This document shows positions 1 through 64,000 of a stretch of 64,000 bases of DNA, one piece after another. The notes under the pieces were generated by a model. It was not told the origin of the DNA. It made no database searches and saw only the letters and a list, made by a program, of their open reading frames with translations. Location: positions 72,432 to 136,431 of the forward strand of contig JACQCZ010000001.1 of assembly GCA_016201405.1 (NCBI GenBank). Direction: 5' to 3'. The translations under genes were made by a program, and so were the position numbers. This DNA is from Candidatus Acetothermia bacterium (GTDB taxonomy: Bacteria > Bipolaricaulota > Bipolaricaulia > RBG-16-55-9). The number at the start of each line of letters is the position of its first letter. The first letter of the stretch is position 1.

Positions 1-1
1 G

Positions 2-688
2 ACAATTCTTGGAGTGCTCATGTGGCTCCTCCAGCGCGATTTAAAGTTAGGTGCTCATGCAGCTCAGCCCTCTTCACCAACTACACCCAAGCCTTCTACA
101 GGCAGACTCAAAGAGAATGCTCTTCCAATCGCAATACTATGGGGATTGGTCGTCTTTCGGCACTCCATTCTGCTCTCGTTCCAGAGCTTCTTTCTAATCT
201 TGATGGGTCAGCGCGGAATGGATTATGTCACAGGCAGCTTGGCACTCTTTGCCGTGCTCATGGCTGGGTTCGTTGGCGGAATCGTGGGTGGATATGCCTC
301 TGACCGCTGGGGCCGCTGGCGGATTGCTACCTTTTCGCTTTGGCTCGGCTTCCTGGCAACGCTGGGTTTTTTAGTGATTTCAGGTCCGCTTTCGTTTATC
401 TCATTGCTGATCGGAATGAGCGCACTCAATGCCTCCAATCCTTCCATCGTGGCCTTTGCCCAAGAGATGGTGCCTGGGCAATCGAGCACAGCCTCGGCCA
501 TCGTGATGGGCGTGGGCTGGGGGATGGGTGGTCTTCTTGTCAGTGTAGTCGGACTTTTGGCTGATCTCTTACAAAACCTAGAATCTGCCCTTTTCATCGC
601 GACGCTGACCGCTTTGCTCGTCTCAGTCCTGTTGACTTATGCTGGGAATCAAGTCTTTGAGAAGATAAGAATTGCCTCCTTGGAATAA
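2..688 (+). CDS. MFS-type transporter, C-terminal part (5' end outside the window)
   Basis: Open frame runs to the left edge; several hydrophobic segments and an MFS-like loop (GGYASDRWGRWRI). Confidence 0.75.
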   Translation, partial: TILGVLMWLLQRDLKLGAHAAQPSSPTTPKPSTGRLKENALPIAILWGLVVFRHSILLSFQSFFLILMGQRGMDYVTGSLALFAVLMAGFVGGIVGGYASDRWGRWRIATFSLWLGFLATLGFLVISGPLSFISLLIGMSALNASNPSIVAFAQEMVPGQSSTASAIVMGVGWGMGGLLVSVVGLLADLLQNLESALFIATLTALLVSVLLTYAGNQVFEKIRIASLE

Positions 689-721
689 CCAAAGATTTCT
701 TTATATCGTTAGAGAGATTCT

Positions 722-2509
722 ATGAAGATTCATGAGCTGGACACCCATCTGATCAACAAGATTGCTGCTGGAGAAGTGATCGAGCGCCCCGCTTCGCTCG
801 TCAAAGAGCTGATTGAGAATAGCCTCGATGCTGGAAGCACCCAGATTGAGATTCTTGTGGAAGGCGGGGGCACCGAGCGGGTCTGCCTCTCGGACAACGG
901 CTCAGGCATGGCACAAGATGATTTGGTCGCAGCCATCCGCAAGCATACGACCAGCAAGATTCGCACAGAAGCGGATTTATTTAATATTCAAACGCTGGGG
1001 TTCCGAGGAGAGGCGCTCGCCAGCATTGTGGAGGTCTCTCGCACTAGTATCATCTCTCGCGCAGAAGGCTCGTCAGAAGCTACACGGCTCGATATTGAAG
1101 GCGGAGAGATTCGAAGCACTCGCACAGAAGGGCGAAAATTGGGTACTACGGTTGATGTTCGTGATCTCTTCTTCAATACTCCTGCTCGCCGCAAATTCCT
1201 GAAGTCCGAGAAGACTGAGCTATCTCATATCATTAAGACGATAAAGCACTCCGTACTGGCTCATCCCAACGTCCACTTCAAGCTGACTCACGGAGCCAAG
1301 GTGATTCTTGATTCACCACCCGCGAGCAGTCTGCGAGATATTATTTCAAACCTATATTCACCTGAGCTCGCGAAGGTGCTTCTAGGAGTTGAGCTACTGG
1401 GCAACGAGATCAAGATTGAAGGTCTAATCGCCCCACCCGATCACTCTAAATCAGACCGCAGCGATCAATTTCTCTACGTCAACGGGCGCTTTATCCGAGA
1501 TGTCTCCCTCAACTATGCCATCTCGAGAGCCTATGAAGGATTCATCCCTGCCGGGCGCTATCCCATCGCTTTTCTATTTTTCGAGATCAATCCACAAATG
1601 ATTGACGTCAACGTCCACCCAAAAAAAGAGGAAGTCCGCTTCTCCAATCTTGCTTTGATCCAAGCTGAGGTCAAACGCGCCGTCAGCAATGCGCTTCTGA
1701 CTCGCGGTGTCATCCCGATGTTGCACGATCCCACCTCTCCTCAACAACAATGGACTGGGGGGACACCATCGCAGATGCACTTTCAATCCGGACATTCTGG
1801 AAGAGGTCTGCAACCAAGACCCCCAGAGCTAGGCCTGAAGCGCGAGCTTTTAAGCAGGGCTACTGCCAGACCTCACGCCCAAGACTCTATTCGAGAGTCA
1901 GCACAACCAGAATCTCAATCAAAGCATGACCGGGTCATTGGCCAGCTCCATGGGACCTATATCATCGTCCAGACGGAGCAAGGGATTGAGCTGATTGACC
2001 AGCATGTCGCTCATGAGCGCATCTTCTTTGAGAAATATCTGAGTCAGCTCACTACAGGGCGGATTGCTCGCCAGAGATTGCTCATCCCCATGACACTCGA
2101 ATTTCCACTTGACGAAGCTGAGGTTCTTGAAAAGCATCTTCCACAACTTGACACAAAGCTTGGTGTGGGGATTGAGCGTTTTGGAAGCGGAACCTTTATC
2201 ATCCGTGACTGGCCAGAGAGCTTTGCAAAGATCCTCACAAAAGAGGGAGCGTTACATGTTCTGGAGCGCGTATTGCAGGCGCTCGAGCATGATGCCCAGG
2301 TTGAGCTCGCTGATCTTGCCAAAGAGATGGCGGCTGATCTCGCTTGCGAAGCGGCCATCGTCAAGAATACGCCGCTCAACCGCGAAGAGATGGAAGGGCT
2401 GATAGCCCAGCTCCGCCAGACAGAAAACCCTTATCGCTGCCCTCACGGGCGGCCCATCATCATTGCTTACTCGCTGATTGAGTTGGAAAAGGCATTTGGC
2501 CGCAGATGA
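722..2509 (+). CDS. mutL: DNA mismatch repair protein MutL
   Basis: GHKL N-terminus (IAAGEVIERPASLVKELIENSLDAG, GFRGEALASI); C-terminal DQHVAHERIFFE and CPHGRP motifs. Confidence 0.97.
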   Translation: MKIHELDTHLINKIAAGEVIERPASLVKELIENSLDAGSTQIEILVEGGGTERVCLSDNGSGMAQDDLVAAIRKHTTSKIRTEADLFNIQTLGFRGEALASIVEVSRTSIISRAEGSSEATRLDIEGGEIRSTRTEGRKLGTTVDVRDLFFNTPARRKFLKSEKTELSHIIKTIKHSVLAHPNVHFKLTHGAKVILDSPPASSLRDIISNLYSPELAKVLLGVELLGNEIKIEGLIAPPDHSKSDRSDQFLYVNGRFIRDVSLNYAISRAYEGFIPAGRYPIAFLFFEINPQMIDVNVHPKKEEVRFSNLALIQAEVKRAVSNALLTRGVIPMLHDPTSPQQQWTGGTPSQMHFQSGHSGRGLQPRPPELGLKRELLSRATARPHAQDSIRESAQPESQSKHDRVIGQLHGTYIIVQTEQGIELIDQHVAHERIFFEKYLSQLTTGRIARQRLLIPMTLEFPLDEAEVLEKHLPQLDTKLGVGIERFGSGTFIIRDWPESFAKILTKEGALHVLERVLQALEHDAQVELADLAKEMAADLACEAAIVKNTPLNREEMEGLIAQLRQTENPYRCPHGRPIIIAYSLIELEKAFGRR

Positions 2510-3465
2510 TGCCCACCACCTTTGCCAGGACCTCCCTCTTTATCTGGCATCTCCTCGTGGCCAAAGCTGATGCTCACACCGAGCGATCCGCCCTGGAAGC
2601 CATCCGGCTTAAACTCCGTCGCCAATGAAAGATTTAGCTTCTCGATCATGCCACTCAAAGTCAGATTCTCATCCCATGCGCCACTCGGATCAAGATGTGT
2701 GGCGCTGGCCATCTGCGCTCCCCCCACGGGGCCGCTAATCTCTAAATCGGCGCCTGCAAAGCCGCTCGGTCCCCAGGCAAGAGATTTGCTCACATCAAAA
2801 TCGCCAATATGAGTCGATGCTGAAATTGTGTCGCTCATGAAGCCTTGAGCGTTATAGACTGTAGTGCTGCTTAGGTTGAATTCTCCCAGCTTGGCGCTGG
2901 CCGAAATGCTGTCTTGATCCAGCCCTTTGGATGACAAGATTGTCGTTCGTGAGAGAGAGAAATCGCCTGTCTGCAGCCCCATTGTGACTGTCTCGCGGCT
3001 CAAGCCATCTGGTGTCACGGTCACGCCCACTTTGAATGAGCCTCCCATGTCTGTATGTGCGCTGGCCGAGAGGGTCGCGCTCTCAAAGCCGAGGGGATTG
3101 AACTGAAAGGATGCAGAGGTGTCATAAGCATTGACCTTTTGGGTGAGGGTGAGGGTGCAGCCAGAGAACCCTTGGGCGTTGAGAATGATATTGCCAGTAA
3201 GATTGGCCTCACTAATTCGCGTGCTGGCCGAGAGAGAGGCTTGTTCAAAGCCACTACTCTTAAAGCCTGCATCAAGCCTAAAATCAACTTGCCTCATCGT
3301 CGTGGACGCCGCGATGGACCAATCAGCGCTGTCCAGATTGAGTCCGGTTGCACTAAGAGGGATATTGGCAGAGACATCTACATTGAGCTCCTGCGAAAGA
3401 GCAGTGACGCCAAACGATCCAACAAAAACCACCGCACAGACAACGAGAGTCATCCCTTTACTCAT
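2467..3465 (-). CDS. Secreted protein with about nine tandem 27-aa beta-type repeats
   Basis: Start moved to ATG 3465 (SD ggaggtaagagg, signal peptide MSKGMTLVVCAVVFVGSFGVTALSQ). Repeat units such as GLDQDSISASAKLGEFNLSSTTVYNAQ. Overlaps the mutL 3' end by 43 bp. Confidence 0.8.
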   Translation of the reverse strand: MSKGMTLVVCAVVFVGSFGVTALSQELNVDVSANIPLSATGLNLDSADWSIAASTTMRQVDFRLDAGFKSSGFEQASLSASTRISEANLTGNIILNAQGFSGCTLTLTQKVNAYDTSASFQFNPLGFESATLSASAHTDMGGSFKVGVTVTPDGLSRETVTMGLQTGDFSLSRTTILSSKGLDQDSISASAKLGEFNLSSTTVYNAQGFMSDTISASTHIGDFDVSKSLAWGPSGFAGADLEISGPVGGAQMASATHLDPSGAWDENLTLSGMIEKLNLSLATEFKPDGFQGGSLGVSISFGHEEMPDKEGGPGKGGGHHLRPNAFSNSISE

Positions 3466-3613
3466 TCCTCTTACCTCCCCTATGGATACACGTAACAAAA
3501 TCCTACACCCACAATCACCCATCAAGTCAAAGTCGAAGAGGGTGAGATTGCGTGTTGCGAGGGAGGCAGCTAGAATGTGCCGTCTGCTGACCGATTTTTT
3601 TGAGAGGGGAACG

Positions 3614-4777
3614 ATGATCAAGCTAGCCAATCGAGTCTCAAATCTGAGCGTCGCAGCCACGATTGCCATGAAGCGCAAGGCGAACGAGCTGGCGGCCAAA
3701 GGTGTTGATGTGGTCGACTTTGGGATTGGCGAGCCCGACTTTCCGACTCCTGAATTTATAAAAATGGCAGCCGACCGAGCAATGGCCAAGAATTACACTA
3801 AATACACCAACACCGGTGGCATTCCAGAGCTGCGCAATGCTGTTGCAGATAAGTATCACCGCGAATATGGCGCCAACTTTGATGCCAAGCGCGAGGTGGT
3901 CATCACCTGCGGTGGGAAGCAGGCACTTTACAACGTGATGTTCGCCCTCTTTGACAGAGGGGATGAAGTGATTCTCCCTAACCCCTATTGGGTCACATTC
4001 CCGGAGCAGATCAAGCTGTCAGGTGCATCAATGGTGGAGCTTCACACCTGTGAAGAGAATGGATTTTCGCTCTCGGCAGGCGATGTGGAGAAGCTGATCA
4101 CTCCAAGGACAAAGGGGATCATCCTGAATTTTCCAAACAATCCTACGGGTGCTGTGATCCCGAAGCGCGAGCTCCAGAAGATCATCGAGATGGCTCGCAA
4201 ACGCGACTTTTATGTGATCTTTGATGAGTGTTATGAGAAATTTGTCTACAACGGCAGTTCCATTTCAGGAGCGCCCTTTGGCAAAGAGAATGTTATCCTG
4301 GTCGGCTCTTGCTCCAAGACTTATTCGATGACCGGCTGGAGAATTGGCTGGGCAGCTGGGCCCGCAGAAGTGATCCAAGCCATGGAGAACCTTCAGAGTC
4401 AGTCTACTTCGAATCCCAACTCCATCGCTCAGTGGGCTGCCGTCGAGGCGCTCACCTGCAATCAGAGCTTTGTTCAGGCGATGATCGACGAGTATCGCAG
4501 GCGACGCGATGTCGTTGTGGATGGACTCAACAGAGTCCCAGGTATTAAATGCGCTCTTCCAGAAGGGGCATTTTATGCCTTCCCCAATGTCTCAGGCTGC
4601 TTCAATTCTTCCATTCGTGATTCCAATGAATTTATCAATTATCTGCTGGAAGAGGCAGGAGTTGTGACAATCTCTGGATTAGAATTTGGCCGAGATGGCT
4701 ATTTGCGACTCTCTTACGCCACCTCTATGGAACGGATCAACGAGGGGCTCAAGCGCGTGCAGAAGTTGTTTGGCTAA
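3614..4777 (+). CDS. Pyridoxal-phosphate aspartate aminotransferase, class I/II
   Basis: NFPNNPTGAV and SCSKTYSMTGWRIGW (PLP lysine motif). Start moved to ATG 3614 after gagagggg. Confidence 0.92.
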   Translation: MIKLANRVSNLSVAATIAMKRKANELAAKGVDVVDFGIGEPDFPTPEFIKMAADRAMAKNYTKYTNTGGIPELRNAVADKYHREYGANFDAKREVVITCGGKQALYNVMFALFDRGDEVILPNPYWVTFPEQIKLSGASMVELHTCEENGFSLSAGDVEKLITPRTKGIILNFPNNPTGAVIPKRELQKIIEMARKRDFYVIFDECYEKFVYNGSSISGAPFGKENVILVGSCSKTYSMTGWRIGWAAGPAEVIQAMENLQSQSTSNPNSIAQWAAVEALTCNQSFVQAMIDEYRRRRDVVVDGLNRVPGIKCALPEGAFYAFPNVSGCFNSSIRDSNEFINYLLEEAGVVTISGLEFGRDGYLRLSYATSMERINEGLKRVQKLFG

Positions 4778-4784
4778 GACTCTT

Positions 4785-4883
4785 TTAAAAACGGACTAAA
4801 ATAAGAGCCAGACCCATCAACAACGCTACAGCTTCCAGACCTACCAAGAAGATTACTTTTCGATCTGTCTTAGCCATAAACAT
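4785..4883 (-). CDS. 32-aa predicted single-span membrane peptide
   Basis: MFMAKTDRKVIFLVGLEAVALLMGLALILVRF; SD AAGGAG 5 nt before ATG. Below the length cutoff of the supplied ORF track. Confidence 0.5.
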   Translation of the reverse strand: MFMAKTDRKVIFLVGLEAVALLMGLALILVRF

Positions 4884-4968
4884 CGCACTCCTTGTATACC
4901 TTAATAGGCTACAAAGAGTGCGGTCGAAATTGAATGACTGTCGGGTGAAAAATCGGTTACTGGCGAGA

Positions 4969-5703
4969 TTACCTCACGAGTGCAAAGCTCTCTTTTACAG
5001 AGCCACTCTCACAATTCTTGCTGGTGACGAGATAGACCCCGTGTGGCAAGCCCTCTGTTGACAGCTTTCGCTGCACAGACTGTCGATTGAATGCAGAGCA
5101 AGAACCACTCGCAACGAGCCTCCCATTGAGATCGTAAATCATGTGGGACTCAGGAGCAGCTTGAGCCTGGTGGGCAATACTCGAGCCTTCGACGACCAGA
5201 GTCTGTCCAATCCAGGCATCCATGACTTTGAAGAAGGTCAGATCGCGCAATTTGTACTGAACCCACATATCGAGAGCCCGGAAGAACTCGTCGTTGTCGA
5301 TTCGCCGATTCCCGTTGAGATCGAAGGATGTGATTGGGGTCGGGACATAGACTGGGTCCTGGGCTGCCACGATAACCATCTGTGTGATCGAGTCAAATAC
5401 CCCTGAGTTTGAATAAGAGACCCAGACTTTCACTGAGTATCGACCTGGCGCTTTGTAGGCGTGTTCTACTGTGTTGCTACTCAAGACAGAGACGCGGCTG
5501 CCATCCCCAAACTCCCAGACTACGTTGGTCGAATAGAGCCGATCTGTCAATTCGAAATGAGCGATCTGTTCGGCCACCGGAATCTCAGGAACGACACAGA
5601 AGATGGGAGGCGCCGTTGGCTCCTGCGTGCAAGTTGCCCAGACATTGCTGCCAAAAATAAAGATTGCTCCAAGGATAAAAGCCAGCGTGGAAAATTTTCT
5701 CAT
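4969..5703 (-). CDS. Secreted PKD-like protein with EF-hand/dockerin-like and sorting-like C-terminal modules
   Basis: Signal peptide; VVWEFGDGSRVSV...VEHAYKAPGRYSVKVWV (PKD); FDLNGNRRIDNDEFFRALDMWV; IYDLNGRLVASGSC...LPHGVYLVTSKNCESG. Confidence 0.75.
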   Translation of the reverse strand: MRKFSTLAFILGAIFIFGSNVWATCTQEPTAPPIFCVVPEIPVAEQIAHFELTDRLYSTNVVWEFGDGSRVSVLSSNTVEHAYKAPGRYSVKVWVSYSNSGVFDSITQMVIVAAQDPVYVPTPITSFDLNGNRRIDNDEFFRALDMWVQYKLRDLTFFKVMDAWIGQTLVVEGSSIAHQAQAAPESHMIYDLNGRLVASGSCSAFNRQSVQRKLSTEGLPHGVYLVTSKNCESGSVKESFALVR

Positions 5704-6740
5704 CGTATGATCCTCCTTAAATTACCTAAAGCTATTGTATCAACCCACTTAAGCGCCGTCCTCCCGGTCTGACAATCGCGGACCAGTGCAATATAGACTC
5801 CGCTTGGAAATGCATGTTGAGTCAGCAGTCGTTGCAGGCTCGTTTTATGGTACGAAGCGCACTCTTGCCTCATCACTACTTTTCCATTGAGATTGAAGAT
5901 TCGTACAGAAGCCTCAATCACAGCATTCGTCTCTACGAATGGAATTTTCGTTTGCGAAATAAAGAGCCGGTACAAATCGAGAATCAGATCATCGGAAATG
6001 CTCCCGATCACCCAGAGATCAATTGCCCGGTTGAACTCTTCCTGGTCAACGAGCCCATTATGATTGATGTCAAAATCCTTGGGCTGGAGCGGTGAAGGCG
6101 GCTTTAGAGCATAGATCTTTTCGATGGCTGCCAGATCGGCCTCCTGGGGAGGAAGACGCCCTCTTGTGCAGTTGGCGAGCATGACAGACCAGTAACACTC
6201 ACCTGGATATTGCTCATACGCATTGCCCAGTCCCAGCGCATTGCCGAATCCCTGCATCAACGCGTTGTAGAGAACGATCGTGGTACTCGTGTTAAGGGAG
6301 GCGGACTGCGAGACGACAAGTCCCAAATTGACGGCTATATCTTCTTCAATGATATCGCGTGTATCGGTGTAGTTGAAATGATATTCTCCGGTATTGGGGC
6401 GGCTTGAGATCGATGTCTGATCCCAATAGATCTCGCTTCTAATATTGCCAAAAGTGCCGCCGGAGCAACGCTCCGCATCCTGCTTGAGAATTATCTTTAC
6501 CGGAGTCTCGCTGTTCCAGATCGCAGCCACTTCTTGCGCTGTCTTCAAGAGAAGCTGGTCGCTAGAGCAATCGAGGACCTGAAAGATTGTCTCTATTCGC
6601 TTGGCGTACATATCGTGTGCCGATTTTCCATTCTTATCAGTCATGAGTGGGACGAAACGACTCGCATTGTCGTCAGAAAAAGAGGAAAGAGAGAGTAGAA
6701 GTGTGCACGATAGCGTAGCCAGAAGTGTTTTCCAGATCAT
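5700..6740 (-). CDS. Secreted protein with EF-hand/dockerin-like and sorting-like C-terminal modules
   Basis: Start ATG 6740 after AGGAAG; signal-like N-terminus MIWKTLLATLSCTLLLSLSSFS; FDINHNGLVDQEEFNRAIDLWV; IFNLNGKVVMRQEC...FPSGVYIALVRDCQTG. Four-nt ATGA overlap with the downstream gene. Confidence 0.75.
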   Translation of the reverse strand: MIWKTLLATLSCTLLLSLSSFSDDNASRFVPLMTDKNGKSAHDMYAKRIETIFQVLDCSSDQLLLKTAQEVAAIWNSETPVKIILKQDAERCSGGTFGNIRSEIYWDQTSISSRPNTGEYHFNYTDTRDIIEEDIAVNLGLVVSQSASLNTSTTIVLYNALMQGFGNALGLGNAYEQYPGECYWSVMLANCTRGRLPPQEADLAAIEKIYALKPPSPLQPKDFDINHNGLVDQEEFNRAIDLWVIGSISDDLILDLYRLFISQTKIPFVETNAVIEASVRIFNLNGKVVMRQECASYHKTSLQRLLTQHAFPSGVYIALVRDCQTGRTALKWVDTIALGNLRRIIR

Positions 6741-6849
6741 TGGGCTCACTTCCTTTTGCAATCTTAATTTGTACTACAAGAAGCCCGGAATTTGAAGGAA
6801 GCGGCTTTTGACAGGCAAGTTTCACGGCTCTACAATGAGACTCTCACAC

Positions 6850-6926
6850 GCGCCCGTAGCTCAGTGGATTAGAGCGTTGGCCTCCGGAGCCAAAGGTCGA
6901 AGGTTCAAGTCCTTCCGGGCGTACCA
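6850..6926 (+). tRNA. tRNA-Arg (CCG)
   Basis: Cloverleaf; anticodon loop ctCCGga; acceptor gcgcccg/cgggcgt; encoded CCA. Confidence 0.95.
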
Positions 6927-6930
6927 GGGA

Positions 6931-8130
6931 TCAACGAGCATCAAAGAGCAGCTTTCCACGAACAAATACCAGCATAGGCCAGCCTTGAAGCTCCATCGTC
7001 TCATACGGAGACCAGCCGCATTTCGTCGCGAGATCTTTGCGCTCTACTCGGGCACTTCTCTCCAGGTCAACGACTACCAGGTCAGCATTATTTCCGACCG
7101 CAATTCGTCCCTTCGATGCATAGCCAAAGCGCTTGGCCGGATTTTCAGAAAATATCTCAATCAGTCTTGCCAGAGAGAGTCTCTTTTTATTGACAGCGTT
7201 TAACATCAGAGGGAGTGAAGTCTCGACCCCTGGCAATCCAAAGGGCGCTTGATCAAATGGCTTAGATTTCTCCTCTTGCGAATGGGGCGCATGATCACTT
7301 CCCAATGTGTCAATCATGCCCCTCTGAAGCGCTTCCCATAAAAACTCCCGATCTTCCGCAGATGTGATTGGCGGGTTGACCTTGAGCCACGAGCCTCTCT
7401 TTTCAACATCTTCACACGCAAAGAAGAGATAATGTGGACAGGTCTCGATGGTAACATCAACGTCGCGCTTGGCATCATAAGCAAGCTGAAGCCCTTCTTG
7501 AGTTCTCACATGGCACAAATAGAGTCTCGCTTTGCTCATGAGCGCATGTTCCAAAGCAACTTCAATGTCAGAGGCTTCGGATGGGGAATCAAGTCGTTGT
7601 GAATGAACAGCCAGCACTTTCCCAGTCTCCGCCACACGCTGAAAGATCTCTCGCTGCATAGATCTGTTTTTGATCTCCAGTCCGCCCGTCGTCTCTCCCA
7701 TGAAGAGCTTAAAGGCGGTCACTTGCTTGGCAATCTCAGGAATATTCTTGATGTTCTCTGGGGTGAGTCCGCCATAAATGCCAAAGTTGACGGCTGAAGC
7801 ACTGGCACGCTTCTTCTTCTCTCGGATCATCTCCAGAGTTGTTGTGGGTGGATTGGTGTTCGGCATCTCTAAGACTGTGGTAACGCCGCCTTTGACAGCA
7901 GCCTTGCCCGCACTCTGCCAGTCTTCTTTGTGCGAGTCATTGAAGTCACGGAAGTGAACATGCGCGTCGATCATGCCAGGAAGAATGATCAGCCCAGAGC
8001 AATCAATGCGCTCGCCATCGAGATCCTTGTCAATCTTCTCAATCGATTCGCCAAACGAAATCTCGGCTTGCGTTAGCCTGCCATTGATCCAGAGCTCGCC
8101 GCCTGTAAGAACTTTCAGAGGTCTTATCAC
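6931..8130 (-). CDS. pyrC: Dihydroorotase-like amidohydrolase
   Basis: GMIDAHVHFRDF, PNTNPPTT, AFKLFMGETTGG, GSDHAPHS. GTG 8130 chosen because the supplied start (8193) lies in the SRP RNA. Confidence 0.85.
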   Translation of the reverse strand: MIRPLKVLTGGELWINGRLTQAEISFGESIEKIDKDLDGERIDCSGLIILPGMIDAHVHFRDFNDSHKEDWQSAGKAAVKGGVTTVLEMPNTNPPTTTLEMIREKKKRASASAVNFGIYGGLTPENIKNIPEIAKQVTAFKLFMGETTGGLEIKNRSMQREIFQRVAETGKVLAVHSQRLDSPSEASDIEVALEHALMSKARLYLCHVRTQEGLQLAYDAKRDVDVTIETCPHYLFFACEDVEKRGSWLKVNPPITSAEDREFLWEALQRGMIDTLGSDHAPHSQEEKSKPFDQAPFGLPGVETSLPLMLNAVNKKRLSLARLIEIFSENPAKRFGYASKGRIAVGNNADLVVVDLERSARVERKDLATKCGWSPYETMELQGWPMLVFVRGKLLFDAR

Positions 8131-8153
8131 TTGCTCATAATACGAAAAAATAA

Positions 8154-8281
<128 letters not shown>

Positions 8282-8353
8282 AACCACCAATCAGTCGGTT
8301 TGAGTGAGCAGCATCCACTGATCAAGCAAGGAGTGAAATGGACCACGCGACTT

Positions 8354-8445
8354 TGGCGGAGAAGGTGGGATTCGAACCCACGATAGGGGTTTAACCCTAT
8401 AACGGCTTAGCAAGCCGCCGCCTTCGGCCACTCGGCCACCTCTCC
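8354..8445 (-). tRNA. tRNA-Ser (GCT)
   Basis: Long variable arm; anticodon loop ttGCTaa; acceptor ggagagg/cttctcc; encoded CCA. Confidence 0.95.
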
Positions 8446-8507
8446 GGAATACTTGGCCATTCTAGAAATCCATGGGAGGCTTGTCAACCGATCCGATGAG
8501 CTTCAAA

Positions 8508-9044
8508 TCATTTCTGAACTTGGTAGTGCATCTGGACAATGCCACTTTTGAAAGCCTTCTGATTGACCAGTTTGAGATTTACTTCTTTCTGCAGAGAGCC
8601 GAAGAGAGAGATTCCGTCTCCTAACAACAATGGAAGCACGGAAAGAATAATTTCGTCTATTAGCCACTCTCTCATAAAACTCTGAGCCAGCGCGGCTCCA
8701 CCGACCAGCCAGATATCTTTTGTGCTCTTCTCTTTAATTGCGCGGACTAGATCTTTCAAATCGCCAGAGTAAAAGATGATATTGGCGTCGGGCACAGCTT
8801 TGAGCATTCTATGGGTAATCACATAAGTTGGCCTCTCTTTGCTCTCTGGCCACTCTTCGAATTGCAGCAGCCATTCATAGGTCTTGGCACCCATAATCGT
8901 TGCTGAAGTCGATTTGATCAGCTCAGAGTAGCCGTAGTCTTGTCCATCGGGGTTCTGATGTTGGGTGAGCCACGATAGATCACCGTCCGGCCTGGCGATG
9001 AAACCATCTAAACTGGCTGCTATATATAAAATCACTCTGCTCAT
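8508..9044 (-). CDS. Dihydrofolate reductase / RibD C-terminal family protein
   Basis: MSRVILYIAASLDGFIARPDGDLSWL, TIMGAKTYEWLL, DIWLVGGAALAQSFM. Confidence 0.85.
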   Translation of the reverse strand: MSRVILYIAASLDGFIARPDGDLSWLTQHQNPDGQDYGYSELIKSTSATIMGAKTYEWLLQFEEWPESKERPTYVITHRMLKAVPDANIIFYSGDLKDLVRAIKEKSTKDIWLVGGAALAQSFMREWLIDEIILSVLPLLLGDGISLFGSLQKEVNLKLVNQKAFKSGIVQMHYQVQK

Positions 9045-9574
9045 TCGATCAATTTCCGGATAGTATTCCAGCTACGCGTGGTCACCTTCCGTCCGAATTC
9101 CTTCTCAAGAATAGCCATCAGATCTGTCGTTCCAAACTTATCGGACAGCTTCAGAACACTGCACACTTCGCTAGCTGAGGCATACAGAATCTTGAAATTT
9201 TGGTCAGAAGATTCATACGGGATCTTTAGAGTGCTCTTGGTCTTCTCCACTAGAAATGTGATATAAAGCCTCGTCTCAGGCGTTACTTTCACGCTATTGA
9301 ATGGGTTGGCCTTCCACAATCTTTGCAACTCCTCCATGGTTCGTATCAGCACTCCAACGCTCAGCCCGAATCTTTCTTTCAGCGCATGTTCTATCCTCTA
9401 GGTTAGAATACTCGGGTTTGTCTCTGGTGCGTCAAATAGCAAATTCCCACTGGCAAGAATTGTCCTCACATTTCTAAAGCCCAGTGACTCAACGGCCTCT
9501 CTTAACTCGGCCATCTTAATGATCTTCTTGCCACCCACATTGATGCCGCGCAAAAAAGCTGCATATCGAGTCAT
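9041..9574 (-). pseudogene. DUF1697 family protein interrupted by an in-frame TAG
   Basis: In-frame MTRYAAFLRGINVGGKKIIKMAELREAVESLGFRNVRTILASGNLLFDAPETNPSILT*RIEHALKERFGLSVGVLIRTMEELQRLW...; TAG at 9398-9400. Frame is otherwise intact. Confidence 0.8.
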
Positions 9575-9586
9575 TTGACTTCACCT

Positions 9587-9672
9587 TGGCGGAGGGAGAG
9601 GGATTCGAACCCCCGAGGCTTTCACCTAACGGTTTTCAAGACCGTCGCCTTCGACCGCTCGGCCATCCCTCC
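9587..9672 (-). tRNA. tRNA-Ser (TGA)
   Basis: Anticodon loop ctTGAaa; acceptor ggaggga/tccctcc; encoded CCA. Confidence 0.95.
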
Positions 9673-9835
9673 GGATGAATCGCAAAAGAGCGTGCAGAAA
9701 GCGTATTGTAGATGGCGGTGTTTCCCCCGTCAAGAAGCCCGTTCTCTTCTCTCATGATTGCTCTCCAGAGGGCACGATTTGAAGCATTGTGTCTGATCGG
9801 CTACGATCTGACGTCAAATCAGACAGGAGCGCGGC

Positions 9836-10813
9836 ATGCTGCTCATCAGATTGGACCGAACAACATCGCGGATCGTCCTGGTCATCGCAGGGATAGCCCT
9901 ATTCATTATTGTGGTGTTTAGCATCTTCCATCTGGTGCGGTTTCGAGAGAATCTGGCGTCACAATTTAACAGCGAGGCTTCCCGCGCGGCGCAAATCTTC
10001 GCTGAATCGATCCATCTCGATGCTCCGCCCCAGCAGATCACCAACATCACCCACCAGTATGTTCGGGGAGATATTCTCTTTGCTCAGGTCGTTGAAGATG
10101 GCCAGATGATCGCGGAAGACCGCGTGGAGAGTGCCGAGGACCTCACTTTGACCGCCATTAATTTATCTGGGAATCTTTTTCGCAAAGAAGGCTGGCTGAG
10201 CGATGGCCATCATTATCTGGATGAGGCTCGCGCAATCACTTCAGGAGACGGGCATCTCAGCTATGTGCGAATCGGGTTCTCATTGCGAGAGGTCGATGCC
10301 GAGGTCTTGAGAGAGACCCTGATTGTGATAGGCTGGGGAGCGGGAATTCTCGTGCTTTTGGCTATCCTCCTCGGAGCCTACCTCTACCGCAGGTCTCGCT
10401 GGGATGATCAAAAGCCCATTCAGGAGTCTGGGTTCAGACAGAGCGCCGATCAGGATCAACATTTGCAGTCTGAGAATGGCAATCTGATCCCGATCCGATG
10501 GATTGAGGCCGGTCCGCTTCGCATCGACGGGGCGAGCAAAGAAGTGAAGTTGCGCCAGAATCATGTCGATCTCTCTCCCAAAGAGTATGACTTGATCAAC
10601 CTGCTCGCCTCTGAGCCAGACCGCGTCTTCTCCAATCGTGAGATCTTGCAAAGAGTCTGGGCAGGCGGATATGGAGCCACGGCCAAAGACGTCAAGCAAT
10701 ACATCTATTTATTACGCAAAAAGCTGGAGGCCGATCCCGAAAAGCCAGGCCTGATCGTGACCGTGCGCGGGTTCGGATACAAGCTTGTCTCAACGCAAGA
10801 GAGGGGGGATTGA
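9836..10813 (+). CDS. Membrane-anchored transcriptional regulator: two TMs with an extracytoplasmic domain, then a C-terminal OmpR-type winged helix
   Basis: TM1 IVLVIAGIALFIIVVFSIFHLV, TM2 IVIGWGAGILVLLAILLGAYLY, wHTH LSPKEYDLINLLASEPDRVFSNREILQRVWAGG...VRGFGYKLV. No kinase or receiver domain. Confidence 0.85.
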   Translation: MLLIRLDRTTSRIVLVIAGIALFIIVVFSIFHLVRFRENLASQFNSEASRAAQIFAESIHLDAPPQQITNITHQYVRGDILFAQVVEDGQMIAEDRVESAEDLTLTAINLSGNLFRKEGWLSDGHHYLDEARAITSGDGHLSYVRIGFSLREVDAEVLRETLIVIGWGAGILVLLAILLGAYLYRRSRWDDQKPIQESGFRQSADQDQHLQSENGNLIPIRWIEAGPLRIDGASKEVKLRQNHVDLSPKEYDLINLLASEPDRVFSNREILQRVWAGGYGATAKDVKQYIYLLRKKLEADPEKPGLIVTVRGFGYKLVSTQERGD

Positions 10814-10876
10814 CTCCATTTTGACCTCTTCGCGATTCTCATTTGACTGGAGGAATACCAAAATATGGAGGTTCTT

Positions 10877-11527
10877 ATGAAACACAAGTCAAGGCTGGGT
10901 CTTTTGGGCGGGTTGTTTGTTGTCTTTTTGATGGGCTGGGCTGGCCTTTCGCTCGAAGGTCAATCTCCAGCCCAACAACAGAAGAATGAGCTGATTCAAA
11001 CGGCGCAATCTGCCGTCGGACAGATCTCTCAGGCTCTGACGAGCATCCTGTTTGCCTGGTCCAAGATTCAAGTGGGGGATATGGAGAGCGCAAAGACTCA
11101 TGCCCACCAGGCGCTCAATATCATCGAAGGCAAAGATGGCCTGGAGTATGAGCCTTCCTATACCAAGCCCGAGGATGGCTTCACCGACAGCACCGGAGCT
11201 CTTCCGTATACCCTTCAGCTACTTGATAAGATCAAGGGGGCTACCCAGAATTCGGCAGGCTCTGACTATATAGTCGCAGCCGAGAATTCCGTCGTCTTTT
11301 TGCAAGCGACTCTCCCTCACATTCTCAAGGCGCTGGATCTGATGGCTTCTGCGGGGACTCGGGTTGACGACATCATGGTGGAGTTTCGTCAGTCTCAGGG
11401 TCTGCTGATGGCCGCCCGGGCTTCCCAGGAGGAGAAGGATCGCCCAACGGAAGGCGGAGTGAGGAGCATCTTAGCCTGGCTGAATGAGGGCGGTGCTACT
11501 AGCACTATCTTTGAGTATCAGCGCTAG
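10877..11527 (+). CDS. Secreted helical protein of unknown function
   Basis: SD GGAGG 5 nt before ATG 10877; signal peptide MKHKSRLGLLGGLFVVFLMGWAGLSLEGQ. Confidence 0.7.
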   Translation: MKHKSRLGLLGGLFVVFLMGWAGLSLEGQSPAQQQKNELIQTAQSAVGQISQALTSILFAWSKIQVGDMESAKTHAHQALNIIEGKDGLEYEPSYTKPEDGFTDSTGALPYTLQLLDKIKGATQNSAGSDYIVAAENSVVFLQATLPHILKALDLMASAGTRVDDIMVEFRQSQGLLMAARASQEEKDRPTEGGVRSILAWLNEGGATSTIFEYQR

Positions 11528-11690
11528 ATTGCAGATTTTTATCGAGGCGTAATGATCGGTTTAGGTCGCCGATGTCCGCTTTCCACAAGACTCGCGAGTT
11601 GACGCTGGCTTGACATCCCTTGTATGATTCGTTTGTGGTGAATTTTAGGGTTCATCTCAATATCAACAGCAGGGAGGCTCTCACACTATT

Positions 11691-12077
11691 ATGGAGAAAA
11701 TCTTAGCGATACTAGTGATTTTAGTAGCTGTTGGATTGGTCGGCCTTTCGATCTTTGGCCCCAAGAATTATGGCGGGACCGCGACCTTTGACAAAGAAGC
11801 CACAATCAAGATTGATCCAGGCCGAAAGTTTGACCCGGATCGTATTACCATGTCCAGCGGGCGGGTCAAGATTACGATCACCAACAACAACAACATTCTT
11901 CATCAGATCGTGATCTACGACAACGTTGAGCAGAGAATCATTGCCCAATGGGACAGCATAAAAGCAGGTGCGACCGAGACCCAATGGGTGGAATTGGTGC
12001 GCGGTCGCCGCTATGAGATGTACGATCCAACTTGGAAAGACAAGGGAATGAAGGCTGTTCTGATCGCGGGTAGCTAG
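11691..12077 (+). CDS. Membrane-anchored small beta-rich protein, possibly cupredoxin-like
   Basis: N-terminal TM; IDPGRKFDPDRITMSSGRVKITITNNNNILHQIVIYD resembles a cupredoxin strand order, but no clear copper ligand set. Confidence 0.55.
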   Translation: MEKILAILVILVAVGLVGLSIFGPKNYGGTATFDKEATIKIDPGRKFDPDRITMSSGRVKITITNNNNILHQIVIYDNVEQRIIAQWDSIKAGATETQWVELVRGRRYEMYDPTWKDKGMKAVLIAGS

Positions 12078-12078
12078 A

Positions 12079-13188
12079 TTATAAGACCTGCGAATAGGCA
12101 ATTGGGGCAGGATTACAGCTCTGGATGGAGCGTATGATCCTGCCCCCTCCAAATACAGAATCTCCCCGATAATAGACGGCAATCTGACCTGGGGTCACTG
12201 CACGCTGCGGCTCATCAAACTGCACTTCGATAACATCGGCATCGGGTGTGGGCTTCAGAAGCGCCCCAAAGCTAGCGCTTCGATATCGAATCTTCACTTC
12301 AGCTCGCTCCTCGCACTTTATAGGCTCTCCTGCAATCCAATGGCTCTGATCGGCAATCAATCCTGCTGAATAGAGCGCCTGTTCAGGGCCGACAATCACT
12401 TGATTCTGCTGAGGATTGAGCCCCACCACGTAGATCTTGTGACCCATGCTCACTCCGAGGCCCCGACGCTGACCGACGGTATAGAGCGCCAGCCCCTCAT
12501 GATTTCCAACCACATTGCCTTCGGTGTCAAGTATTTCGCCTGGTCTTAATGACCCGTTGGCGTGCTGCTGCAGATAGCGCCGCTGATCTCCGAACGGCAA
12601 GAAGCACAAATCCTGGCTCTCCGGCTTCCGCGCTGAGACGAGATTGTTCTCGCGCGCGATCTGCCAGACCTCTCGCTTGTGAAGACTTCCAACAGGAAAT
12701 AGCACACGGCTAAGCTGCTTCTGATTGAGCCCATAAAGATAATAGGACTGGTCTTTGAGGGGATCATGCCCCTTGAGCAGATGATATGTTCCGCTCTCTT
12801 CAGCAATGCGGGCGTGATGGCCGGTGGCCAATAGCTCACAATCGAGCTTATCGGCCAGCTCTAATAGCTTTGGAAATCGCACTAGGCGGTTGCAGCGTGC
12901 GCATGGACTGGGCGTCAGACCTGCCAGATAATCTTCAATAAAAGGATCAACGACAGCACTCTTGAAGTCAACGCCCTCGTCAACCCAGTGATGCTCAATG
13001 CCGAGCTGCTGAGCGACGGCCTTCACTTCGAACGAGCAGCACTCGTTATAAGGCTCCTCGCGATTCTCATAAGACCAGAGATTGAGCGTCGCGCCAATGA
13101 CATCGTGACCCTGCTGTTTGAGCAAGAAGGCCGCAACGCTGCTATCTACGCCGCCACTCATGGCGACCAAAATTCTTCGCTTTGACAT
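12079..13188 (-). CDS. mnmA: tRNA-specific 2-thiouridylase MnmA
   Basis: MSKRRILVAMSGGVDSSVAAFLLKQQGHDVIGATLNLW; TPSPCARCNRLVRFPKLL; ATGHHARI. Confidence 0.95.
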   Translation of the reverse strand: MSKRRILVAMSGGVDSSVAAFLLKQQGHDVIGATLNLWSYENREEPYNECCSFEVKAVAQQLGIEHHWVDEGVDFKSAVVDPFIEDYLAGLTPSPCARCNRLVRFPKLLELADKLDCELLATGHHARIAEESGTYHLLKGHDPLKDQSYYLYGLNQKQLSRVLFPVGSLHKREVWQIARENNLVSARKPESQDLCFLPFGDQRRYLQQHANGSLRPGEILDTEGNVVGNHEGLALYTVGQRRGLGVSMGHKIYVVGLNPQQNQVIVGPEQALYSAGLIADQSHWIAGEPIKCEERAEVKIRYRSASFGALLKPTPDADVIEVQFDEPQRAVTPGQIAVYYRGDSVFGGGRIIRSIQSCNPAPIAYSQVL

Positions 13189-13292
13189 CGTCAATCCCGA
13201 TTTTATTCTTGAGATTCTATCAAGAAAATCTCGCTCTCTCACCTCACATCGCCTTGCTTGACAATCCAGAAGAAGCTCGCTTTACTATACCC

Positions 13293-13877
13293 ATGCAAAA
13301 CTTATTTCTGATCATGCTGGGCATCATCGCTCTTGCCATTGGGCTCTTTGTGAGCCTGGTGATGTTTCAGCCTGCCAACACTCCTCCACGCGGCTCAGAT
13401 TGTGTCATCCAGGGGGGGCCGTGGAAGCCTACTCCCATCAAGGACTTTACGTTTGACCAGGTGATGAAGACAGAGGGCATCTTTGATGGCGAGTTGAATT
13501 CTGTATCGACCACTTGCATCCCTGTCAAAGATGCAGAATTTGCGCCCCGTGTCTCCAGCTTTGGCATTACGATCTTCAATCTCTCAGACCAGAATGCCAC
13601 TGTTGATATCAAAAAGATGCTCACATCCCACATTGACAGCCAGGCTATGCAGCAAGTCATTGTCAATAAACAGAATGTGAGCTGGTTCAGGAATGACTCT
13701 GAAAAGAGTGTCAGCTTCTTTTGGGAAGAGAAGCTCCGCTTCGTCTATGTTGAAGTCTCTGGCAACTTTGATGACCCGGCAGTAGCCAGCCTAAAAGATA
13801 AAGATCTGGACCTCTATATGGAAACACTACACGCAGTCGGCTCGGATGTCGTCAACACCATCTTAGGGGGATCCTGA
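13293..13877 (+). CDS. Hypothetical protein with one N-terminal TM
   Basis: MQNLFLIMLGIIALAIGLFVSLVMF; stop overlaps the next start. Confidence 0.6.
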   Translation: MQNLFLIMLGIIALAIGLFVSLVMFQPANTPPRGSDCVIQGGPWKPTPIKDFTFDQVMKTEGIFDGELNSVSTTCIPVKDAEFAPRVSSFGITIFNLSDQNATVDIKKMLTSHIDSQAMQQVIVNKQNVSWFRNDSEKSVSFFWEEKLRFVYVEVSGNFDDPAVASLKDKDLDLYMETLHAVGSDVVNTILGGS

Positions 13878-14962
13878 TGGCGGGCCCCATCACGACCAAT
13901 CCAAAAGAGGTCGCCCATCTCTTTCGAGATATGGGAATCGTGGGAGCTGGAGGAGCAGGCTTCCCAGCCTATTTCAAATATCTTCGCCCCACACCCATTC
14001 TCATCGTCAATTGCGAAGAGGGCGAGCCCGGCTACGAAGGCGATAAGCTCCTGCTTCGCACCTATACCGATCAGTTCAAAGAGGTTCTGGATGCACTCAA
14101 GAGCATCTTCAAATTTCAGCGGATTGTGATTGGAGCCAAAGAGAAGGATAAAGAGATGCTGGATGCGCTTAGCAAATCGCATGGCTTTGAGATGGCCTAC
14201 AGCCCATCGACGTATGGATATGGCGAAGAGCGCTGGCTGACCAAAGCGGTCACGGGCAAAGAGATTCAGGGACGCGATCTGCCCGCTTCTGTCGGGGTCA
14301 CGGTGAGCAATGTCGAGACCCTGTACAACATGTATCTGGCGCTCTTTCGGAATAAACCTGTGATTGATAAGTATCTGAACGTCTATGGCGAAGTGACCAA
14401 GCCGACTGTATTTTGTGCGCCGGTTGGGACGTTCTCGATTGATCTGCTTTGTCAGGCGGGGATTGACACATCACGTCATCATCACTTAATGCTAATAGAC
14501 GGCGGGCCGATGATGGGCGATCTGGCCGATGTGAGCCTGCACGCCCTGCTCAAGAAGACCAATGGGCTTTTGGTCGTTGACAAAGCCAAATATGTGGCCG
14601 ATCAAGTGGCATTCAAAGAGCTTCCGGGTCAGGCTCCGCCGACCTGGGAAGATACGCTGCCACGCATCATGGAGAAGCTCGGGCTGCTCAAGTATCTGAA
14701 ATGGCATCCGGACACAATTCATGATGTGCGAGACCAGATTGAGCGCGTCCGGCTCTATCTCAATCATGCTATCACGCCGATTGTGAAGTCTTCGATCCCG
14801 GTCGTCAGAGCAGGCGACAAGGTGAAGCGCGGCCAGCTCGTTGCCAAGCCAATTGATGGGGCAATCGAAGATATCAAGACACTGAGCGTTGCGCTCCACG
14901 CCAGCCTGGATGGAGTCGTCAAAGAAGTGACAGATACTTACATTGTGCTTCAAAAAGTTTAG
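13877..14962 (+). CDS. RnfC/PduS/NuoF-like protein without recognisable Fe-S cysteine motifs
   Basis: GIVGAGGAGFPAYFKY, IVNCEEGEPGYEGDK, VSNVETLYNMYLAL; C-terminal barrel-like VRAGDKVKRGQLVAKP. Confidence 0.8.
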   Translation: MAGPITTNPKEVAHLFRDMGIVGAGGAGFPAYFKYLRPTPILIVNCEEGEPGYEGDKLLLRTYTDQFKEVLDALKSIFKFQRIVIGAKEKDKEMLDALSKSHGFEMAYSPSTYGYGEERWLTKAVTGKEIQGRDLPASVGVTVSNVETLYNMYLALFRNKPVIDKYLNVYGEVTKPTVFCAPVGTFSIDLLCQAGIDTSRHHHLMLIDGGPMMGDLADVSLHALLKKTNGLLVVDKAKYVADQVAFKELPGQAPPTWEDTLPRIMEKLGLLKYLKWHPDTIHDVRDQIERVRLYLNHAITPIVKSSIPVVRAGDKVKRGQLVAKPIDGAIEDIKTLSVALHASLDGVVKEVTDTYIVLQKV

Positions 14963-14976
14963 TTATTTTATGGCGT

Positions 14977-16140
14977 TTAATATGTAGGAAGAGTCGGGTC
15001 TATCTCAGTTGCCCAGGCATCGATCCCGCCGATGAGATTCTGAGTTTTGCTGAAACCTGCTGCTTGCAATAACTTTGCCGCCTGACCGCTCCGAACTCCG
15101 ACTTTGCAGTAGACCACAATGGGAGTTGTGCTGTCCAGCTTTTGAAGATGACTGGGCAGATCCCCAAGCGGAATCAGAGTAGCTCCGTCAATGCGGCAGA
15201 TCTCCCATTCCTGTGGCTCTCGCACATCCAGAAGCTGAATCCTCTCCCCGCTATTCAATCTCTCTTTGAGTTGAAATGGGGTGATCTCCCATGTTTGATC
15301 ACGGATTGTGTTTTTATTTGGAGCCAGACCACAGAATTCTTCATAGTCGATTAACTGAGTAATTGAAGGCTTCTTGCCACAAACAGGGCAGTTTGGATCT
15401 TTGCGTAATCTCAGCTCTTGAAACTGCATACGCAGCCCATCAATGAGCAGCAGACGGCCCTGCAAAGACTCTCCAATCCCGACGATCAGCTTGATCGCTT
15501 CGATCGCTTGAATTGTGCCGACGAGTCCCGCCAAGACCCCGAGAACTCCCCCTTCTGCGCAGCTGGGGACGAGCCCAGGCGGTGGCGGGGTGGGATAGAG
15601 GCAGCGATAGCAGGGACCCGTGCGGGCATCGAATAGAGTCACTTGGCCGTCAAAGCGGAAGATGCTTCCATAGACATTTGGTTTTCCCAGAAGCACACAG
15701 GCATCATTCACTAAATACCGCGTGGGAAAATTATCGGTTCCATCCACGATGATGTCGTAGTCTTCAAATAATTCAAGCGCATTTGCAGATGCGAGGCGCG
15801 TCTCATACGTTCTTATGTCAATATGGGGATTGACTCCCAGCAATCTCTCTTTGGCTGCCTCCAGCTTGGAGCGCCCCACATCATGAGTGGAGTAGAGAAC
15901 CTGGCGCTGAAGATTGCTCTCATCCACCACATCAAAATCGACGAGACCCAAATTCCCAACACCCGCTGCCGCCAGATAAAGTCCAAGTGGGGAACCCAAC
16001 CCACCAGCCCCGATCAGCAGAACCCGGGCTTCTTTGAGCCTCTCCTGCCCGGCCATGCCCACTTCGGGCATGATGAGATGGCGGCTGTAGCGACGGATCT
16101 CCTCGTGACTAAAGGTTTGGCTCGCAATTGATGATTTCAA
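14977..16140 (-). CDS. moeB: MoeB/ThiF-type adenylyltransferase fused to a rhodanese domain
   Basis: GAGGLGSPLGLYLAAAGVG, DNFPTRYLVND, CYRC...CPVCGKKP zinc ligands, rhodanese loop VVYCKVGVRS. TTG start after GGAGG. Confidence 0.9.
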   Translation of the reverse strand: MKSSIASQTFSHEEIRRYSRHLIMPEVGMAGQERLKEARVLLIGAGGLGSPLGLYLAAAGVGNLGLVDFDVVDESNLQRQVLYSTHDVGRSKLEAAKERLLGVNPHIDIRTYETRLASANALELFEDYDIIVDGTDNFPTRYLVNDACVLLGKPNVYGSIFRFDGQVTLFDARTGPCYRCLYPTPPPPGLVPSCAEGGVLGVLAGLVGTIQAIEAIKLIVGIGESLQGRLLLIDGLRMQFQELRLRKDPNCPVCGKKPSITQLIDYEEFCGLAPNKNTIRDQTWEITPFQLKERLNSGERIQLLDVREPQEWEICRIDGATLIPLGDLPSHLQKLDSTTPIVVYCKVGVRSGQAAKLLQAAGFSKTQNLIGGIDAWATEIDPTLPTY

Positions 16141-16146
16141 ACGCGG

Positions 16147-16422
16147 CTAACCTCCAGCGACGGATGGCACAATGCGGATCTGGTCGCCCTCTTCAACCAG
16201 AGTCTGCTGGCGGTTGAGATAGCGGATATCTTCCTGGTTGAGATAGACATTGATGAAGCTGCGGATCTCGCCCCGCTCATCAAAGAGATGCGTCCGCAGA
16301 AGCGGAAACTGGGTTGCGAGCTTTTGGAGAAGCTCACCCACCGTTTCCCCGCTTAGGGTGAGCTTCTCATGGCCACCGGTGTAGAGGCGCAGGGGTGCTG
16401 GGATCAGAAGTGTACTGGGCAT
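16147..16422 (-). CDS. MoaD/ThiS-family ubiquitin-like sulfur carrier
   Basis: SGETVGELLQKLATQFP, INVYLNQEDIR, C-terminal VPSVAGG diglycine. Confidence 0.88.
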   Translation of the reverse strand: MPSTLLIPAPLRLYTGGHEKLTLSGETVGELLQKLATQFPLLRTHLFDERGEIRSFINVYLNQEDIRYLNRQQTLVEEGDQIRIVPSVAGG

Positions 16423-17058
16423 AATTGGCTCCTTCTCCAAATCATTCTAGCATTCCCTTCCAAGATGCTTCCGCATAACCTTTCATCATAGAATCTCTCT
16501 ATTATAGACTAGATTTAAATAATGCAACTCTGCGGGATCTAGGCTGACTTGAAGCAATGAAAGATATTGCAGTTCATAACTATCAGTTCATTTGCAAATT
16601 TTCAGGGAGGAGCTTGAGACCAATATGGTGATCAGTGGGAAATTTTGCAGGAATACCTGCCTCCATTTCTCTCTCGGTTGGAGTTGCGGTCCTGCCAGCG
16701 TAACGGCCTTGAAGTGCGCCTATCAAACACGTAAATGAAAGTTTCAAAAAAAGGGTTACAGATCACTCGACGAGACTCAACAAAACCATGCGACAAGCAA
16801 CTTTGCCCTTTATGTGCGGTATGCAAATTCTGCTATCGCTCTTAATTAAGGTTTTCGAGGATCGGGCCGATAGAGTTCTACTATAATACCTGAGTGAGAG
16901 TTCAGTAGCGATTTTCCATCTGCTATACTGATATCTCAACTCCTATAGCTCTTACAGAGTGGCAGTAAGCGCTATAGATCAAAGCTTAATCGCGCGGGTC
17001 GGCAAGGTCCTTGAGTAAGCTGTCAAATTCCTATTTGATTTGGCATGGAATTTAATGA

Positions 17059-17622
17059 CTAAACCAACTCTCTGATAGCATAATTAATTACATCATCAGC
17101 TAATGCAACAAGAATATCTAAAGACATTGGAGCAGGTTTGTCTTCTAGCTCCTTCGTTAATCTGAAGCCTTTATATGATATTGGCAGTTTGTTTTGATCA
17201 ATATGTCTGAAGCTGATCCGAAAATCATGCGACATGGAATTTACGGCAACAACAGCGAAATCATGCCAGGGTTGCTGTGAAAATCGAATCTTTTGATTAA
17301 AACGATGACAGTATGATTGCGTTATACGAAAAACCTCTTTTAGGTAATTTCGTTGGAATGCAATAGTGGCATTACGTTTTGTGTACTCTACTTGATCAGG
17401 ACCACCGAAATCTTTCACTAGTTGCTCAATAAAAGACAAAAAATCTATCTCACCTTCTGGCAAATGCGTAGAAAGAGAGCGTAGATCTCTTTTCCCATCC
17501 CTAGCATCTTTACAGAACTGGTGGAGACAAGTCAAAGCAAAGATGTTGTAGATAGCTGCTAGACGTAGCGCCACAAGGTGGTTAGTTAGATCAGTCTTGG
17601 TTTTGATTACCCCTAGTCCCAT
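17059..17622 (-). CDS. Hypothetical protein, 187 aa, in an AT-richer segment
   Basis: Intact ORF MGLGVIKTKTDLTNHLVALRLAAIYN...; no family recognised. Confidence 0.55.
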   Translation of the reverse strand: MGLGVIKTKTDLTNHLVALRLAAIYNIFALTCLHQFCKDARDGKRDLRSLSTHLPEGEIDFLSFIEQLVKDFGGPDQVEYTKRNATIAFQRNYLKEVFRITQSYCHRFNQKIRFSQQPWHDFAVVAVNSMSHDFRISFRHIDQNKLPISYKGFRLTKELEDKPAPMSLDILVALADDVINYAIRELV

Positions 17623-17881
17623 ACTTTATTCCACCTATTATACCTATTCTATGTGGTTCGAAATGAAATCCATAAATTCCGGATTCCCACTTCCTCCGAA
17701 ATGGCACAGTATCTGGGGATCAATATCCCAGCGACATCCAATCCACTCATCATCTGTTTTGTTTGAATTCTTCTCGGAATTAAGGCAATAATCACCACGA
17801 GCTTCTAGCCTCAAATTAAGATCGCTTGTCGCTGATTGGAACAGCAATGTGCGTACGCTCATTGCATTCACAGGAGGAGAA

Positions 17882-18247
17882 ATGACAACCATTCGATATT
17901 TGGTGAAGGACGTAGATACCTCAATCGAGTTTTATACGAAACATCTAGGTTTTGAATTCATCGAGCAAATGGGACCTGCATTTGCAATTGTTGCGAAGGG
18001 CGATCTCAATCTATGGCTCAGCGGCCCACTGAGCTCCGCAGCTCGCCCCATGCCCGATGGACGCAAGCCTGGAGCTGGGGGATGGAATCGCTTTGTCATC
18101 GAGGTTACGGATATTGAGGCGTTCGTAGCTTCCTTGAAGAGCGCGGGTGTTGCATTTCGAAACTCGATTGTCACGGGTCCTGGCGGTAAACAGATATTGG
18201 TGGAAGATCCTTCGGGAAATCCGATTGAGGTATTTCAGCCCGCTTAG
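17882..18247 (+). CDS. Glyoxalase/VOC superfamily protein
   Basis: IRYLVKDVDTSIEFYTKHLGFEF ... GKQILVEDPSGNPIEVFQP; SD aggaggag. Confidence 0.9.
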   Translation: MTTIRYLVKDVDTSIEFYTKHLGFEFIEQMGPAFAIVAKGDLNLWLSGPLSSAARPMPDGRKPGAGGWNRFVIEVTDIEAFVASLKSAGVAFRNSIVTGPGGKQILVEDPSGNPIEVFQPA

Positions 18248-18305
18248 CTGATCACTGGAATACTCACGTCTCAAAAGACCTGCGCTTCTGATCTCCTGCT
18301 CTGGT

Positions 18306-18335
18306 TTGAAACATTCGATCTATTAAAGATATAAT
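18306..18335 (+). promoter_or_regulatory. Candidate sigma70-type promoter upstream of lipA/PDH cluster
   Basis: TTGAAA-18-TATAAT. Confidence 0.55.
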
Positions 18336-18375
18336 CACCACAGTCTTCTTACCTCAACTCTAAGGGAGGGCATCC

Positions 18376-19311
18376 GTGCCTGGCGATCACACCAGCCTCA
18401 CACAGCGTAAGCCTGATTGGCTTCGTATCCGGCCCCCCGCTGGCGAAAATTACAAAGAGATCAAAAAGACTCTGCGAGAGAACAATCTTCACACCGTCTG
18501 CGAAGAGGCGCATTGCCCCAATATTCATGAGTGCTGGGGCGGCGGCACGGCGACGATCATGCTCATGGGCGATACCTGCACTCGAGGCTGCCGCTTCTGC
18601 GCAGTCACTTCTGGCCATCCTCATGGATTGCTCGATCCGCTAGAGCCTTTCAAGGTCGCCAAAGTTTTGAGTGAGTGGGATCTGGACTATATTGTCCTCA
18701 CCTCTGTTGCGCGAGATGATCTTCCCGATGGCGGCGCAACCCACTTTGCTCAGACTGTAAAAGCGATCAAAGAGAAGCGCCCGGAGATGCTGGTCGAGGT
18801 CTTGATCCCCGATTTCCAGAACAATGTCGATTCACTGAAGTGCGTGATTGAGGCCAGACCTGATGTTGTCGGCCACAATATTGAGACTGTGGAGAGATTG
18901 ACACCCACCGTGCGGGACAGGCGTGCAAAATATAGACAGACGCTAGACGTGCTTGCTAACATCAAGAGATTGGACCCAACACGCTATTCCAAGTCAGCCA
19001 TCATGCTGGGATTGGGCGAGAGGGATGAAGAGATTTTCCAAACTCTGAAAGATGTGCGCGAGGTCGGGGTCGATTTTCTCACGATTGGCCAATATTTGCG
19101 CCCATCGCAAAGACATCTCAAAGTCGAAGATTATGTGCATCCGAAGAAGTTTAAAGAGTACCAGCAGTGGGGCGAGGAGCTGGGCTTTAAATATGTCGCA
19201 TCTGGCCCGCTGGTGAGAAGCTCCTATCGCGCCGGAGAATTCTATATCGCAAGTCTGGTGAGGAATGGAAAAGGAGGCGTACATGGCCAAGAGCACGCCA
19301 ACAAAAGCTAA
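18376..19311 (+). CDS. lipA: Lipoyl synthase
   Basis: CEEAHCPNIHECW and CTRGCRFCAV radical-SAM cysteines; GTG start. Confidence 0.97.
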   Translation: MPGDHTSLTQRKPDWLRIRPPAGENYKEIKKTLRENNLHTVCEEAHCPNIHECWGGGTATIMLMGDTCTRGCRFCAVTSGHPHGLLDPLEPFKVAKVLSEWDLDYIVLTSVARDDLPDGGATHFAQTVKAIKEKRPEMLVEVLIPDFQNNVDSLKCVIEARPDVVGHNIETVERLTPTVRDRRAKYRQTLDVLANIKRLDPTRYSKSAIMLGLGERDEEIFQTLKDVREVGVDFLTIGQYLRPSQRHLKVEDYVHPKKFKEYQQWGEELGFKYVASGPLVRSSYRAGEFYIASLVRNGKGGVHGQEHANKS

Positions 19312-20419
19312 GAGCACATCCGATGAGAGCTCAAAGGGAGATCACTCTTGGAGCATTGAAGGGCCGATTCAGATTCTTGATCCTGCAGGCAAGGTCATTG
19401 ACAAAGAGCTTGAGCCAAAGCTGCCTGATGACGAGCTCAAAGAGATCTATCGCTGGATGGTGACTGCCCGCAGTTTTGATGAGCGTGCGCTCTCACTCCA
19501 GCGCCAGGGACGTCTCGGGACCTATGCCCCGCTCTCTGGGCAGGAGGCGGCGCAAGTCGGCAGCGCCTGGGCCCTGGAGCAGCAGGACTGGATGTTCCCT
19601 TCCTACCGCGAACATGCAGTGCAGGTCGTGCGCGGCCAGCGCTGGGTTGATATCTTGACCTACTGGGGTGGAAGCGAAGAGGGCAACCGCATCCCCAAGA
19701 ATGTCAACAACTTCACCATCTCGATTCCCATTGCAACTCAGATTCTTCACGCCATGGGAGCGGCGTGGGCTGGAAAGCTTCGAGGCGAGAAGATGGCTGC
19801 CATTGCCTACTTTGGCGATGGCGGCACTTCAGAAGGAGATTTTCACGAGGGACTAAATTTTGCCGGCGTCTTTAAAGTTGGAACTGTATTCTTCTGCCAG
19901 AACAATCAATACGCAATCTCCGTCCCACGCGAGCGCCAGACGTCCTCCGAGACAATTGCGCAAAAGGCCATTGCCTACGGTTTTGATGGCGTCCAGGTTG
20001 ACGGAAACGACTTTTTGGCCGTCTATTACATCACGAATCGCGCCCTGGAGAAGGCGCGCTCTGGCGGCGGTCCGACACTGATCGAAGCGATCACCTATCG
20101 CTTTAGCCACCACACTACCGCCGATGACTGGACCCGCTACCGCTCCGCGGCAGAGGTCGAGGAGTGGAAGCAGAAGGACCCGCTCATCCGCTTCCGAAAG
20201 TATTTGGAGAATAAAAAACTTTGGAGCGACAAAGATGAGCAGAAGCTTTTGGAAGAGGCCAAAGCCGAAGTGGCCAAGGCTGTCGAAGAGTACGAAAAGC
20301 TTCCTGAGCGTGATGTCGAAGAGATCTTCAAATACACCTTTGCCGAGATGCCCTGGAATCTCAAGGAGCAATTGGAAGATCTGCGCGCCTATCTCAAAGA
20401 GAAGAAGCCTGAGGAGTAA
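19283..20419 (+). CDS. pdhA: Pyruvate/2-oxoacid dehydrogenase E1 alpha
   Basis: GDGGTSEGDFHEGLNFAGVFKVGTVFFCQNNQYAIS; start ATG 19283 with SD ggaaaaggagg; overlaps lipA by 29 bp. Confidence 0.93.
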   Translation: MAKSTPTKAKSTSDESSKGDHSWSIEGPIQILDPAGKVIDKELEPKLPDDELKEIYRWMVTARSFDERALSLQRQGRLGTYAPLSGQEAAQVGSAWALEQQDWMFPSYREHAVQVVRGQRWVDILTYWGGSEEGNRIPKNVNNFTISIPIATQILHAMGAAWAGKLRGEKMAAIAYFGDGGTSEGDFHEGLNFAGVFKVGTVFFCQNNQYAISVPRERQTSSETIAQKAIAYGFDGVQVDGNDFLAVYYITNRALEKARSGGGPTLIEAITYRFSHHTTADDWTRYRSAAEVEEWKQKDPLIRFRKYLENKKLWSDKDEQKLLEEAKAEVAKAVEEYEKLPERDVEEIFKYTFAEMPWNLKEQLEDLRAYLKEKKPEE

Positions 20420-20422
20420 TCC

Positions 20423-21403
20423 GTGGCTCAACTGACGCTGGTACAGGCAATCAACGACGCGCTCAAGGTGGAGATGCGACGCGACAAGAGTGTCATGGTA
20501 CTGGGCGAAGATGTCGGGGTAGATGGCGGTGTTTTTCGAGCTACCGAAGGCCTTTTACAAGAATTTGGCGCGGGCCGCATTGTGGACACGCCACTTGCTG
20601 AATCCGGGATTGTGGGCGCAGCGATCGGGCTCGCTCTCAATGGGATGAAGCCTGTGGCTGAGATTCAGTTCGATGGCTTTATGCCACCGGCATTTGATCA
20701 TGTCGTCTCGCACATCGGACGGGTGCGCTGGCGCTCACGTGGGCGCTTCAATGTGCCGATGGTGATTCGCGCTCCCTATGGCGGCGGCATCCACGCGCCG
20801 GAGCACCACTCCGAGAGCCCCGAGGCCTATTATGCGCATACGCCCGGTCTCAAAGTCGTGATGCCCTCGGGTCCTTATGACGCAAAGGGGCTGCTGATCA
20901 GCGCCATTCGTGATCCTGATCCGGTCATTTATTTAGAGCCCAAAAAGAATTACCGCGCCTTCCGCGAAGAGGTTCCTGAGAATGATTATGCCTTGCCCTT
21001 TGGCAAAGCCAATCTACTAAAAGAAGGCTCTGATATTACAGTCATCTCGTGGGGCTATATGGCGCGGCTCTCGCTCCAAGCTGCTGAGATGCTGGGTGAG
21101 CAGGGGATTGGGGTTGAAGTGATTGATCTGCGAACGCTCGTTCCGCTAGACATAAATGCAATTCTTGCTTCTGTTCAGAAGACGGGGCGCTGTCTGATCG
21201 CACAAGAGGCACCACAGACCTGCGCCTTCGGGTCAGAATTAATGACCCTGATTCAGGAAAAGGCCTTTGATTCGCTACGGGCACCGCTGGGGCGTATCAG
21301 CGGCTTTGATATCACCATCCCGCTCTATCGTCTGGAAGAGGCTTATATGCCCGATGCGGGGCGTGTGATTCGCAAGATCAAAGAGATTCTTCAGTTTTCT
21401 TAA
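20423..21403 (+). CDS. pdhB: Pyruvate/2-oxoacid dehydrogenase E1 beta, copy 1
   Basis: LGEDVGVDGGVFRATEGLL, PVAEIQFDGFMPPAFD, VIDLRTLVPLD. Confidence 0.93.
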   Translation: MAQLTLVQAINDALKVEMRRDKSVMVLGEDVGVDGGVFRATEGLLQEFGAGRIVDTPLAESGIVGAAIGLALNGMKPVAEIQFDGFMPPAFDHVVSHIGRVRWRSRGRFNVPMVIRAPYGGGIHAPEHHSESPEAYYAHTPGLKVVMPSGPYDAKGLLISAIRDPDPVIYLEPKKNYRAFREEVPENDYALPFGKANLLKEGSDITVISWGYMARLSLQAAEMLGEQGIGVEVIDLRTLVPLDINAILASVQKTGRCLIAQEAPQTCAFGSELMTLIQEKAFDSLRAPLGRISGFDITIPLYRLEEAYMPDAGRVIRKIKEILQFS

Positions 21404-21426
21404 ATACACATTTAGGGGATGAATGC

Positions 21427-22407
21427 ATGGCTCAAATGACCTTGGTTCAGGCGATCAACGACGCCCTCAAGTGCGAGATGCGACAAGATAAGCGCGTGCT
21501 GGTGATGGGCGAAGATGTCGGCGTCGATGGCGGAGTCTTCCGCGCCACTGATGGCATCATCAATGAGTTTGGACCGGACCGGGCGATTGATACTCCCCTA
21601 GCCGAATCAGGCATTGTGGGAGCGGCCATTGGCATGGCGGTCAATGGGCTGCGCCCAGTGGCTGAGATTCAGTTCGATGGCTTTATGACTCCGGCCTTTG
21701 ACCAGATTGTCTCGCACGCCGCGCGGCTGCGCTGGCGCTCCCGTGGCCGATTCAGCGCGCCCATTGTCGTTCGCGCTCCGTATGGCGGAGGCATTCGCGC
21801 GCTGGAGCACCACTCCGAGAGCCCAGAAGCATGGTATGTCCATACGCCAGGTCTAAAAGTTGTGACGCCTTCAGGCCCGAGTGATGCCAAGGGCCTCTTG
21901 ATTGCCGCGATCCGCGATCCCGACCCTGTCATTTATTTAGAGCCGAAGAGACTCTACCGCGCCTTTCGTGAAGAGGTTCCCGAGGGCGCATATGAGATCC
22001 CGCTTGGCAAGGCCAATCTTGTCAGAGAGGGCAGAGACGTGACGGCCATTTCGTGGGGTTCAATGAGTCGTTTGTTGGCCCAAACTGCAGAAGAAGTGGC
22101 TGAGCAAGATGGCACATCGATTGAAGTGATTGACTTGCGAACACTCGTACCGCTCGATTTTGAGCTGATCTCCCAGTCTGTGAAGAAGACAGGACGCGTT
22201 GTGATTCTGCAAGAGTCTGCACGAACCTGTGGCTTCGCCTCTGAGATTGCGGCGCTCATCACCGAGAGATTGCTGCTCCATCTCGAAGCACCGGTGGTGC
22301 GGGTATCGGGTTATGACATCGCCATCCCGTACTTCAGAATGGAAGAGCATTATCTGCCCGATAGCGGCAAAGTGGCGCGAGGAATTCGACAGGCGGTGAC
22401 TTATTAA
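21427..22407 (+). CDS. Pyruvate/2-oxoacid dehydrogenase E1 beta, copy 2
   Basis: Same length (326 aa) and collinear with copy 1; MGEDVGVDGGVFRATDGII, VAEIQFDGFMTPAFD. Confidence 0.93.
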   Translation: MAQMTLVQAINDALKCEMRQDKRVLVMGEDVGVDGGVFRATDGIINEFGPDRAIDTPLAESGIVGAAIGMAVNGLRPVAEIQFDGFMTPAFDQIVSHAARLRWRSRGRFSAPIVVRAPYGGGIRALEHHSESPEAWYVHTPGLKVVTPSGPSDAKGLLIAAIRDPDPVIYLEPKRLYRAFREEVPEGAYEIPLGKANLVREGRDVTAISWGSMSRLLAQTAEEVAEQDGTSIEVIDLRTLVPLDFELISQSVKKTGRVVILQESARTCGFASEIAALITERLLLHLEAPVVRVSGYDIAIPYFRMEEHYLPDSGKVARGIRQAVTY

Positions 22408-23846
22408 TGGTCGTTGGTGAGATCATGGTCGGAACAGATCTTCTGGTCATTGGAGGCGGCATCGGCGGTTATGTAGCCGCGATCCGCGCCTCGCAGCTTG
22501 GCAAAGAAGTGACGCTGGTGGAGAAGGCCGAGCTTGGCGGCATCTGTCTCAATCACGGCTGCATCCCTTCAAAAGCACTCATCACAGCGGCCAGTTTGTA
22601 CCACAGAATGCCGCGCCTAGCGGAGATGGGCATCTCAGCCAAGGCGACCATAGATGCCGGAAAGCTGCAAGCCTGGAAAGAGGGCATTAGCGAAAAGCTG
22701 AGCACGGGCGTTGGACAGCTCTGCAAATCCAATGGCGTTCAGGTGATTCCCGGAAGCGCCTCGTTCACCAGCCCCAAGAAAGTTTTGGTCGAGAATGAGC
22801 ATGGCACACAGTCCATTGAGTTTAAGCAGTGCATCATTGCCACAGGCTCGCGCTCTATTCAAATTCCGGGCTTTGAGTTTGATGGAGAAGTAGTTCTCAG
22901 CTCACGCCATGCGCTCAAATTGAAAGAAGTTCCGGAAAAGCTGGTCGTGATTGGCGGCGGCTATATTGGCCTGGAGCTTGGCACAGTCTATGCAAAATTG
23001 GGGAGCAAAGTGACTGTGGTTGAGATGATGGATCAGGTGCTGCCCGGTGTCGATCCCGAGCTGGTGCGCGTGGTTGCGCGACATTTGAAAGATTTGGGCA
23101 TCGAACTCTTTTTGAGGTCCAAGGCAAAATCGCTCGAAAAGGGCAAGAGTGGAGCCAAAGTCGTCATCGAGACTCCGGAAGGCCAAAAGAGTCTGGATGC
23201 AACCAAAGTCTTGGTGAGCGTGGGACGTCGCCCCAGTGTTGACGGCCTTAATATTGAGCAGGTCAAAGTTGAGCTTGACGCCAAGGGCTTCATCAAAGTG
23301 GATGCCCAGCGCCGCACCTCCAACCCGAAGATTTTCGCAGTGGGCGACGTGGCAGGCCAGCCCATGCTGGCGCACAAGGCCTCACACGAAGCGATTGTTG
23401 CGGCCAACGTCATTGCAGGTCACCCAGCGGGAGCCGACTGGCTCACCGTCCCTGCCGTCATCTTTACGGACCCAGAGATTGCCAGTGCTGGACTGACAGA
23501 GGCCGAGGCCAAAGCCCAGGGTTATGAGCCGCTCATTGGCCGGTTCCCATTCACCGCGCTGGGACGCGCCATGACGACGGGCGAGACAGACGGCTTCGTC
23601 AAGATGATTGCCGACAAGAAATCAGAGGTTGTCCTTGGTGTCCATATTGTTGGCCCTGAAGCGAGCAACTTGATCAGCGAAGCCGCTCTGGCCATCGAGA
23701 TGGGTGCACGATTAGAAGATATTGCTCTAACAATTCATCCGCATCCGACACTGCCCGAGAGCCTGATGGAGGCAGCGGAAGTCGCGCTTGGACATGCCAT
23801 TCACATCATGACGCCCAAGAAACGCGAGCCTGTCAAGGCTTCATAG
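22407..23846 (+). CDS. lpd: Dihydrolipoamide dehydrogenase (E3)
   Basis: DLLVIGGGIGGYVAAIRASQLG, GGICLNHGCIPSKAL, HPHPTLPE. Start may be the downstream ATG 22425. Confidence 0.95.
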   Translation: MVVGEIMVGTDLLVIGGGIGGYVAAIRASQLGKEVTLVEKAELGGICLNHGCIPSKALITAASLYHRMPRLAEMGISAKATIDAGKLQAWKEGISEKLSTGVGQLCKSNGVQVIPGSASFTSPKKVLVENEHGTQSIEFKQCIIATGSRSIQIPGFEFDGEVVLSSRHALKLKEVPEKLVVIGGGYIGLELGTVYAKLGSKVTVVEMMDQVLPGVDPELVRVVARHLKDLGIELFLRSKAKSLEKGKSGAKVVIETPEGQKSLDATKVLVSVGRRPSVDGLNIEQVKVELDAKGFIKVDAQRRTSNPKIFAVGDVAGQPMLAHKASHEAIVAANVIAGHPAGADWLTVPAVIFTDPEIASAGLTEAEAKAQGYEPLIGRFPFTALGRAMTTGETDGFVKMIADKKSEVVLGVHIVGPEASNLISEAALAIEMGARLEDIALTIHPHPTLPESLMEAAEVALGHAIHIMTPKKREPVKAS

Positions 23847-23939
23847 TCTTCATTGAGCTAATTCCATTGCGATCTCATCATAGAACGACTCTGCTCAGAC
23901 GCTTCGGGTGCCCACCTCCGTCACATTTATAAGGGACGC

Positions 23940-23968
23940 TTGCATGCCATACATTTGTATGCTATACT
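23940..23968 (+). promoter_or_regulatory. Candidate promoter with a palindrome in the spacer
   Basis: TTGCAT-17-TATACT; CATACA-TT-TGTATG at 23948-23961 inside the spacer. Confidence 0.6.
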
Positions 23969-23992
23969 CATCCCTGCTGGGGATGGCACTGT

Positions 23993-24322
23993 ATGATAAG
24001 CCAGCAAGGGCTAAAGCTAAAGAAGCAAATCTGGCAGACGTTCTCCGAGGCCAGACTCGTCGATGCCTCGATCCGGTTTATTCCCAATAAAGAGTCCCAT
24101 GAGCGGGTCACTCACATCATCTTGCACGACTGGTTTGGCAAAGAGATGGAGCTACCCCACATCCACCTCTATCACAAGTCCAAACGGGGTCTGCGCACCT
24201 ATCACATCTACTCGTGCACAGACAAAGAGCGCGAGATCTTCTTTCGCATTCTCTTCTGCCCACAGACTCAGCGTGTCTCCGTCTTAGGCGTCTGCGGTCC
24301 CTATATCGATTCGTATTCATAA
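23993..24322 (+). CDS. 109-aa hypothetical protein upstream of a Y-family polymerase
   Basis: Intact ORF 6 bp before the polymerase gene, same strand, behind a candidate promoter. Confidence 0.65.
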   Translation: MISQQGLKLKKQIWQTFSEARLVDASIRFIPNKESHERVTHIILHDWFGKEMELPHIHLYHKSKRGLRTYHIYSCTDKEREIFFRILFCPQTQRVSVLGVCGPYIDSYS

Positions 24323-24328
24323 GAGAAT

Positions 24329-25684
24329 ATGCCGCGCTTCATCATGTTCGTGGACATCAATTGCTGTTTCGCATCTCTCGAGCAGCAGGCCAATCCCTTC
24401 TGGCGCGGCATCCCGATGGGTGTGGTGCGAAAGCCGAAGCTCTGGTCGGTCATCTCCGCTCCCTCGTTTGAAGCGAAAAAGCGTGGCGTCGATACAGCCA
24501 TGACCACCGGAGACGCCTGGGAGATCTGCCCCGAGATGCTCATCGTCCACGAGGATGCCGACAAATACCGGTACTGGAGCGGAAAATTCTGGGAGCTTCT
24601 CAAATCTTTCACGCCACTAGTTGAAGTATTCAGTGTCGATGAGGCCTTTGCTGACATCACGCAGCTCGTCCGGGACAATGGGGGTGATCCCATGGCGATT
24701 GCCAGAGAATTCAAGCAAAAGCTCACAAAAATGGCTGGTGAATGGATCACCTGCTCCATTGGCATCGCCAACTCCAAGGTGATGGCCAAGCTTGCCGGCG
24801 AGTCTCAAAAAAAACCAGACAGCCTTGTCTGGATCAAAGACGACGAGATTGAGGATTGGCGCAGACGAACCCCAGTTGAAGCTGCCTGCGGCATTGCGGA
24901 TGGCTGGAAGGAGCGTCTCAGCCACTTTGGCATCACCAAGATGGGTGACGTCACCGATGCGATGGTGCTTAGGCTGCAGCGGCGCTATAAAAAACCGGGT
25001 CTGATGACGGGCTGGATCTGTCAGGGCAAAGACCCAGAACCCCTAAAACCAAACAAGCACAAAGAGCGGCGCAAAGCGTATGGCAACGTCCGGGAGATCA
25101 GCAGACCTCACCCCAACTTTGAGGAGGTGACCGGGTGGCTCAAAATCTTGTGTCACGAAGCGGCCATGCGCATGAGAGCCGATGGCGTCTGTGGAAAAAC
25201 CATTCACTTCTTTGGCTCCGATCCGGCGGGCTATGGCGCGAGCAAACAGTATTCACTTCAGTATCCAACTGCCAATGAGCTGACGATCTTTGAGACGTGC
25301 GTTCATATTGCAAAGCTGATCGGAAAAGATCTGCCTTATCACTTCAATGGCATTGGGGTTGGCATCACAAATCTGGCCTGTCAGTCAGCTCAGACGATCT
25401 CGCTCTTTCACGATGACCAGTGCTGGATGCATATCATGAAGACCTTGGACAAGATCAATGCAGAGTGGGGGCCGCTCTCTGTCTATCCGGGCTTTCTGCA
25501 AGAGGCCAAGGCAATCACTCCGATGTTCAAGGCCAATCAGTCGATGCACAGAGATATTGAAGACGAGCCAGAGTTTGATGAGCAGGCGGAAGAGGCCGAG
25601 ATGCTGGAGGTCCTGTGGGAGCTCTATGAGATGCCCGATGAAAATATTCTAGAAGAAGCCAGAGAACTTACGTACACAAGCTAA
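24329..25684 (+). CDS. Y-family (DinB/UmuC-like) DNA polymerase
   Basis: FVDINCCFASLEQQANP, VEVFSVDEAFADIT, CSIGIANSKVMAKLAGESQKKPDSLV. Confidence 0.93.
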   Translation: MPRFIMFVDINCCFASLEQQANPFWRGIPMGVVRKPKLWSVISAPSFEAKKRGVDTAMTTGDAWEICPEMLIVHEDADKYRYWSGKFWELLKSFTPLVEVFSVDEAFADITQLVRDNGGDPMAIAREFKQKLTKMAGEWITCSIGIANSKVMAKLAGESQKKPDSLVWIKDDEIEDWRRRTPVEAACGIADGWKERLSHFGITKMGDVTDAMVLRLQRRYKKPGLMTGWICQGKDPEPLKPNKHKERRKAYGNVREISRPHPNFEEVTGWLKILCHEAAMRMRADGVCGKTIHFFGSDPAGYGASKQYSLQYPTANELTIFETCVHIAKLIGKDLPYHFNGIGVGITNLACQSAQTISLFHDDQCWMHIMKTLDKINAEWGPLSVYPGFLQEAKAITPMFKANQSMHRDIEDEPEFDEQAEEAEMLEVLWELYEMPDENILEEARELTYTS

Positions 25685-25688
25685 GAGA

Positions 25689-25782
25689 CCGTCATTCCCG
25701 CTTTCGCGAGAATCCAGTGGCTCTGATTCAATTCAAATCCCTGGATCCCGGATCTTCGCTGCGCTTCGTCCGGGATGACGGG
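25689..25782 (+). repeat. MITE/REP-like palindromic element
   Basis: Ends ccgtcattcccg / cgggatgacggg; inner hairpin atcccgg...ccgggat; located between convergent genes. Confidence 0.65.
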
Positions 25783-25821
25783 CACGACGCCATCGTATCA
25801 ATGCCCTTCAGCAAGCCAAAG

Positions 25822-26748
25822 TCATCCCTCATCACAATAAATCCCTGCCCGATGGGTCTGCGGCAAGAAGGCGTAGATCTTATTTCGATCCGGATCGAAA
25901 GCGATTGTATGAGCGCCTTTTTCGGTAGGCACTCGCTCCAGAAGCTTCATCTCTCTGGTAGAGATCACATCGATCACACCAGGGTCGCCAATAGCAACAT
26001 ATAAATGATCCAGCTTCTTATTGAAGAAGATGACATCGGGAGCGCCGCTGATCTCTGCGCTGGATATAACAACTCCAGAGTCTGCATCCAGCAGAATGAG
26101 CTTCCCGTCATCGCAAGCGCAGAAGAGCCTTCGCTTTTCCACATCCACATCGAGCCCGTGCGGTCCCGCAGCAGGAACAGGAATAATTCTGGATATATGC
26201 ATCGGTCCGCCCGCTTCGAGGACGACAATCTGAGGCGGATCGGCAATGTTGACGTAGAAGCAGTCTGTCACCGGGTCAAAGGCTGTCCAGCGGGTGCGCC
26301 CGGCAACCACGATGCTGGCAATCATAGCCCGCTTCTTCACATCTATGATCGAAAGTGTGAAAGAATTGGGGATCGCGGGATCACCGACATTTGCAGCGAG
26401 AAGCAGACTGCGTTTAGGGTCGTAGGCCAAGCCATTGGGGCGAATGCCACACGGAATTTTGATTAGACCCTGCTCGTCGCTCGACCGGAAGATCCCGACT
26501 GAATTCTCGCCGCGATTGGATGTGAAGATCAGCTCATGCTCATCAGAGACGAGCGCGCCGGCGACTCCAGCCAAGTTTGGGATTGAATGCAAGTAGTGAT
26601 CATTCTTGCAATCAATCACGTCGAGTGAATCATTGGCCGTGTGTGCCACATAGAGTCTTGCGCTCTTTGGGTGAATTACTGCATGATCAAATCCACCCGC
26701 TTTGAGATGCGCCGGCAGATCAATAAAGCCCAGATGCTTTAGACTCAT
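25822..26748 (-). CDS. YncE-like beta-propeller protein
   Basis: Repeated LYVAHTANDSLDVID / LLLAANVG / RLFCACDDGKLILLDADSG blades. Confidence 0.8.
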   Translation of the reverse strand: MSLKHLGFIDLPAHLKAGGFDHAVIHPKSARLYVAHTANDSLDVIDCKNDHYLHSIPNLAGVAGALVSDEHELIFTSNRGENSVGIFRSSDEQGLIKIPCGIRPNGLAYDPKRSLLLAANVGDPAIPNSFTLSIIDVKKRAMIASIVVAGRTRWTAFDPVTDCFYVNIADPPQIVVLEAGGPMHISRIIPVPAAGPHGLDVDVEKRRLFCACDDGKLILLDADSGVVISSAEISGAPDVIFFNKKLDHLYVAIGDPGVIDVISTREMKLLERVPTEKGAHTIAFDPDRNKIYAFLPQTHRAGIYCDEG

Positions 26749-26763
26749 AGCAAGCTGACCGGA

Positions 26764-27213
26764 TCACTTCCCGCTTGCCACTTGAAGGCGGCACCAGGCA
26801 TATAACGCGTCATAGACTTCAAATTGATGAGCGATATTCTCTTCATCATCGGGATAGCGCAGGCTGTAGCCTGAGGCGATGGCCTCCAGACCTCGGGCAA
26901 TGGGGTCGCTGTCGATCTCAGCGGCGATGTCAGCGGCGATGTCAGCGGCATGGATAATCTTAGCCATGCGGACCAGCCCAGGCTCTTTCAAGTCGTACTT
27001 GAGCATGATCGAATCAAACGAGCAGCGCCCATCTTTATGCCCCAGCTCGACTCCTGGTGCATCATATGGAATCGCTCCTGTCTCTTTGGCTACTTTGTCG
27101 ATCTGACTCTTGGGAACGAAGAGAAACTCTGCCTCATTGTCAATAAAACGAGTGATGAGCCAGGGACAAGCGACGCGGTCTACATGAACGTGCGAACGGG
27201 TAAGCCACTTCAT
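26764..27213 (-). CDS. ChrB C-terminal-domain protein
   Basis: WLTRSHVHVDRVACPWLITRFIDNEAEFLFVP; CSFDSIMLKYDL. Confidence 0.85.
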   Translation of the reverse strand: MKWLTRSHVHVDRVACPWLITRFIDNEAEFLFVPKSQIDKVAKETGAIPYDAPGVELGHKDGRCSFDSIMLKYDLKEPGLVRMAKIIHAADIAADIAAEIDSDPIARGLEAIASGYSLRYPDDEENIAHQFEVYDALYAWCRLQVASGK

Positions 27214-27239
27214 AAATCCTCCTTCGAAGATTTAGAGTC

Positions 27240-28172
27240 TTATTTGATATTCATCTGATTGAGTGCTGAATGCAGCCCGCGCGCCAGCTTCTGTGCATCA
27301 TCGCTGGCCCAGAAGTGCATAAAAAAGAGGCGCGGCTCTTCCGATAGCATGTGGCTATGCAACGCCGTCACTTCAATCCCATTCTCACGCAAGGCGCGCA
27401 GGACGGAATTGACCTCACTCCCAATCAGAACAAAGTCTCCCGTGATCATGGCTTTGCCATCTGCGGTCGCCTGAAAATTGATGGCTGTCGCCACGCCCAT
27501 CGAAGGCGGAATCTCGAATCCGTGAGCCATAATCTTCTCAGCACGTGGGATACTGAACTGGTAGACCCCATTATTGACCTTGCCACTATGTCCTAAGATT
27601 TGGTCCAGCTCTTTGGTGTCTAGGCCCAAATCTTGTCCAGATGCTGAAGTGGCATTTGAGGGTGTCAATGGAATCTTGGTCAGAGCGAGAGCTGTATGGA
27701 TGGATTCAGCCATCTTTACCGGATCGCCATGCCCGTAAATGTGCATATACATTACATGCGGCAACTCTCCCAACAAGTGATTGTGGATGGCCGTCTGGTC
27801 AATCCCGCCTTGCTGCAAGGCTGTCATCACCGGATTGAGCTCATCTTCTGAAAGAACGAGATCACCCATGAGCACGGCTTCATCGCCCATCTGCTTGAGC
27901 GCGACCCAGCCGCCAAGAGCGAACGTCGGCTTGAGCTGCAGATCTCCAATCATCACCTTCAGATCCGTTCGTGGAAAGCCAAACTTCAAGACTCCATCTG
28001 ACTGAATTGCTCCCGCTTTGCCCATCGCTTTTTCCACGGGAGCCCAGTCAATCAGATGGCTAGGTGCAGTAGCAGCAGCCGGGGCAGGTGTTGATGAGAA
28101 ATGCTCTCTCCCAAACACAATAAGCAGGACGATGATGAGCAGTCCTGCGATCCATTGAAGTGTGTTAGACAT
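27240..28172 (-). CDS. DUF1259 (LppY/LpqO-like) protein, two tandem domains
   Basis: Two copies of the pattern ...HNHLLGELPHVMYMHIYGHGDP... / ...HSHMLSEEPRLFFMHFWASDD...; start ATG 28172. Confidence 0.8.
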   Translation of the reverse strand: MSNTLQWIAGLLIIVLLIVFGREHFSSTPAPAAATAPSHLIDWAPVEKAMGKAGAIQSDGVLKFGFPRTDLKVMIGDLQLKPTFALGGWVALKQMGDEAVLMGDLVLSEDELNPVMTALQQGGIDQTAIHNHLLGELPHVMYMHIYGHGDPVKMAESIHTALALTKIPLTPSNATSASGQDLGLDTKELDQILGHSGKVNNGVYQFSIPRAEKIMAHGFEIPPSMGVATAINFQATADGKAMITGDFVLIGSEVNSVLRALRENGIEVTALHSHMLSEEPRLFFMHFWASDDAQKLARGLHSALNQMNIK

Positions 28173-28413
28173 GGTGATCCCCCTGATGTCCCAGAGAACA
28201 TTGATCAAATCTCTCGTGCCCGCTTCCAATGTGTTGCAGCCATTTTCCAAATAGAGCCACTAGCTCGCCCGTGTGCCAGGCGAATTCTCGCAAGATTGGA
28301 GACTTTGCTTGTCCTCTTTGACGCAAAGCCTGCTCTACCTGAACGGCGTCAAAAATTCTCTTCTCACGTTCTTGAGACATCTTCCGCTCGACATAATAAT
28401 TAAGACTCAGCAT
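28165..28413 (-). CDS. Small hypothetical protein coupled to the DUF1259 gene
   Basis: SD AAGGAG; stop overlaps the next start. Confidence 0.55.
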   Translation of the reverse strand: MLSLNYYVERKMSQEREKRIFDAVQVEQALRQRGQAKSPILREFAWHTGELVALFGKWLQHIGSGHERFDQCSLGHQGDHHV

Positions 28414-28447
28414 GACAGGCTCCTTTCTCTAAAATCACATTCGACGT

Positions 28448-29434
28448 TCAATCCTGCTTCTTTCGAAGCTTCTTAGATCTGCTCTTTTTCGCAGCTCGTT
28501 GAGTCCCACCGCCATACAATCCTTCAAAGAGACTGATTCCATTCCTTTCAATCTCAGCATCCGAGAGACCCGTGAGCAGCCAGCCATTCAGAATCAGATC
28601 AATCCCAGCAGTCTCCGTACGGAGATATCGCCCGTCGCGCAGATCAATCTCATGGACAATCTCGGCGATCGAGCGAAATGCTGGATCTTCCAGACTGAAT
28701 GCCAGCAGCATCGTCTCAAATGTGCAAAGATTGCCCCGATGCTCAAATTGGGCGCCATCCATATCAAAGGCAATCTCATCGGGCTCTGGCTTCGCGGCAT
28801 AGCGAATGACGGCATCTGGGTTGATAAAGCGGCGGATCAGCCAGGCACAGGCAAGCCGGTCCACATGAGGATGTGGGCGGGTCACCCATCGCTTGTCACG
28901 ATATTCAGCGATCAGAGCTGCCGGCACATTCGCACCTTGAGGTTCTGCAGGAGAAAGATTCTCTTCAATACGCGCGAGCCTGGCTGCCAGCCTTGTCCCT
29001 TCAGTAGAATCAAAATAATCAACATGAGTGATCTCGGAGAAACGTCGGCGAAGCTTCACCAGCATCTCGCGCATGATCGAGAGATCAGCCGATCTATTCT
29101 TGGAGCGAATTCCCTTTTCCAGCTCTGCAATCTCTGACTCCAGCTCCCCATATTCATCCAGACAAGCTCTGCGAAAATGCTCGATCATCTCCAGGTCCGT
29201 CAATCCTTCGAACTGCTGAACACGCATCACAAGCGCCTCCCCCTTTGCATGCCTGATCTCCTGAGCGAGCCATTGAAAAGCCTCAACGCACTCATCACGG
29301 GCAGGCAAGATCTGGGTGCCACCGGCCAGCGAGATCGAACCCAGCCGCTTCAGACGGCGCCAGAGCGCAACACGAGGGCTGGAGCGTAACTTTGAAGGCA
29401 AAGAGTATGTAAAGACGACCCATTCAATTGACAT
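28448..29434 (-). CDS. chrB: Chromate resistance protein ChrB, full-length type
   Basis: WVVFTYSLPSKLRSSPRVALWRRLKRLG and WVTRPHPHVDRLACAWLIRRFINPDA. Confidence 0.9.
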   Translation of the reverse strand: MSIEWVVFTYSLPSKLRSSPRVALWRRLKRLGSISLAGGTQILPARDECVEAFQWLAQEIRHAKGEALVMRVQQFEGLTDLEMIEHFRRACLDEYGELESEIAELEKGIRSKNRSADLSIMREMLVKLRRRFSEITHVDYFDSTEGTRLAARLARIEENLSPAEPQGANVPAALIAEYRDKRWVTRPHPHVDRLACAWLIRRFINPDAVIRYAAKPEPDEIAFDMDGAQFEHRGNLCTFETMLLAFSLEDPAFRSIAEIVHEIDLRDGRYLRTETAGIDLILNGWLLTGLSDAEIERNGISLFEGLYGGGTQRAAKKSRSKKLRKKQD

Positions 29435-29609
29435 TCTAATTCTGAGTCGATTGTAACACATATTTCTAAAAATGCAATAGGTGTTTCATTTGATATCCCA
29501 ACAATAAAGTACGCTGGTTGAGTGGTTCTCTTCAAATCAGGTTGAGGTGCGCCGGAACTTGCTTGCCTGCTTGAGATGTATTTGGCCTATTCTCTAGAGA
29601 CGGGAATTT

Positions 29610-31022
29610 CTATGGGAATATCCCCAACTCTTCATAGGCAACGGCCACTTTCTGAATGGCATCAATAAATGAGGCTGTGCGCAGATCCATCTGGTCATTA
29701 TGGTCGCGCTGAATCCCACGAATATCGGTGTAGGCTTTGGCCATTGTCTCTTCAAGACCTGAGTTGACCAGTGCTTCCTCGTCCGCACCCAAGATCACAT
29801 CTTTGAGCTTCGCCTCATCAAGTCTCTTGCCGGTCATCTCTTCGACAGCCCGCAGAATCCGCGTGTGGGACGCTTCGTCAAAACGCTTCCCGACTCGCCC
29901 AAAGCGAACATGTGAGATGTCCTTAAGCCACTCAAAGTATGAGACTGTCACTCCACCCGCATTCAAGAAGGTGTCTGGAATGAGCATAACGCCGCGTTTC
30001 CAGAAGCTCTCGCTCGCACCGGAGGTCGTGGGGCCGTTAGCTCCTTCGCCAATAATCTTTGCTTTGATATGGTTCACATTCTGCTCGGTGATCTGATTCT
30101 CAAGGGCTGCAGGTACAAGAATATCGCAGTCTAACTCCAAAGCAGCATATGAAGTTGGAAGATTGGTCCCCTTGGGATAATTGAGAATCGATTTTGTATC
30201 AGTTCGATGCTTAAATACGGCATCAACATCGAGACCCTTAGGATTTTGAATGGCGCCTTCATATTCAGCCAGTCCGACCACAAGTGCCCCGCCCTCCTGC
30301 AAAAACTTGGCGGCATGATACCCAACATTCCCCAGTCCCTGGACGACGACCCGCTTGCCATCCAGACCTGCTCTCATCCCAAACTTCTTCATGTCATCAG
30401 CATCCTCGCAAGCCGTGCGCAGCCCGAAGAAGACACCGCGTCCTGTCGCCTCAACGCGACCGCGCACTCCGCCCTGAGAGATCGGCTTTCCTGTCACACA
30501 AGCGATGGAGTCCAGCTGGTTCTTGTTCACCATGCTGTAGGTGTCTACAATCCAGGCCATCTCCTGCGGACCCGTCCCGTAATCCGGAGCGGGTACGTCA
30601 ATGCCGGGGCCGATAAAGTCCTTGCGGATCAGCTCATAGGTATAACGGCGCGTGATGCGCTCCAGCTCTGACCTTGAATATTTATTGCGGTCGATGCGCA
30701 CTCCGCCCTTTGCACCGCCAAATGGGACATCCACAATGGCGCACTTGTAAGTCATCAGAGCTGCGAAAGCCATCACATCGTTCTCGTCTACCGTGGGGCT
30801 GTAGCGTATTCCACCCTTGACCGGGAGCTTGTGGTGGCTGTGCTCGGCGCGCCAGGCTTCGATGGTTTCAATCGAGCCGTCATCGCGCTTGACTGGGAAA
30901 GTCATGTGATAGACGCTATTGCAGATTTTGATCTGCTGAAGGAGCCCCTTTGAATAGGGAAGATAGGAGGCTGCTTTATCAAAATTGCGATTGACTTGTT
31001 CAAATAGATTGATTGGATTCAT
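29610..31022 (-). CDS. gdhA: Glu/Leu/Phe/Val dehydrogenase (glutamate dehydrogenase)
   Basis: KGGIRYSPTVDENDVMAFAALMTYKCAIVDVPFGGAKGGV; VVQGLGNVGYHAAKFL. Confidence 0.95.
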   Translation of the reverse strand: MNPINLFEQVNRNFDKAASYLPYSKGLLQQIKICNSVYHMTFPVKRDDGSIETIEAWRAEHSHHKLPVKGGIRYSPTVDENDVMAFAALMTYKCAIVDVPFGGAKGGVRIDRNKYSRSELERITRRYTYELIRKDFIGPGIDVPAPDYGTGPQEMAWIVDTYSMVNKNQLDSIACVTGKPISQGGVRGRVEATGRGVFFGLRTACEDADDMKKFGMRAGLDGKRVVVQGLGNVGYHAAKFLQEGGALVVGLAEYEGAIQNPKGLDVDAVFKHRTDTKSILNYPKGTNLPTSYAALELDCDILVPAALENQITEQNVNHIKAKIIGEGANGPTTSGASESFWKRGVMLIPDTFLNAGGVTVSYFEWLKDISHVRFGRVGKRFDEASHTRILRAVEEMTGKRLDEAKLKDVILGADEEALVNSGLEETMAKAYTDIRGIQRDHNDQMDLRTASFIDAIQKVAVAYEELGIFP

Positions 31023-31027
31023 AGCTC

Positions 31028-32173
31028 TTAAATTCCCATCCTCTTGGCCAGAATGTAGTACATGACTTCCGTCGTGCCTGCACCGATCTTCCAGAGACGT
31101 AAATCCCTGAACAGGCGCGGGATGTCATACTCTTCGATGTAGCCAGCTCCGCCATGAATCTGCAGACATTCATCCGCCACTTCGTTGGCGACTTCAGCGC
31201 AGAATGCCTTGCTCATCGAGACGGCATCCGTCCAGTCGAGACCGCGATCATACAGGTGGGCAGCATAATAGGTCAACTGGCGGGCCGCTTCGACCCGAGT
31301 CTGGAGCCGCGCCAGCTTGTATCGGGTGAGATCATATTCCGACAGCTTTTTACCAAAAATATTGCGGCTCTGGGCATAGTCAATCGTATCTTCGATGGCT
31401 TGCTGAGCTGAAGACGTCATCGCACAGCAGGAGACAAAGCGCTCCTTTTGCAGGCTCTCCATCACGTAATAAAATCCCTGATTCTCTTCGCCGATAAGGT
31501 TTTCGGCTGGCACCGGCGTATTCTGAAAGGTCAATTCGCCTGTATCTGAGGCGTGCATGCCGAGCTTCTTCTTCATGGGCTCAATGAGAAAACCTGGAGA
31601 GTCTCGCTCAACCAGGAGCATGCTGACGCCCTTCTTTCCGGCGCTCGGATCGGTCTTGGCGGCCACAAAGAAGAGATCGGCCTGCAAGGCGTTGGTAATA
31701 TAGGTCTTGCTGCCATTGAGAATGTATTGGTCGCCCTTTTTCTTGGCTGTGGTCCGCATATTCGCGAGGTCGGATCCGACTTCAGGCTCGCTGAGCACAA
31801 TAGCGCCCACTCTTTTGCCGGAGATCATCCCGGGTAAATACTTCTTCTTCAAAAAATCGCTGCCGCGATAGGCCAAATGAGGTGAAGACATGTCCGTCTG
31901 AACCAGAACACTCATGGTGAGCCCGCGGGAGCGGCAGCGCCCCATCTCCTCGCAAAAGACGGCTGTCGTCCAGATATCCGCATCCGCTCCGCCGTATTCC
32001 GCCGGATAGCGAATGCCCAGCACTCCCAAGTCTCCCAGCTTTTTGTAGACCTCTTTGGGGAAGCGGCCTGCCGCTTCCCACTCATCGACATGCGGATTGA
32101 GCTCCTCATCTACAAATTTTCGCACCGACCGGCGAAAGATGCGGTGCTCTTCACTAAAAAAAGGCGAGTCCAT
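31028..32173 (-). CDS. Acyl-CoA dehydrogenase
   Basis: LSEPEVGSDLANMRTTAKKKGDQYILNGSKTYITN; QIHGGAGYIEEYDIPRLFRDLR. Confidence 0.95.
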   Translation of the reverse strand: MDSPFFSEEHRIFRRSVRKFVDEELNPHVDEWEAAGRFPKEVYKKLGDLGVLGIRYPAEYGGADADIWTTAVFCEEMGRCRSRGLTMSVLVQTDMSSPHLAYRGSDFLKKKYLPGMISGKRVGAIVLSEPEVGSDLANMRTTAKKKGDQYILNGSKTYITNALQADLFFVAAKTDPSAGKKGVSMLLVERDSPGFLIEPMKKKLGMHASDTGELTFQNTPVPAENLIGEENQGFYYVMESLQKERFVSCCAMTSSAQQAIEDTIDYAQSRNIFGKKLSEYDLTRYKLARLQTRVEAARQLTYYAAHLYDRGLDWTDAVSMSKAFCAEVANEVADECLQIHGGAGYIEEYDIPRLFRDLRLWKIGAGTTEVMYYILAKRMGI

Positions 32174-32245
32174 TCTCAGAATGACCTCCATCCGCTCAAT
32201 TGATAGATAGAGAATCTTAGCGGAGTGGGAAGCCTGCTTCAAATC

Positions 32246-32884
32246 TCACTGAAGCGGCAGGAAGACAAAGATCGTCGCGCTCCAGATGGAATGGGAGATG
32301 ATCACAGGGACAAGGCTCCGCTCGGTGAGATAGATCCAGCCCCACACAAGCCCTGCTGTAAAAGCCGCCAAGATCAAGGAGAGGTTTAACGTCCAAATGT
32401 GAACGCCTGCATAAATGACTGTGGCCAGAACCAGCCCCGTCATCGGGCCAACTTTGCGCGTCAGCAAACGCTGCAAAAAGCCCCGCCAGAAGATCTCTTC
32501 TGATGGACCTGTCACCAAGAGGAGAAGTGCCGCAATCACCCAGGGCGACGTCCCCTCTTTGCGGCCATAAACAGAGGCGATCTCATGAGGGGCGAGCTCT
32601 GGGAATAGGCTCTTCATCACCCAATCTCCCACTGCAAAGAGCAGATAGAGCAGAAGGGCCGAGCCAATCCCAAGCCAGAGATAGCGCATCTTGAATTCAA
32701 ATGACTTCTCACGCTCACCGCCCATGACCAGCAGAGAGAGAATGGCCAGGCTGGCAGCTGAGATGGAGATTTTGACCCAAAAGTTGCCAAAATCCGGCAT
32801 GCCAAAGATGACATACCAGAGCAAAGCAGCCAACAAGACGAGGCCGCAGAGCAAGAGCCCTTCTCGCTTTTCGTCTATGGCCAT
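32246..32884 (-). CDS. CPBP-family intramembrane metalloprotease
   Basis: GPSEEIFWRGFLQRLL, VIYAGVHIW, ISHSIWS; multiple TMs. Confidence 0.88.
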   Translation of the reverse strand: MAIDEKREGLLLCGLVLLAALLWYVIFGMPDFGNFWVKISISAASLAILSLLVMGGEREKSFEFKMRYLWLGIGSALLLYLLFAVGDWVMKSLFPELAPHEIASVYGRKEGTSPWVIAALLLLVTGPSEEIFWRGFLQRLLTRKVGPMTGLVLATVIYAGVHIWTLNLSLILAAFTAGLVWGWIYLTERSLVPVIISHSIWSATIFVFLPLQ

Positions 32885-33780
32885 CAGCGCACAAACCCAA
32901 CCAAAAGAAGAGAGAGAATGAGCCAGATGCCGGTCCACGCGCCCAGCTTTGCGGTCTTGGGGTCGGCGTCAGGGGGGATGCTTTCTGCGTCTCTTAGCTC
33001 TCTGATGAGGCGCCGGGTTTTGGGGAAAGTAACTAGCGCAACCAGGCTCCAGATGGGCAGAACTCCCGACAGCCCAACCAATGCGTATAAGAGATAGATG
33101 ATCAAGACGAGCGAGGAATAGATGGCCAGAGCACCTTCTCTCCCAAACTGGGTTCCCAAGGTCTTGATCCCCACGCTCTTGTCATACTCAATATCTTTGA
33201 GGTTATTGGCAAGCAGCACCAGCGCCACCCAGATTCCGATGGGAAATGAGACCCAAAGGACCTCCCAGACATGATCCCAGCTTCCCGTCTGAACAAAGAA
33301 CGAGCCCAGCATCATGAGCGGTCCCCACATGAGAAAGACTGAGACTTCTCCAAGCGCGCGATATTTGTATTTGAGAAAGCCGCCTGTGTAGAAATAACTG
33401 GCCAAGAACCCGGTCACAGCCAGCAAGGCAATCGGCCAGCCGAGCCTAATAAAAAAGACAAAGCCAATCACTAAGGCAAAGAAGTAGAGCCATTTTGCCC
33501 AGCTCTTCGCCACATCGGGGTCCAGCTCGCCCGTCAGGATGGGATGAGGCCGATACTGCGCGGTGGGAGTGCCCGGCTTGTCCACTTCATTTTGCACGTC
33601 GAAATAATCATTCAGCAAGTTTGTGGCTGCGTGAGCGAAGATCACGCCAAGCAGTGTGAAAGCATAGAGCTGAAGATCGAAGATATTGGAATAGACTTTC
33701 GCCAGAAGGCTTCCCGCAGTCACCGAGACGGCCGTCATTGTAAATGACCAGGGCCGAATGGTGAGCATCAATGCACGCAT
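32884..33780 (-). CDS. UbiA/MenA-family prenyltransferase
   Basis: NLLNDYFDVQNEVDKPGT and NNLKDIEYDKSVGIKTLGTQFG aspartate motifs. Confidence 0.9.
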   Translation of the reverse strand: MRALMLTIRPWSFTMTAVSVTAGSLLAKVYSNIFDLQLYAFTLLGVIFAHAATNLLNDYFDVQNEVDKPGTPTAQYRPHPILTGELDPDVAKSWAKWLYFFALVIGFVFFIRLGWPIALLAVTGFLASYFYTGGFLKYKYRALGEVSVFLMWGPLMMLGSFFVQTGSWDHVWEVLWVSFPIGIWVALVLLANNLKDIEYDKSVGIKTLGTQFGREGALAIYSSLVLIIYLLYALVGLSGVLPIWSLVALVTFPKTRRLIRELRDAESIPPDADPKTAKLGAWTGIWLILSLLLVGFVR

Positions 33781-33997
33781 TTTTATGATCCGTCACTCCC
33801 TTGCCAGACGTTTTTCTTTTCAATCTCCATCCACAAATGCAGGAATTCATGATCGCACAGCATAATTTGATAGCGGCGTAAACGCGAGACCGCTTCACTC
33901 CCGCACAAGATTTATAGGGGACACAGTGAGGCCGCGTCAACTTTGAGTGAGGATTTTGCAAGGACTCAAGCTCGATGGTTACAATGGCCAGACAATT

Positions 33998-34657
33998 ATG
34001 AATGCCAAGAAAAGAGAAAAGCAACGCAAGCAGAGGCATAAGCCTCCTATGTCCAGAGCATTGAGACGAATCGTCACCGCCGCTGTCGTGCTTGTCGTAG
34101 CCGCCGGGCTCTACTTTTTACTCGCTCTACTTTTTGCTGGTCGCCCCGGTTATGGAGTTCCTGAGCTGGGACGGGCACATACGGACCAGAACGTCTCAGG
34201 CTGTTCTCCAGCCTTCAACCAGTACAACAGCCGCCCTCCGACGTCAGGCTGCCACGACCCAGGCACGACAAGTTATACGATTCATGATCAGCCCATCAAC
34301 GACCAAGTCCAGGTCCACAATCTAGAGCATGGAGCGGTCATCATTCAGTACCACACCTCAGGAATCACTGGCGAGGATGACTCCCTTGTGCGTGATCTGA
34401 CGGCGCTGGTCAATCGCCTGAAAGATAAGTCCCCGACAAAATATTGCCGCCTCATGCTGGCGCCCTATGCCATCGGGTTCGCTGCACCCACAGTCTCAGT
34501 GCTTGCAAGCAGCACCGGCAATATGAAGATCGCTCTGACCGCATGGGATCGCATCGATCTTCTTGAGAGCTATGATGAAATGAGAATCACCAATTTTATT
34601 GACGCCTTTATCAACCAGGGACCCGAGAGCGCCGAAGCAAACGACTGCAACCCATGA
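33998..34657 (+). CDS. DUF3105 family membrane-anchored protein
   Basis: NSRPPTSGCHDPG...VQVHNLEHGAVIIQYH; one N-terminal TM. Confidence 0.8.
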   Translation: MNAKKREKQRKQRHKPPMSRALRRIVTAAVVLVVAAGLYFLLALLFAGRPGYGVPELGRAHTDQNVSGCSPAFNQYNSRPPTSGCHDPGTTSYTIHDQPINDQVQVHNLEHGAVIIQYHTSGITGEDDSLVRDLTALVNRLKDKSPTKYCRLMLAPYAIGFAAPTVSVLASSTGNMKIALTAWDRIDLLESYDEMRITNFIDAFINQGPESAEANDCNP

Positions 34658-35628
34658 AGGAACTGATCGCGGCCGGTGCCAAACACTTTCAGGAAGAGCT
34701 CCAAGCGCTGGAAGAATGCTTGCAAGGGCTACTCGATTCTGAGATTCCAGCCGTGGCCAATTTGGGGCGCTACATGGTAGAGAGCGGGGGCAAGCGTTTT
34801 CGGCCACTGCTCACTCTTTTGTTCTATAAACTTCTGGGAGAAGAGAAGCCGCGAAAGGCGGCGATCGAGCTGGGCTCAGTCATTGAGATGATTCATCTGG
34901 CCACACTGGCCCACGACGACGTGATTGACCAGGCCGCCACGCGCCGCAACCGCCCAGCCCTCTGGAAGAGTGCAGGCAATCGCTCTGCGGTTCTTGAAGG
35001 TGACTTCATCTTCTCGCGCGCCTTCCGGCTGCTCAATCCATATTCTAGCGAGATTCGCTCGATTTTGATTGAAGCCGTCGAAGAGGTGCTGCAGGGGGAG
35101 CTTTTGCAAGAGCACTTGCGTCTTAAGCTCCCAACTGAAGAGCAGTATCAGCGTGTAATTGCGGGTAAGACGGCCTCGCTAATCAGCGCGGCCTGTCTGA
35201 TGGGAGCGCTGACCGGAAACCCCAATCTGAAAGAGTGGCAGCGGAACTCCATCCAGCAAGCTGGGATGCTTTTGGGTGAGTCGTTTCAAATGATTGATGA
35301 CTTGCTCGATGTCTTTGGCGATGAATCGCTAGGAAAGCCACGCTGGACCGATCAGCGTGGGGGCTGGCTGACGTGGCCGTACATCCGGCTGATTGAAAAA
35401 TCAGGCTCTAACGAGCACCTAGACTTGCTTTTCTCCCTCGATCTATCCGAAGATGGGAAGAGAGAGATTTTGACAGCGATGGAGAAGCTTGGGATTCGCC
35501 AGGAATTTACGGCCAAAGCCGGGCAAAAGATAGACCAGATGAAAAAAATGCTTGACTGGATATCTGATTCTGCGCTCAAGGTGCTATTATTCGAAAGCTC
35601 CGATTTCGTCCTACAGCGAAGTAGCTAA
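34654..35628 (+). CDS. Polyprenyl diphosphate synthase
   Basis: GGKRFRPLLTLL, HLATLAHDDVIDQAATRR, QMIDDLLDVFGD. Confidence 0.93.
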   Translation: MKELIAAGAKHFQEELQALEECLQGLLDSEIPAVANLGRYMVESGGKRFRPLLTLLFYKLLGEEKPRKAAIELGSVIEMIHLATLAHDDVIDQAATRRNRPALWKSAGNRSAVLEGDFIFSRAFRLLNPYSSEIRSILIEAVEEVLQGELLQEHLRLKLPTEEQYQRVIAGKTASLISAACLMGALTGNPNLKEWQRNSIQQAGMLLGESFQMIDDLLDVFGDESLGKPRWTDQRGGWLTWPYIRLIEKSGSNEHLDLLFSLDLSEDGKREILTAMEKLGIRQEFTAKAGQKIDQMKKMLDWISDSALKVLLFESSDFVLQRSS

Positions 35629-35639
35629 GGGGGGAATTG

Positions 35640-35912
35640 ATGGAAGTCCTCAAAGTCGCAGCATCGTCCGACGCCAATTCGGTAGCCCGAGCGATCGTTG
35701 GAGCGCTAAGAAAAGCCCAACTGGTGGAGACCCACGCCATTGGGGCGGGGGCCGTCAATCAGGCGGTCAAGGCCGTGGCCATCGCCCGCCGCAGCCTCCA
35801 GCGTGAGAACAGAGACGTGATCATGACCCCCGGCTTTATTGAGGTTGAGGTGGACGGCCAAGAGCGCACGGGAGTCCGCCTTATTATTGAGATTTTCGAG
35901 CCGAAGACATGA
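35640..35912 (+). CDS. spoVS: Stage V sporulation protein S
   Basis: MEVLKVAASSDANSVARAIVGALRK...GAGAVNQAVKAVAIAR. Confidence 0.95.
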   Translation: MEVLKVAASSDANSVARAIVGALRKAQLVETHAIGAGAVNQAVKAVAIARRSLQRENRDVIMTPGFIEVEVDGQERTGVRLIIEIFEPKT

Positions 35913-37624
35913 ATCCAGCCGTACGCGAGATCGCGGATCGGGTCGCGTCGGAGTTTAGCCTCCCCGCTGAGAAGATCCACTCGTTAATCACCAGCCCGCC
36001 AGAAGATGTTATGGGCGATTATTCGCTCCCCTGCTTCATTTTGGCCAAAGAGCTGAAGCGCTCCCCGCAAGAGCTTGCCTCGCAGATTGCAAAAACATTA
36101 TCGGGGGGCATCATTGCAAAAGCCGTGGCCGCTGGGCCGTATGTCAACATCGTGATTGACAGGCCCCAGCTCTTCAGCTTTATTCTTAGCGCAATTCTCA
36201 ATGAAGGAAGTCTTTATGGGGGAGCGAAGAAAAGAGACGAGACGGTTGTGATCGATTTTTCATCACCCAACATCGCACGCCCCTTTAGCATCGCCCATTT
36301 ACGCTCTACCGCCCTTGGTAACTCGCTCAAGAAGATCTATCAGCATCTGGGCTATCGGGTTATTGGAGTCAATCATTTGGGAGACTGGGGCGTCCAGTTT
36401 GGAACGCTGATCAGCGCTTATACGCGCTGGGGCGATGACGAAAAGATCAAGCAAGATTCAATCTATGAATTATATAGACTCTATGTGAAATTCAACGACG
36501 AATCCGAGCGCGATCCTTCACTCAAAGATGAAGCCCGTGGCTGGCTCAAAAGACTCGAAGAGCGAGACCCGGAGGCCTTTCGGCTTTGGGAGTGGTTTGT
36601 CGAGATCAGCCTCAATGCCTTTCAGCGTTATTACAAAATATTGGGTGTGGAATTTGAAGTGATCCAGGGCGAGAGCGCGTACCGCGACCTGACCGCACCT
36701 CTGATCGAAGAATTGACCCGGAACAAGATTGCGGAAGAGAGTGATGGGGCTCTAATTATTCGTCTGAATAAGCCAGGTGAGAAAGAAGAGATTCCTCCTC
36801 TGATTTTAAAGACGCGCGATGGCACGACGGTTTATGCCACGCGAGATATCTGCGCAGCCCGCAGCCACTGGGATCAATACCACTTTGCGAAGAAATTGTA
36901 TGTGGTCGATGCCGGGCAGTCACTGCACTTCAAACAGCTCTTTATGGCATTAGCGAAGATGGGTCATGAGTGGTCCGAGAGGTTGTTCCACGTCCCGTTT
37001 GGAGTGATGCTCTTTGAAGATGAGCGCATGTCCACCCGCAAGGGGCGCATCGTCTTTTTGGAAGAAGTTCTCAATCGCTCCATGGAGATGACCCGCTCGA
37101 TTATTGAATCGATCGAGAAGATGTCCAATCTCTCTTCCGATGAAAAAGAGAGCGTCATTCCCGATGTTGGGGTGAGCGCCATCATCTATGCCGACCTCAG
37201 CCGCTCGCGCATCCATGACATCAATTTCCGCTGGAGCGAAGTGCTCAACTTCAATGGCAAGAGCGGGCCATATATTCAATATACGCACGCCCGCATGGCA
37301 GGCGTCCTGCGAAAGTATGAAGAGAATGTCCCCAAGTCACCGGACTTCGCCAAGCTGGGTGAGCCAAGCGAGATCGCCTTGGCCAAGCGACTTGAGATCT
37401 TTCCCGCCAAAGTGCAGCAGGCAGCCGATGAATATGAGCCCTTTGTAATCGCTGAATATTTGGGCAATCTTGCCATCACCATCAACCAGTTCTATGACAA
37501 CTGCCGCGTATTGGGAGAAGAGCCAGCGCTCGAAGAGGCGAGAATCGCCTTGGTATACTGTGCCAAACTGGTATTGAAGAGAGGTCTGGAACTGCTGGGG
37601 ATGCGTGCCCCAGAGCGAATGTAA
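35909..37624 (+). CDS. argS: Arginyl-tRNA synthetase
   Basis: SSPNIARPFSIAHLRSTALGNSL, NHLGDWGVQFG, C-terminal DALR-type domain. Confidence 0.96.
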   Translation: MNPAVREIADRVASEFSLPAEKIHSLITSPPEDVMGDYSLPCFILAKELKRSPQELASQIAKTLSGGIIAKAVAAGPYVNIVIDRPQLFSFILSAILNEGSLYGGAKKRDETVVIDFSSPNIARPFSIAHLRSTALGNSLKKIYQHLGYRVIGVNHLGDWGVQFGTLISAYTRWGDDEKIKQDSIYELYRLYVKFNDESERDPSLKDEARGWLKRLEERDPEAFRLWEWFVEISLNAFQRYYKILGVEFEVIQGESAYRDLTAPLIEELTRNKIAEESDGALIIRLNKPGEKEEIPPLILKTRDGTTVYATRDICAARSHWDQYHFAKKLYVVDAGQSLHFKQLFMALAKMGHEWSERLFHVPFGVMLFEDERMSTRKGRIVFLEEVLNRSMEMTRSIIESIEKMSNLSSDEKESVIPDVGVSAIIYADLSRSRIHDINFRWSEVLNFNGKSGPYIQYTHARMAGVLRKYEENVPKSPDFAKLGEPSEIALAKRLEIFPAKVQQAADEYEPFVIAEYLGNLAITINQFYDNCRVLGEEPALEEARIALVYCAKLVLKRGLELLGMRAPERM

Positions 37625-38538
37625 TGCGCTGGCTAGATCGTCTAAAACAGGGGCTCAAAAAGAGCCGCGAGCGCCTTTCGGACCAGATCTCCACGGCCAT
37701 CACAGGCCGCAAGATCGATGACGCCCTGCTCGAAGAGCTTGAAGCTATTCTCATTGGGGCTGATTTGGGTGTTGAGACCACCCTTCATGTGATTGAGCTG
37801 CTCAAGACCCGGGTGCGCAAAGAGGGCACCAGCGACTCTCAGAATGTGATGCTCTGGCTGCGGGAAGCTCTGAGCGAATGTCTCGCTCCCGTGGACAAAC
37901 CCTTCAAGTTTAGAAGAGATGGGCAGCCTACAGTCATACTGATTCTTGGAGTCAATGGCTCTGGCAAGACGACGAGCATTGCCAAACTGGCTCAGGTTTT
38001 CCAAGCTCTGGGCAAGAAGAGAGTGACGCTGGCTGCTGGAGACACCTTCAGAGCCGCCGCCATCGAGCAACTGGAGATCTGGGCCAATCGCGTCGGGGCA
38101 AAATTGATCAAGCACCAGGCTGGCGCAGATCCGAGCGCCGTCGCCTTTGATGCCACCGACTATGCCCTCAAGAACCAGCAAGATGTGCTGATCATTGACA
38201 CCGCTGGACGTCTGCATACCAAACAGAATTTGATGGAAGAGCTCAAAAAGATCAGTCGCGTTATTGAAAAGCGCCTTGGGCGCTCAATAGACGAAAAGTG
38301 GCTCGTTTTGGACGCGACCAATGGCCAGAATGCGCTCTCACAGGCGCGGCTCTTTCATGAGGGGATTCCGCTCACCGGCATTGTAGTGACGAAGCTGGAT
38401 GGCACGGCCAAAGGCGGCATCATCATCTCAATTGCCAAGGAGCTTGGCATTCCGATCCAGTTTATTGGTGTGGGTGAGACAGCTGAAGATCTGCGTGAAT
38501 TTAGGCGCGATGAATTTGTAGAGGCACTTCTGACTTAA
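37624..38538 (+). CDS. ftsY: SRP receptor FtsY
   Basis: LGVNGSGKTTSIAKLA, AAGDTFRAAAIEQL, IDTAGRLHTKQNLMEEL, FIGVGETAEDLREF. Confidence 0.96.
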   Translation: MRWLDRLKQGLKKSRERLSDQISTAITGRKIDDALLEELEAILIGADLGVETTLHVIELLKTRVRKEGTSDSQNVMLWLREALSECLAPVDKPFKFRRDGQPTVILILGVNGSGKTTSIAKLAQVFQALGKKRVTLAAGDTFRAAAIEQLEIWANRVGAKLIKHQAGADPSAVAFDATDYALKNQQDVLIIDTAGRLHTKQNLMEELKKISRVIEKRLGRSIDEKWLVLDATNGQNALSQARLFHEGIPLTGIVVTKLDGTAKGGIIISIAKELGIPIQFIGVGETAEDLREFRRDEFVEALLT

Positions 38539-39734
38539 ATCTTGGCAATCTCTCTCAGAATCTCTTTGGCCAACAGACGTTTCGTCATCTTGGGAAATGG
38601 CTTGCGCTTGCCGTTTTTGTAGATAAGAGTCACGATGTTCGTGTCCACCTCTGCGCCTGCCCCTTCTTGCGAGAGATCATTGGCCACAATCATATCTAGG
38701 TTCTTTCTCTTGAGTTTGCCTTGCGCTTTCTCCAACAGATCGCCAGTCTCGGCGGCAAAGCCAATCATGAGAGGCTTCTGCTTTCGTCCCTTGAGCTTTT
38801 TGGCCACTTCAGTCAGAATATCTGGGGTTCTCCTAAGGGCGAGATTTAGAATTTCATCGGCCAGCTTGCTCTCTTTGATCGAAGAAGTCTTGAGCGGCCG
38901 CCAATCGGCAACGGCTGCAGTCATGATCACAATATCAGCCAGGGGTGCCTGAGAGAGAACGGCATCCTTCATCTCTTCCGCACTTTCAACATCGATACAC
39001 TCAATGCCCACAGGTGCAGCGAGCTGAGTCGGCCCACTGATCAGAACGACCTTGGCTCCAAAGTCTCGCGCTGCCTCCGCTAGGGCATACCCCATCTTCC
39101 CTGAAGAGCGATTGGTGATCAGCCGCATAGGATCGATCCGCTCGCGAGTCGGGCCCGCAGTGACGAGAATCTTTCGACCTTGAAAGAGCGTACGTTCAAC
39201 CAAAATCTCTTCAATGGCTTGCAGAATGGCTTCTTCGGAAGGAAAGCGCCCAATTCCCTTGCGGCCACTCGCCAGATTTCCAGATTCTGGTTCCAAAAAC
39301 CGATAGCCCAAGGCTTCGAGCTTGCGCTTATTCTCTTCAAAGATTGGGTTTTCATACATTTGGGATTCCATCGCAGGCACAAAGAGGACCGGAGCTTTTG
39401 TGACCGGAATGGTGGCAGTCAAATAATCATCGGCAAGCCCATACGCCACCTTCCCGATGATGTCATACGTTGCCGGCATCACCACAATGAGATCCGCCTC
39501 GTGAGCCAATTCAACATGCGCCAAGGGCTCATCGCGAAAGAGATGGCTCAAGACCCGCTGGTGTGAAAGGGCTTCAAATGTAAGAGGTGTCACAAATTGA
39601 CAAGCCGCGTGGGTCATGATGACCCGAATGTTGGCTTGGGCTTGATAGAGCTTGCTAACCACTCCCGCAGCTTTGTACGCAGCGATGCCGCCGCAGATGC
39701 CTGCAACGATTCGCCGATTCGCAAGAGCGGCCAT
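38535..39734 (-). CDS. coaBC: Phosphopantothenoylcysteine decarboxylase/synthetase
   Basis: [59 protein letters not shown]. Confidence 0.95.
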
Positions 39735-39755
39735 CCTATGAATTATGGAGAAGCC

Positions 39756-40805
39756 CTACTTCGACTTCTTGATGAAGGGGATGCTGATGTCGATTCCGAA
39801 GGTCGGCTTCTGGAATCCAGCTGGTGTCAAGAGCGTAGAGATCGTCAGAAGATCGGCCAAGCTCGCCCGCAATTGCAGCTCTTCACTATTACCGGCAAAT
39901 GTGGCCTGACCCAGCAGGTTGACGTTGCCAAGCTGTGCCGTCAAGGAGAGAACCTGCTTCTCCAATCCATGTCCCTTGCTGAACACAGTCGTGCTCGAGA
40001 TCGAGTTGGAGCCAAAATCCCACTGCAGGTTCAGCTTCCCGCTTTGATCCTGGGTGTCGACGGAGGCCTCACTTTGTAACGGACCATTTCTGATCTTCAC
40101 CGTCACCTGATCAACATCCAAGAGATCCAGAAGGCTAGAGCCAGAGTGGGGCAATGTCGTCCCCTTTAGGATGGTGCCAATATCAATTCCCGCAAATCCG
40201 TTGCCGTTCTTTAGGTTGAAAGTGAGAGTGATCTCACCCTGATCTGTCGGAAGCGGGAAATCCGATGAGAGAAAGTTCTGGATCAAATAGGGCATCAGGC
40301 CTCTGATAAAATCGGCCTTGGCCACCACAGAAGCATAATCGCCAAGCTGAAGAACCATCTGCTGCTCCTGAAGGCTCTGCTCAGAGCTCTGTCCAGAGTT
40401 CTCAATCAATCCAATCAGCGACTTGATCACATTGACATGATTTGCCAAAAGCTGAATGCCCCCATTGATCTGCAGGGCAAATCCTTGACTTTGCGCATTC
40501 ATTCCAGCCGTATCTCTCCACGGAGCATAGGTCAAGAGATCTGAAATGGTGTGTCCTAAGAGCGGGTATGGCTCATTCATATTCTCGACTTGGGCAAGAC
40601 CACTCTGTCGGGTCGCGCATTGGGATGATAGCGATCGAGCAAAATTGGCCACACTCTTGAGCGCATCGAGCGCAGAAGACGCTGTGGATTCGCAGCTTGC
40701 AGAGTGGGTTTCGCCTGCTTGAACCGGTAGAACGAGGAAAGTTAACGCCAAACTTACCGCAACTACACTTATATACATCCAGCGTCTGTGCATTGCCTCA
40801 TTCAT
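39756..40805 (-). CDS. Secreted hypothetical protein with diverged C-terminal beta repeats
   Basis: Signal peptide; SD ggagg; C-terminus GLEKQVLSLTAQLGNVNLLGQATF...GFQKPTFGIDISIPF resembles the 2467-3465 protein. Confidence 0.7.
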   Translation of the reverse strand: MNEAMHRRWMYISVVAVSLALTFLVLPVQAGETHSASCESTASSALDALKSVANFARSLSSQCATRQSGLAQVENMNEPYPLLGHTISDLLTYAPWRDTAGMNAQSQGFALQINGGIQLLANHVNVIKSLIGLIENSGQSSEQSLQEQQMVLQLGDYASVVAKADFIRGLMPYLIQNFLSSDFPLPTDQGEITLTFNLKNGNGFAGIDIGTILKGTTLPHSGSSLLDLLDVDQVTVKIRNGPLQSEASVDTQDQSGKLNLQWDFGSNSISSTTVFSKGHGLEKQVLSLTAQLGNVNLLGQATFAGNSEELQLRASLADLLTISTLLTPAGFQKPTFGIDISIPFIKKSK

Positions 40806-40879
40806 AATAGTCCTCCAGACTCCATTTCACTCTATCACTACCTGCCCAATCCGTCAAGGCAATTGATTACATTCTTCTA

Positions 40880-40908
40880 TTGACAAGAGCTTCCGCACGC
40901 TCTACACT
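40880..40908 (+). promoter_or_regulatory. Candidate sigma70-type promoter of the two-component operon
   Basis: TTGACA-17-TACACT. Confidence 0.6.
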
Positions 40909-40946
40909 CACAAGAGTATATTGTACGATATGAATCGAAGGTTCAG

Positions 40947-42371
40947 ATGATTCGCCTACCTAAGTGGAGCCTGCGGTACAAATTCATCGTGCCTCTAGCT
41001 CTCTTCACAATCGTGCTTGCGCTTGCCATCTCCTACATCTCCGTCGAGAGGTTCTACATAGAGCTTGAGAATCAGCTTGCAGACAGAGGTAAAGACCTGG
41101 GAAAACAGCTTGTTGATCGATTCTGGAGAAATGTCGGGGTATTACTTCCACCTGATACTAAACTCCACTATTATCAGGTCGTCCAAGAGGGAACACAGAT
41201 ATACTCCTCAGTCGTCAATAATGCCCCACCGTGGACCGAAGAGACCCTGAGCCCTCCTGTCGACGATTCGCGGCAGCTAGTCCAGTTGAATGGCAAGCCG
41301 TATTTGGAGCTGATTCTTGCGACGGACCCGGGTCTAGTCAAAGATCCAACTACAGCAAACTATGTGAGACTCTATCTCTCGATGGCCGATGTGTACACGG
41401 CTGTGCAGCGCGCCTTCTTGACCATCTCGATCTTTACGATCATCTTTATTCTGGCTGGAATTGGGATCGCCATCTGGCTCTACCGGAGCATCCTGGGACC
41501 CATCGAAGTGCTGACAAAATCAGTCAAACGATTTAAAATAGATCTGAAGGTACGGGCTGTCGTCAAGACTGGGGATGAGCTTCAGACATTAGCAGAAGAA
41601 TTCAACGGCATGGCCAACACCATTCAGGAGCGCGATGAGAGACTGGAGCGAATCAATGTCGATCTCACCAAAGCCAACCAGGTGAAGAGCGAGTTTTTGG
41701 CTGTGATGGGCCACGAGCTCAAAACACCTCTTCATGCCATCCGCGGCTATTCGCAACTGATGCTGGAAGGGATCGAAGGGCCGGTCACACCCACCCAAAA
41801 AGAAGATTTAGAGAATATCGTGCAATCGAGCGATCACTTGCGCTCGCTGATCGATAATATTTTGCAATTCAGCAAGCTCGAATCGGGCCAGGAGATGATC
41901 CATCCGGAGAGCGTTGAGGTCTCGAAGATCGTTGAGGAGGCGATGAAACACGTCAGCGTGCTGGCTCGCGAAAAAGGGATCGCCGTTCATGCTTCTGCAA
42001 ACGGGATTCGCGTCTATGCAGATGAGACGAAGCTGAAGCAAGTGCTCATCAATCTGCTCAGCAACGCCCTCAAATATACCAAAACGGGTGAGGTAGAAGT
42101 GAGTACCAAAAAGAGACGCGATGAGGTACTATTTGCAATCAAAGATACTGGGATTGGCATTCCGGAAGAGATGTATGAAAAGATCTTTGAGCCTTTTACA
42201 CAGCTTGATTCCTCAAACACCCGGGAGTGGGGAGGGATCGGCCTTGGACTTTCAATTGTAAAGAAGTATGTAGAGATGCACGGTGGAAAAATCTGGCTGG
42301 AGAGCCAGGTGGGCAAGGGGACGACCTTCTATTTCACAATACCACTTGAGGCCATTACAAATAGGTGGTGA
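40947..42371 (+). CDS. Membrane sensor histidine kinase (HAMP-HisKA-HATPase)
   Basis: Two TMs; VMGHELKTPLHAIRGYSQLM; LINLLSNALKYT; GGIGLGLSIVKKYVEMHGG. Confidence 0.95.
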   Translation: MIRLPKWSLRYKFIVPLALFTIVLALAISYISVERFYIELENQLADRGKDLGKQLVDRFWRNVGVLLPPDTKLHYYQVVQEGTQIYSSVVNNAPPWTEETLSPPVDDSRQLVQLNGKPYLELILATDPGLVKDPTTANYVRLYLSMADVYTAVQRAFLTISIFTIIFILAGIGIAIWLYRSILGPIEVLTKSVKRFKIDLKVRAVVKTGDELQTLAEEFNGMANTIQERDERLERINVDLTKANQVKSEFLAVMGHELKTPLHAIRGYSQLMLEGIEGPVTPTQKEDLENIVQSSDHLRSLIDNILQFSKLESGQEMIHPESVEVSKIVEEAMKHVSVLAREKGIAVHASANGIRVYADETKLKQVLINLLSNALKYTKTGEVEVSTKKRRDEVLFAIKDTGIGIPEEMYEKIFEPFTQLDSSNTREWGGIGLGLSIVKKYVEMHGGKIWLESQVGKGTTFYFTIPLEAITNRW

Positions 42372-43054
42372 TACCGCTGAAGATTCTGATCGCAGAAGAT
42401 GATCCGACATCCAGGACTCTGCTCACCAAGTATCTGGAGGCCCATGGGCACCAGGTCATTGCGACTCCCGATGGGAAAGAGGCGTTGGAGCAGTACTCAA
42501 AGAATCAGCCCGACCTTGTTCTATTAGATGTGATGATGCCAAAACTGGATGGCTGGGGTGTGCTCAAAGAGATTCGCAGCCGCGGAGCAGAGACTCCAGT
42601 AATCATGGTGACTGTAAAGGACACGACCGAGGACAAAGTGCGCGGCCTCTCGTCTGGCGTGGATGACTACATAACAAAACCGTTTGATCTGCGGGAGGTC
42701 GAAGCGCGAATTGAAGCCGTCATGCGGCGGTATCAAGGGCCAAAAAAGACAGGATCGCTCATTGAAATTGGTTGTCTGGAGATTGATGATGAGAAGAAGG
42801 AAGTCCGCATTGAGGGAAAGATGGTGGATCTCTCCCCTAAAGAGTACGATCTGCTCAAATATCTGGCTTCCAAGCCTGGGAAGGTCTTTTCGCAAGATGA
42901 GATTCTAAAAGAAGTCTGGTCAGACAGCACGTATGCGGGAGCTGAAGACGTCAAAAAATATGTCTATTTGCTGCGCAATAAACTGGAGAAGGATCACAAC
43001 AAAGCAGATTTGATCGCCACTGTGCGCGGCTTTGGCTACAAGCTGAATATTTAA
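42365..43054 (+). CDS. OmpR-family response regulator
   Basis: ILIAEDDPTSRTLL, PDLVLLDVMMPKLDGW, wHTH LSPKEYDLLKYLASKPGKVFSQDEILKEVW; GTG start. Confidence 0.95.
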   Translation: MVIPLKILIAEDDPTSRTLLTKYLEAHGHQVIATPDGKEALEQYSKNQPDLVLLDVMMPKLDGWGVLKEIRSRGAETPVIMVTVKDTTEDKVRGLSSGVDDYITKPFDLREVEARIEAVMRRYQGPKKTGSLIEIGCLEIDDEKKEVRIEGKMVDLSPKEYDLLKYLASKPGKVFSQDEILKEVWSDSTYAGAEDVKKYVYLLRNKLEKDHNKADLIATVRGFGYKLNI

Positions 43055-44082
43055 GAATTCTCTGGAATCAACAATAATTTCCCAAAGAGATCGCGATTCT
43101 CCATCAACTCTTGGGCTTTTGCTGCCTCTTTAAGAGGAAAGACTCTGTCAATCACGGGGGTCAATTTTCGCTGCCAGACGAGCTTCATCACATCAGAGAA
43201 TTCTTTTCGCGTCCCCATGGTAGTGCCGATAATCTGCAGCTGCTTCCAGAAGAGCACGCGAATATCGGTCGGAGGAGTTGGCCCTGATGTTGCACCAAAG
43301 GTCACGAGTTTTCCATTCTTAGCAAGGCTTCTCATGCTCTTTTGCCAGGTCGCCTCTCCAATGCTGTCGATCACAATATCTACGCCACGTTTCTGTGTGA
43401 TCTGCCAGATCTCTTTGCTGAAGTCTTGTTTCGCATAATTGATCAGCGCATCTGCGCCCAGCTCTCTCAGCTTCTCCAGTTTCTCATCCGTGCTGGCCGT
43501 GGCGAAGACCCGCGCACCTGCCAGTTTGGCAATCTGCACACAAGCACTTCCCACGCCACCCGATGCCCCCAGAATCAGAACGTCCTGCCCAGGCCTAATC
43601 GCAGCACGAGTGATCAGAGCTCGCCATGCCGTCAGAAATACAAGGGGAATAGCCGCTGCCTCTTCAAATGAAAATTCTTTAGGGATGGACATCAGATTGC
43701 GGGCCGGAGCCTTGGCAAATTCTGCATAGCCCCCATGGACATGCTCACCAATAATGTGAAAGGTCGTGCAGAGAGAATCTTCACCTGCCTGACAGTATTC
43801 GCAAAGGCCACAGCTCACGCCAGGATTGATGACCACCCGGTCACTGCGGACGGCGCTTTGGACATCTTCTCCGACCTTTTCGATGACGCCCGCGACGTCG
43901 CTGCCGGGAATGTGGGGAAGCGTAAGTCCCGGAATGCCGCGCCGCGCCCAGATGTCCAGATAATTGAGTGCGCAGGCCTTTACGCGAATCAAGACTTCGT
44001 CGCGCTTGATCTCAGGGACTGGTGCCTCTTCATAGCGAAGCTTTTCCAGACCGCCATGCTCGTGAATTCGTATTGCTTTCAT
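43051..44082 (-). CDS. Zinc-type alcohol dehydrogenase / quinone oxidoreductase family
   Basis: GSDVAGVIEKVGEDV, CGLCEYCQAGEDSLC, VLILGASGGVGSACVQIAKLAGA. Confidence 0.92.
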   Translation of the reverse strand: MKAIRIHEHGGLEKLRYEEAPVPEIKRDEVLIRVKACALNYLDIWARRGIPGLTLPHIPGSDVAGVIEKVGEDVQSAVRSDRVVINPGVSCGLCEYCQAGEDSLCTTFHIIGEHVHGGYAEFAKAPARNLMSIPKEFSFEEAAAIPLVFLTAWRALITRAAIRPGQDVLILGASGGVGSACVQIAKLAGARVFATASTDEKLEKLRELGADALINYAKQDFSKEIWQITQKRGVDIVIDSIGEATWQKSMRSLAKNGKLVTFGATSGPTPPTDIRVLFWKQLQIIGTTMGTRKEFSDVMKLVWQRKLTPVIDRVFPLKEAAKAQELMENRDLFGKLLLIPENS

Positions 44083-44097
44083 AAGAAGTTTGAAGAA

Positions 44098-44697
44098 TTA
44101 AATTGAGACTCGCCCTTGGAGAGCGCGGTTTAACGTCAACTCATCTGCAAATTCGAGATCGCGGCCAATGGGAACGCCCTGGGCGATGCGAGTCGTCGAG
44201 ATGCCATAGGTCTTGATTCGGCGCGCCAGATACATCGAAGTGGCCTCCCCTTCTACTTTGGGGTCCAGCGCAAGGATGACCTCTTGCACAGCGCCCCCCT
44301 CGATTCTTCGCATCAGTCCATCAATGTGCAAATCTTCTGGGTGAACATCATTGACCGGTGAGATCAGACCCCCAAGGACATGATAGAGACCGTGATAGCC
44401 ATTGCAGCGCTCAATCTTCCAGAGCTCAGGTGGGTGGCTGATCACACAGATCATCGAGCGATCCCGGTGCCCATCTTTGCAAATGGTGCAAAGCTCTTCT
44501 TCGGAAAAGTTAAAGCATTCGCGGCAGAGGCGAATCTTTGTCTTGAGGTCCAGAACCGCTTGGCTGAGCAGCATGGCATTCTCTTCCGGTTGATTGAGAA
44601 GATAAAAGGCGAGTCTCTCAGCCGTCCTCTGGCCTATGCTGGGCAGCTTTTTTAATTCCTTGATCAGCTTCTCGAGCGGCTCAGGATATTGCGACAT
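44098..44697 (-). CDS. recR: Recombination protein RecR
   Basis: LPSIGQRTAERLAFYLL; C-x2-C...CTIC zinc finger; VLGGLISPVNDVHPEDLHI. Confidence 0.96.
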   Translation of the reverse strand: MSQYPEPLEKLIKELKKLPSIGQRTAERLAFYLLNQPEENAMLLSQAVLDLKTKIRLCRECFNFSEEELCTICKDGHRDRSMICVISHPPELWKIERCNGYHGLYHVLGGLISPVNDVHPEDLHIDGLMRRIEGGAVQEVILALDPKVEGEATSMYLARRIKTYGISTTRIAQGVPIGRDLEFADELTLNRALQGRVSI

Positions 44698-44701
44698 GCG
44701 A

Positions 44702-45031
44702 TCAGATCAGACCAGGAATATTGGGGAGGCCGAGACTCCCCATGAGGTCGCCCATCACTTTTTGCGACTCTTCTTTGGCTTTGACCTGTGCCTCTTTTAC
44801 GGCGGCTACAATCAGGTCCTGGAGCATCTCAACATCGTTGGGGTCAACCACTTCTTTTTGGATGATGATCTCAAGAATCTCTTCGCGCCCATTGGCAACG
44901 ACCTTCACCATGCCGCCTCCCGAGCTCGCTTCAATTCGAAGCTTTCCTAGCTCCTCTTGCTGTTTTTGCACCATCTCTTGGGCCTTCTTGACCTGCCGAA
45001 TCATGTCGCCCATCTTGCCGGGGAATTGCAT
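44702..45031 (-). CDS. YbaB/EbfC nucleoid-associated protein
   Basis: MIRQVKKAQEMVQKQQEELGKLRIEASSGGGMVKVVANGREEILEI; conserved dnaX-ybaB-recR order. Confidence 0.93.
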   Translation of the reverse strand: MQFPGKMGDMIRQVKKAQEMVQKQQEELGKLRIEASSGGGMVKVVANGREEILEIIIQKEVVDPNDVEMLQDLIVAAVKEAQVKAKEESQKVMGDLMGSLGLPNIPGLI

Positions 45032-45087
45032 GCGTGCCTCCTCTGCTCGTATGGCTGCATTATAGGCGACTCGTCAGAAGGCTTCAA

Positions 45088-46698
45088 TTACGACAGAATC
45101 TCGCCCTCAAATATCTGTCTGACCAGCTCGGACTTTTCTTTGAGGTCAGGTTTTTTGGGGCTCGTTTCTGGACTGGGTTGGACTTTCGGCTCTTGTGCAA
45201 AGCGAATCTTGAGCTCTGCATCGCCATAGATCTCTTTTGCCTTTGCCCGCAAGAATTGCATACTCTCGGGCTGCTCGAGGCGTTGTTTGTGCAAGTCATA
45301 TCCAGATGGAAATTCCACAAATAGATTCTTCGCATCGGCTCTGCCCACCGCTTCGACCAGGATGGCATGGACGCGGACATTCTCCTGCCGCACGCGCTCC
45401 AGCAGGACATCCCAGCGCGGATCATCCGACTTAGATGGAGTGGGTGGCATGGCAACGGGTGGCTCTTTCGGCTGTTGCTGAATATTTTTCCCCGCTTTGG
45501 GTTTTGAAGCAGCCTCTTGATGCACTGGCTTTGCCTTCTCTTCCACAACCGTCACATTTCTATCTGGAACAGATGTCTTGGACGCAGGAGCAGCGGGTTG
45601 AGTTTGCACAGAGGGCTCTATTACAGCCTCTTGTGCTGGCACGTTCTGCGTCAACTGCAAAACTTTCACTTCGAATAAGATGCGCCGGTCAAAGGCATAG
45701 CGTATCTCTCGCTTGAGCTCCAGTAGCTGGTCCGTGAGCCAGACCCACTGGTGCGTCGCAGCTGAAGTCTTTGGTTGGGACGATTCGATCTCTGCGATCA
45801 GACGACTGCGGCTGTAATGAATTAGCTCACGCAAGAACAATTCCAAATCTCGCCCGCGCTCCGCCAGCTCACGGATCACTTCCAGTGCGCGCCAGTGATT
45901 TCCCGTCAAAATGGCCAGCAAAAAACTGTCCAGCAGCATCTCCGAAGGCAGACCCAAAATCTCAAAGAGGTCCTGAGCCACAATCTCTTTGCGTCCTTTG
46001 TATGAAATGATCTGTTCCAAAAGAACGAGCGCATCGCGCATCGCGCCGTGGGCATGCCGGGCGATTGTCTCAAGTGCCGCTGGTTCTATCGTTACGCCCT
46101 CTTCTTTGGCGATAAATGCCAGATGTTTTTGAATCTCCTCTTGCGCGAACTGACGAAACTCAAAGGCCTGACAGCGAGAGAGCACTGTGGCCGGGACCTT
46201 ATGGGACTCTGTGGTCGCAAAGATAAAGATTACGCGCGCTGGAGGCTCTTCCAATGTCTTTAGCAGGGCATTGAAGGCCTCATTGGTGAGCATGTGAACT
46301 TCGTCAATGATGTAGATTTTGTAGGGGCATTCGGCAGGCGCAAAATTGACCTCCTCCCGCAATTGTCGAATTTGGTCTATTCCACGATTGGAAGCGCCGT
46401 CAATCTCGATGACATCAAGCGCACTGCCCCTGGTGATTCGCTGGCAATTGGAGCAGGTGTTGCAGGGCTCGCCATCCTTCTGGTTCGGACAATTTATGGC
46501 TTTGGCAAAGATGCGGGCGACGCTCGTCTTGCCTGTCCCTCGCGGGCCTGCAAAGAGGTAGGCATGGGCGATCTCTCTTTTTTGGATCGCGTTCTGCAGG
46601 GTTATGATCGTGTATTTTTGTCCGACTACATCAGAAAAGGCTTGTGATCGCCATTTGCGGTAGAGCGATTGATAAGTAGGTTGTCGTCCCTCAGCCAA
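45088..46698 (-). CDS. dnaX: DNA polymerase III subunit gamma/tau
   Basis: LYRKWRSQAFSDVVGQ, AYLFAGPRGTGKTSVARIFAKAINC, DEVHMLTNEAFNALLKTLEEPP. TTG 46698 preferred; the supplied start extends through a tRNA. Confidence 0.93.
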   Translation of the reverse strand: MAEGRQPTYQSLYRKWRSQAFSDVVGQKYTIITLQNAIQKREIAHAYLFAGPRGTGKTSVARIFAKAINCPNQKDGEPCNTCSNCQRITRGSALDVIEIDGASNRGIDQIRQLREEVNFAPAECPYKIYIIDEVHMLTNEAFNALLKTLEEPPARVIFIFATTESHKVPATVLSRCQAFEFRQFAQEEIQKHLAFIAKEEGVTIEPAALETIARHAHGAMRDALVLLEQIISYKGRKEIVAQDLFEILGLPSEMLLDSFLLAILTGNHWRALEVIRELAERGRDLELFLRELIHYSRSRLIAEIESSQPKTSAATHQWVWLTDQLLELKREIRYAFDRRILFEVKVLQLTQNVPAQEAVIEPSVQTQPAAPASKTSVPDRNVTVVEEKAKPVHQEAASKPKAGKNIQQQPKEPPVAMPPTPSKSDDPRWDVLLERVRQENVRVHAILVEAVGRADAKNLFVEFPSGYDLHKQRLEQPESMQFLRAKAKEIYGDAELKIRFAQEPKVQPSPETSPKKPDLKEKSELVRQIFEGEILS

Positions 46699-46709
46699 TT
46701 GGATCCCTC

Positions 46710-46787
46710 TGGTCGGAGAGGCCGGATTTGAACCGGCGACCTCTTGGTCCCAAACCAAGCGCGCTAGCCAGGCTGCGCTACTCTCCG
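46710..46787 (-). tRNA. tRNA-Pro (TGG)
   Basis: Anticodon loop ttTGGga; acceptor cggagag/ctctccg; encoded CCA. Confidence 0.95.
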
Positions 46788-46835
46788 GGAAATTCCAAAG
46801 AATTATAGATTTTGCGATCTCAGGGCGCAAACTTG

Positions 46836-47204
46836 TCAGTCATTTTCGAATGATTCGTGGATTCGCAATCTGCCGGGCTCAACAATCCAGAGTTGCCCGG
46901 CGGGCTGGTTCTTATCAAGAGCTTCGACTAGCGTGTGAATCAACCGCTCCATCGTCGAGAAAAGATTGTCGTGCCCTCGCAGCACAACCAAACCAGATGA
47001 ACCAGCCGGTGTGAATCTTAGGACGTTTGAGAAATCTTTGTCCAGTGTGACTAGAATTCGTCGCTCATTACGACAATGCCTATATAACGCCTCATCATGA
47101 ATCCCATGTAAATTCTGCTCTCGGACACTGCTTACGTCGTGTCCTCTTTGTTGGATCTGTAACCCAAGTCTTGCGTCAATGTTTTCGTCAAGCTTGAACT
47201 TCAT
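46836..47204 (-). CDS. DUF5615 PIN-like putative toxin
   Basis: MKFKLDENIDARLGLQIQQRGHDVSSV...ILVTLDKDFSN. Confidence 0.85.
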   Translation of the reverse strand: MKFKLDENIDARLGLQIQQRGHDVSSVREQNLHGIHDEALYRHCRNERRILVTLDKDFSNVLRFTPAGSSGLVVLRGHDNLFSTMERLIHTLVEALDKNQPAGQLWIVEPGRLRIHESFEND

Positions 47205-47434
47205 GGGATGGGGATATCAACGTACCGTTCTCTGGCCATCTCTGCGGCAAAAGCTAAGGCTGCTTGAACGTCTTCATGCGTTAAATCAGGATAGGCCTCA
47301 AAAATCTCCTCTTCCGGTACGTCAGCCGCCAGATTATCAACGATCAAAGAGACCCAGATTCTCGTCCCTTTAATACAGGGTTTGCCAAAACAGATGTTTG
47401 GATCAATCGAAATACGCTCTCTCCAATTTCTCAT
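47201..47434 (-). CDS. DUF433 putative antitoxin
   Basis: RISIDPNICFGKPCIKGTRIWVSLIVDNLAADVPEEEIFEAYPDLT; 4-nt overlap with the DUF5615 gene. Confidence 0.88.
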   Translation of the reverse strand: MRNWRERISIDPNICFGKPCIKGTRIWVSLIVDNLAADVPEEEIFEAYPDLTHEDVQAALAFAAEMARERYVDIPIP

Positions 47435-47476
47435 AATTTTATTATATACTTCCAGCCATCAATCACGCATTTAGCC

Positions 47477-47983
47477 ATGAATTCACTGCTCTTGATTACA
47501 GCTTTGAAACAAGACTTAGAGACTGCCTATCGCGGCAGCCATTGGCATTCATTTCAGTCTGCGCTTAGAGGACTCTCTCCAGACGAAGCTCGTTGGAAGC
47601 CGCCTCATTATCAAGGCTTCCCCTGGATGGATGGCTCAATTCAGAAGATCATTTTCCATGTCGGAGGCGACAATCTCTATCAGCTTGATCATGCCCTGGG
47701 AGAGCGAAAGCTCAGCTGGGATGAGCTTCAAGTCAACTATAAGCCAGCGATGAGCGACCTCAAGAGCGCGCTTCAATTAGCTGATCGTGGATATCAAGCT
47801 CTTCAAGATGCATTGGGCTCTCTGACAGATGAGTCATTGGCTAAAAAATATCCAACACCCGAAGGCAAGGGAAAGCGATCGCTTGAGGGCTTGTTCAAAA
47901 TGATGATCGAGCATTATTTCTATCATGCCGGGCAGATAGTCTATATCCGCTCGCTGTGGAAAGGGCTCAGAAAGAGCGAATAG
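47477..47983 (+). CDS. DinB-superfamily (YfiT-like) protein
   Basis: Histidine pattern IIFHVGGDNLYQLDHALG ... IEHYFYHAGQIVYIR. Confidence 0.7.
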   Translation: MNSLLLITALKQDLETAYRGSHWHSFQSALRGLSPDEARWKPPHYQGFPWMDGSIQKIIFHVGGDNLYQLDHALGERKLSWDELQVNYKPAMSDLKSALQLADRGYQALQDALGSLTDESLAKKYPTPEGKGKRSLEGLFKMMIEHYFYHAGQIVYIRSLWKGLRKSE

Positions 47984-48053
47984 TCAGTCAAGTTTTATGC
48001 TCTCCCAATACTCATTCTGTACAATAAAAGTAAGAGCCTGAAAGGAGCCGCAC

Positions 48054-49223
48054 ATGTCCCATGAAGTGGTCATTATAGATGCCGTGCGAACACCCATTGG
48101 AAAATTTCAAGGAAGAGTCTCCCAATTCTCAGCTACGGAGCTTGGCGCCTGTGCCATCCGTGCTCTGATCGAGCGTAACAAGTTGAGCGGCGATGATGTT
48201 GACGAGGCCATTATGGGAAATGTGGTCCAGGCCGGTGTTGGACAGGCCCCTGCCCGCCAGGCATCTATTCGAGGAGGCCTCTCGGCCACTGTTCCTGCGG
48301 TCTCGATCAACAAAGTCTGCGGCTCAGGGCTCAAAGCTGTGATCTACGCAGCTCAAGCGATTAAATGCGGTGACGCAAGCGTCATTATTGCCGGCGGGAT
48401 GGAGTCAATGAGCAATGCTCCCTATCTGGCTCAGGGAGCGCGCGCAGGCTTTCGCTATGGAGACAAGAAATTTGTAGACGCCATGATCCATGACGGGCTC
48501 TGGTGCGCTTTTGAGAATCATCATATGGGAAACTCGGCAGAATACACAGCTAAGAAAGCCAAGATCACACGCGAAGAGCAGGATCGCTTCTCCTTGGAGA
48601 GCCATCAGAAGGCGCTCCGCGCACAAGCCGAATGCCACTTCAAGAATGAACTGATCCCGCTCCAAGCCAAAGATAGCTTGATTGAGAGAGACGAGTCTCC
48701 GCGCTCTGACACCTCCATGGAGCAACTGGCCAGGCTCAAGACTGCCTTTGACCCGAATGGATCTGTGACCGCAGGAAACGCCCCCGGCCTGAACGATGGC
48801 GCCTCTGCGCTGTTGATCACGTCTGCAAAGATGGCGGAGAAGCGCGGCTGGACGCCAATGGCACGAATTGTGGATTATGCTGTAGCGGCAACGGCACCGA
48901 TTGATCTCTTCTTTGCTCCCATTGAGTCCACAAAAAAATTGCTAAAAAAAATGGGCGTCGGCGTCAATCATTTTGGACTCATCGAAGTGAATGAGGCCTT
49001 TGCCTCTCAAGTTTTGGCAGATGGCAAAGCGCTCGATTGGGACTGGAAGCGTGTCAATGTCAATGGCGGAGCCATTGCACTCGGCCATCCCATCGGAGCA
49101 AGCGGAGCCCGCATCCTCACCACACTGGTCTGGGCCATGAAGAGCCGCAAAGCCAAGACGGGTCTTGCAACAATCTGTATGGGCGGAGGCAATGGAATTT
49201 CGCTCGCGGTAGAGCGAGTCTGA
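48054..49223 (+). CDS. Acetyl-CoA C-acetyltransferase (thiolase)
   Basis: INKVCGSGLKAV, GGMESMSNAPYL, NVNGGAIALGHPIGASGARI, CMGGGNGISLA. Confidence 0.96.
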   Translation: MSHEVVIIDAVRTPIGKFQGRVSQFSATELGACAIRALIERNKLSGDDVDEAIMGNVVQAGVGQAPARQASIRGGLSATVPAVSINKVCGSGLKAVIYAAQAIKCGDASVIIAGGMESMSNAPYLAQGARAGFRYGDKKFVDAMIHDGLWCAFENHHMGNSAEYTAKKAKITREEQDRFSLESHQKALRAQAECHFKNELIPLQAKDSLIERDESPRSDTSMEQLARLKTAFDPNGSVTAGNAPGLNDGASALLITSAKMAEKRGWTPMARIVDYAVAATAPIDLFFAPIESTKKLLKKMGVGVNHFGLIEVNEAFASQVLADGKALDWDWKRVNVNGGAIALGHPIGASGARILTTLVWAMKSRKAKTGLATICMGGGNGISLAVERV

Positions 49224-49232
49224 GAATCTCTT

Positions 49233-50156
49233 CTATCTCTGAGAAGCCTGAGAGTCTATCTGCTTCAAAAACTGTACCATCTGCTCATTAACTATCCTGG
49301 GCTGTTCTTGGATTAGAGCATGTCCTGCGTTAGATATGATCTTCATCTGGGAGTTCTGCAACACGCTGCTGAATTGAAAAGCATGCGCAGGGGAGAGCAC
49401 TCGATCCTCTTGTCCCCATAAGACCAGCGTAGGGATCTTGATCATTTCGATCCGATCCACATCCGCCAGCTCCAGATGAAGAGTCTCGATCATCGCGCAC
49501 AGCGCTTGTCTAAATTCAGAAGTCTGCATGGGCAACAAAAAAGCTTTTATGTCTTGGGTTTCAATCTTGGATGGGTCGTGATAGAGATATTCCATAATCC
49601 AGCGAAGCCTTTTGGGACCAGGCACAAAGAGGCCGGATAAAGAGCCACCTTTGACAAGCTGAGCTGCCATCTTTCGAATCCATCGTGGAAGCCGATCTGG
49701 GCGCAACCCAACACTGCTGATAATAATAAGCCCTGAAAGACGCTCTGGAAAGCGCACCGCAAATTCCAGCGCCACGCCACCGCCCATCGAGTTGCCTGCG
49801 AGCGCGACGCGATCCAAATGCATCGCATCCATAAAAGCCAAAACAAACCCTGCCTGTGCGCTCAGCGAATAATCATGCTTCGCTGGTTTGTCTGACAGCC
49901 CAAAGCCAGGCATATCCAGTGCATAGACGCAGTGCGACTCGGCCAGCGCATCGATATTGTGACGCCAGCTATAACCATAACTGGCAAACCCATGCAAAAG
50001 AATAATTGGGCTTCCATCCCCTTTTACGACCACATGAGTTCGAAGCCCCCCGACGTCCACAAACTCTCCGAGCGGAATCCAACTGGGGAGCTGGAAAAGC
50101 CTCTCTTCCCAGGCAGATGGACACTCTCTAGCAGCTTCAAGCGCTTTGAATGCCAT
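49233..50156 (-). CDS. Alpha/beta hydrolase
   Basis: ILLHGFASYGYSWRHN, ALAGNSMGGGVALEFA, NAGHALIQEQP. Confidence 0.9.
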   Translation of the reverse strand: MAFKALEAARECPSAWEERLFQLPSWIPLGEFVDVGGLRTHVVVKGDGSPIILLHGFASYGYSWRHNIDALAESHCVYALDMPGFGLSDKPAKHDYSLSAQAGFVLAFMDAMHLDRVALAGNSMGGGVALEFAVRFPERLSGLIIISSVGLRPDRLPRWIRKMAAQLVKGGSLSGLFVPGPKRLRWIMEYLYHDPSKIETQDIKAFLLPMQTSEFRQALCAMIETLHLELADVDRIEMIKIPTLVLWGQEDRVLSPAHAFQFSSVLQNSQMKIISNAGHALIQEQPRIVNEQMVQFLKQIDSQASQR

Positions 50157-50237
50157 ACCCAGTGATCATAACGGCCTGACAGAGCCGGATCAATCTTGCA
50201 CTCTGCAAGGTGCTTCGCTAGACTGGTGCCACATCCA

Positions 50238-50310
50238 GCCAGCGTAGCTCAGCTGGTAGAGCAGCCGCTTCGTAAGCGGCAGGTCGTCGGTTCGATCCCG
50301 ACCGCTGGCT
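50238..50310 (+). tRNA. tRNA-Thr (CGT)
   Basis: Anticodon loop ttCGTaa; acceptor gccagcg/cgctggc; CCA not encoded. Confidence 0.94.
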
Positions 50311-50426
50311 CCCGAATACCTCAGCCGCGCTGCTTCTCTTTTAGCATCGATTATCTCTCTCTAATACTCCTTCTATGCACCGATGATTTAATATCGTTGC
50401 ACAAGCAAAATTGATTCAAATTACTT

Positions 50427-50464
50427 GAAAAAGTGGAGCGCGGAGCCCAAAGGCCCCGCGCTCC
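50427..50464 (-). terminator. Intrinsic terminator of the substrate-binding protein gene
   Basis: Minus strand GGAGCGCGG-GGCCTTTGGGCT-CCGCGCTCC-ACTTTTT. Confidence 0.85.
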
Positions 50465-50525
50465 CTTTGCGGTCTCTCCCCTTACTTGTCCTGAGAGAGG
50501 CGCTCTCAGGCAGGGGGAGGTTTCG

Positions 50526-52565
50526 TTATCGTCCGATATTCGCCGTACAGGTTCCCGCATTGGCGGCGATGTCCACGCGGTACTTGACGTCGTCAAAGGC
50601 GTTTGAAGCCCGGTTGTCATTGCAGAGACGGTCCGTGCGGGTGGCAAAGAGTGCGTTCTGCTGCGCCAGGAGAATGAATGGCTCACCTTGGAAGAAGGCA
50701 GCCTGGAACTTGTCAAAGCCAGCCTGAGCATCCGCGACCGTTGTTGCTGCAAAGCCCTGATCGAAGGCCTTTTCGATAGCGGCCGAGGCCGAGTCTTGAA
50801 CCGCTGGGCCTGAGGTGGCCTCGGGGCTGCAGCTTAGGTTCCAGAAGTAAAGCGGTGCTCCGCACTTGTCAACGTTGACACTTCCCGCCGGGTCGCCACC
50901 GGTCAGACCGATGACGATACCGCCGGACCACGTCGCGCCACCCAGGAGCTGGGTCACCAGCGTAGCGAATGCAATGCTGTTTGCAGAGCAGTTGATGTGA
51001 AGCTGCTTCCAGCCGTCGCAGATCGTCTGAGTGTAACCCTCACGTATGGTATTCCCCGAGTTCGTCACGACTTGCACGTTCCAATCCTGTCCGTTCGGCA
51101 GGTTGCGGGTGCCATTGTTGTCTGTGTCCTTAAGGCCCGCAGCATCCAGCAGCGCGTTTGCATCGTTGATGCAAGCCTGGTAATCGACCAGGCACTTGAG
51201 CTGCTCATCCGACTCTTGGGTCAAGCCTGGGGGTGGCAAGTTGACGACTTGAATCTGCAATCCAGACCGCACCGTCAGGACCTCCGCCCCTGCATTGTTC
51301 TTGCTGCATGGAGCGGCAAAGCTAGCAAATGTGACACAGGTGTTGTTTCGGCCGACGAAGAACTGTGCGCCAAAGACCCCTGCGGTGGCCAGGTCCGCAT
51401 GAACATATTGCGGCGATCCAATTCCCAACAGCACGTTGTTGACAATGGCAACGCGGTCAATGGCCAGTGAGAGGGCATGTCGTACGCTGACATTGCGTGC
51501 AGCGGCAGCGAGTCCTGGATTCTCATCTTCAAAGTTGATGGCCACAAAGTTCGTGCCGCCAGCCGTCGCGGCGTTATCGATATCCGAGTTGATTTGGAAG
51601 CCACCGGCAGCGGTCTGCCCAAGGATCGGAGCAATGTCGCTGGGGCGCGGAGCTAGGACCTCAACCTGACCACCCAGGAACTGGTTGAGCGCCAAGTTCT
51701 GCCCGGCAGTTGGGATGATGATGACCTGCAGGTTGTCCAAGTAGGGCAGTCGTGTGCCGTTGGAATCTACTTCGTAGAAGTTGGGGTTCCGAGCGTAGCT
51801 GGCTCCCGACTGGGAAGAGAACTGGGTCAAAATGTAGGGACCAATGGCGCGGAATTTGTCAATCGGCGCACCGAGCCCGAGGAACTCAGCCTTGGCGCGA
51901 AGCCCGTTGACGCCGGGCTCCGTTGCAATGCCTTGGGCGCCGATCAAGTCAAGGGCCATTCCTTTGGAAAGGACAAATGCACCGCCGGCCGTTCCGACGA
52001 AGGTCCGATAGGCTTCTGAGCAGCTGATCTTCAGCTTATTGGAAGCGATCGCGGTATACGTAAAGGGCGTTCCATCTGTGCATGAGAATGCAGAAGTGGT
52101 GGAGTTGGGAAGATTCGGGTTGTAGACGACGTCATTGTACCAGTACATGATATCGTCAACAGTCGCAGCCGAGCCATCCGAGAACTTCAATCCATCGCGA
52201 ATGGTGTACGTGACAGACTTGCCATCCTGGGCGACTTCAATGACCGAGGCGACCTGAGGAACCGTCCCTGTGGCATCGCCAGCCAGCAGGTCATAGGTTG
52301 TGAAAGAGCCACCACCAAATACGTGGTCGCCTATGCTGTTGGATGCCGTGTCCTGGGCCGTAATCGGATTGAGGACCGATGGGGCAGCGATGATGGAGTA
52401 TGCGGTTGTGCCGCCCTTTGCCGCGGCACAATCAAACTGTCCTGCGACACCCAGATATGCACCTTTTGCACAATCCAAGATGACCAAGTCCTGTGCAAAC
52501 ACGATCGGGCTTACCAGGGCAAGCCCAAGGACGAGAAACAAGAGTGACCGAAGGGTTCTACACAT
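50526..52565 (-). CDS. ABC transporter substrate-binding protein, family 5 (peptide/oligopeptide type)
   Basis: Signal peptide; VIEVAQDGKSVTYTIRDGLKFSDGSAATVDDIMYW; VRHALSLAIDRVAIV. Confidence 0.88.
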   Translation of the reverse strand: MCRTLRSLLFLVLGLALVSPIVFAQDLVILDCAKGAYLGVAGQFDCAAAKGGTTAYSIIAAPSVLNPITAQDTASNSIGDHVFGGGSFTTYDLLAGDATGTVPQVASVIEVAQDGKSVTYTIRDGLKFSDGSAATVDDIMYWYNDVVYNPNLPNSTTSAFSCTDGTPFTYTAIASNKLKISCSEAYRTFVGTAGGAFVLSKGMALDLIGAQGIATEPGVNGLRAKAEFLGLGAPIDKFRAIGPYILTQFSSQSGASYARNPNFYEVDSNGTRLPYLDNLQVIIIPTAGQNLALNQFLGGQVEVLAPRPSDIAPILGQTAAGGFQINSDIDNAATAGGTNFVAINFEDENPGLAAAARNVSVRHALSLAIDRVAIVNNVLLGIGSPQYVHADLATAGVFGAQFFVGRNNTCVTFASFAAPCSKNNAGAEVLTVRSGLQIQVVNLPPPGLTQESDEQLKCLVDYQACINDANALLDAAGLKDTDNNGTRNLPNGQDWNVQVVTNSGNTIREGYTQTICDGWKQLHINCSANSIAFATLVTQLLGGATWSGGIVIGLTGGDPAGSVNVDKCGAPLYFWNLSCSPEATSGPAVQDSASAAIEKAFDQGFAATTVADAQAGFDKFQAAFFQGEPFILLAQQNALFATRTDRLCNDNRASNAFDDVKYRVDIAANAGTCTANIGR

Positions 52566-52779
52566 AGATAATACGACCTCCTCTATTCTGGGATTAAACC
52601 CGGATTAACCTTGAAAGACCGATTGCTGATGGTCAGCTCATGACTCTGTAAATCAACCCCCCTTCTTTCCAGACTTGTTAGGCCAAGGGAGATTGCTTAG
52701 AAATGAGGTTTGACTTGGAACGATGGGAAGTGATAAGATTCCGTCGTTCACGATGCATAGCGTTGCGCGTGGACCTCTT

Positions 52780-52813
52780 GGCCGGGGGATTCGGTGAAAT
52801 CCTCCGGCCTTTT
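52780..52813 (+). terminator. Candidate intrinsic terminator in an intergenic region
   Basis: ggccgggggatt-cggtg-aaatcctccggcc followed by tttt. Confidence 0.6.
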
Positions 52814-53115
52814 CTCTAAGCCTTCTCCAACTAGATCAATTTCGTAGCTCCTTGTCTCTGCAGGTAAATTCTCGTTTCTTCAATAAGGTTCATTGGAAGT
52901 TTACTCTCGTCTGATTTTTGCGTCAGAAAGCCCCTTTATACGAACCTGAAATAGTCTCTCTCTGTGCCCATTAGTCCGCTTGTTTCTTTGTACAATAGAA
53001 GTTGAATATTCTGACAAATGCGAGCATAACGATTCTCAGGGATGGTCAAAATTCTCAGAAACATCTGGAGGAATTGAACATTTCTAGATCACTTTTATTT
53101 ATAGATGAGCAGTTG

Positions 53116-54624
53116 TTAGAGTGGATTTTGATCAAACCTCCGCAAAAACTCAATCAAGAGGCGAACGCCGTAGCCAGAAGCTCCCGCTGGGCAATAGGCT
53201 TTGTCAAGATCCCAGGCCATTCCTGCAATGTCAAGGTGGGCCCACGGATACGAGACAAACTCTTTCAAAAAGAGCGCTCCAACCGCAGCCCCGGCAGGGC
53301 CAGTCCGGCCTGGAGCCATGACGGAGTTCTTGAACGAAGCAATCTCACTCTTGAGCAGCTTTTTGTAGCCCTCATAGAGTGGAAGCTCCCAGACTCTCTC
53401 ACCCGTCGCTTCGGCCGCAGATTTGAGGTGGTGTGTTAGCTTCGTGTCATTGCTAAAAAGTCCTGCCGCCTCTTTACCTAATGCAGTCACGCAGGCTCCG
53501 GTCAGCGTTGCCAGATCAACGACGACTTTGGGTTGAAAGCGAGCTGCATAAAGCAGCGCATCGGCCAAAATCAAGCGCCCTTCAGCGTCCGTATTGACCA
53601 CTTCAATCGTTTTTCCATTGCGATAGCGGATGATGTCCCCGGGCTTGATCGCCTTTCCACTGGGCAAATTCTCGACTGCAGGAATGAGCCCGATCACATG
53701 AAGGGGCAGATCGAGACCCGCGACGGCCTGCAGAGCTCCAATGACTGCCGCAGCCCCAGCCATGTCGTACTTCATCGCCTCCATCCCCTCACGCGGCTTG
53801 ATGGAGATGCCACCGCTGTCAAAGGTGACGCCCTTTCCAACGAGCACAATGGGGTGCTTGGCATCTTTCGGATTGTGCTCCAGCACAATCAGCCGCGGAG
53901 CATGATCGCTCCCGCGGGCCACACCCAAAATGCCATGGAGTTTTTCTCGCTCTAACTCTTTTTCATCGAGCGCTTCAAATCGAAGATGGTAATGCTCGGC
54001 CATGAGACGGGCCCGCTCGGCCAGCTCAACGGGTGGAAGAGCTTCTCCTGGCTCATTGGCCAGATCGCGGGCAAGATAGACAGCTTCTGAAACCTTCTGG
54101 CCCCGATCTGCGCCGAATCGCATCGGCTTGATCTTCTCTGTGTCAAATTCGACGATGCGCAGGCTTTCGATCTGATTCTGTTTGGATCGGTCTTCAGCGT
54201 AGAGATCAAATCTGTACTTGCCGAGGAGTGATCCCTCAACACAAGCTTGAGCTGCCGCTTCTGGCTCCAACCCCCCGATTCCGGCGCCATGAACAATAGT
54301 GGTCAGCTCTTTGAATCTTGAAGCAGCCTGCACCGCTTTGGCGCCGATATTTCTCGCGCGCTCCAGATCAAACGAGTCTCGCTCTCCCAATCCAATCAAC
54401 AAGATTCGTTTGGCTGGAAGACGGTTTTCTGTGCGGAGCAGAAAAGTCTCTCCCGCTTCTCCGTGGAAGTCTCCATCTTTAAAGAGTCTAAACAACATTC
54501 CATCCAAGGTACGATCGACAGCCCCAGCGGCGCCTTCCGGCGTCTGCACTCCTTGAAAAATACCTAACGCAAGAACTTCTGTCTCAATCTTGATAATATC
54601 CCCTTGGACAACGTGAATCTCCAT
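53116..54624 (-). CDS. pepA: Leucyl (cytosol) aminopeptidase
   Basis: VLVGKGVTFDSGGISIKP, NTDAEGRLILADALLYA. Confidence 0.96.
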   Translation of the reverse strand: MEIHVVQGDIIKIETEVLALGIFQGVQTPEGAAGAVDRTLDGMLFRLFKDGDFHGEAGETFLLRTENRLPAKRILLIGLGERDSFDLERARNIGAKAVQAASRFKELTTIVHGAGIGGLEPEAAAQACVEGSLLGKYRFDLYAEDRSKQNQIESLRIVEFDTEKIKPMRFGADRGQKVSEAVYLARDLANEPGEALPPVELAERARLMAEHYHLRFEALDEKELEREKLHGILGVARGSDHAPRLIVLEHNPKDAKHPIVLVGKGVTFDSGGISIKPREGMEAMKYDMAGAAAVIGALQAVAGLDLPLHVIGLIPAVENLPSGKAIKPGDIIRYRNGKTIEVVNTDAEGRLILADALLYAARFQPKVVVDLATLTGACVTALGKEAAGLFSNDTKLTHHLKSAAEATGERVWELPLYEGYKKLLKSEIASFKNSVMAPGRTGPAGAAVGALFLKEFVSYPWAHLDIAGMAWDLDKAYCPAGASGYGVRLLIEFLRRFDQNPL

Positions 54625-54752
54625 CTAGAGCCCTCCTTTTGGATTCAACGAACAGCCTCAATCACGGCAGATCCATACGCTAATGTGACAGAAGACCTCT
54701 TGTCAAGGCGTTTATCATCAATTATGATCATGCTACGCAAGGAGGCCACACC

Positions 54753-56051
54753 ATGATGCGGTCATACAAAAATGCCATCCAGTTCTTATTGGGTTTTAGC
54801 TTCTTATGCTTGAGCCTGTTTGGACTTGCGGTACCGGGGCATGCGCAGTTTAGCTCGGCAGACCTCGTGATTGTCAGCCTTTCGACACTTCCCGTTTCCC
54901 CAGAGCCGGGAACGATGATCCAATTGGTCGCTGTGATTGCCAATAAAGGTCGGTCCGATGTTCTGCAAGGATTCACAGTTCGTTTTAAGATGGACGGGCT
55001 TCTCTATTCAGACCGGCGCATTGACTTTGGCCTGAGCGTCGACAAAGAAGAACAGATCTCCCTTCCTTGGCCGGCCACCGAAGGGGACCACACCCTCACC
55101 GTTCAGCTTGACCCCTATCAAGATGTCGAGGAGTCGAATGAGTTCAACAACACGGCGGATTATGCCTTCTCTGTGCGGCGCCCGGGAGCGATCCGCTCGA
55201 TCACATTTGATATCGTGGATTCGATTGGCAAGGCGCTCAATGACTCAGGGACGGCCATCCAGCTGCAATTCACAACCGATACATACACCTTGGTCAATGC
55301 GTTCCAAAAGGCCTTCCAGGCGACCAGCAACAACTTCAGCGCTGGGGAGAGCGGGATCGTCAATCTGACCGCAGCTCTTCCGGCCAATCTGCAGAGCGAG
55401 GATCAGATTCAGGCGAGCAAACAAGTGAGCACAATCTATGGCTCATTGTCCGGCTCGTTCAAACAGAGCTCAGACGCCTTGCTCAGCCTCAATCTTCAAG
55501 TTGTCCCAGCCATCTTCCAGCAGATTGAAGAGGACATGACCCAAATGTCCAATCTCGCGATTGATGGCGTTAGTTATAAAGGACTAAAGGATACTGTACC
55601 CCTCTTTGAATCGGCACTGGACCAAGTTAAAGTGCTCCAAGATTACCTGGCCGGGAAGCAGGTCAACCTCACTGTGGCGACTCAGCAGCTGGTGGACATT
55701 CTGACCCAGATTGGCAAGCTTTGGGTGCAAGTGGGCAAGGACAGCACCTTAGCGTCCCAAGCCCAGACCCCGCTTGAGCTGAACAGCCAAGGTCAGAGTG
55801 CGAACAGCTACCGGGCTGGGGATGCACTCACATTCGCGATGCAAGGGGCAACTCACCTCAAGATTGAAATCTTCAACAAGACGGGAAGCCTTGTCTACTC
55901 CAAGGAGTCCGATGGCAGCCAGTTTACCTGGGATGGCAAAGGGAGTGATGGGAAGACACTATCAGCCGATCACTATTATTGTCGTCTGACGGCGACTGAT
56001 TCTTCAAGCAAGACCCATATCAATATCTTGCAAATTCTGATTGGCTCATAG
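54753..56051 (+). CDS. Secreted protein with a CARDB-like domain and a C-terminal FlgD-Ig-like domain
   Basis: Signal peptide; VAVIANKGRSDVLQGFTVRFKMDG...DPYQDVEESNEFNNTA; TWDGKGSDGKTLSADHYYCRLTA. Confidence 0.8.
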   Translation: MMRSYKNAIQFLLGFSFLCLSLFGLAVPGHAQFSSADLVIVSLSTLPVSPEPGTMIQLVAVIANKGRSDVLQGFTVRFKMDGLLYSDRRIDFGLSVDKEEQISLPWPATEGDHTLTVQLDPYQDVEESNEFNNTADYAFSVRRPGAIRSITFDIVDSIGKALNDSGTAIQLQFTTDTYTLVNAFQKAFQATSNNFSAGESGIVNLTAALPANLQSEDQIQASKQVSTIYGSLSGSFKQSSDALLSLNLQVVPAIFQQIEEDMTQMSNLAIDGVSYKGLKDTVPLFESALDQVKVLQDYLAGKQVNLTVATQQLVDILTQIGKLWVQVGKDSTLASQAQTPLELNSQGQSANSYRAGDALTFAMQGATHLKIEIFNKTGSLVYSKESDGSQFTWDGKGSDGKTLSADHYYCRLTATDSSSKTHINILQILIGS

Positions 56052-56088
56052 ACGCGCTCACGAATAGTGAGAGTGTGATGCTAAAGAG

Positions 56089-57006
56089 CTAGCTGCGAAT
56101 CCAGCGCCAGATCTCTTTTAGCGAGGCCGACTTGCCATACATCAAGATGCCCACTTCAAAGACCTTTCCGGCGAGCCGCATCACAATCAAGATCGAGGCG
56201 AGCAGAATGATCAGACTGAGTCCGACTTCCCAGAACGGAAGGTCTGCAACGGAGAGGCGAAGCATCATGGTTCCGGCAATCGTGGGAGGAATATAACTGA
56301 GCAACGTCGGCAAGAATGAATCCTGAGACTGAATAATGACAGAAAATAACATAAGCGGAAGAGCAGAAGGCAGGGCAATAATGAGGCTCTGCACTTGCTG
56401 GCCGCTCAGCACATCGGTCATGGTGGCACCCATGCCTGCCGAGAATGAGGCAATAAAGAGATAGCCTAAGACGAAATAGACGATGAAGAGAATGAGCTTG
56501 CCCCAAGGCATGTAGGCCAATAAAAGCCCCAGAAGCGGCCCGACGGGAAGCCCGAGGTATGGACCAATTAGGATCATGGTCAGCAAGCCTACTGCCACCC
56601 AGATGAGCGTCTGAACAATTCCAAGGGCGCCAAAAGCCAGAATCTTCCCCACAATCATGTCCTTTGGGCTGACGGCTGCCAACAGAATCTCAACGACACG
56701 GCTCTGTTTTTCACGTACGATCGTCTGCAAAACAAATGTCCCTGAGAAGAGGACTACAAACAGAAAGATGAATGCGAAGAATGCGGCCAGAAATTGTGGG
56801 ACTGCCTTTTGGACATCTTCGCTGGGGTTGCTCAATATCTGTTTGAGGATATCTTGATGTGGTAATGTTTGCTGTTGGGCCAATACGGATGCAAGGATCC
56901 CAAACCCCAAAATAAGAATAGGGAAGATCGTCGTAAATAGCACGAACTGCCTGTTCTTCAACGTTCCGCTAAACTCCCACAGTGCGATTTTTAGCGCCTT
57001 TTTCAT
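56089..57006 (-). CDS. ABC-2 type permease (NatB-like)
   Basis: LKNRQFVLFTTIFPILILGFGI, VREKQSRVVEILLAAVSPKDMIVGKI; multiple TMs. Confidence 0.9.
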   Translation of the reverse strand: MKKALKIALWEFSGTLKNRQFVLFTTIFPILILGFGILASVLAQQQTLPHQDILKQILSNPSEDVQKAVPQFLAAFFAFIFLFVVLFSGTFVLQTIVREKQSRVVEILLAAVSPKDMIVGKILAFGALGIVQTLIWVAVGLLTMILIGPYLGLPVGPLLGLLLAYMPWGKLILFIVYFVLGYLFIASFSAGMGATMTDVLSGQQVQSLIIALPSALPLMLFSVIIQSQDSFLPTLLSYIPPTIAGTMMLRLSVADLPFWEVGLSLIILLASILIVMRLAGKVFEVGILMYGKSASLKEIWRWIRS

Positions 57007-57941
57007 CTCTTCCTCTCCACAATCTCCACAAAGACGCGATGCAATGACGGCTTTGTAATCGTCAATTCCTCAACATCCACATGACGATCAATCAGGCGCA
57101 GCAGCTCATTGGGCGAGAAGCCCTTGGGCAGAAGAAGCTCGATCTCTTGGGGTCCGGGTTGCGTTATGCGCGTGATTCCCTTAGCAGCAAACTCTGCCCG
57201 GAGTCTTGGCTCATCCATTTCCTTGTAGCGGATCCAGATGACATCTTCGCCATGCTCGCGCTTGATCTCATCGAGATCGCCATAGAGAACTCGTTGGCCA
57301 TTATCGATGACAAATACGCGGTCACAGAGCCTGTCGACTAAATTCATTTGATGCGAAGAGAGCAAGACCGTCATGCCGCTCTGAGAGAGCTCTCGGATGA
57401 GATCACGAAAGAGATCTTGGCTCGGCGGATCGAGACCGGAGAAGGGCTCATCCAGAACGACCATCTCCGGCTGATGAAGAACGGCTGAGATAAATTGAAT
57501 CTTCTGCTGCGTCCCTTTTGAAAGCTCTTTGAGGCGGCTATCATAGCGTCCTTCCAGCTGAAAGCGATTGAGCCAAAAGAGAACACGCTCTTTTGCCAAG
57601 CCTGCATCCATGTCATGGAGCCCGGCCAGATAGACAAGCGTCTCACCCACCCGGCGATCTTCGTAGAGTCCGCGCTCTTCCGGCAAATAGCCGATGCGCT
57701 CTTTCTGCAGCGCAGCGTGCATGCCATTTCGCATCACGGAGATCTGCCCACGGTCTGGGCGAAGGATCCCCATAATCATGCGGATGAGAGTCGTCTTCCC
57801 TGCTCCATTGGGACCGAGGAGCCCGAAGATCTCGCCCTGGTTGACTTCAAACGAAGCATCCGAAACCGCCAGTATTCCATCAAACTGCTTCGTGACCCCT
57901 TCAACCTGGAGCAGATTTTCTACAGCCACAGATTCCATCAA
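57003..57941 (-). CDS. ABC transporter ATP-binding protein (NatA-like)
   Basis: LLGPNGAGKTTLIRMIMG, ELSKGTQQKIQFISAVLHQPEMVVLDEPFSGLDP. Confidence 0.95.
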   Translation of the reverse strand: MMESVAVENLLQVEGVTKQFDGILAVSDASFEVNQGEIFGLLGPNGAGKTTLIRMIMGILRPDRGQISVMRNGMHAALQKERIGYLPEERGLYEDRRVGETLVYLAGLHDMDAGLAKERVLFWLNRFQLEGRYDSRLKELSKGTQQKIQFISAVLHQPEMVVLDEPFSGLDPPSQDLFRDLIRELSQSGMTVLLSSHQMNLVDRLCDRVFVIDNGQRVLYGDLDEIKREHGEDVIWIRYKEMDEPRLRAEFAAKGITRITQPGPQEIELLLPKGFSPNELLRLIDRHVDVEELTITKPSLHRVFVEIVERKR

Positions 57942-57948
57942 ATTCTCG

Positions 57949-60051
57949 CTATTTCAAAAAATGAACGAGCAACAGGGCGACGATATTCATCACCTTGATC
58001 ATTGGGTTGATCGCTGGACCCGCCGTGTCTTTGTATGGGTCGCCCACGGTGTCGCCTGTGACGGCTGCCTTGTGGGCATCTGATCCCTTGCCGCCCAGAT
58101 TCCCCTCTTCGATGTACTTCTTGCCATTGTCCCAGGCTGCTCCGCCCGTCGTCATCGAGAGGGCTACGAAAAGCCCAGTCACAATCGAGCCGACGAGCAT
58201 TCCGCCCAGTGCCTTGGCTCCGATATCCGGATCGTTCCATCCAAGCGCAACGGCGAGCGCGCCGATTCCGACCATCACAACAGGGCTCAGCACAGGGATG
58301 AGCGCGGGCGCGATCATCGCTTTTTGGGCTGTCGCGGTCACGATCTTGACGCACTGGCCGTAGTCCGGTCTCTCCTTGCCCTTCAAGATTCCGGGCTTCT
58401 CTCTGAACTGGCGTCGCACCTCTTCAATGACCGCGCTTGCTGCCTTCTGGACAGCTTCCATAGCGAGCGAAGCAAACAAGAATGGCAGCGAGCCGCCAAT
58501 AAATAGTCCAATCAAGACCCAAGGATCGGAGAGATCAAATGCAATCTTGTGGGCTATTTCACCAAGCCCTCCACTGCCGAGCTCTTGAGAGAAGGCCGAG
58601 AAGAGCACCAGTGCCGCCAATCCAGCTGAGCCGATGGCATAGCCCTTGGTGACGGCTTTTGTGGTGTTGCCGACGGCATCCAGTGGGTCTGTCACATTGC
58701 GAACCTCTTTGGAGAGCTTGGCCATCTCAGCGATTCCACCGGCGTTATCGGTGATCGGGCCGAAGGCGTCAATCGCCACGACAATCCCTGTCATCGAGAG
58801 CATGGCCACAGCCGCAATGGCAATTCCGTAGAGCCCTGCAAAGGCATAGGCGCCAATGATAGCAACTGAGATCAGCAGAATAGGCAAAAATGTCGAGCGC
58901 ATCCCAACGGCCAATCCGGCGATGATGTTGGTGGCATGGCCTGTCACGGAGGCCTGGGCAATCTTCTTCACGGAGCCAAATTTGCTGGATGTATAGAAGT
59001 CGGTGATAAATACAATTCCAATCGTAACCATGACTCCCAGCAGCGCGCAGATCCAGAGGGAATCTACGGGAATGCCCGAGCCAGCCATCAGCCACTGTGT
59101 GGCCGGATAGAAGGCGGCTACGGCCAGGATCGCCGCAACGAACATCCCGCGGTAGAGCGCACCCATGATGCTCTGATTCTTGGGCAGGCGCACAAAGAAT
59201 GTGCCGATGATCGAGCTGATGATCGAGATGCCACCCAAGAGAAGCGGGAAGACCACAGCATTGTTGAGCACCGAAGGATCAATCCCGGCTTTATTGAGCT
59301 CCAAGAATCCGAGCAGCATTGCGGCCACGGTTGTCACGGCATAAGTCTCAAAGAGGTCAGCGGCCATTCCGGCGTCATCACCGACGTTGTCGCCGACGTT
59401 ATCCGCAATCACGGCTGGATTGCGCGGGTCGTCTTCAGGAATTCCGGCTTCGAGTTTGCCGACCAGATCGGCTCCGGCATCTGCACCTTTTGTGAAGATG
59501 CCGCCACCCAGACGGGCAAAGACGCTGATCAGAGAGCCACCAAATCCCAAGCCGATCAATGCGTCAAGAGCCGATTGGGTATCGACACCAAAGAGACCAC
59601 TCATCGCCCAGAAGAAGATGGTGATGGATAACAAGCCCAATCCCACCACAAAGAGACCTGTGACCGCTCCGCCTTTGAAGGCCACGGAAAGTGCAGTCGC
59701 AAGGCCAGACTTGGCCGCCTCTGCCGTTCTCACATTGGTGCGGACGGCGACAGACATCCCGATAAAGCCTGCCAGCGCTGAGGAGATGGCCCCGATCAAG
59801 AAGCCGACGGCAGTTGTGACACCCAGCGCCACCAAAATGAGGACGAAGATCGCGACGGCAACGATGGCAATGATGGTGTACTGGCGGGTGAGGTAGGCGG
59901 CCGCCCCTTCTTGGATGGCGGCCGCGATCTCTTGCATGCGCTTATCGCCATTGGGCAAGCGCAGCACAGAGAAGGTGAGAATGATTCCGTAGATGACGGC
60001 AGCAAAGCCCCCAACAACCGCCAATAGAGTTACCAATTGAGAAGAGTCCAT
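57949..60051 (-). CDS. hppA: Membrane-bound proton-translocating pyrophosphatase
   Basis: [55 protein letters not shown]. Confidence 0.97.
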
Positions 60052-60167
60052 CCTTTGTCCCCCTTAGTCTATTTCGATGTGGAAACCGGTTGAGTTGTTC
60101 ACACGATTATAGTGAGAGCCAGAATGGGGAACAAATGGAGCTCGGCTTTTGTACACAAGGACCCAAT

Positions 60168-60815
60168 TTAGTCATGAGCCCGTGCCCGTTCGCGAAAGCT
60201 GCGGACCTTGGCGCGGTTTCCACAGCTGGTTCCGCACCACCGCCGGGTGCGATTGTGACTCGTGTCCAGAAAGAGCCAGCCACAGCCGCGATCATCTTCG
60301 CAACGCCCCACTCGCTCCAGATCTTCGGAATTGAGAAGCTCTGCGGCGGAGCGGACCACAGGCCACAAGATCTGCTCTAAGGAATTCTTCGCGTCAGCCC
60401 ATTCCCAGCGGAATTTGCCCCGGTCATAGCCAACACGCAGATGGGAGAGTGATTCTACAAGTGCTTTATTAAAGATCTCAAGGTCACTGGCATCGGGTCT
60501 CTTTTTCATTGTGAAAGCCGAGAAGATTCTGTAAAGCGCCTCACGCAGCTCAATGCTCTTGTTGTAGACTTGAAGAGCCTGCTTTGCGTGGCTCTTCGAA
60601 GCCCGAGACAATTGACTCTTCTCTTCACCTGTGATCAAGCCCACATTCGCGCTCCACGTCAGCACATCGTGATATGAATGGAGCTTTTCTACTGGGTGCT
60701 CGCTGGCGTGCCAGCCCATCGTATTGGCAAAATCGAGACTGAGCTGACCGGCATCCAGGTTTAAGTTTTCTGATCCGCTACCCGTTTTCACAAGACTCCA
60801 CCTTTCAGGTTTCAC
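60168..60815 (-). CDS. CGNR zinc-finger (ABATE) family transcriptional regulator
   Basis: LSLDFANTMGWH; CEDDRGCGWLFLDTSHNRTRRWCGTSCGNRAKVRSFRERAR. Confidence 0.9.
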   Translation of the reverse strand: MKPERWSLVKTGSGSENLNLDAGQLSLDFANTMGWHASEHPVEKLHSYHDVLTWSANVGLITGEEKSQLSRASKSHAKQALQVYNKSIELREALYRIFSAFTMKKRPDASDLEIFNKALVESLSHLRVGYDRGKFRWEWADAKNSLEQILWPVVRSAAELLNSEDLERVGRCEDDRGCGWLFLDTSHNRTRRWCGTSCGNRAKVRSFRERARAHD

Positions 60816-60823
60816 TCAATCCC

Positions 60824-60900
60824 GTAACTATCATAGCGCACTTGACAAGTTACGTCAAGAGTGATATAGTGTAACCATCCAAGCGACAATTAGATGTTAC
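60824..60900. promoter_or_regulatory. Promoter flanked by duplicated GTAAC-N20-GTTAC operator-like repeats
   Basis: TTGACA (60842)-17-TATAGT (60865) toward +; GTAAC-N20-GTTAC at 60824-60853 and 60871-60900. Confidence 0.65.
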
Positions 60901-60930
60901 GTTGCTCTATAAACTGAAAGGGAGATATGC

Positions 60931-61179
60931 ATGTTCAACCCGATCCAAATCGAGATACTCGTGACGCATCATCAAGCGGATCTCTTAAAGTCCGCGCAAG
61001 AGAATCAGCGGCTTCGAATGATGGTTGGCCCAAGAGCAAATCTTATATCTAACGTTTTGCTCCAGATTCGAAGACGTACTGATGAAGTCCTGAAAAGGAG
61101 AGTCTATGTCCAATCAAATCAATCTTTGGCTTATTGCACAGCAGCGGCAAAAGGAGTCACTGGACTTTTGGAGAAATGA
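60931..61179 (+). CDS. Small hypothetical protein divergent from the CGNR regulator
   Basis: SD gggag before ATG; 82 aa; downstream of the TTGACA-TATAGT promoter. Confidence 0.5.
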   Translation: MFNPIQIEILVTHHQADLLKSAQENQRLRMMVGPRANLISNVLLQIRRRTDEVLKRRVYVQSNQSLAYCTAAAKGVTGLLEK

Positions 61180-61339
61180 GAGACTAGCCCGTGAGTGTGC
61201 TCTTCCAGGCACTGATCTGGCGAGTCAGTTTTTGCACTGGACGGGTCAATCCATGATTCGCTGCGGGCTGTGGCTCAAGAGAACTCGCGACCATGCCAGC
61301 GCTGCCACATTCCAAGAGAGAGGAGTCCATCATGTTTGA
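61106..61339 (+). CDS. Small hypothetical protein
   Basis: SD aaaaggagag then ATGTCCAATCAAATC; 77 aa; overlaps the preceding ORF. Confidence 0.5.
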   Translation: MSNQINLWLIAQQRQKESLDFWRNERLARECALPGTDLASQFLHWTGQSMIRCGLWLKRTRDHASAATFQERGVHHV

Positions 61340-61481
61340 CATCTTCTGTCCGGTTGAGAAGTTACGTGTACTTCTCTCCGCCGGCGATATTCTGCGGATT
61401 GAGCGCACTGATAAAGGAATCGAGATTCATTATCGCTGTCCATGCGGTCATGAAGGCATGGTACAGACAGGACGGAAATAG
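61332..61481 (+). CDS. 49-aa small protein with a CPCGH motif
   Basis: MFDIFCPVEKLRVLLSAGDILRIERTDKGIEIHYRCPCGHEGMVQTGRK; gaggag upstream of ATG. Confidence 0.5.
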   Translation: MFDIFCPVEKLRVLLSAGDILRIERTDKGIEIHYRCPCGHEGMVQTGRK

Positions 61482-61531
61482 CTCGTTTAGACTCTAAGGC
61501 TTGAGTGATCATTAAAGAGACAAGACGGGAG

Positions 61532-61607
61532 TGGCGCTCCCACGGGGATTTGAACCCCGGTTTTGGCCTTGAGAGGGCCACGTCCTAGGCCGCTAGACGA
61601 TGGGAGC
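61532..61607 (-). tRNA. tRNA-Glu (CTC)
   Basis: Anticodon loop ctCTCaa; acceptor gctccca/tgggagc; encoded CCA. Confidence 0.95.
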
Positions 61608-61699
61608 GGGATTTCGGCATTATAGTCAATACCCCTGAATCCTTCAAACAGAAAGCAATGTTCTTAAGAGAGATTTTAAAGACCCAACGTGATTCTGCC

Positions 61700-61733
61700 A
61701 AAAAAAGTCAACCGGCCCGAGAGGGCCGGTGAC
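61700..61733 (-). terminator. Intrinsic terminator
   Basis: Minus strand GTCACCGGCCC-TCTC-GGGCCGGTTGAC-TTTTTTT. Confidence 0.85.
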
Positions 61734-61798
61734 TCCGAGGCTCCTCAGTGGCGCCTGAAAGGAGGTTTAGGACCTTTCAGTACTAAGGAGGTTTCTAC

Positions 61799-61942
61799 AT
61801 GTCTAGCAAGTTCATCCTCACTATACTCATCGCCTGGTGGAAATTAAATGACGGCAAGGTGAAAAATCGGTTGAAATTCTCAAATTTGGGAAACCCGCAC
61901 CCCTTGAAGGTGATCTTCATCACCCTGGGCTATTCAATTTGA
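61799..61942 (+). CDS. 47-aa candidate small protein
   Basis: MSSKFILTILIAWWKLNDGKVKNRLKFSNLGNPHPLKVIFITLGYSI; SD AAGGAGG before ATG; hairpin CTGAAAGG/CCTTTCAG just upstream. Confidence 0.4.
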   Translation: MSSKFILTILIAWWKLNDGKVKNRLKFSNLGNPHPLKVIFITLGYSI

Positions 61943-61943
61943 T

Positions 61944-62594
61944 CTATTTGGTGGAGTAGACGACGGAGATTCCAGCCATGCCTACATCACCGCCACAGGT
62001 ATCCGTCTCTTGCTTGTCCAAGCGCCCCAGACTGACATTGACCGCGTCTCCTGAGAGCAGAGAATCAAACTCACCGGCTGTGGGAGTGATCTGGAAGCGC
62101 AGCATGGCCGTCTTGTGGGCATCGGCGGGGGCAGCCACCGTAATCGTAAAGTCAGTCACTTTGAACTCTGTGGAGGCATCCAGCGGGCGGAAGCCGCCAG
62201 AAGCTGAGCCCAAATCCTGCGCCTGCCCCTCACCTGCGCGGTACATGAAGTTGGAGCCAAAGACAAAGTCGCAGTGAGTGTTGGGAGTCTCCCAGAGCAG
62301 CTCAAGGGTCATAGGAGTGTTAGGCACATAATCATTGGGGACTGTAAAGCCAAAGGAGATGTTGGGAACCCCGGCATTGGCAGGGAGGCGCACAGGCGCC
62401 TCAAAGCCGGACATCAAGATGGAAGCGCCGCCATCCAGATGGACGCTATAGGGGTTGATGGAGAGACGGCTGGTATTCTCAGGCGCAGTCTGGTTCTGCC
62501 CCATCAGCGAAAAGCCGCCGTATCCAAGGAGCGAGAGTGCAATAATTCCGACAAAAAGAACCAATATCTTTCTGGAGCTGATCATCTTATGCAT
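61944..62594 (-). CDS. Secreted beta-rich hypothetical protein
   Basis: SD gggaggtc; signal/anchor MHKMISSRKILVLFVGIIALSLLGYGGFSLMG. Confidence 0.7.
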   Translation of the reverse strand: MHKMISSRKILVLFVGIIALSLLGYGGFSLMGQNQTAPENTSRLSINPYSVHLDGGASILMSGFEAPVRLPANAGVPNISFGFTVPNDYVPNTPMTLELLWETPNTHCDFVFGSNFMYRAGEGQAQDLGSASGGFRPLDASTEFKVTDFTITVAAPADAHKTAMLRFQITPTAGEFDSLLSGDAVNVSLGRLDKQETDTCGGDVGMAGISVVYSTK

Positions 62595-62679
62595 GTATGA
62601 CCTCCCATGTGTGATTGCGTACAAGGTACAGAAAGACCCCTCTCTTCTGCCACTTAGAGATCTTGAATTGAGATGATGG

Positions 62680-63759
62680 TCAAAGGGCCATGCGCGGGTC
62701 TACCGCATCGCGCAGCGCGTCTCCTAAAAAGTTGAAGCCCACTACGGCCATAGCCAAAAAGCAGCCGGGGATCAACACCCACGGGTGAAGCTGCAGATCT
62801 GGGATCGACTTCGCCGATTGCAATAACAATCCCCAGCTCACATTTGGCTCTTGCAGGCCAAAGCCGAGAAAGCTGATGGTGCTCTCCAGAACCACGGCAT
62901 TGGCAGCGATCAGCGTCGCAGCCACAATCAGATAGCTCATCGTGTTGGGAATGAGATGCTTCCAGATGATGTGCGCCGAGCTTGCCCCAAAGACTTTTGC
63001 TGCGGCGACATACGATTCTTCACGCAGGCTGAGCACTTGCCCGCGAACGACGCGCGCCACGGGCGCCCAGCCGACCAGGGCAATCGCGGCTACCAGCCCC
63101 CAGAAGCGATACTGCGGCGTCCAGCCAATCGGCACCGCAGCCGTCAGCACGAGCAGAAGCGCCAGCCTAGGCAGAGACATAAACGCCTCGGTAAAGCGCT
63201 GAAGCAGCAAGTCAAGTGCCCCCCCAAAGTAGCCAGAGATTCCGCCCACGAAGACACCAAAGCCGATGCTAAAGAGCGCAACCAGAATTCCCAAAATGAG
63301 CGGGAGTCGCGTCCCAATCAGAATGCGGGAGAAGAGATCACGCCCAAGCTTATCTGTGCCAAACAAGAAGAGACCTGCCGATGAGGCGGTATTGGCAGAG
63401 GTCCCCAACAGATGCAAGTCTGAGCTCCAGATGCCTAGAAATTTATAAGACCAGCTATGAACCCAGAAGTTGATGGGGATCTTGAGGCTGGTGTCTTCTT
63501 TGAATTCAACTTTTGAAGTGAATGGATTGCGAATCTTTTGGCTCCCATATAGAAATGGGCCTGAATCTCCGGTCTCTGGATCAGTCCAGTGAATTTGGGT
63601 GAGCACGGGCGGCGTCGATGAAAAATCGGCGTGAAGCTCATCAGCGGGGTAGGGGCTGAGGAAATCGGCCAGCAGCGCGATCAGCGCCAGTGCAAGCAGA
63701 ACAAAAAAGCCGATCAATCCCAGCCAGGAACTCTTCAGCCTACCCAATAGATTACTCAT
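62680..63759 (-). CDS. ABC transporter permease, DppC/OppC type
   Basis: FGTDKLGRDLFSRILIGTRLPL; VVRGQVLSLREESYVAAAKVFGASSAHIIWKHLIPNTM. Confidence 0.93.
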   Translation of the reverse strand: MSNLLGRLKSSWLGLIGFFVLLALALIALLADFLSPYPADELHADFSSTPPVLTQIHWTDPETGDSGPFLYGSQKIRNPFTSKVEFKEDTSLKIPINFWVHSWSYKFLGIWSSDLHLLGTSANTASSAGLFLFGTDKLGRDLFSRILIGTRLPLILGILVALFSIGFGVFVGGISGYFGGALDLLLQRFTEAFMSLPRLALLLVLTAAVPIGWTPQYRFWGLVAAIALVGWAPVARVVRGQVLSLREESYVAAAKVFGASSAHIIWKHLIPNTMSYLIVAATLIAANAVVLESTISFLGFGLQEPNVSWGLLLQSAKSIPDLQLHPWVLIPGCFLAMAVVGFNFLGDALRDAVDPRMAL

Positions 63760-64000
63760 AGCGAATCTTTGGATCGGACCAGGCTAATAGAATGTCTGAG
63801 ATAAAGTTGCCCACAAAGAGCACGACGCTAAAGAAGATCAATCCCGCCAGCACGACGTATTGATCGCCCCGCCCCAGCGCCTGCCAGAAGGCTCCCTCAA
63901 CAATTGGCAGCTGCAAGATGACCGCGGCGACCAGAGTGCTCTCAAACATCGAGGGGAGCCAGAAGCCCATCAGGCTGAGCACCGGATTGAGTGCATTTCT
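63752..64000 (-). CDS. ABC transporter permease, DppB/OppB type, C-terminal part (runs off the window)
   Basis: QALGRGDQYVVLAGLIFFSVVLFVGNFISDILLAWSDPKIRYE; overlaps the DppC-type gene by 8 nt. Confidence 0.85.
   Translation of the reverse strand, partial: RNALNPVLSLMGFWLPSMFESTLVAAVILQLPIVEGAFWQALGRGDQYVVLAGLIFFSVVLFVGNFISDILLAWSDPKIRYE

Follow-up and report, generated by a model that had tools for sequence, protein, structure and literature searches.

The Regulator Locus

The window, by which we mean the whole 64-kb stretch of DNA analyzed, comes from a Candidatus Bipolaricaulota genome. It holds a gene for a predicted transmembrane transcription regulator (TTR), followed by genes for a predicted exported partner and a cupredoxin-like protein, together with a histidine kinase (HK) and a response regulator (RR) that share homologous parts with it. 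The features are as follows.

9790-9825, + strand: inverted repeat TGTCTGAT-N20-ATCAGACA, separated by 10 bases from the regulator start
9836-10813, + strand: TTR gene, an intact open reading frame of 325 aa with homologs elsewhere
9872-9928, + strand: transmembrane (TM) helix 1, residues 13-31 (Kyte-Doolittle 3.27), inside a longer helix of the model
9929-10318, + strand: predicted extracytoplasmic sensor domain, residues 32-161, modeled as a long helix, a short helix, and five strands
10319-10375, + strand: TM helix 2, residues 162-180 (Kyte-Doolittle 2.65)
10376-10501, + strand: linker on the cytoplasmic side, residues 181-222, modeled as mostly disordered (pLDDT <50 at 196-218)
10502-10792, + strand: C-terminal OmpR/PhoB winged helix, residues 223-319 (PF00486 match; Foldseek)
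10810-10825, + strand: tandem repeat TTGAC-N6-TTGAC (11-bp period), a candidate operator at the regulator stop codon that reads towards the partner gene
10877-11527, + strand: partner gene, encoding a predicted exported all-helical protein of no known family, with a further in-frame ATG at 10865
11599-11614, + strand: second TTGAC-N6-TTGAC, a candidate operator before the cupredoxin gene that overlaps a promoter-like TTGACG-N18-TATGAT
11691-12077, + strand: membrane-anchored cupredoxin-like protein, a likely target gene (Cupredoxin_1 E 7.5e-5, below the Pfam cut-off)
40947-42371, + strand: HK, the unfused counterpart, in which a homologous sensor is followed by HAMP, HisKA, and HATPase_c
42365-43054, + strand: RR directly after that kinase, with a winged helix 60% identical to the regulator's

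Anatomy of the Regulator

An earlier note, made from the letters of this DNA, had read the protein as two TM segments around an extracytoplasmic domain of about 130 residues, followed by an OmpR-type winged helix, with HAMP, kinase, and receiver domains absent. This reading holds. Hydropathy (residues 13-31 and 162-180) and the AlphaFold2 model agree on the TM helices and the domain between them; in Pfam searches, Trans_reg_C (PF00486) at residues 242-317 (E 1.7e-21) is the sole match above the cut-off, and HAMP, HisKA, HATPase_c, and Response_reg give no match. A linker of ~40 residues lies between TM2 and the winged helix. Arginine residues precede TM1 (R5, R8, and R12) and follow TM2 (RRSR), a pattern that fits a cytoplasmic location of both ends. 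The model (mean pLDDT 87.6, pTM 0.55) is confident except at the ends and in linker residues 196-218; it has helices at 8-58, 65-75, and 151-190, five strands between 80 and 149, and the winged helix from 223. Among the matches listed by Foldseek for the full model against the PDB there are only winged helices, including the DNA-binding domains of RRs. A PDB sequence-profile search with the sensor domain gave no significant match, and the sensor of the regulator family has no convincing match in Pfam; as to a possible Cache fold, the model shows helix plus five strands, and sCache_3_2 appears weakly in two of 18 members. With a predicted DNA-binding domain and at least one predicted TM region in a single chain, the protein would qualify as a TTR.

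The same architecture, sought in other genomes as the earlier note had proposed, is found at whole length in many genomes of the phylum and is thus not an artifact. Close relatives in named records likewise belong to Candidatus Bipolaricaulota, and the full architecture is common to relatives from the same family, order, and class. The regulator is present in at least 46 of the 100 Bipolaricaulota genomes examined, in at least 68 copies, a lower bound made up of whole-length or near whole-length copies, a few of them cut by contig ends or frameshifts. In the closest relative (L005/L024), the N-terminal part lies in another frame; the upstream frame is seemingly shifted, perhaps by an assembly error.

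Origin of the Sensor and the Winged Helix

Where could such a protein have come from? A profile of the regulator sensors matches the sensors of complete HKs from the phylum, with E values between 1e-23 and 1e-31 for roughly the top eight; the window HK is matched with E 7.5e-10 and an hhalign probability of 96.6%. The HKs with matching sensors stand directly before RR genes, and the winged helices of these RRs are homologous to the regulator's. In the window, the HK and RR genes overlap by 7 bases, so that the sensor and the winged helix already stand in the order in which they occur in the regulator. Were the middle part of such an HK-RR operon lost, the fused protein would result. The close resemblance of the two winged helices, pointed out in the earlier note, is confirmed at 57 of 95 identical residues (60%), with a similar recognition helix.

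Homology of the sensor to HKs and of the DNA-binding domain to RRs supports, at the level of sequence, the sensor-to-output fusion that the note proposed; derivation of the fusion from the RR at 42365-43054 finds no support in the trees. In the winged-helix tree, the regulators cluster together (4 changes vs. 32 in shuffles), which argues against recent derivation from this RR and suggests that the fusion is old. When three long-branched RRs are removed, 2 changes suffice and the AU test does not reject a single regulator clade (p 0.37). Most regulators group together in both the winged-helix and the sensor trees. The trees thus favor one or a few ancient fusions as the probable source of the regulators; with 97 alignment columns and several long branches, the winged-helix tree leaves their number unfixed.

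The Partner and Other Neighbors

The partner protein begins with a signal-like segment and is all-helical in its structure model. Searches of Pfam, NCBIfam, and the PDB (by sequence profile) returned no convincing relatives, and the fold search gave no significant fold: the best match (E 0.034) is a designed protein, and PcaY, a natural four-helix sensor, is among the weaker ones. The partner is the one conserved neighbor of the regulator. Among the matches listed, it is the next gene 3' of 58 of the 68 regulator copies; conversely, 58 of 65 partner matches follow a regulator on its 3' side and on the same strand, at a distance of 58-198 bp as measured between match boundaries. Both genes occur in 45 of the 47 genomes that have either one among the matches listed (Fisher p 3e-26, kinship of the genomes ignored); one genome has the regulator alone and one the partner alone, in a match that reaches a contig end. 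A limited search of the literature found no description of a regulator-partner module.

The partner domain also occurs in other settings. In some f6 genomes, it is fused to right-handed beta-helix domains; at L100, L101, L102, L103, L104, L105, and L106, it forms the N-terminal part of proteins of 480-755 aa that carry such (NosD-like) domains and adjoin regulators of the same family. Partner-like proteins at L109:4072-4755 and L111:3157-3777 have no adjacent regulator; both are very methionine-rich, with an N-terminal hydrophobic helix, and their composition makes metal binding possible. The window's own genome encodes, on contig C14, a distant partner homolog with no neighboring regulator (L107:3347-3997); it is flanked by an unknown gene and one that encodes a P-loop ATPase-like protein.

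Further neighbors of the module vary. Family c3, that of the cupredoxin-like gene at 11691-12077, recurs beside it; blue-copper and cupredoxin-like proteins are found in family f4 and the window, and DUF1800/DUF1501 proteins elsewhere. The cupredoxin neighbors, and they alone, suggest copper or redox state as one possible signal. In the f6 and f7 genomes, a gene for a predicted secreted helical protein (c9) is divergent to the regulator, with tandem repeats between the two; examples are L084:6835-7692, L079:2472-3200, and L077:6952-7674, and the one member scanned has no Pfam match.

Candidate Operators

PhoB-type winged helices typically bind tandem half-sites with an 11-bp period. The window contains only two exact TTGAC-N6-TTGAC sequences (0.09 expected; none of 100 dinucleotide shuffles has two), and both read towards the next gene: the partner gene in one case and the cupredoxin gene in the other. 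The motif was first noticed upstream of the regulator in f6 and f7, where direct repeats GTCAA-N6-GTCAA with the same 11-bp period are present at 13 loci (at most 1 mismatch) and read towards the divergent gene. The 21 pairs observed there (shuffle mean 0.14, largest 2, in 500 shuffles) are therefore a descriptive count, for which the window serves as an independent check: a matrix built from the f6/f7 sites ranks site 10806, which overlaps the repeat at 10810-10825, first of ~128,000 window positions. Of 53 regulator-partner junctions, 12, from families f1, f4, f5, f6, and f7, have the repeat at spacing 11 with at most 1 mismatch (shuffle mean 0.08, largest 2), in a single orientation and never in the opposite one; L090 has four tandem TTGAC copies. 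The shuffles for the upstream and junction counts preserved base composition only. The loci are related, so these counts overstate independence. In most loci, including most of f4, the repeat was not detected at up to 1 mismatch. In f7, the junction sites overlap the last regulator codons and their conservation may thus be partly coding.

Across the 2-Mb genome, there are six exact TTGAC-N6-TTGAC sites, with about 4 expected from base counts and one observed for the reversed control; a wider regulon is therefore not evident. One of the six (L170:1501-1516) directly precedes a gene for a small membrane protein (1578-1982) and lies near a plastocyanin-like gene (2307-2996). The inverted repeat at 9790-9825 was considered as an operator and set aside: it is unique in the genome and is not common to relatives.

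A Model and Its Alternatives

The reading that we prefer, with a probability of about 0.65, is that of a phosphate-free transmembrane regulator, derived from an old fusion of an HK sensor and a winged helix, that controls neighboring genes for exported proteins via TTGAC repeats. The fusion would have joined an HK sensor (TM-sensor-TM) to an RR winged helix with loss of the HAMP, kinase, and receiver parts. An envelope signal would be detected by the extracytoplasmic domain and passed through TM2 and the flexible ~40-residue linker to alter the dimerization or positioning of the winged helices; these, in turn, would recognize the direct repeats TTGAC-N6-TTGAC in the way that PhoB-type proteins bind tandem half-sites, and regulation of either sign could follow. 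The putative targets are the helical partner and the cupredoxin in the window, and the partner and often the divergent c9 elsewhere. The partner could be exported as a co-component, either feeding back on the sensor or presenting the signal to it, or could simply be the main target.

We tentatively entertain, at clearly less than even odds, a co-component system that is old in Bipolaricaulota: a dedicated secreted helical protein would set the activity of the fused membrane regulator, which would control, via tandem TTGAC-N6-TTGAC, that same protein and further exported ones, copper-binding proteins among them. A partner that is a target only and never touches the sensor, leaving the regulator as a switch in the envelope for the induction of exported proteins, comes close to an even bet; this is compatible with the preferred reading in all but the role of the partner. 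A candidate operator precedes the partner gene, the beta-helix fusions of some genomes look like working surface proteins, and distant partner-like proteins exist without a regulator, all of which suits a mere target, but the near one-to-one co-inheritance with the regulator, while other neighbors vary, does not.

Do the repeats belong to the regulator at all? The ordinary RR, of the 42365-43054 type, could bind them instead, with the membrane regulator competing or controlling other sites: the two winged helices are 60% identical and are also similar in the recognition helix, and both genes reside in the same genome and window. Two observations make this unlikely: the repeats are located where the regulator adjoins the partner and c9, and a three-copy site is found in none of the eight tested f6/f7 genomes without a listed regulator, although most regulator-bearing genomes also have none. 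That the repeats are only σ70 -35 elements or traces of coding conservation, with the regulator acting elsewhere, is quite unlikely: TTGAC is the -35 consensus, the 11599 site falls within a promoter-like match, and the junction sites of f7 share bases with the end of a coding sequence, but two or more copies at 11-bp spacing form a specific pattern, the genome contains few such repeats, L090 has its four tandem copies, and several sites lie wholly or almost wholly outside coding sequence. Proteolysis could also release the regulator to act as a soluble factor, and the long linker, disordered in the model, offers a possible cleavage region; we consider this very unlikely, since known TTRs, as described in the main text of their survey, act from the membrane (PMC10269533).

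Under the preferred reading, in which the fused regulator controls its exported neighbors from the membrane, the locus may be of wider use. For most TTRs, no target, signal, or partner is known to us; in this case, the comparative data suggest two handles: (i) candidate DNA sites, together with the genes that they may control; and (ii) an exported partner inherited along with the regulator. The same genome contains an unfused HK-RR counterpart with homologous sensor and DNA-binding domains, so that the shortening of a two-component pathway to one protein is open to test. Judging from sequence, the module could provide a functional foothold in an uncultured, little-studied phylum and a compact signaling unit that dispenses with a phosphate relay.

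Comparison With Known Systems

OmpR/PhoB RRs share their winged-helix family with the regulator and probably the type of tandem direct-repeat site; the regulator differs in having no receiver domain (no Response_reg match) and in being, by prediction, membrane-bound. TfoS and ChiS of Vibrio cholerae resemble it as membrane-anchored regulators, and their DNA-binding and sensor families are different. They are two distinct TTRs that cooperate and work from the membrane (PMC11856585).

A membrane-anchored OmpR-type winged helix is also shared with ToxR and CadC. In the ToxR family, the winged helix is N-terminal and is followed by one TM and a C-terminal periplasmic domain (PMC5936718), an arrangement with which the earlier note rightly contrasted the present protein. 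With its winged helix at the C-terminus and two TMs, the regulator does not belong to this family. As in ToxR-ToxS, a dedicated neighboring gene encodes a protein of the outer side, here the predicted exported partner found next to 58 of 68 copies; unlike ToxS, this partner is all-helical and predicted to be exported. A lipocalin-like fold has been reported for many, though not all, co-component partners, and the all-helical model of the partner does not have it.

TTRs are a named and common class (Demey et al., 2023; PMC10269533) whose members, according to the main text of that survey, combine a DNA-binding domain with TM segments in a single chain and use no phosphorelay, as is predicted for the regulator. 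A precedent described there is Rsp of Neisseria gonorrhoeae, in which the PilS receptor is joined to the PilR DNA-binding domain: an HK sensor and the DNA-binding domain of the cognate RR form one protein, in the same N- to C-terminal order (PMC10269533). The earlier note had allowed that the architecture might prove common and already named; this is so for the broad class and for the kind of fusion that Rsp exemplifies, but not for the regulator's own sensor and partner, which have no convincing Pfam match. Since the class is named and the sensor-to-output fusion has a precedent, the architecture alone is not new. The main text of the survey (PMC10269533) contains no description of a family that combines a C-terminal OmpR-type winged helix, an HK-type sensor, and a linked exported partner, and Rsp, as presented there, has a PilR-type DNA-binding domain and another sensor and is a single chimera, as opposed to a phylum-wide family with a partner gene. 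The part that seems new is the module: the regulator together with its co-inherited, predicted exported partner.
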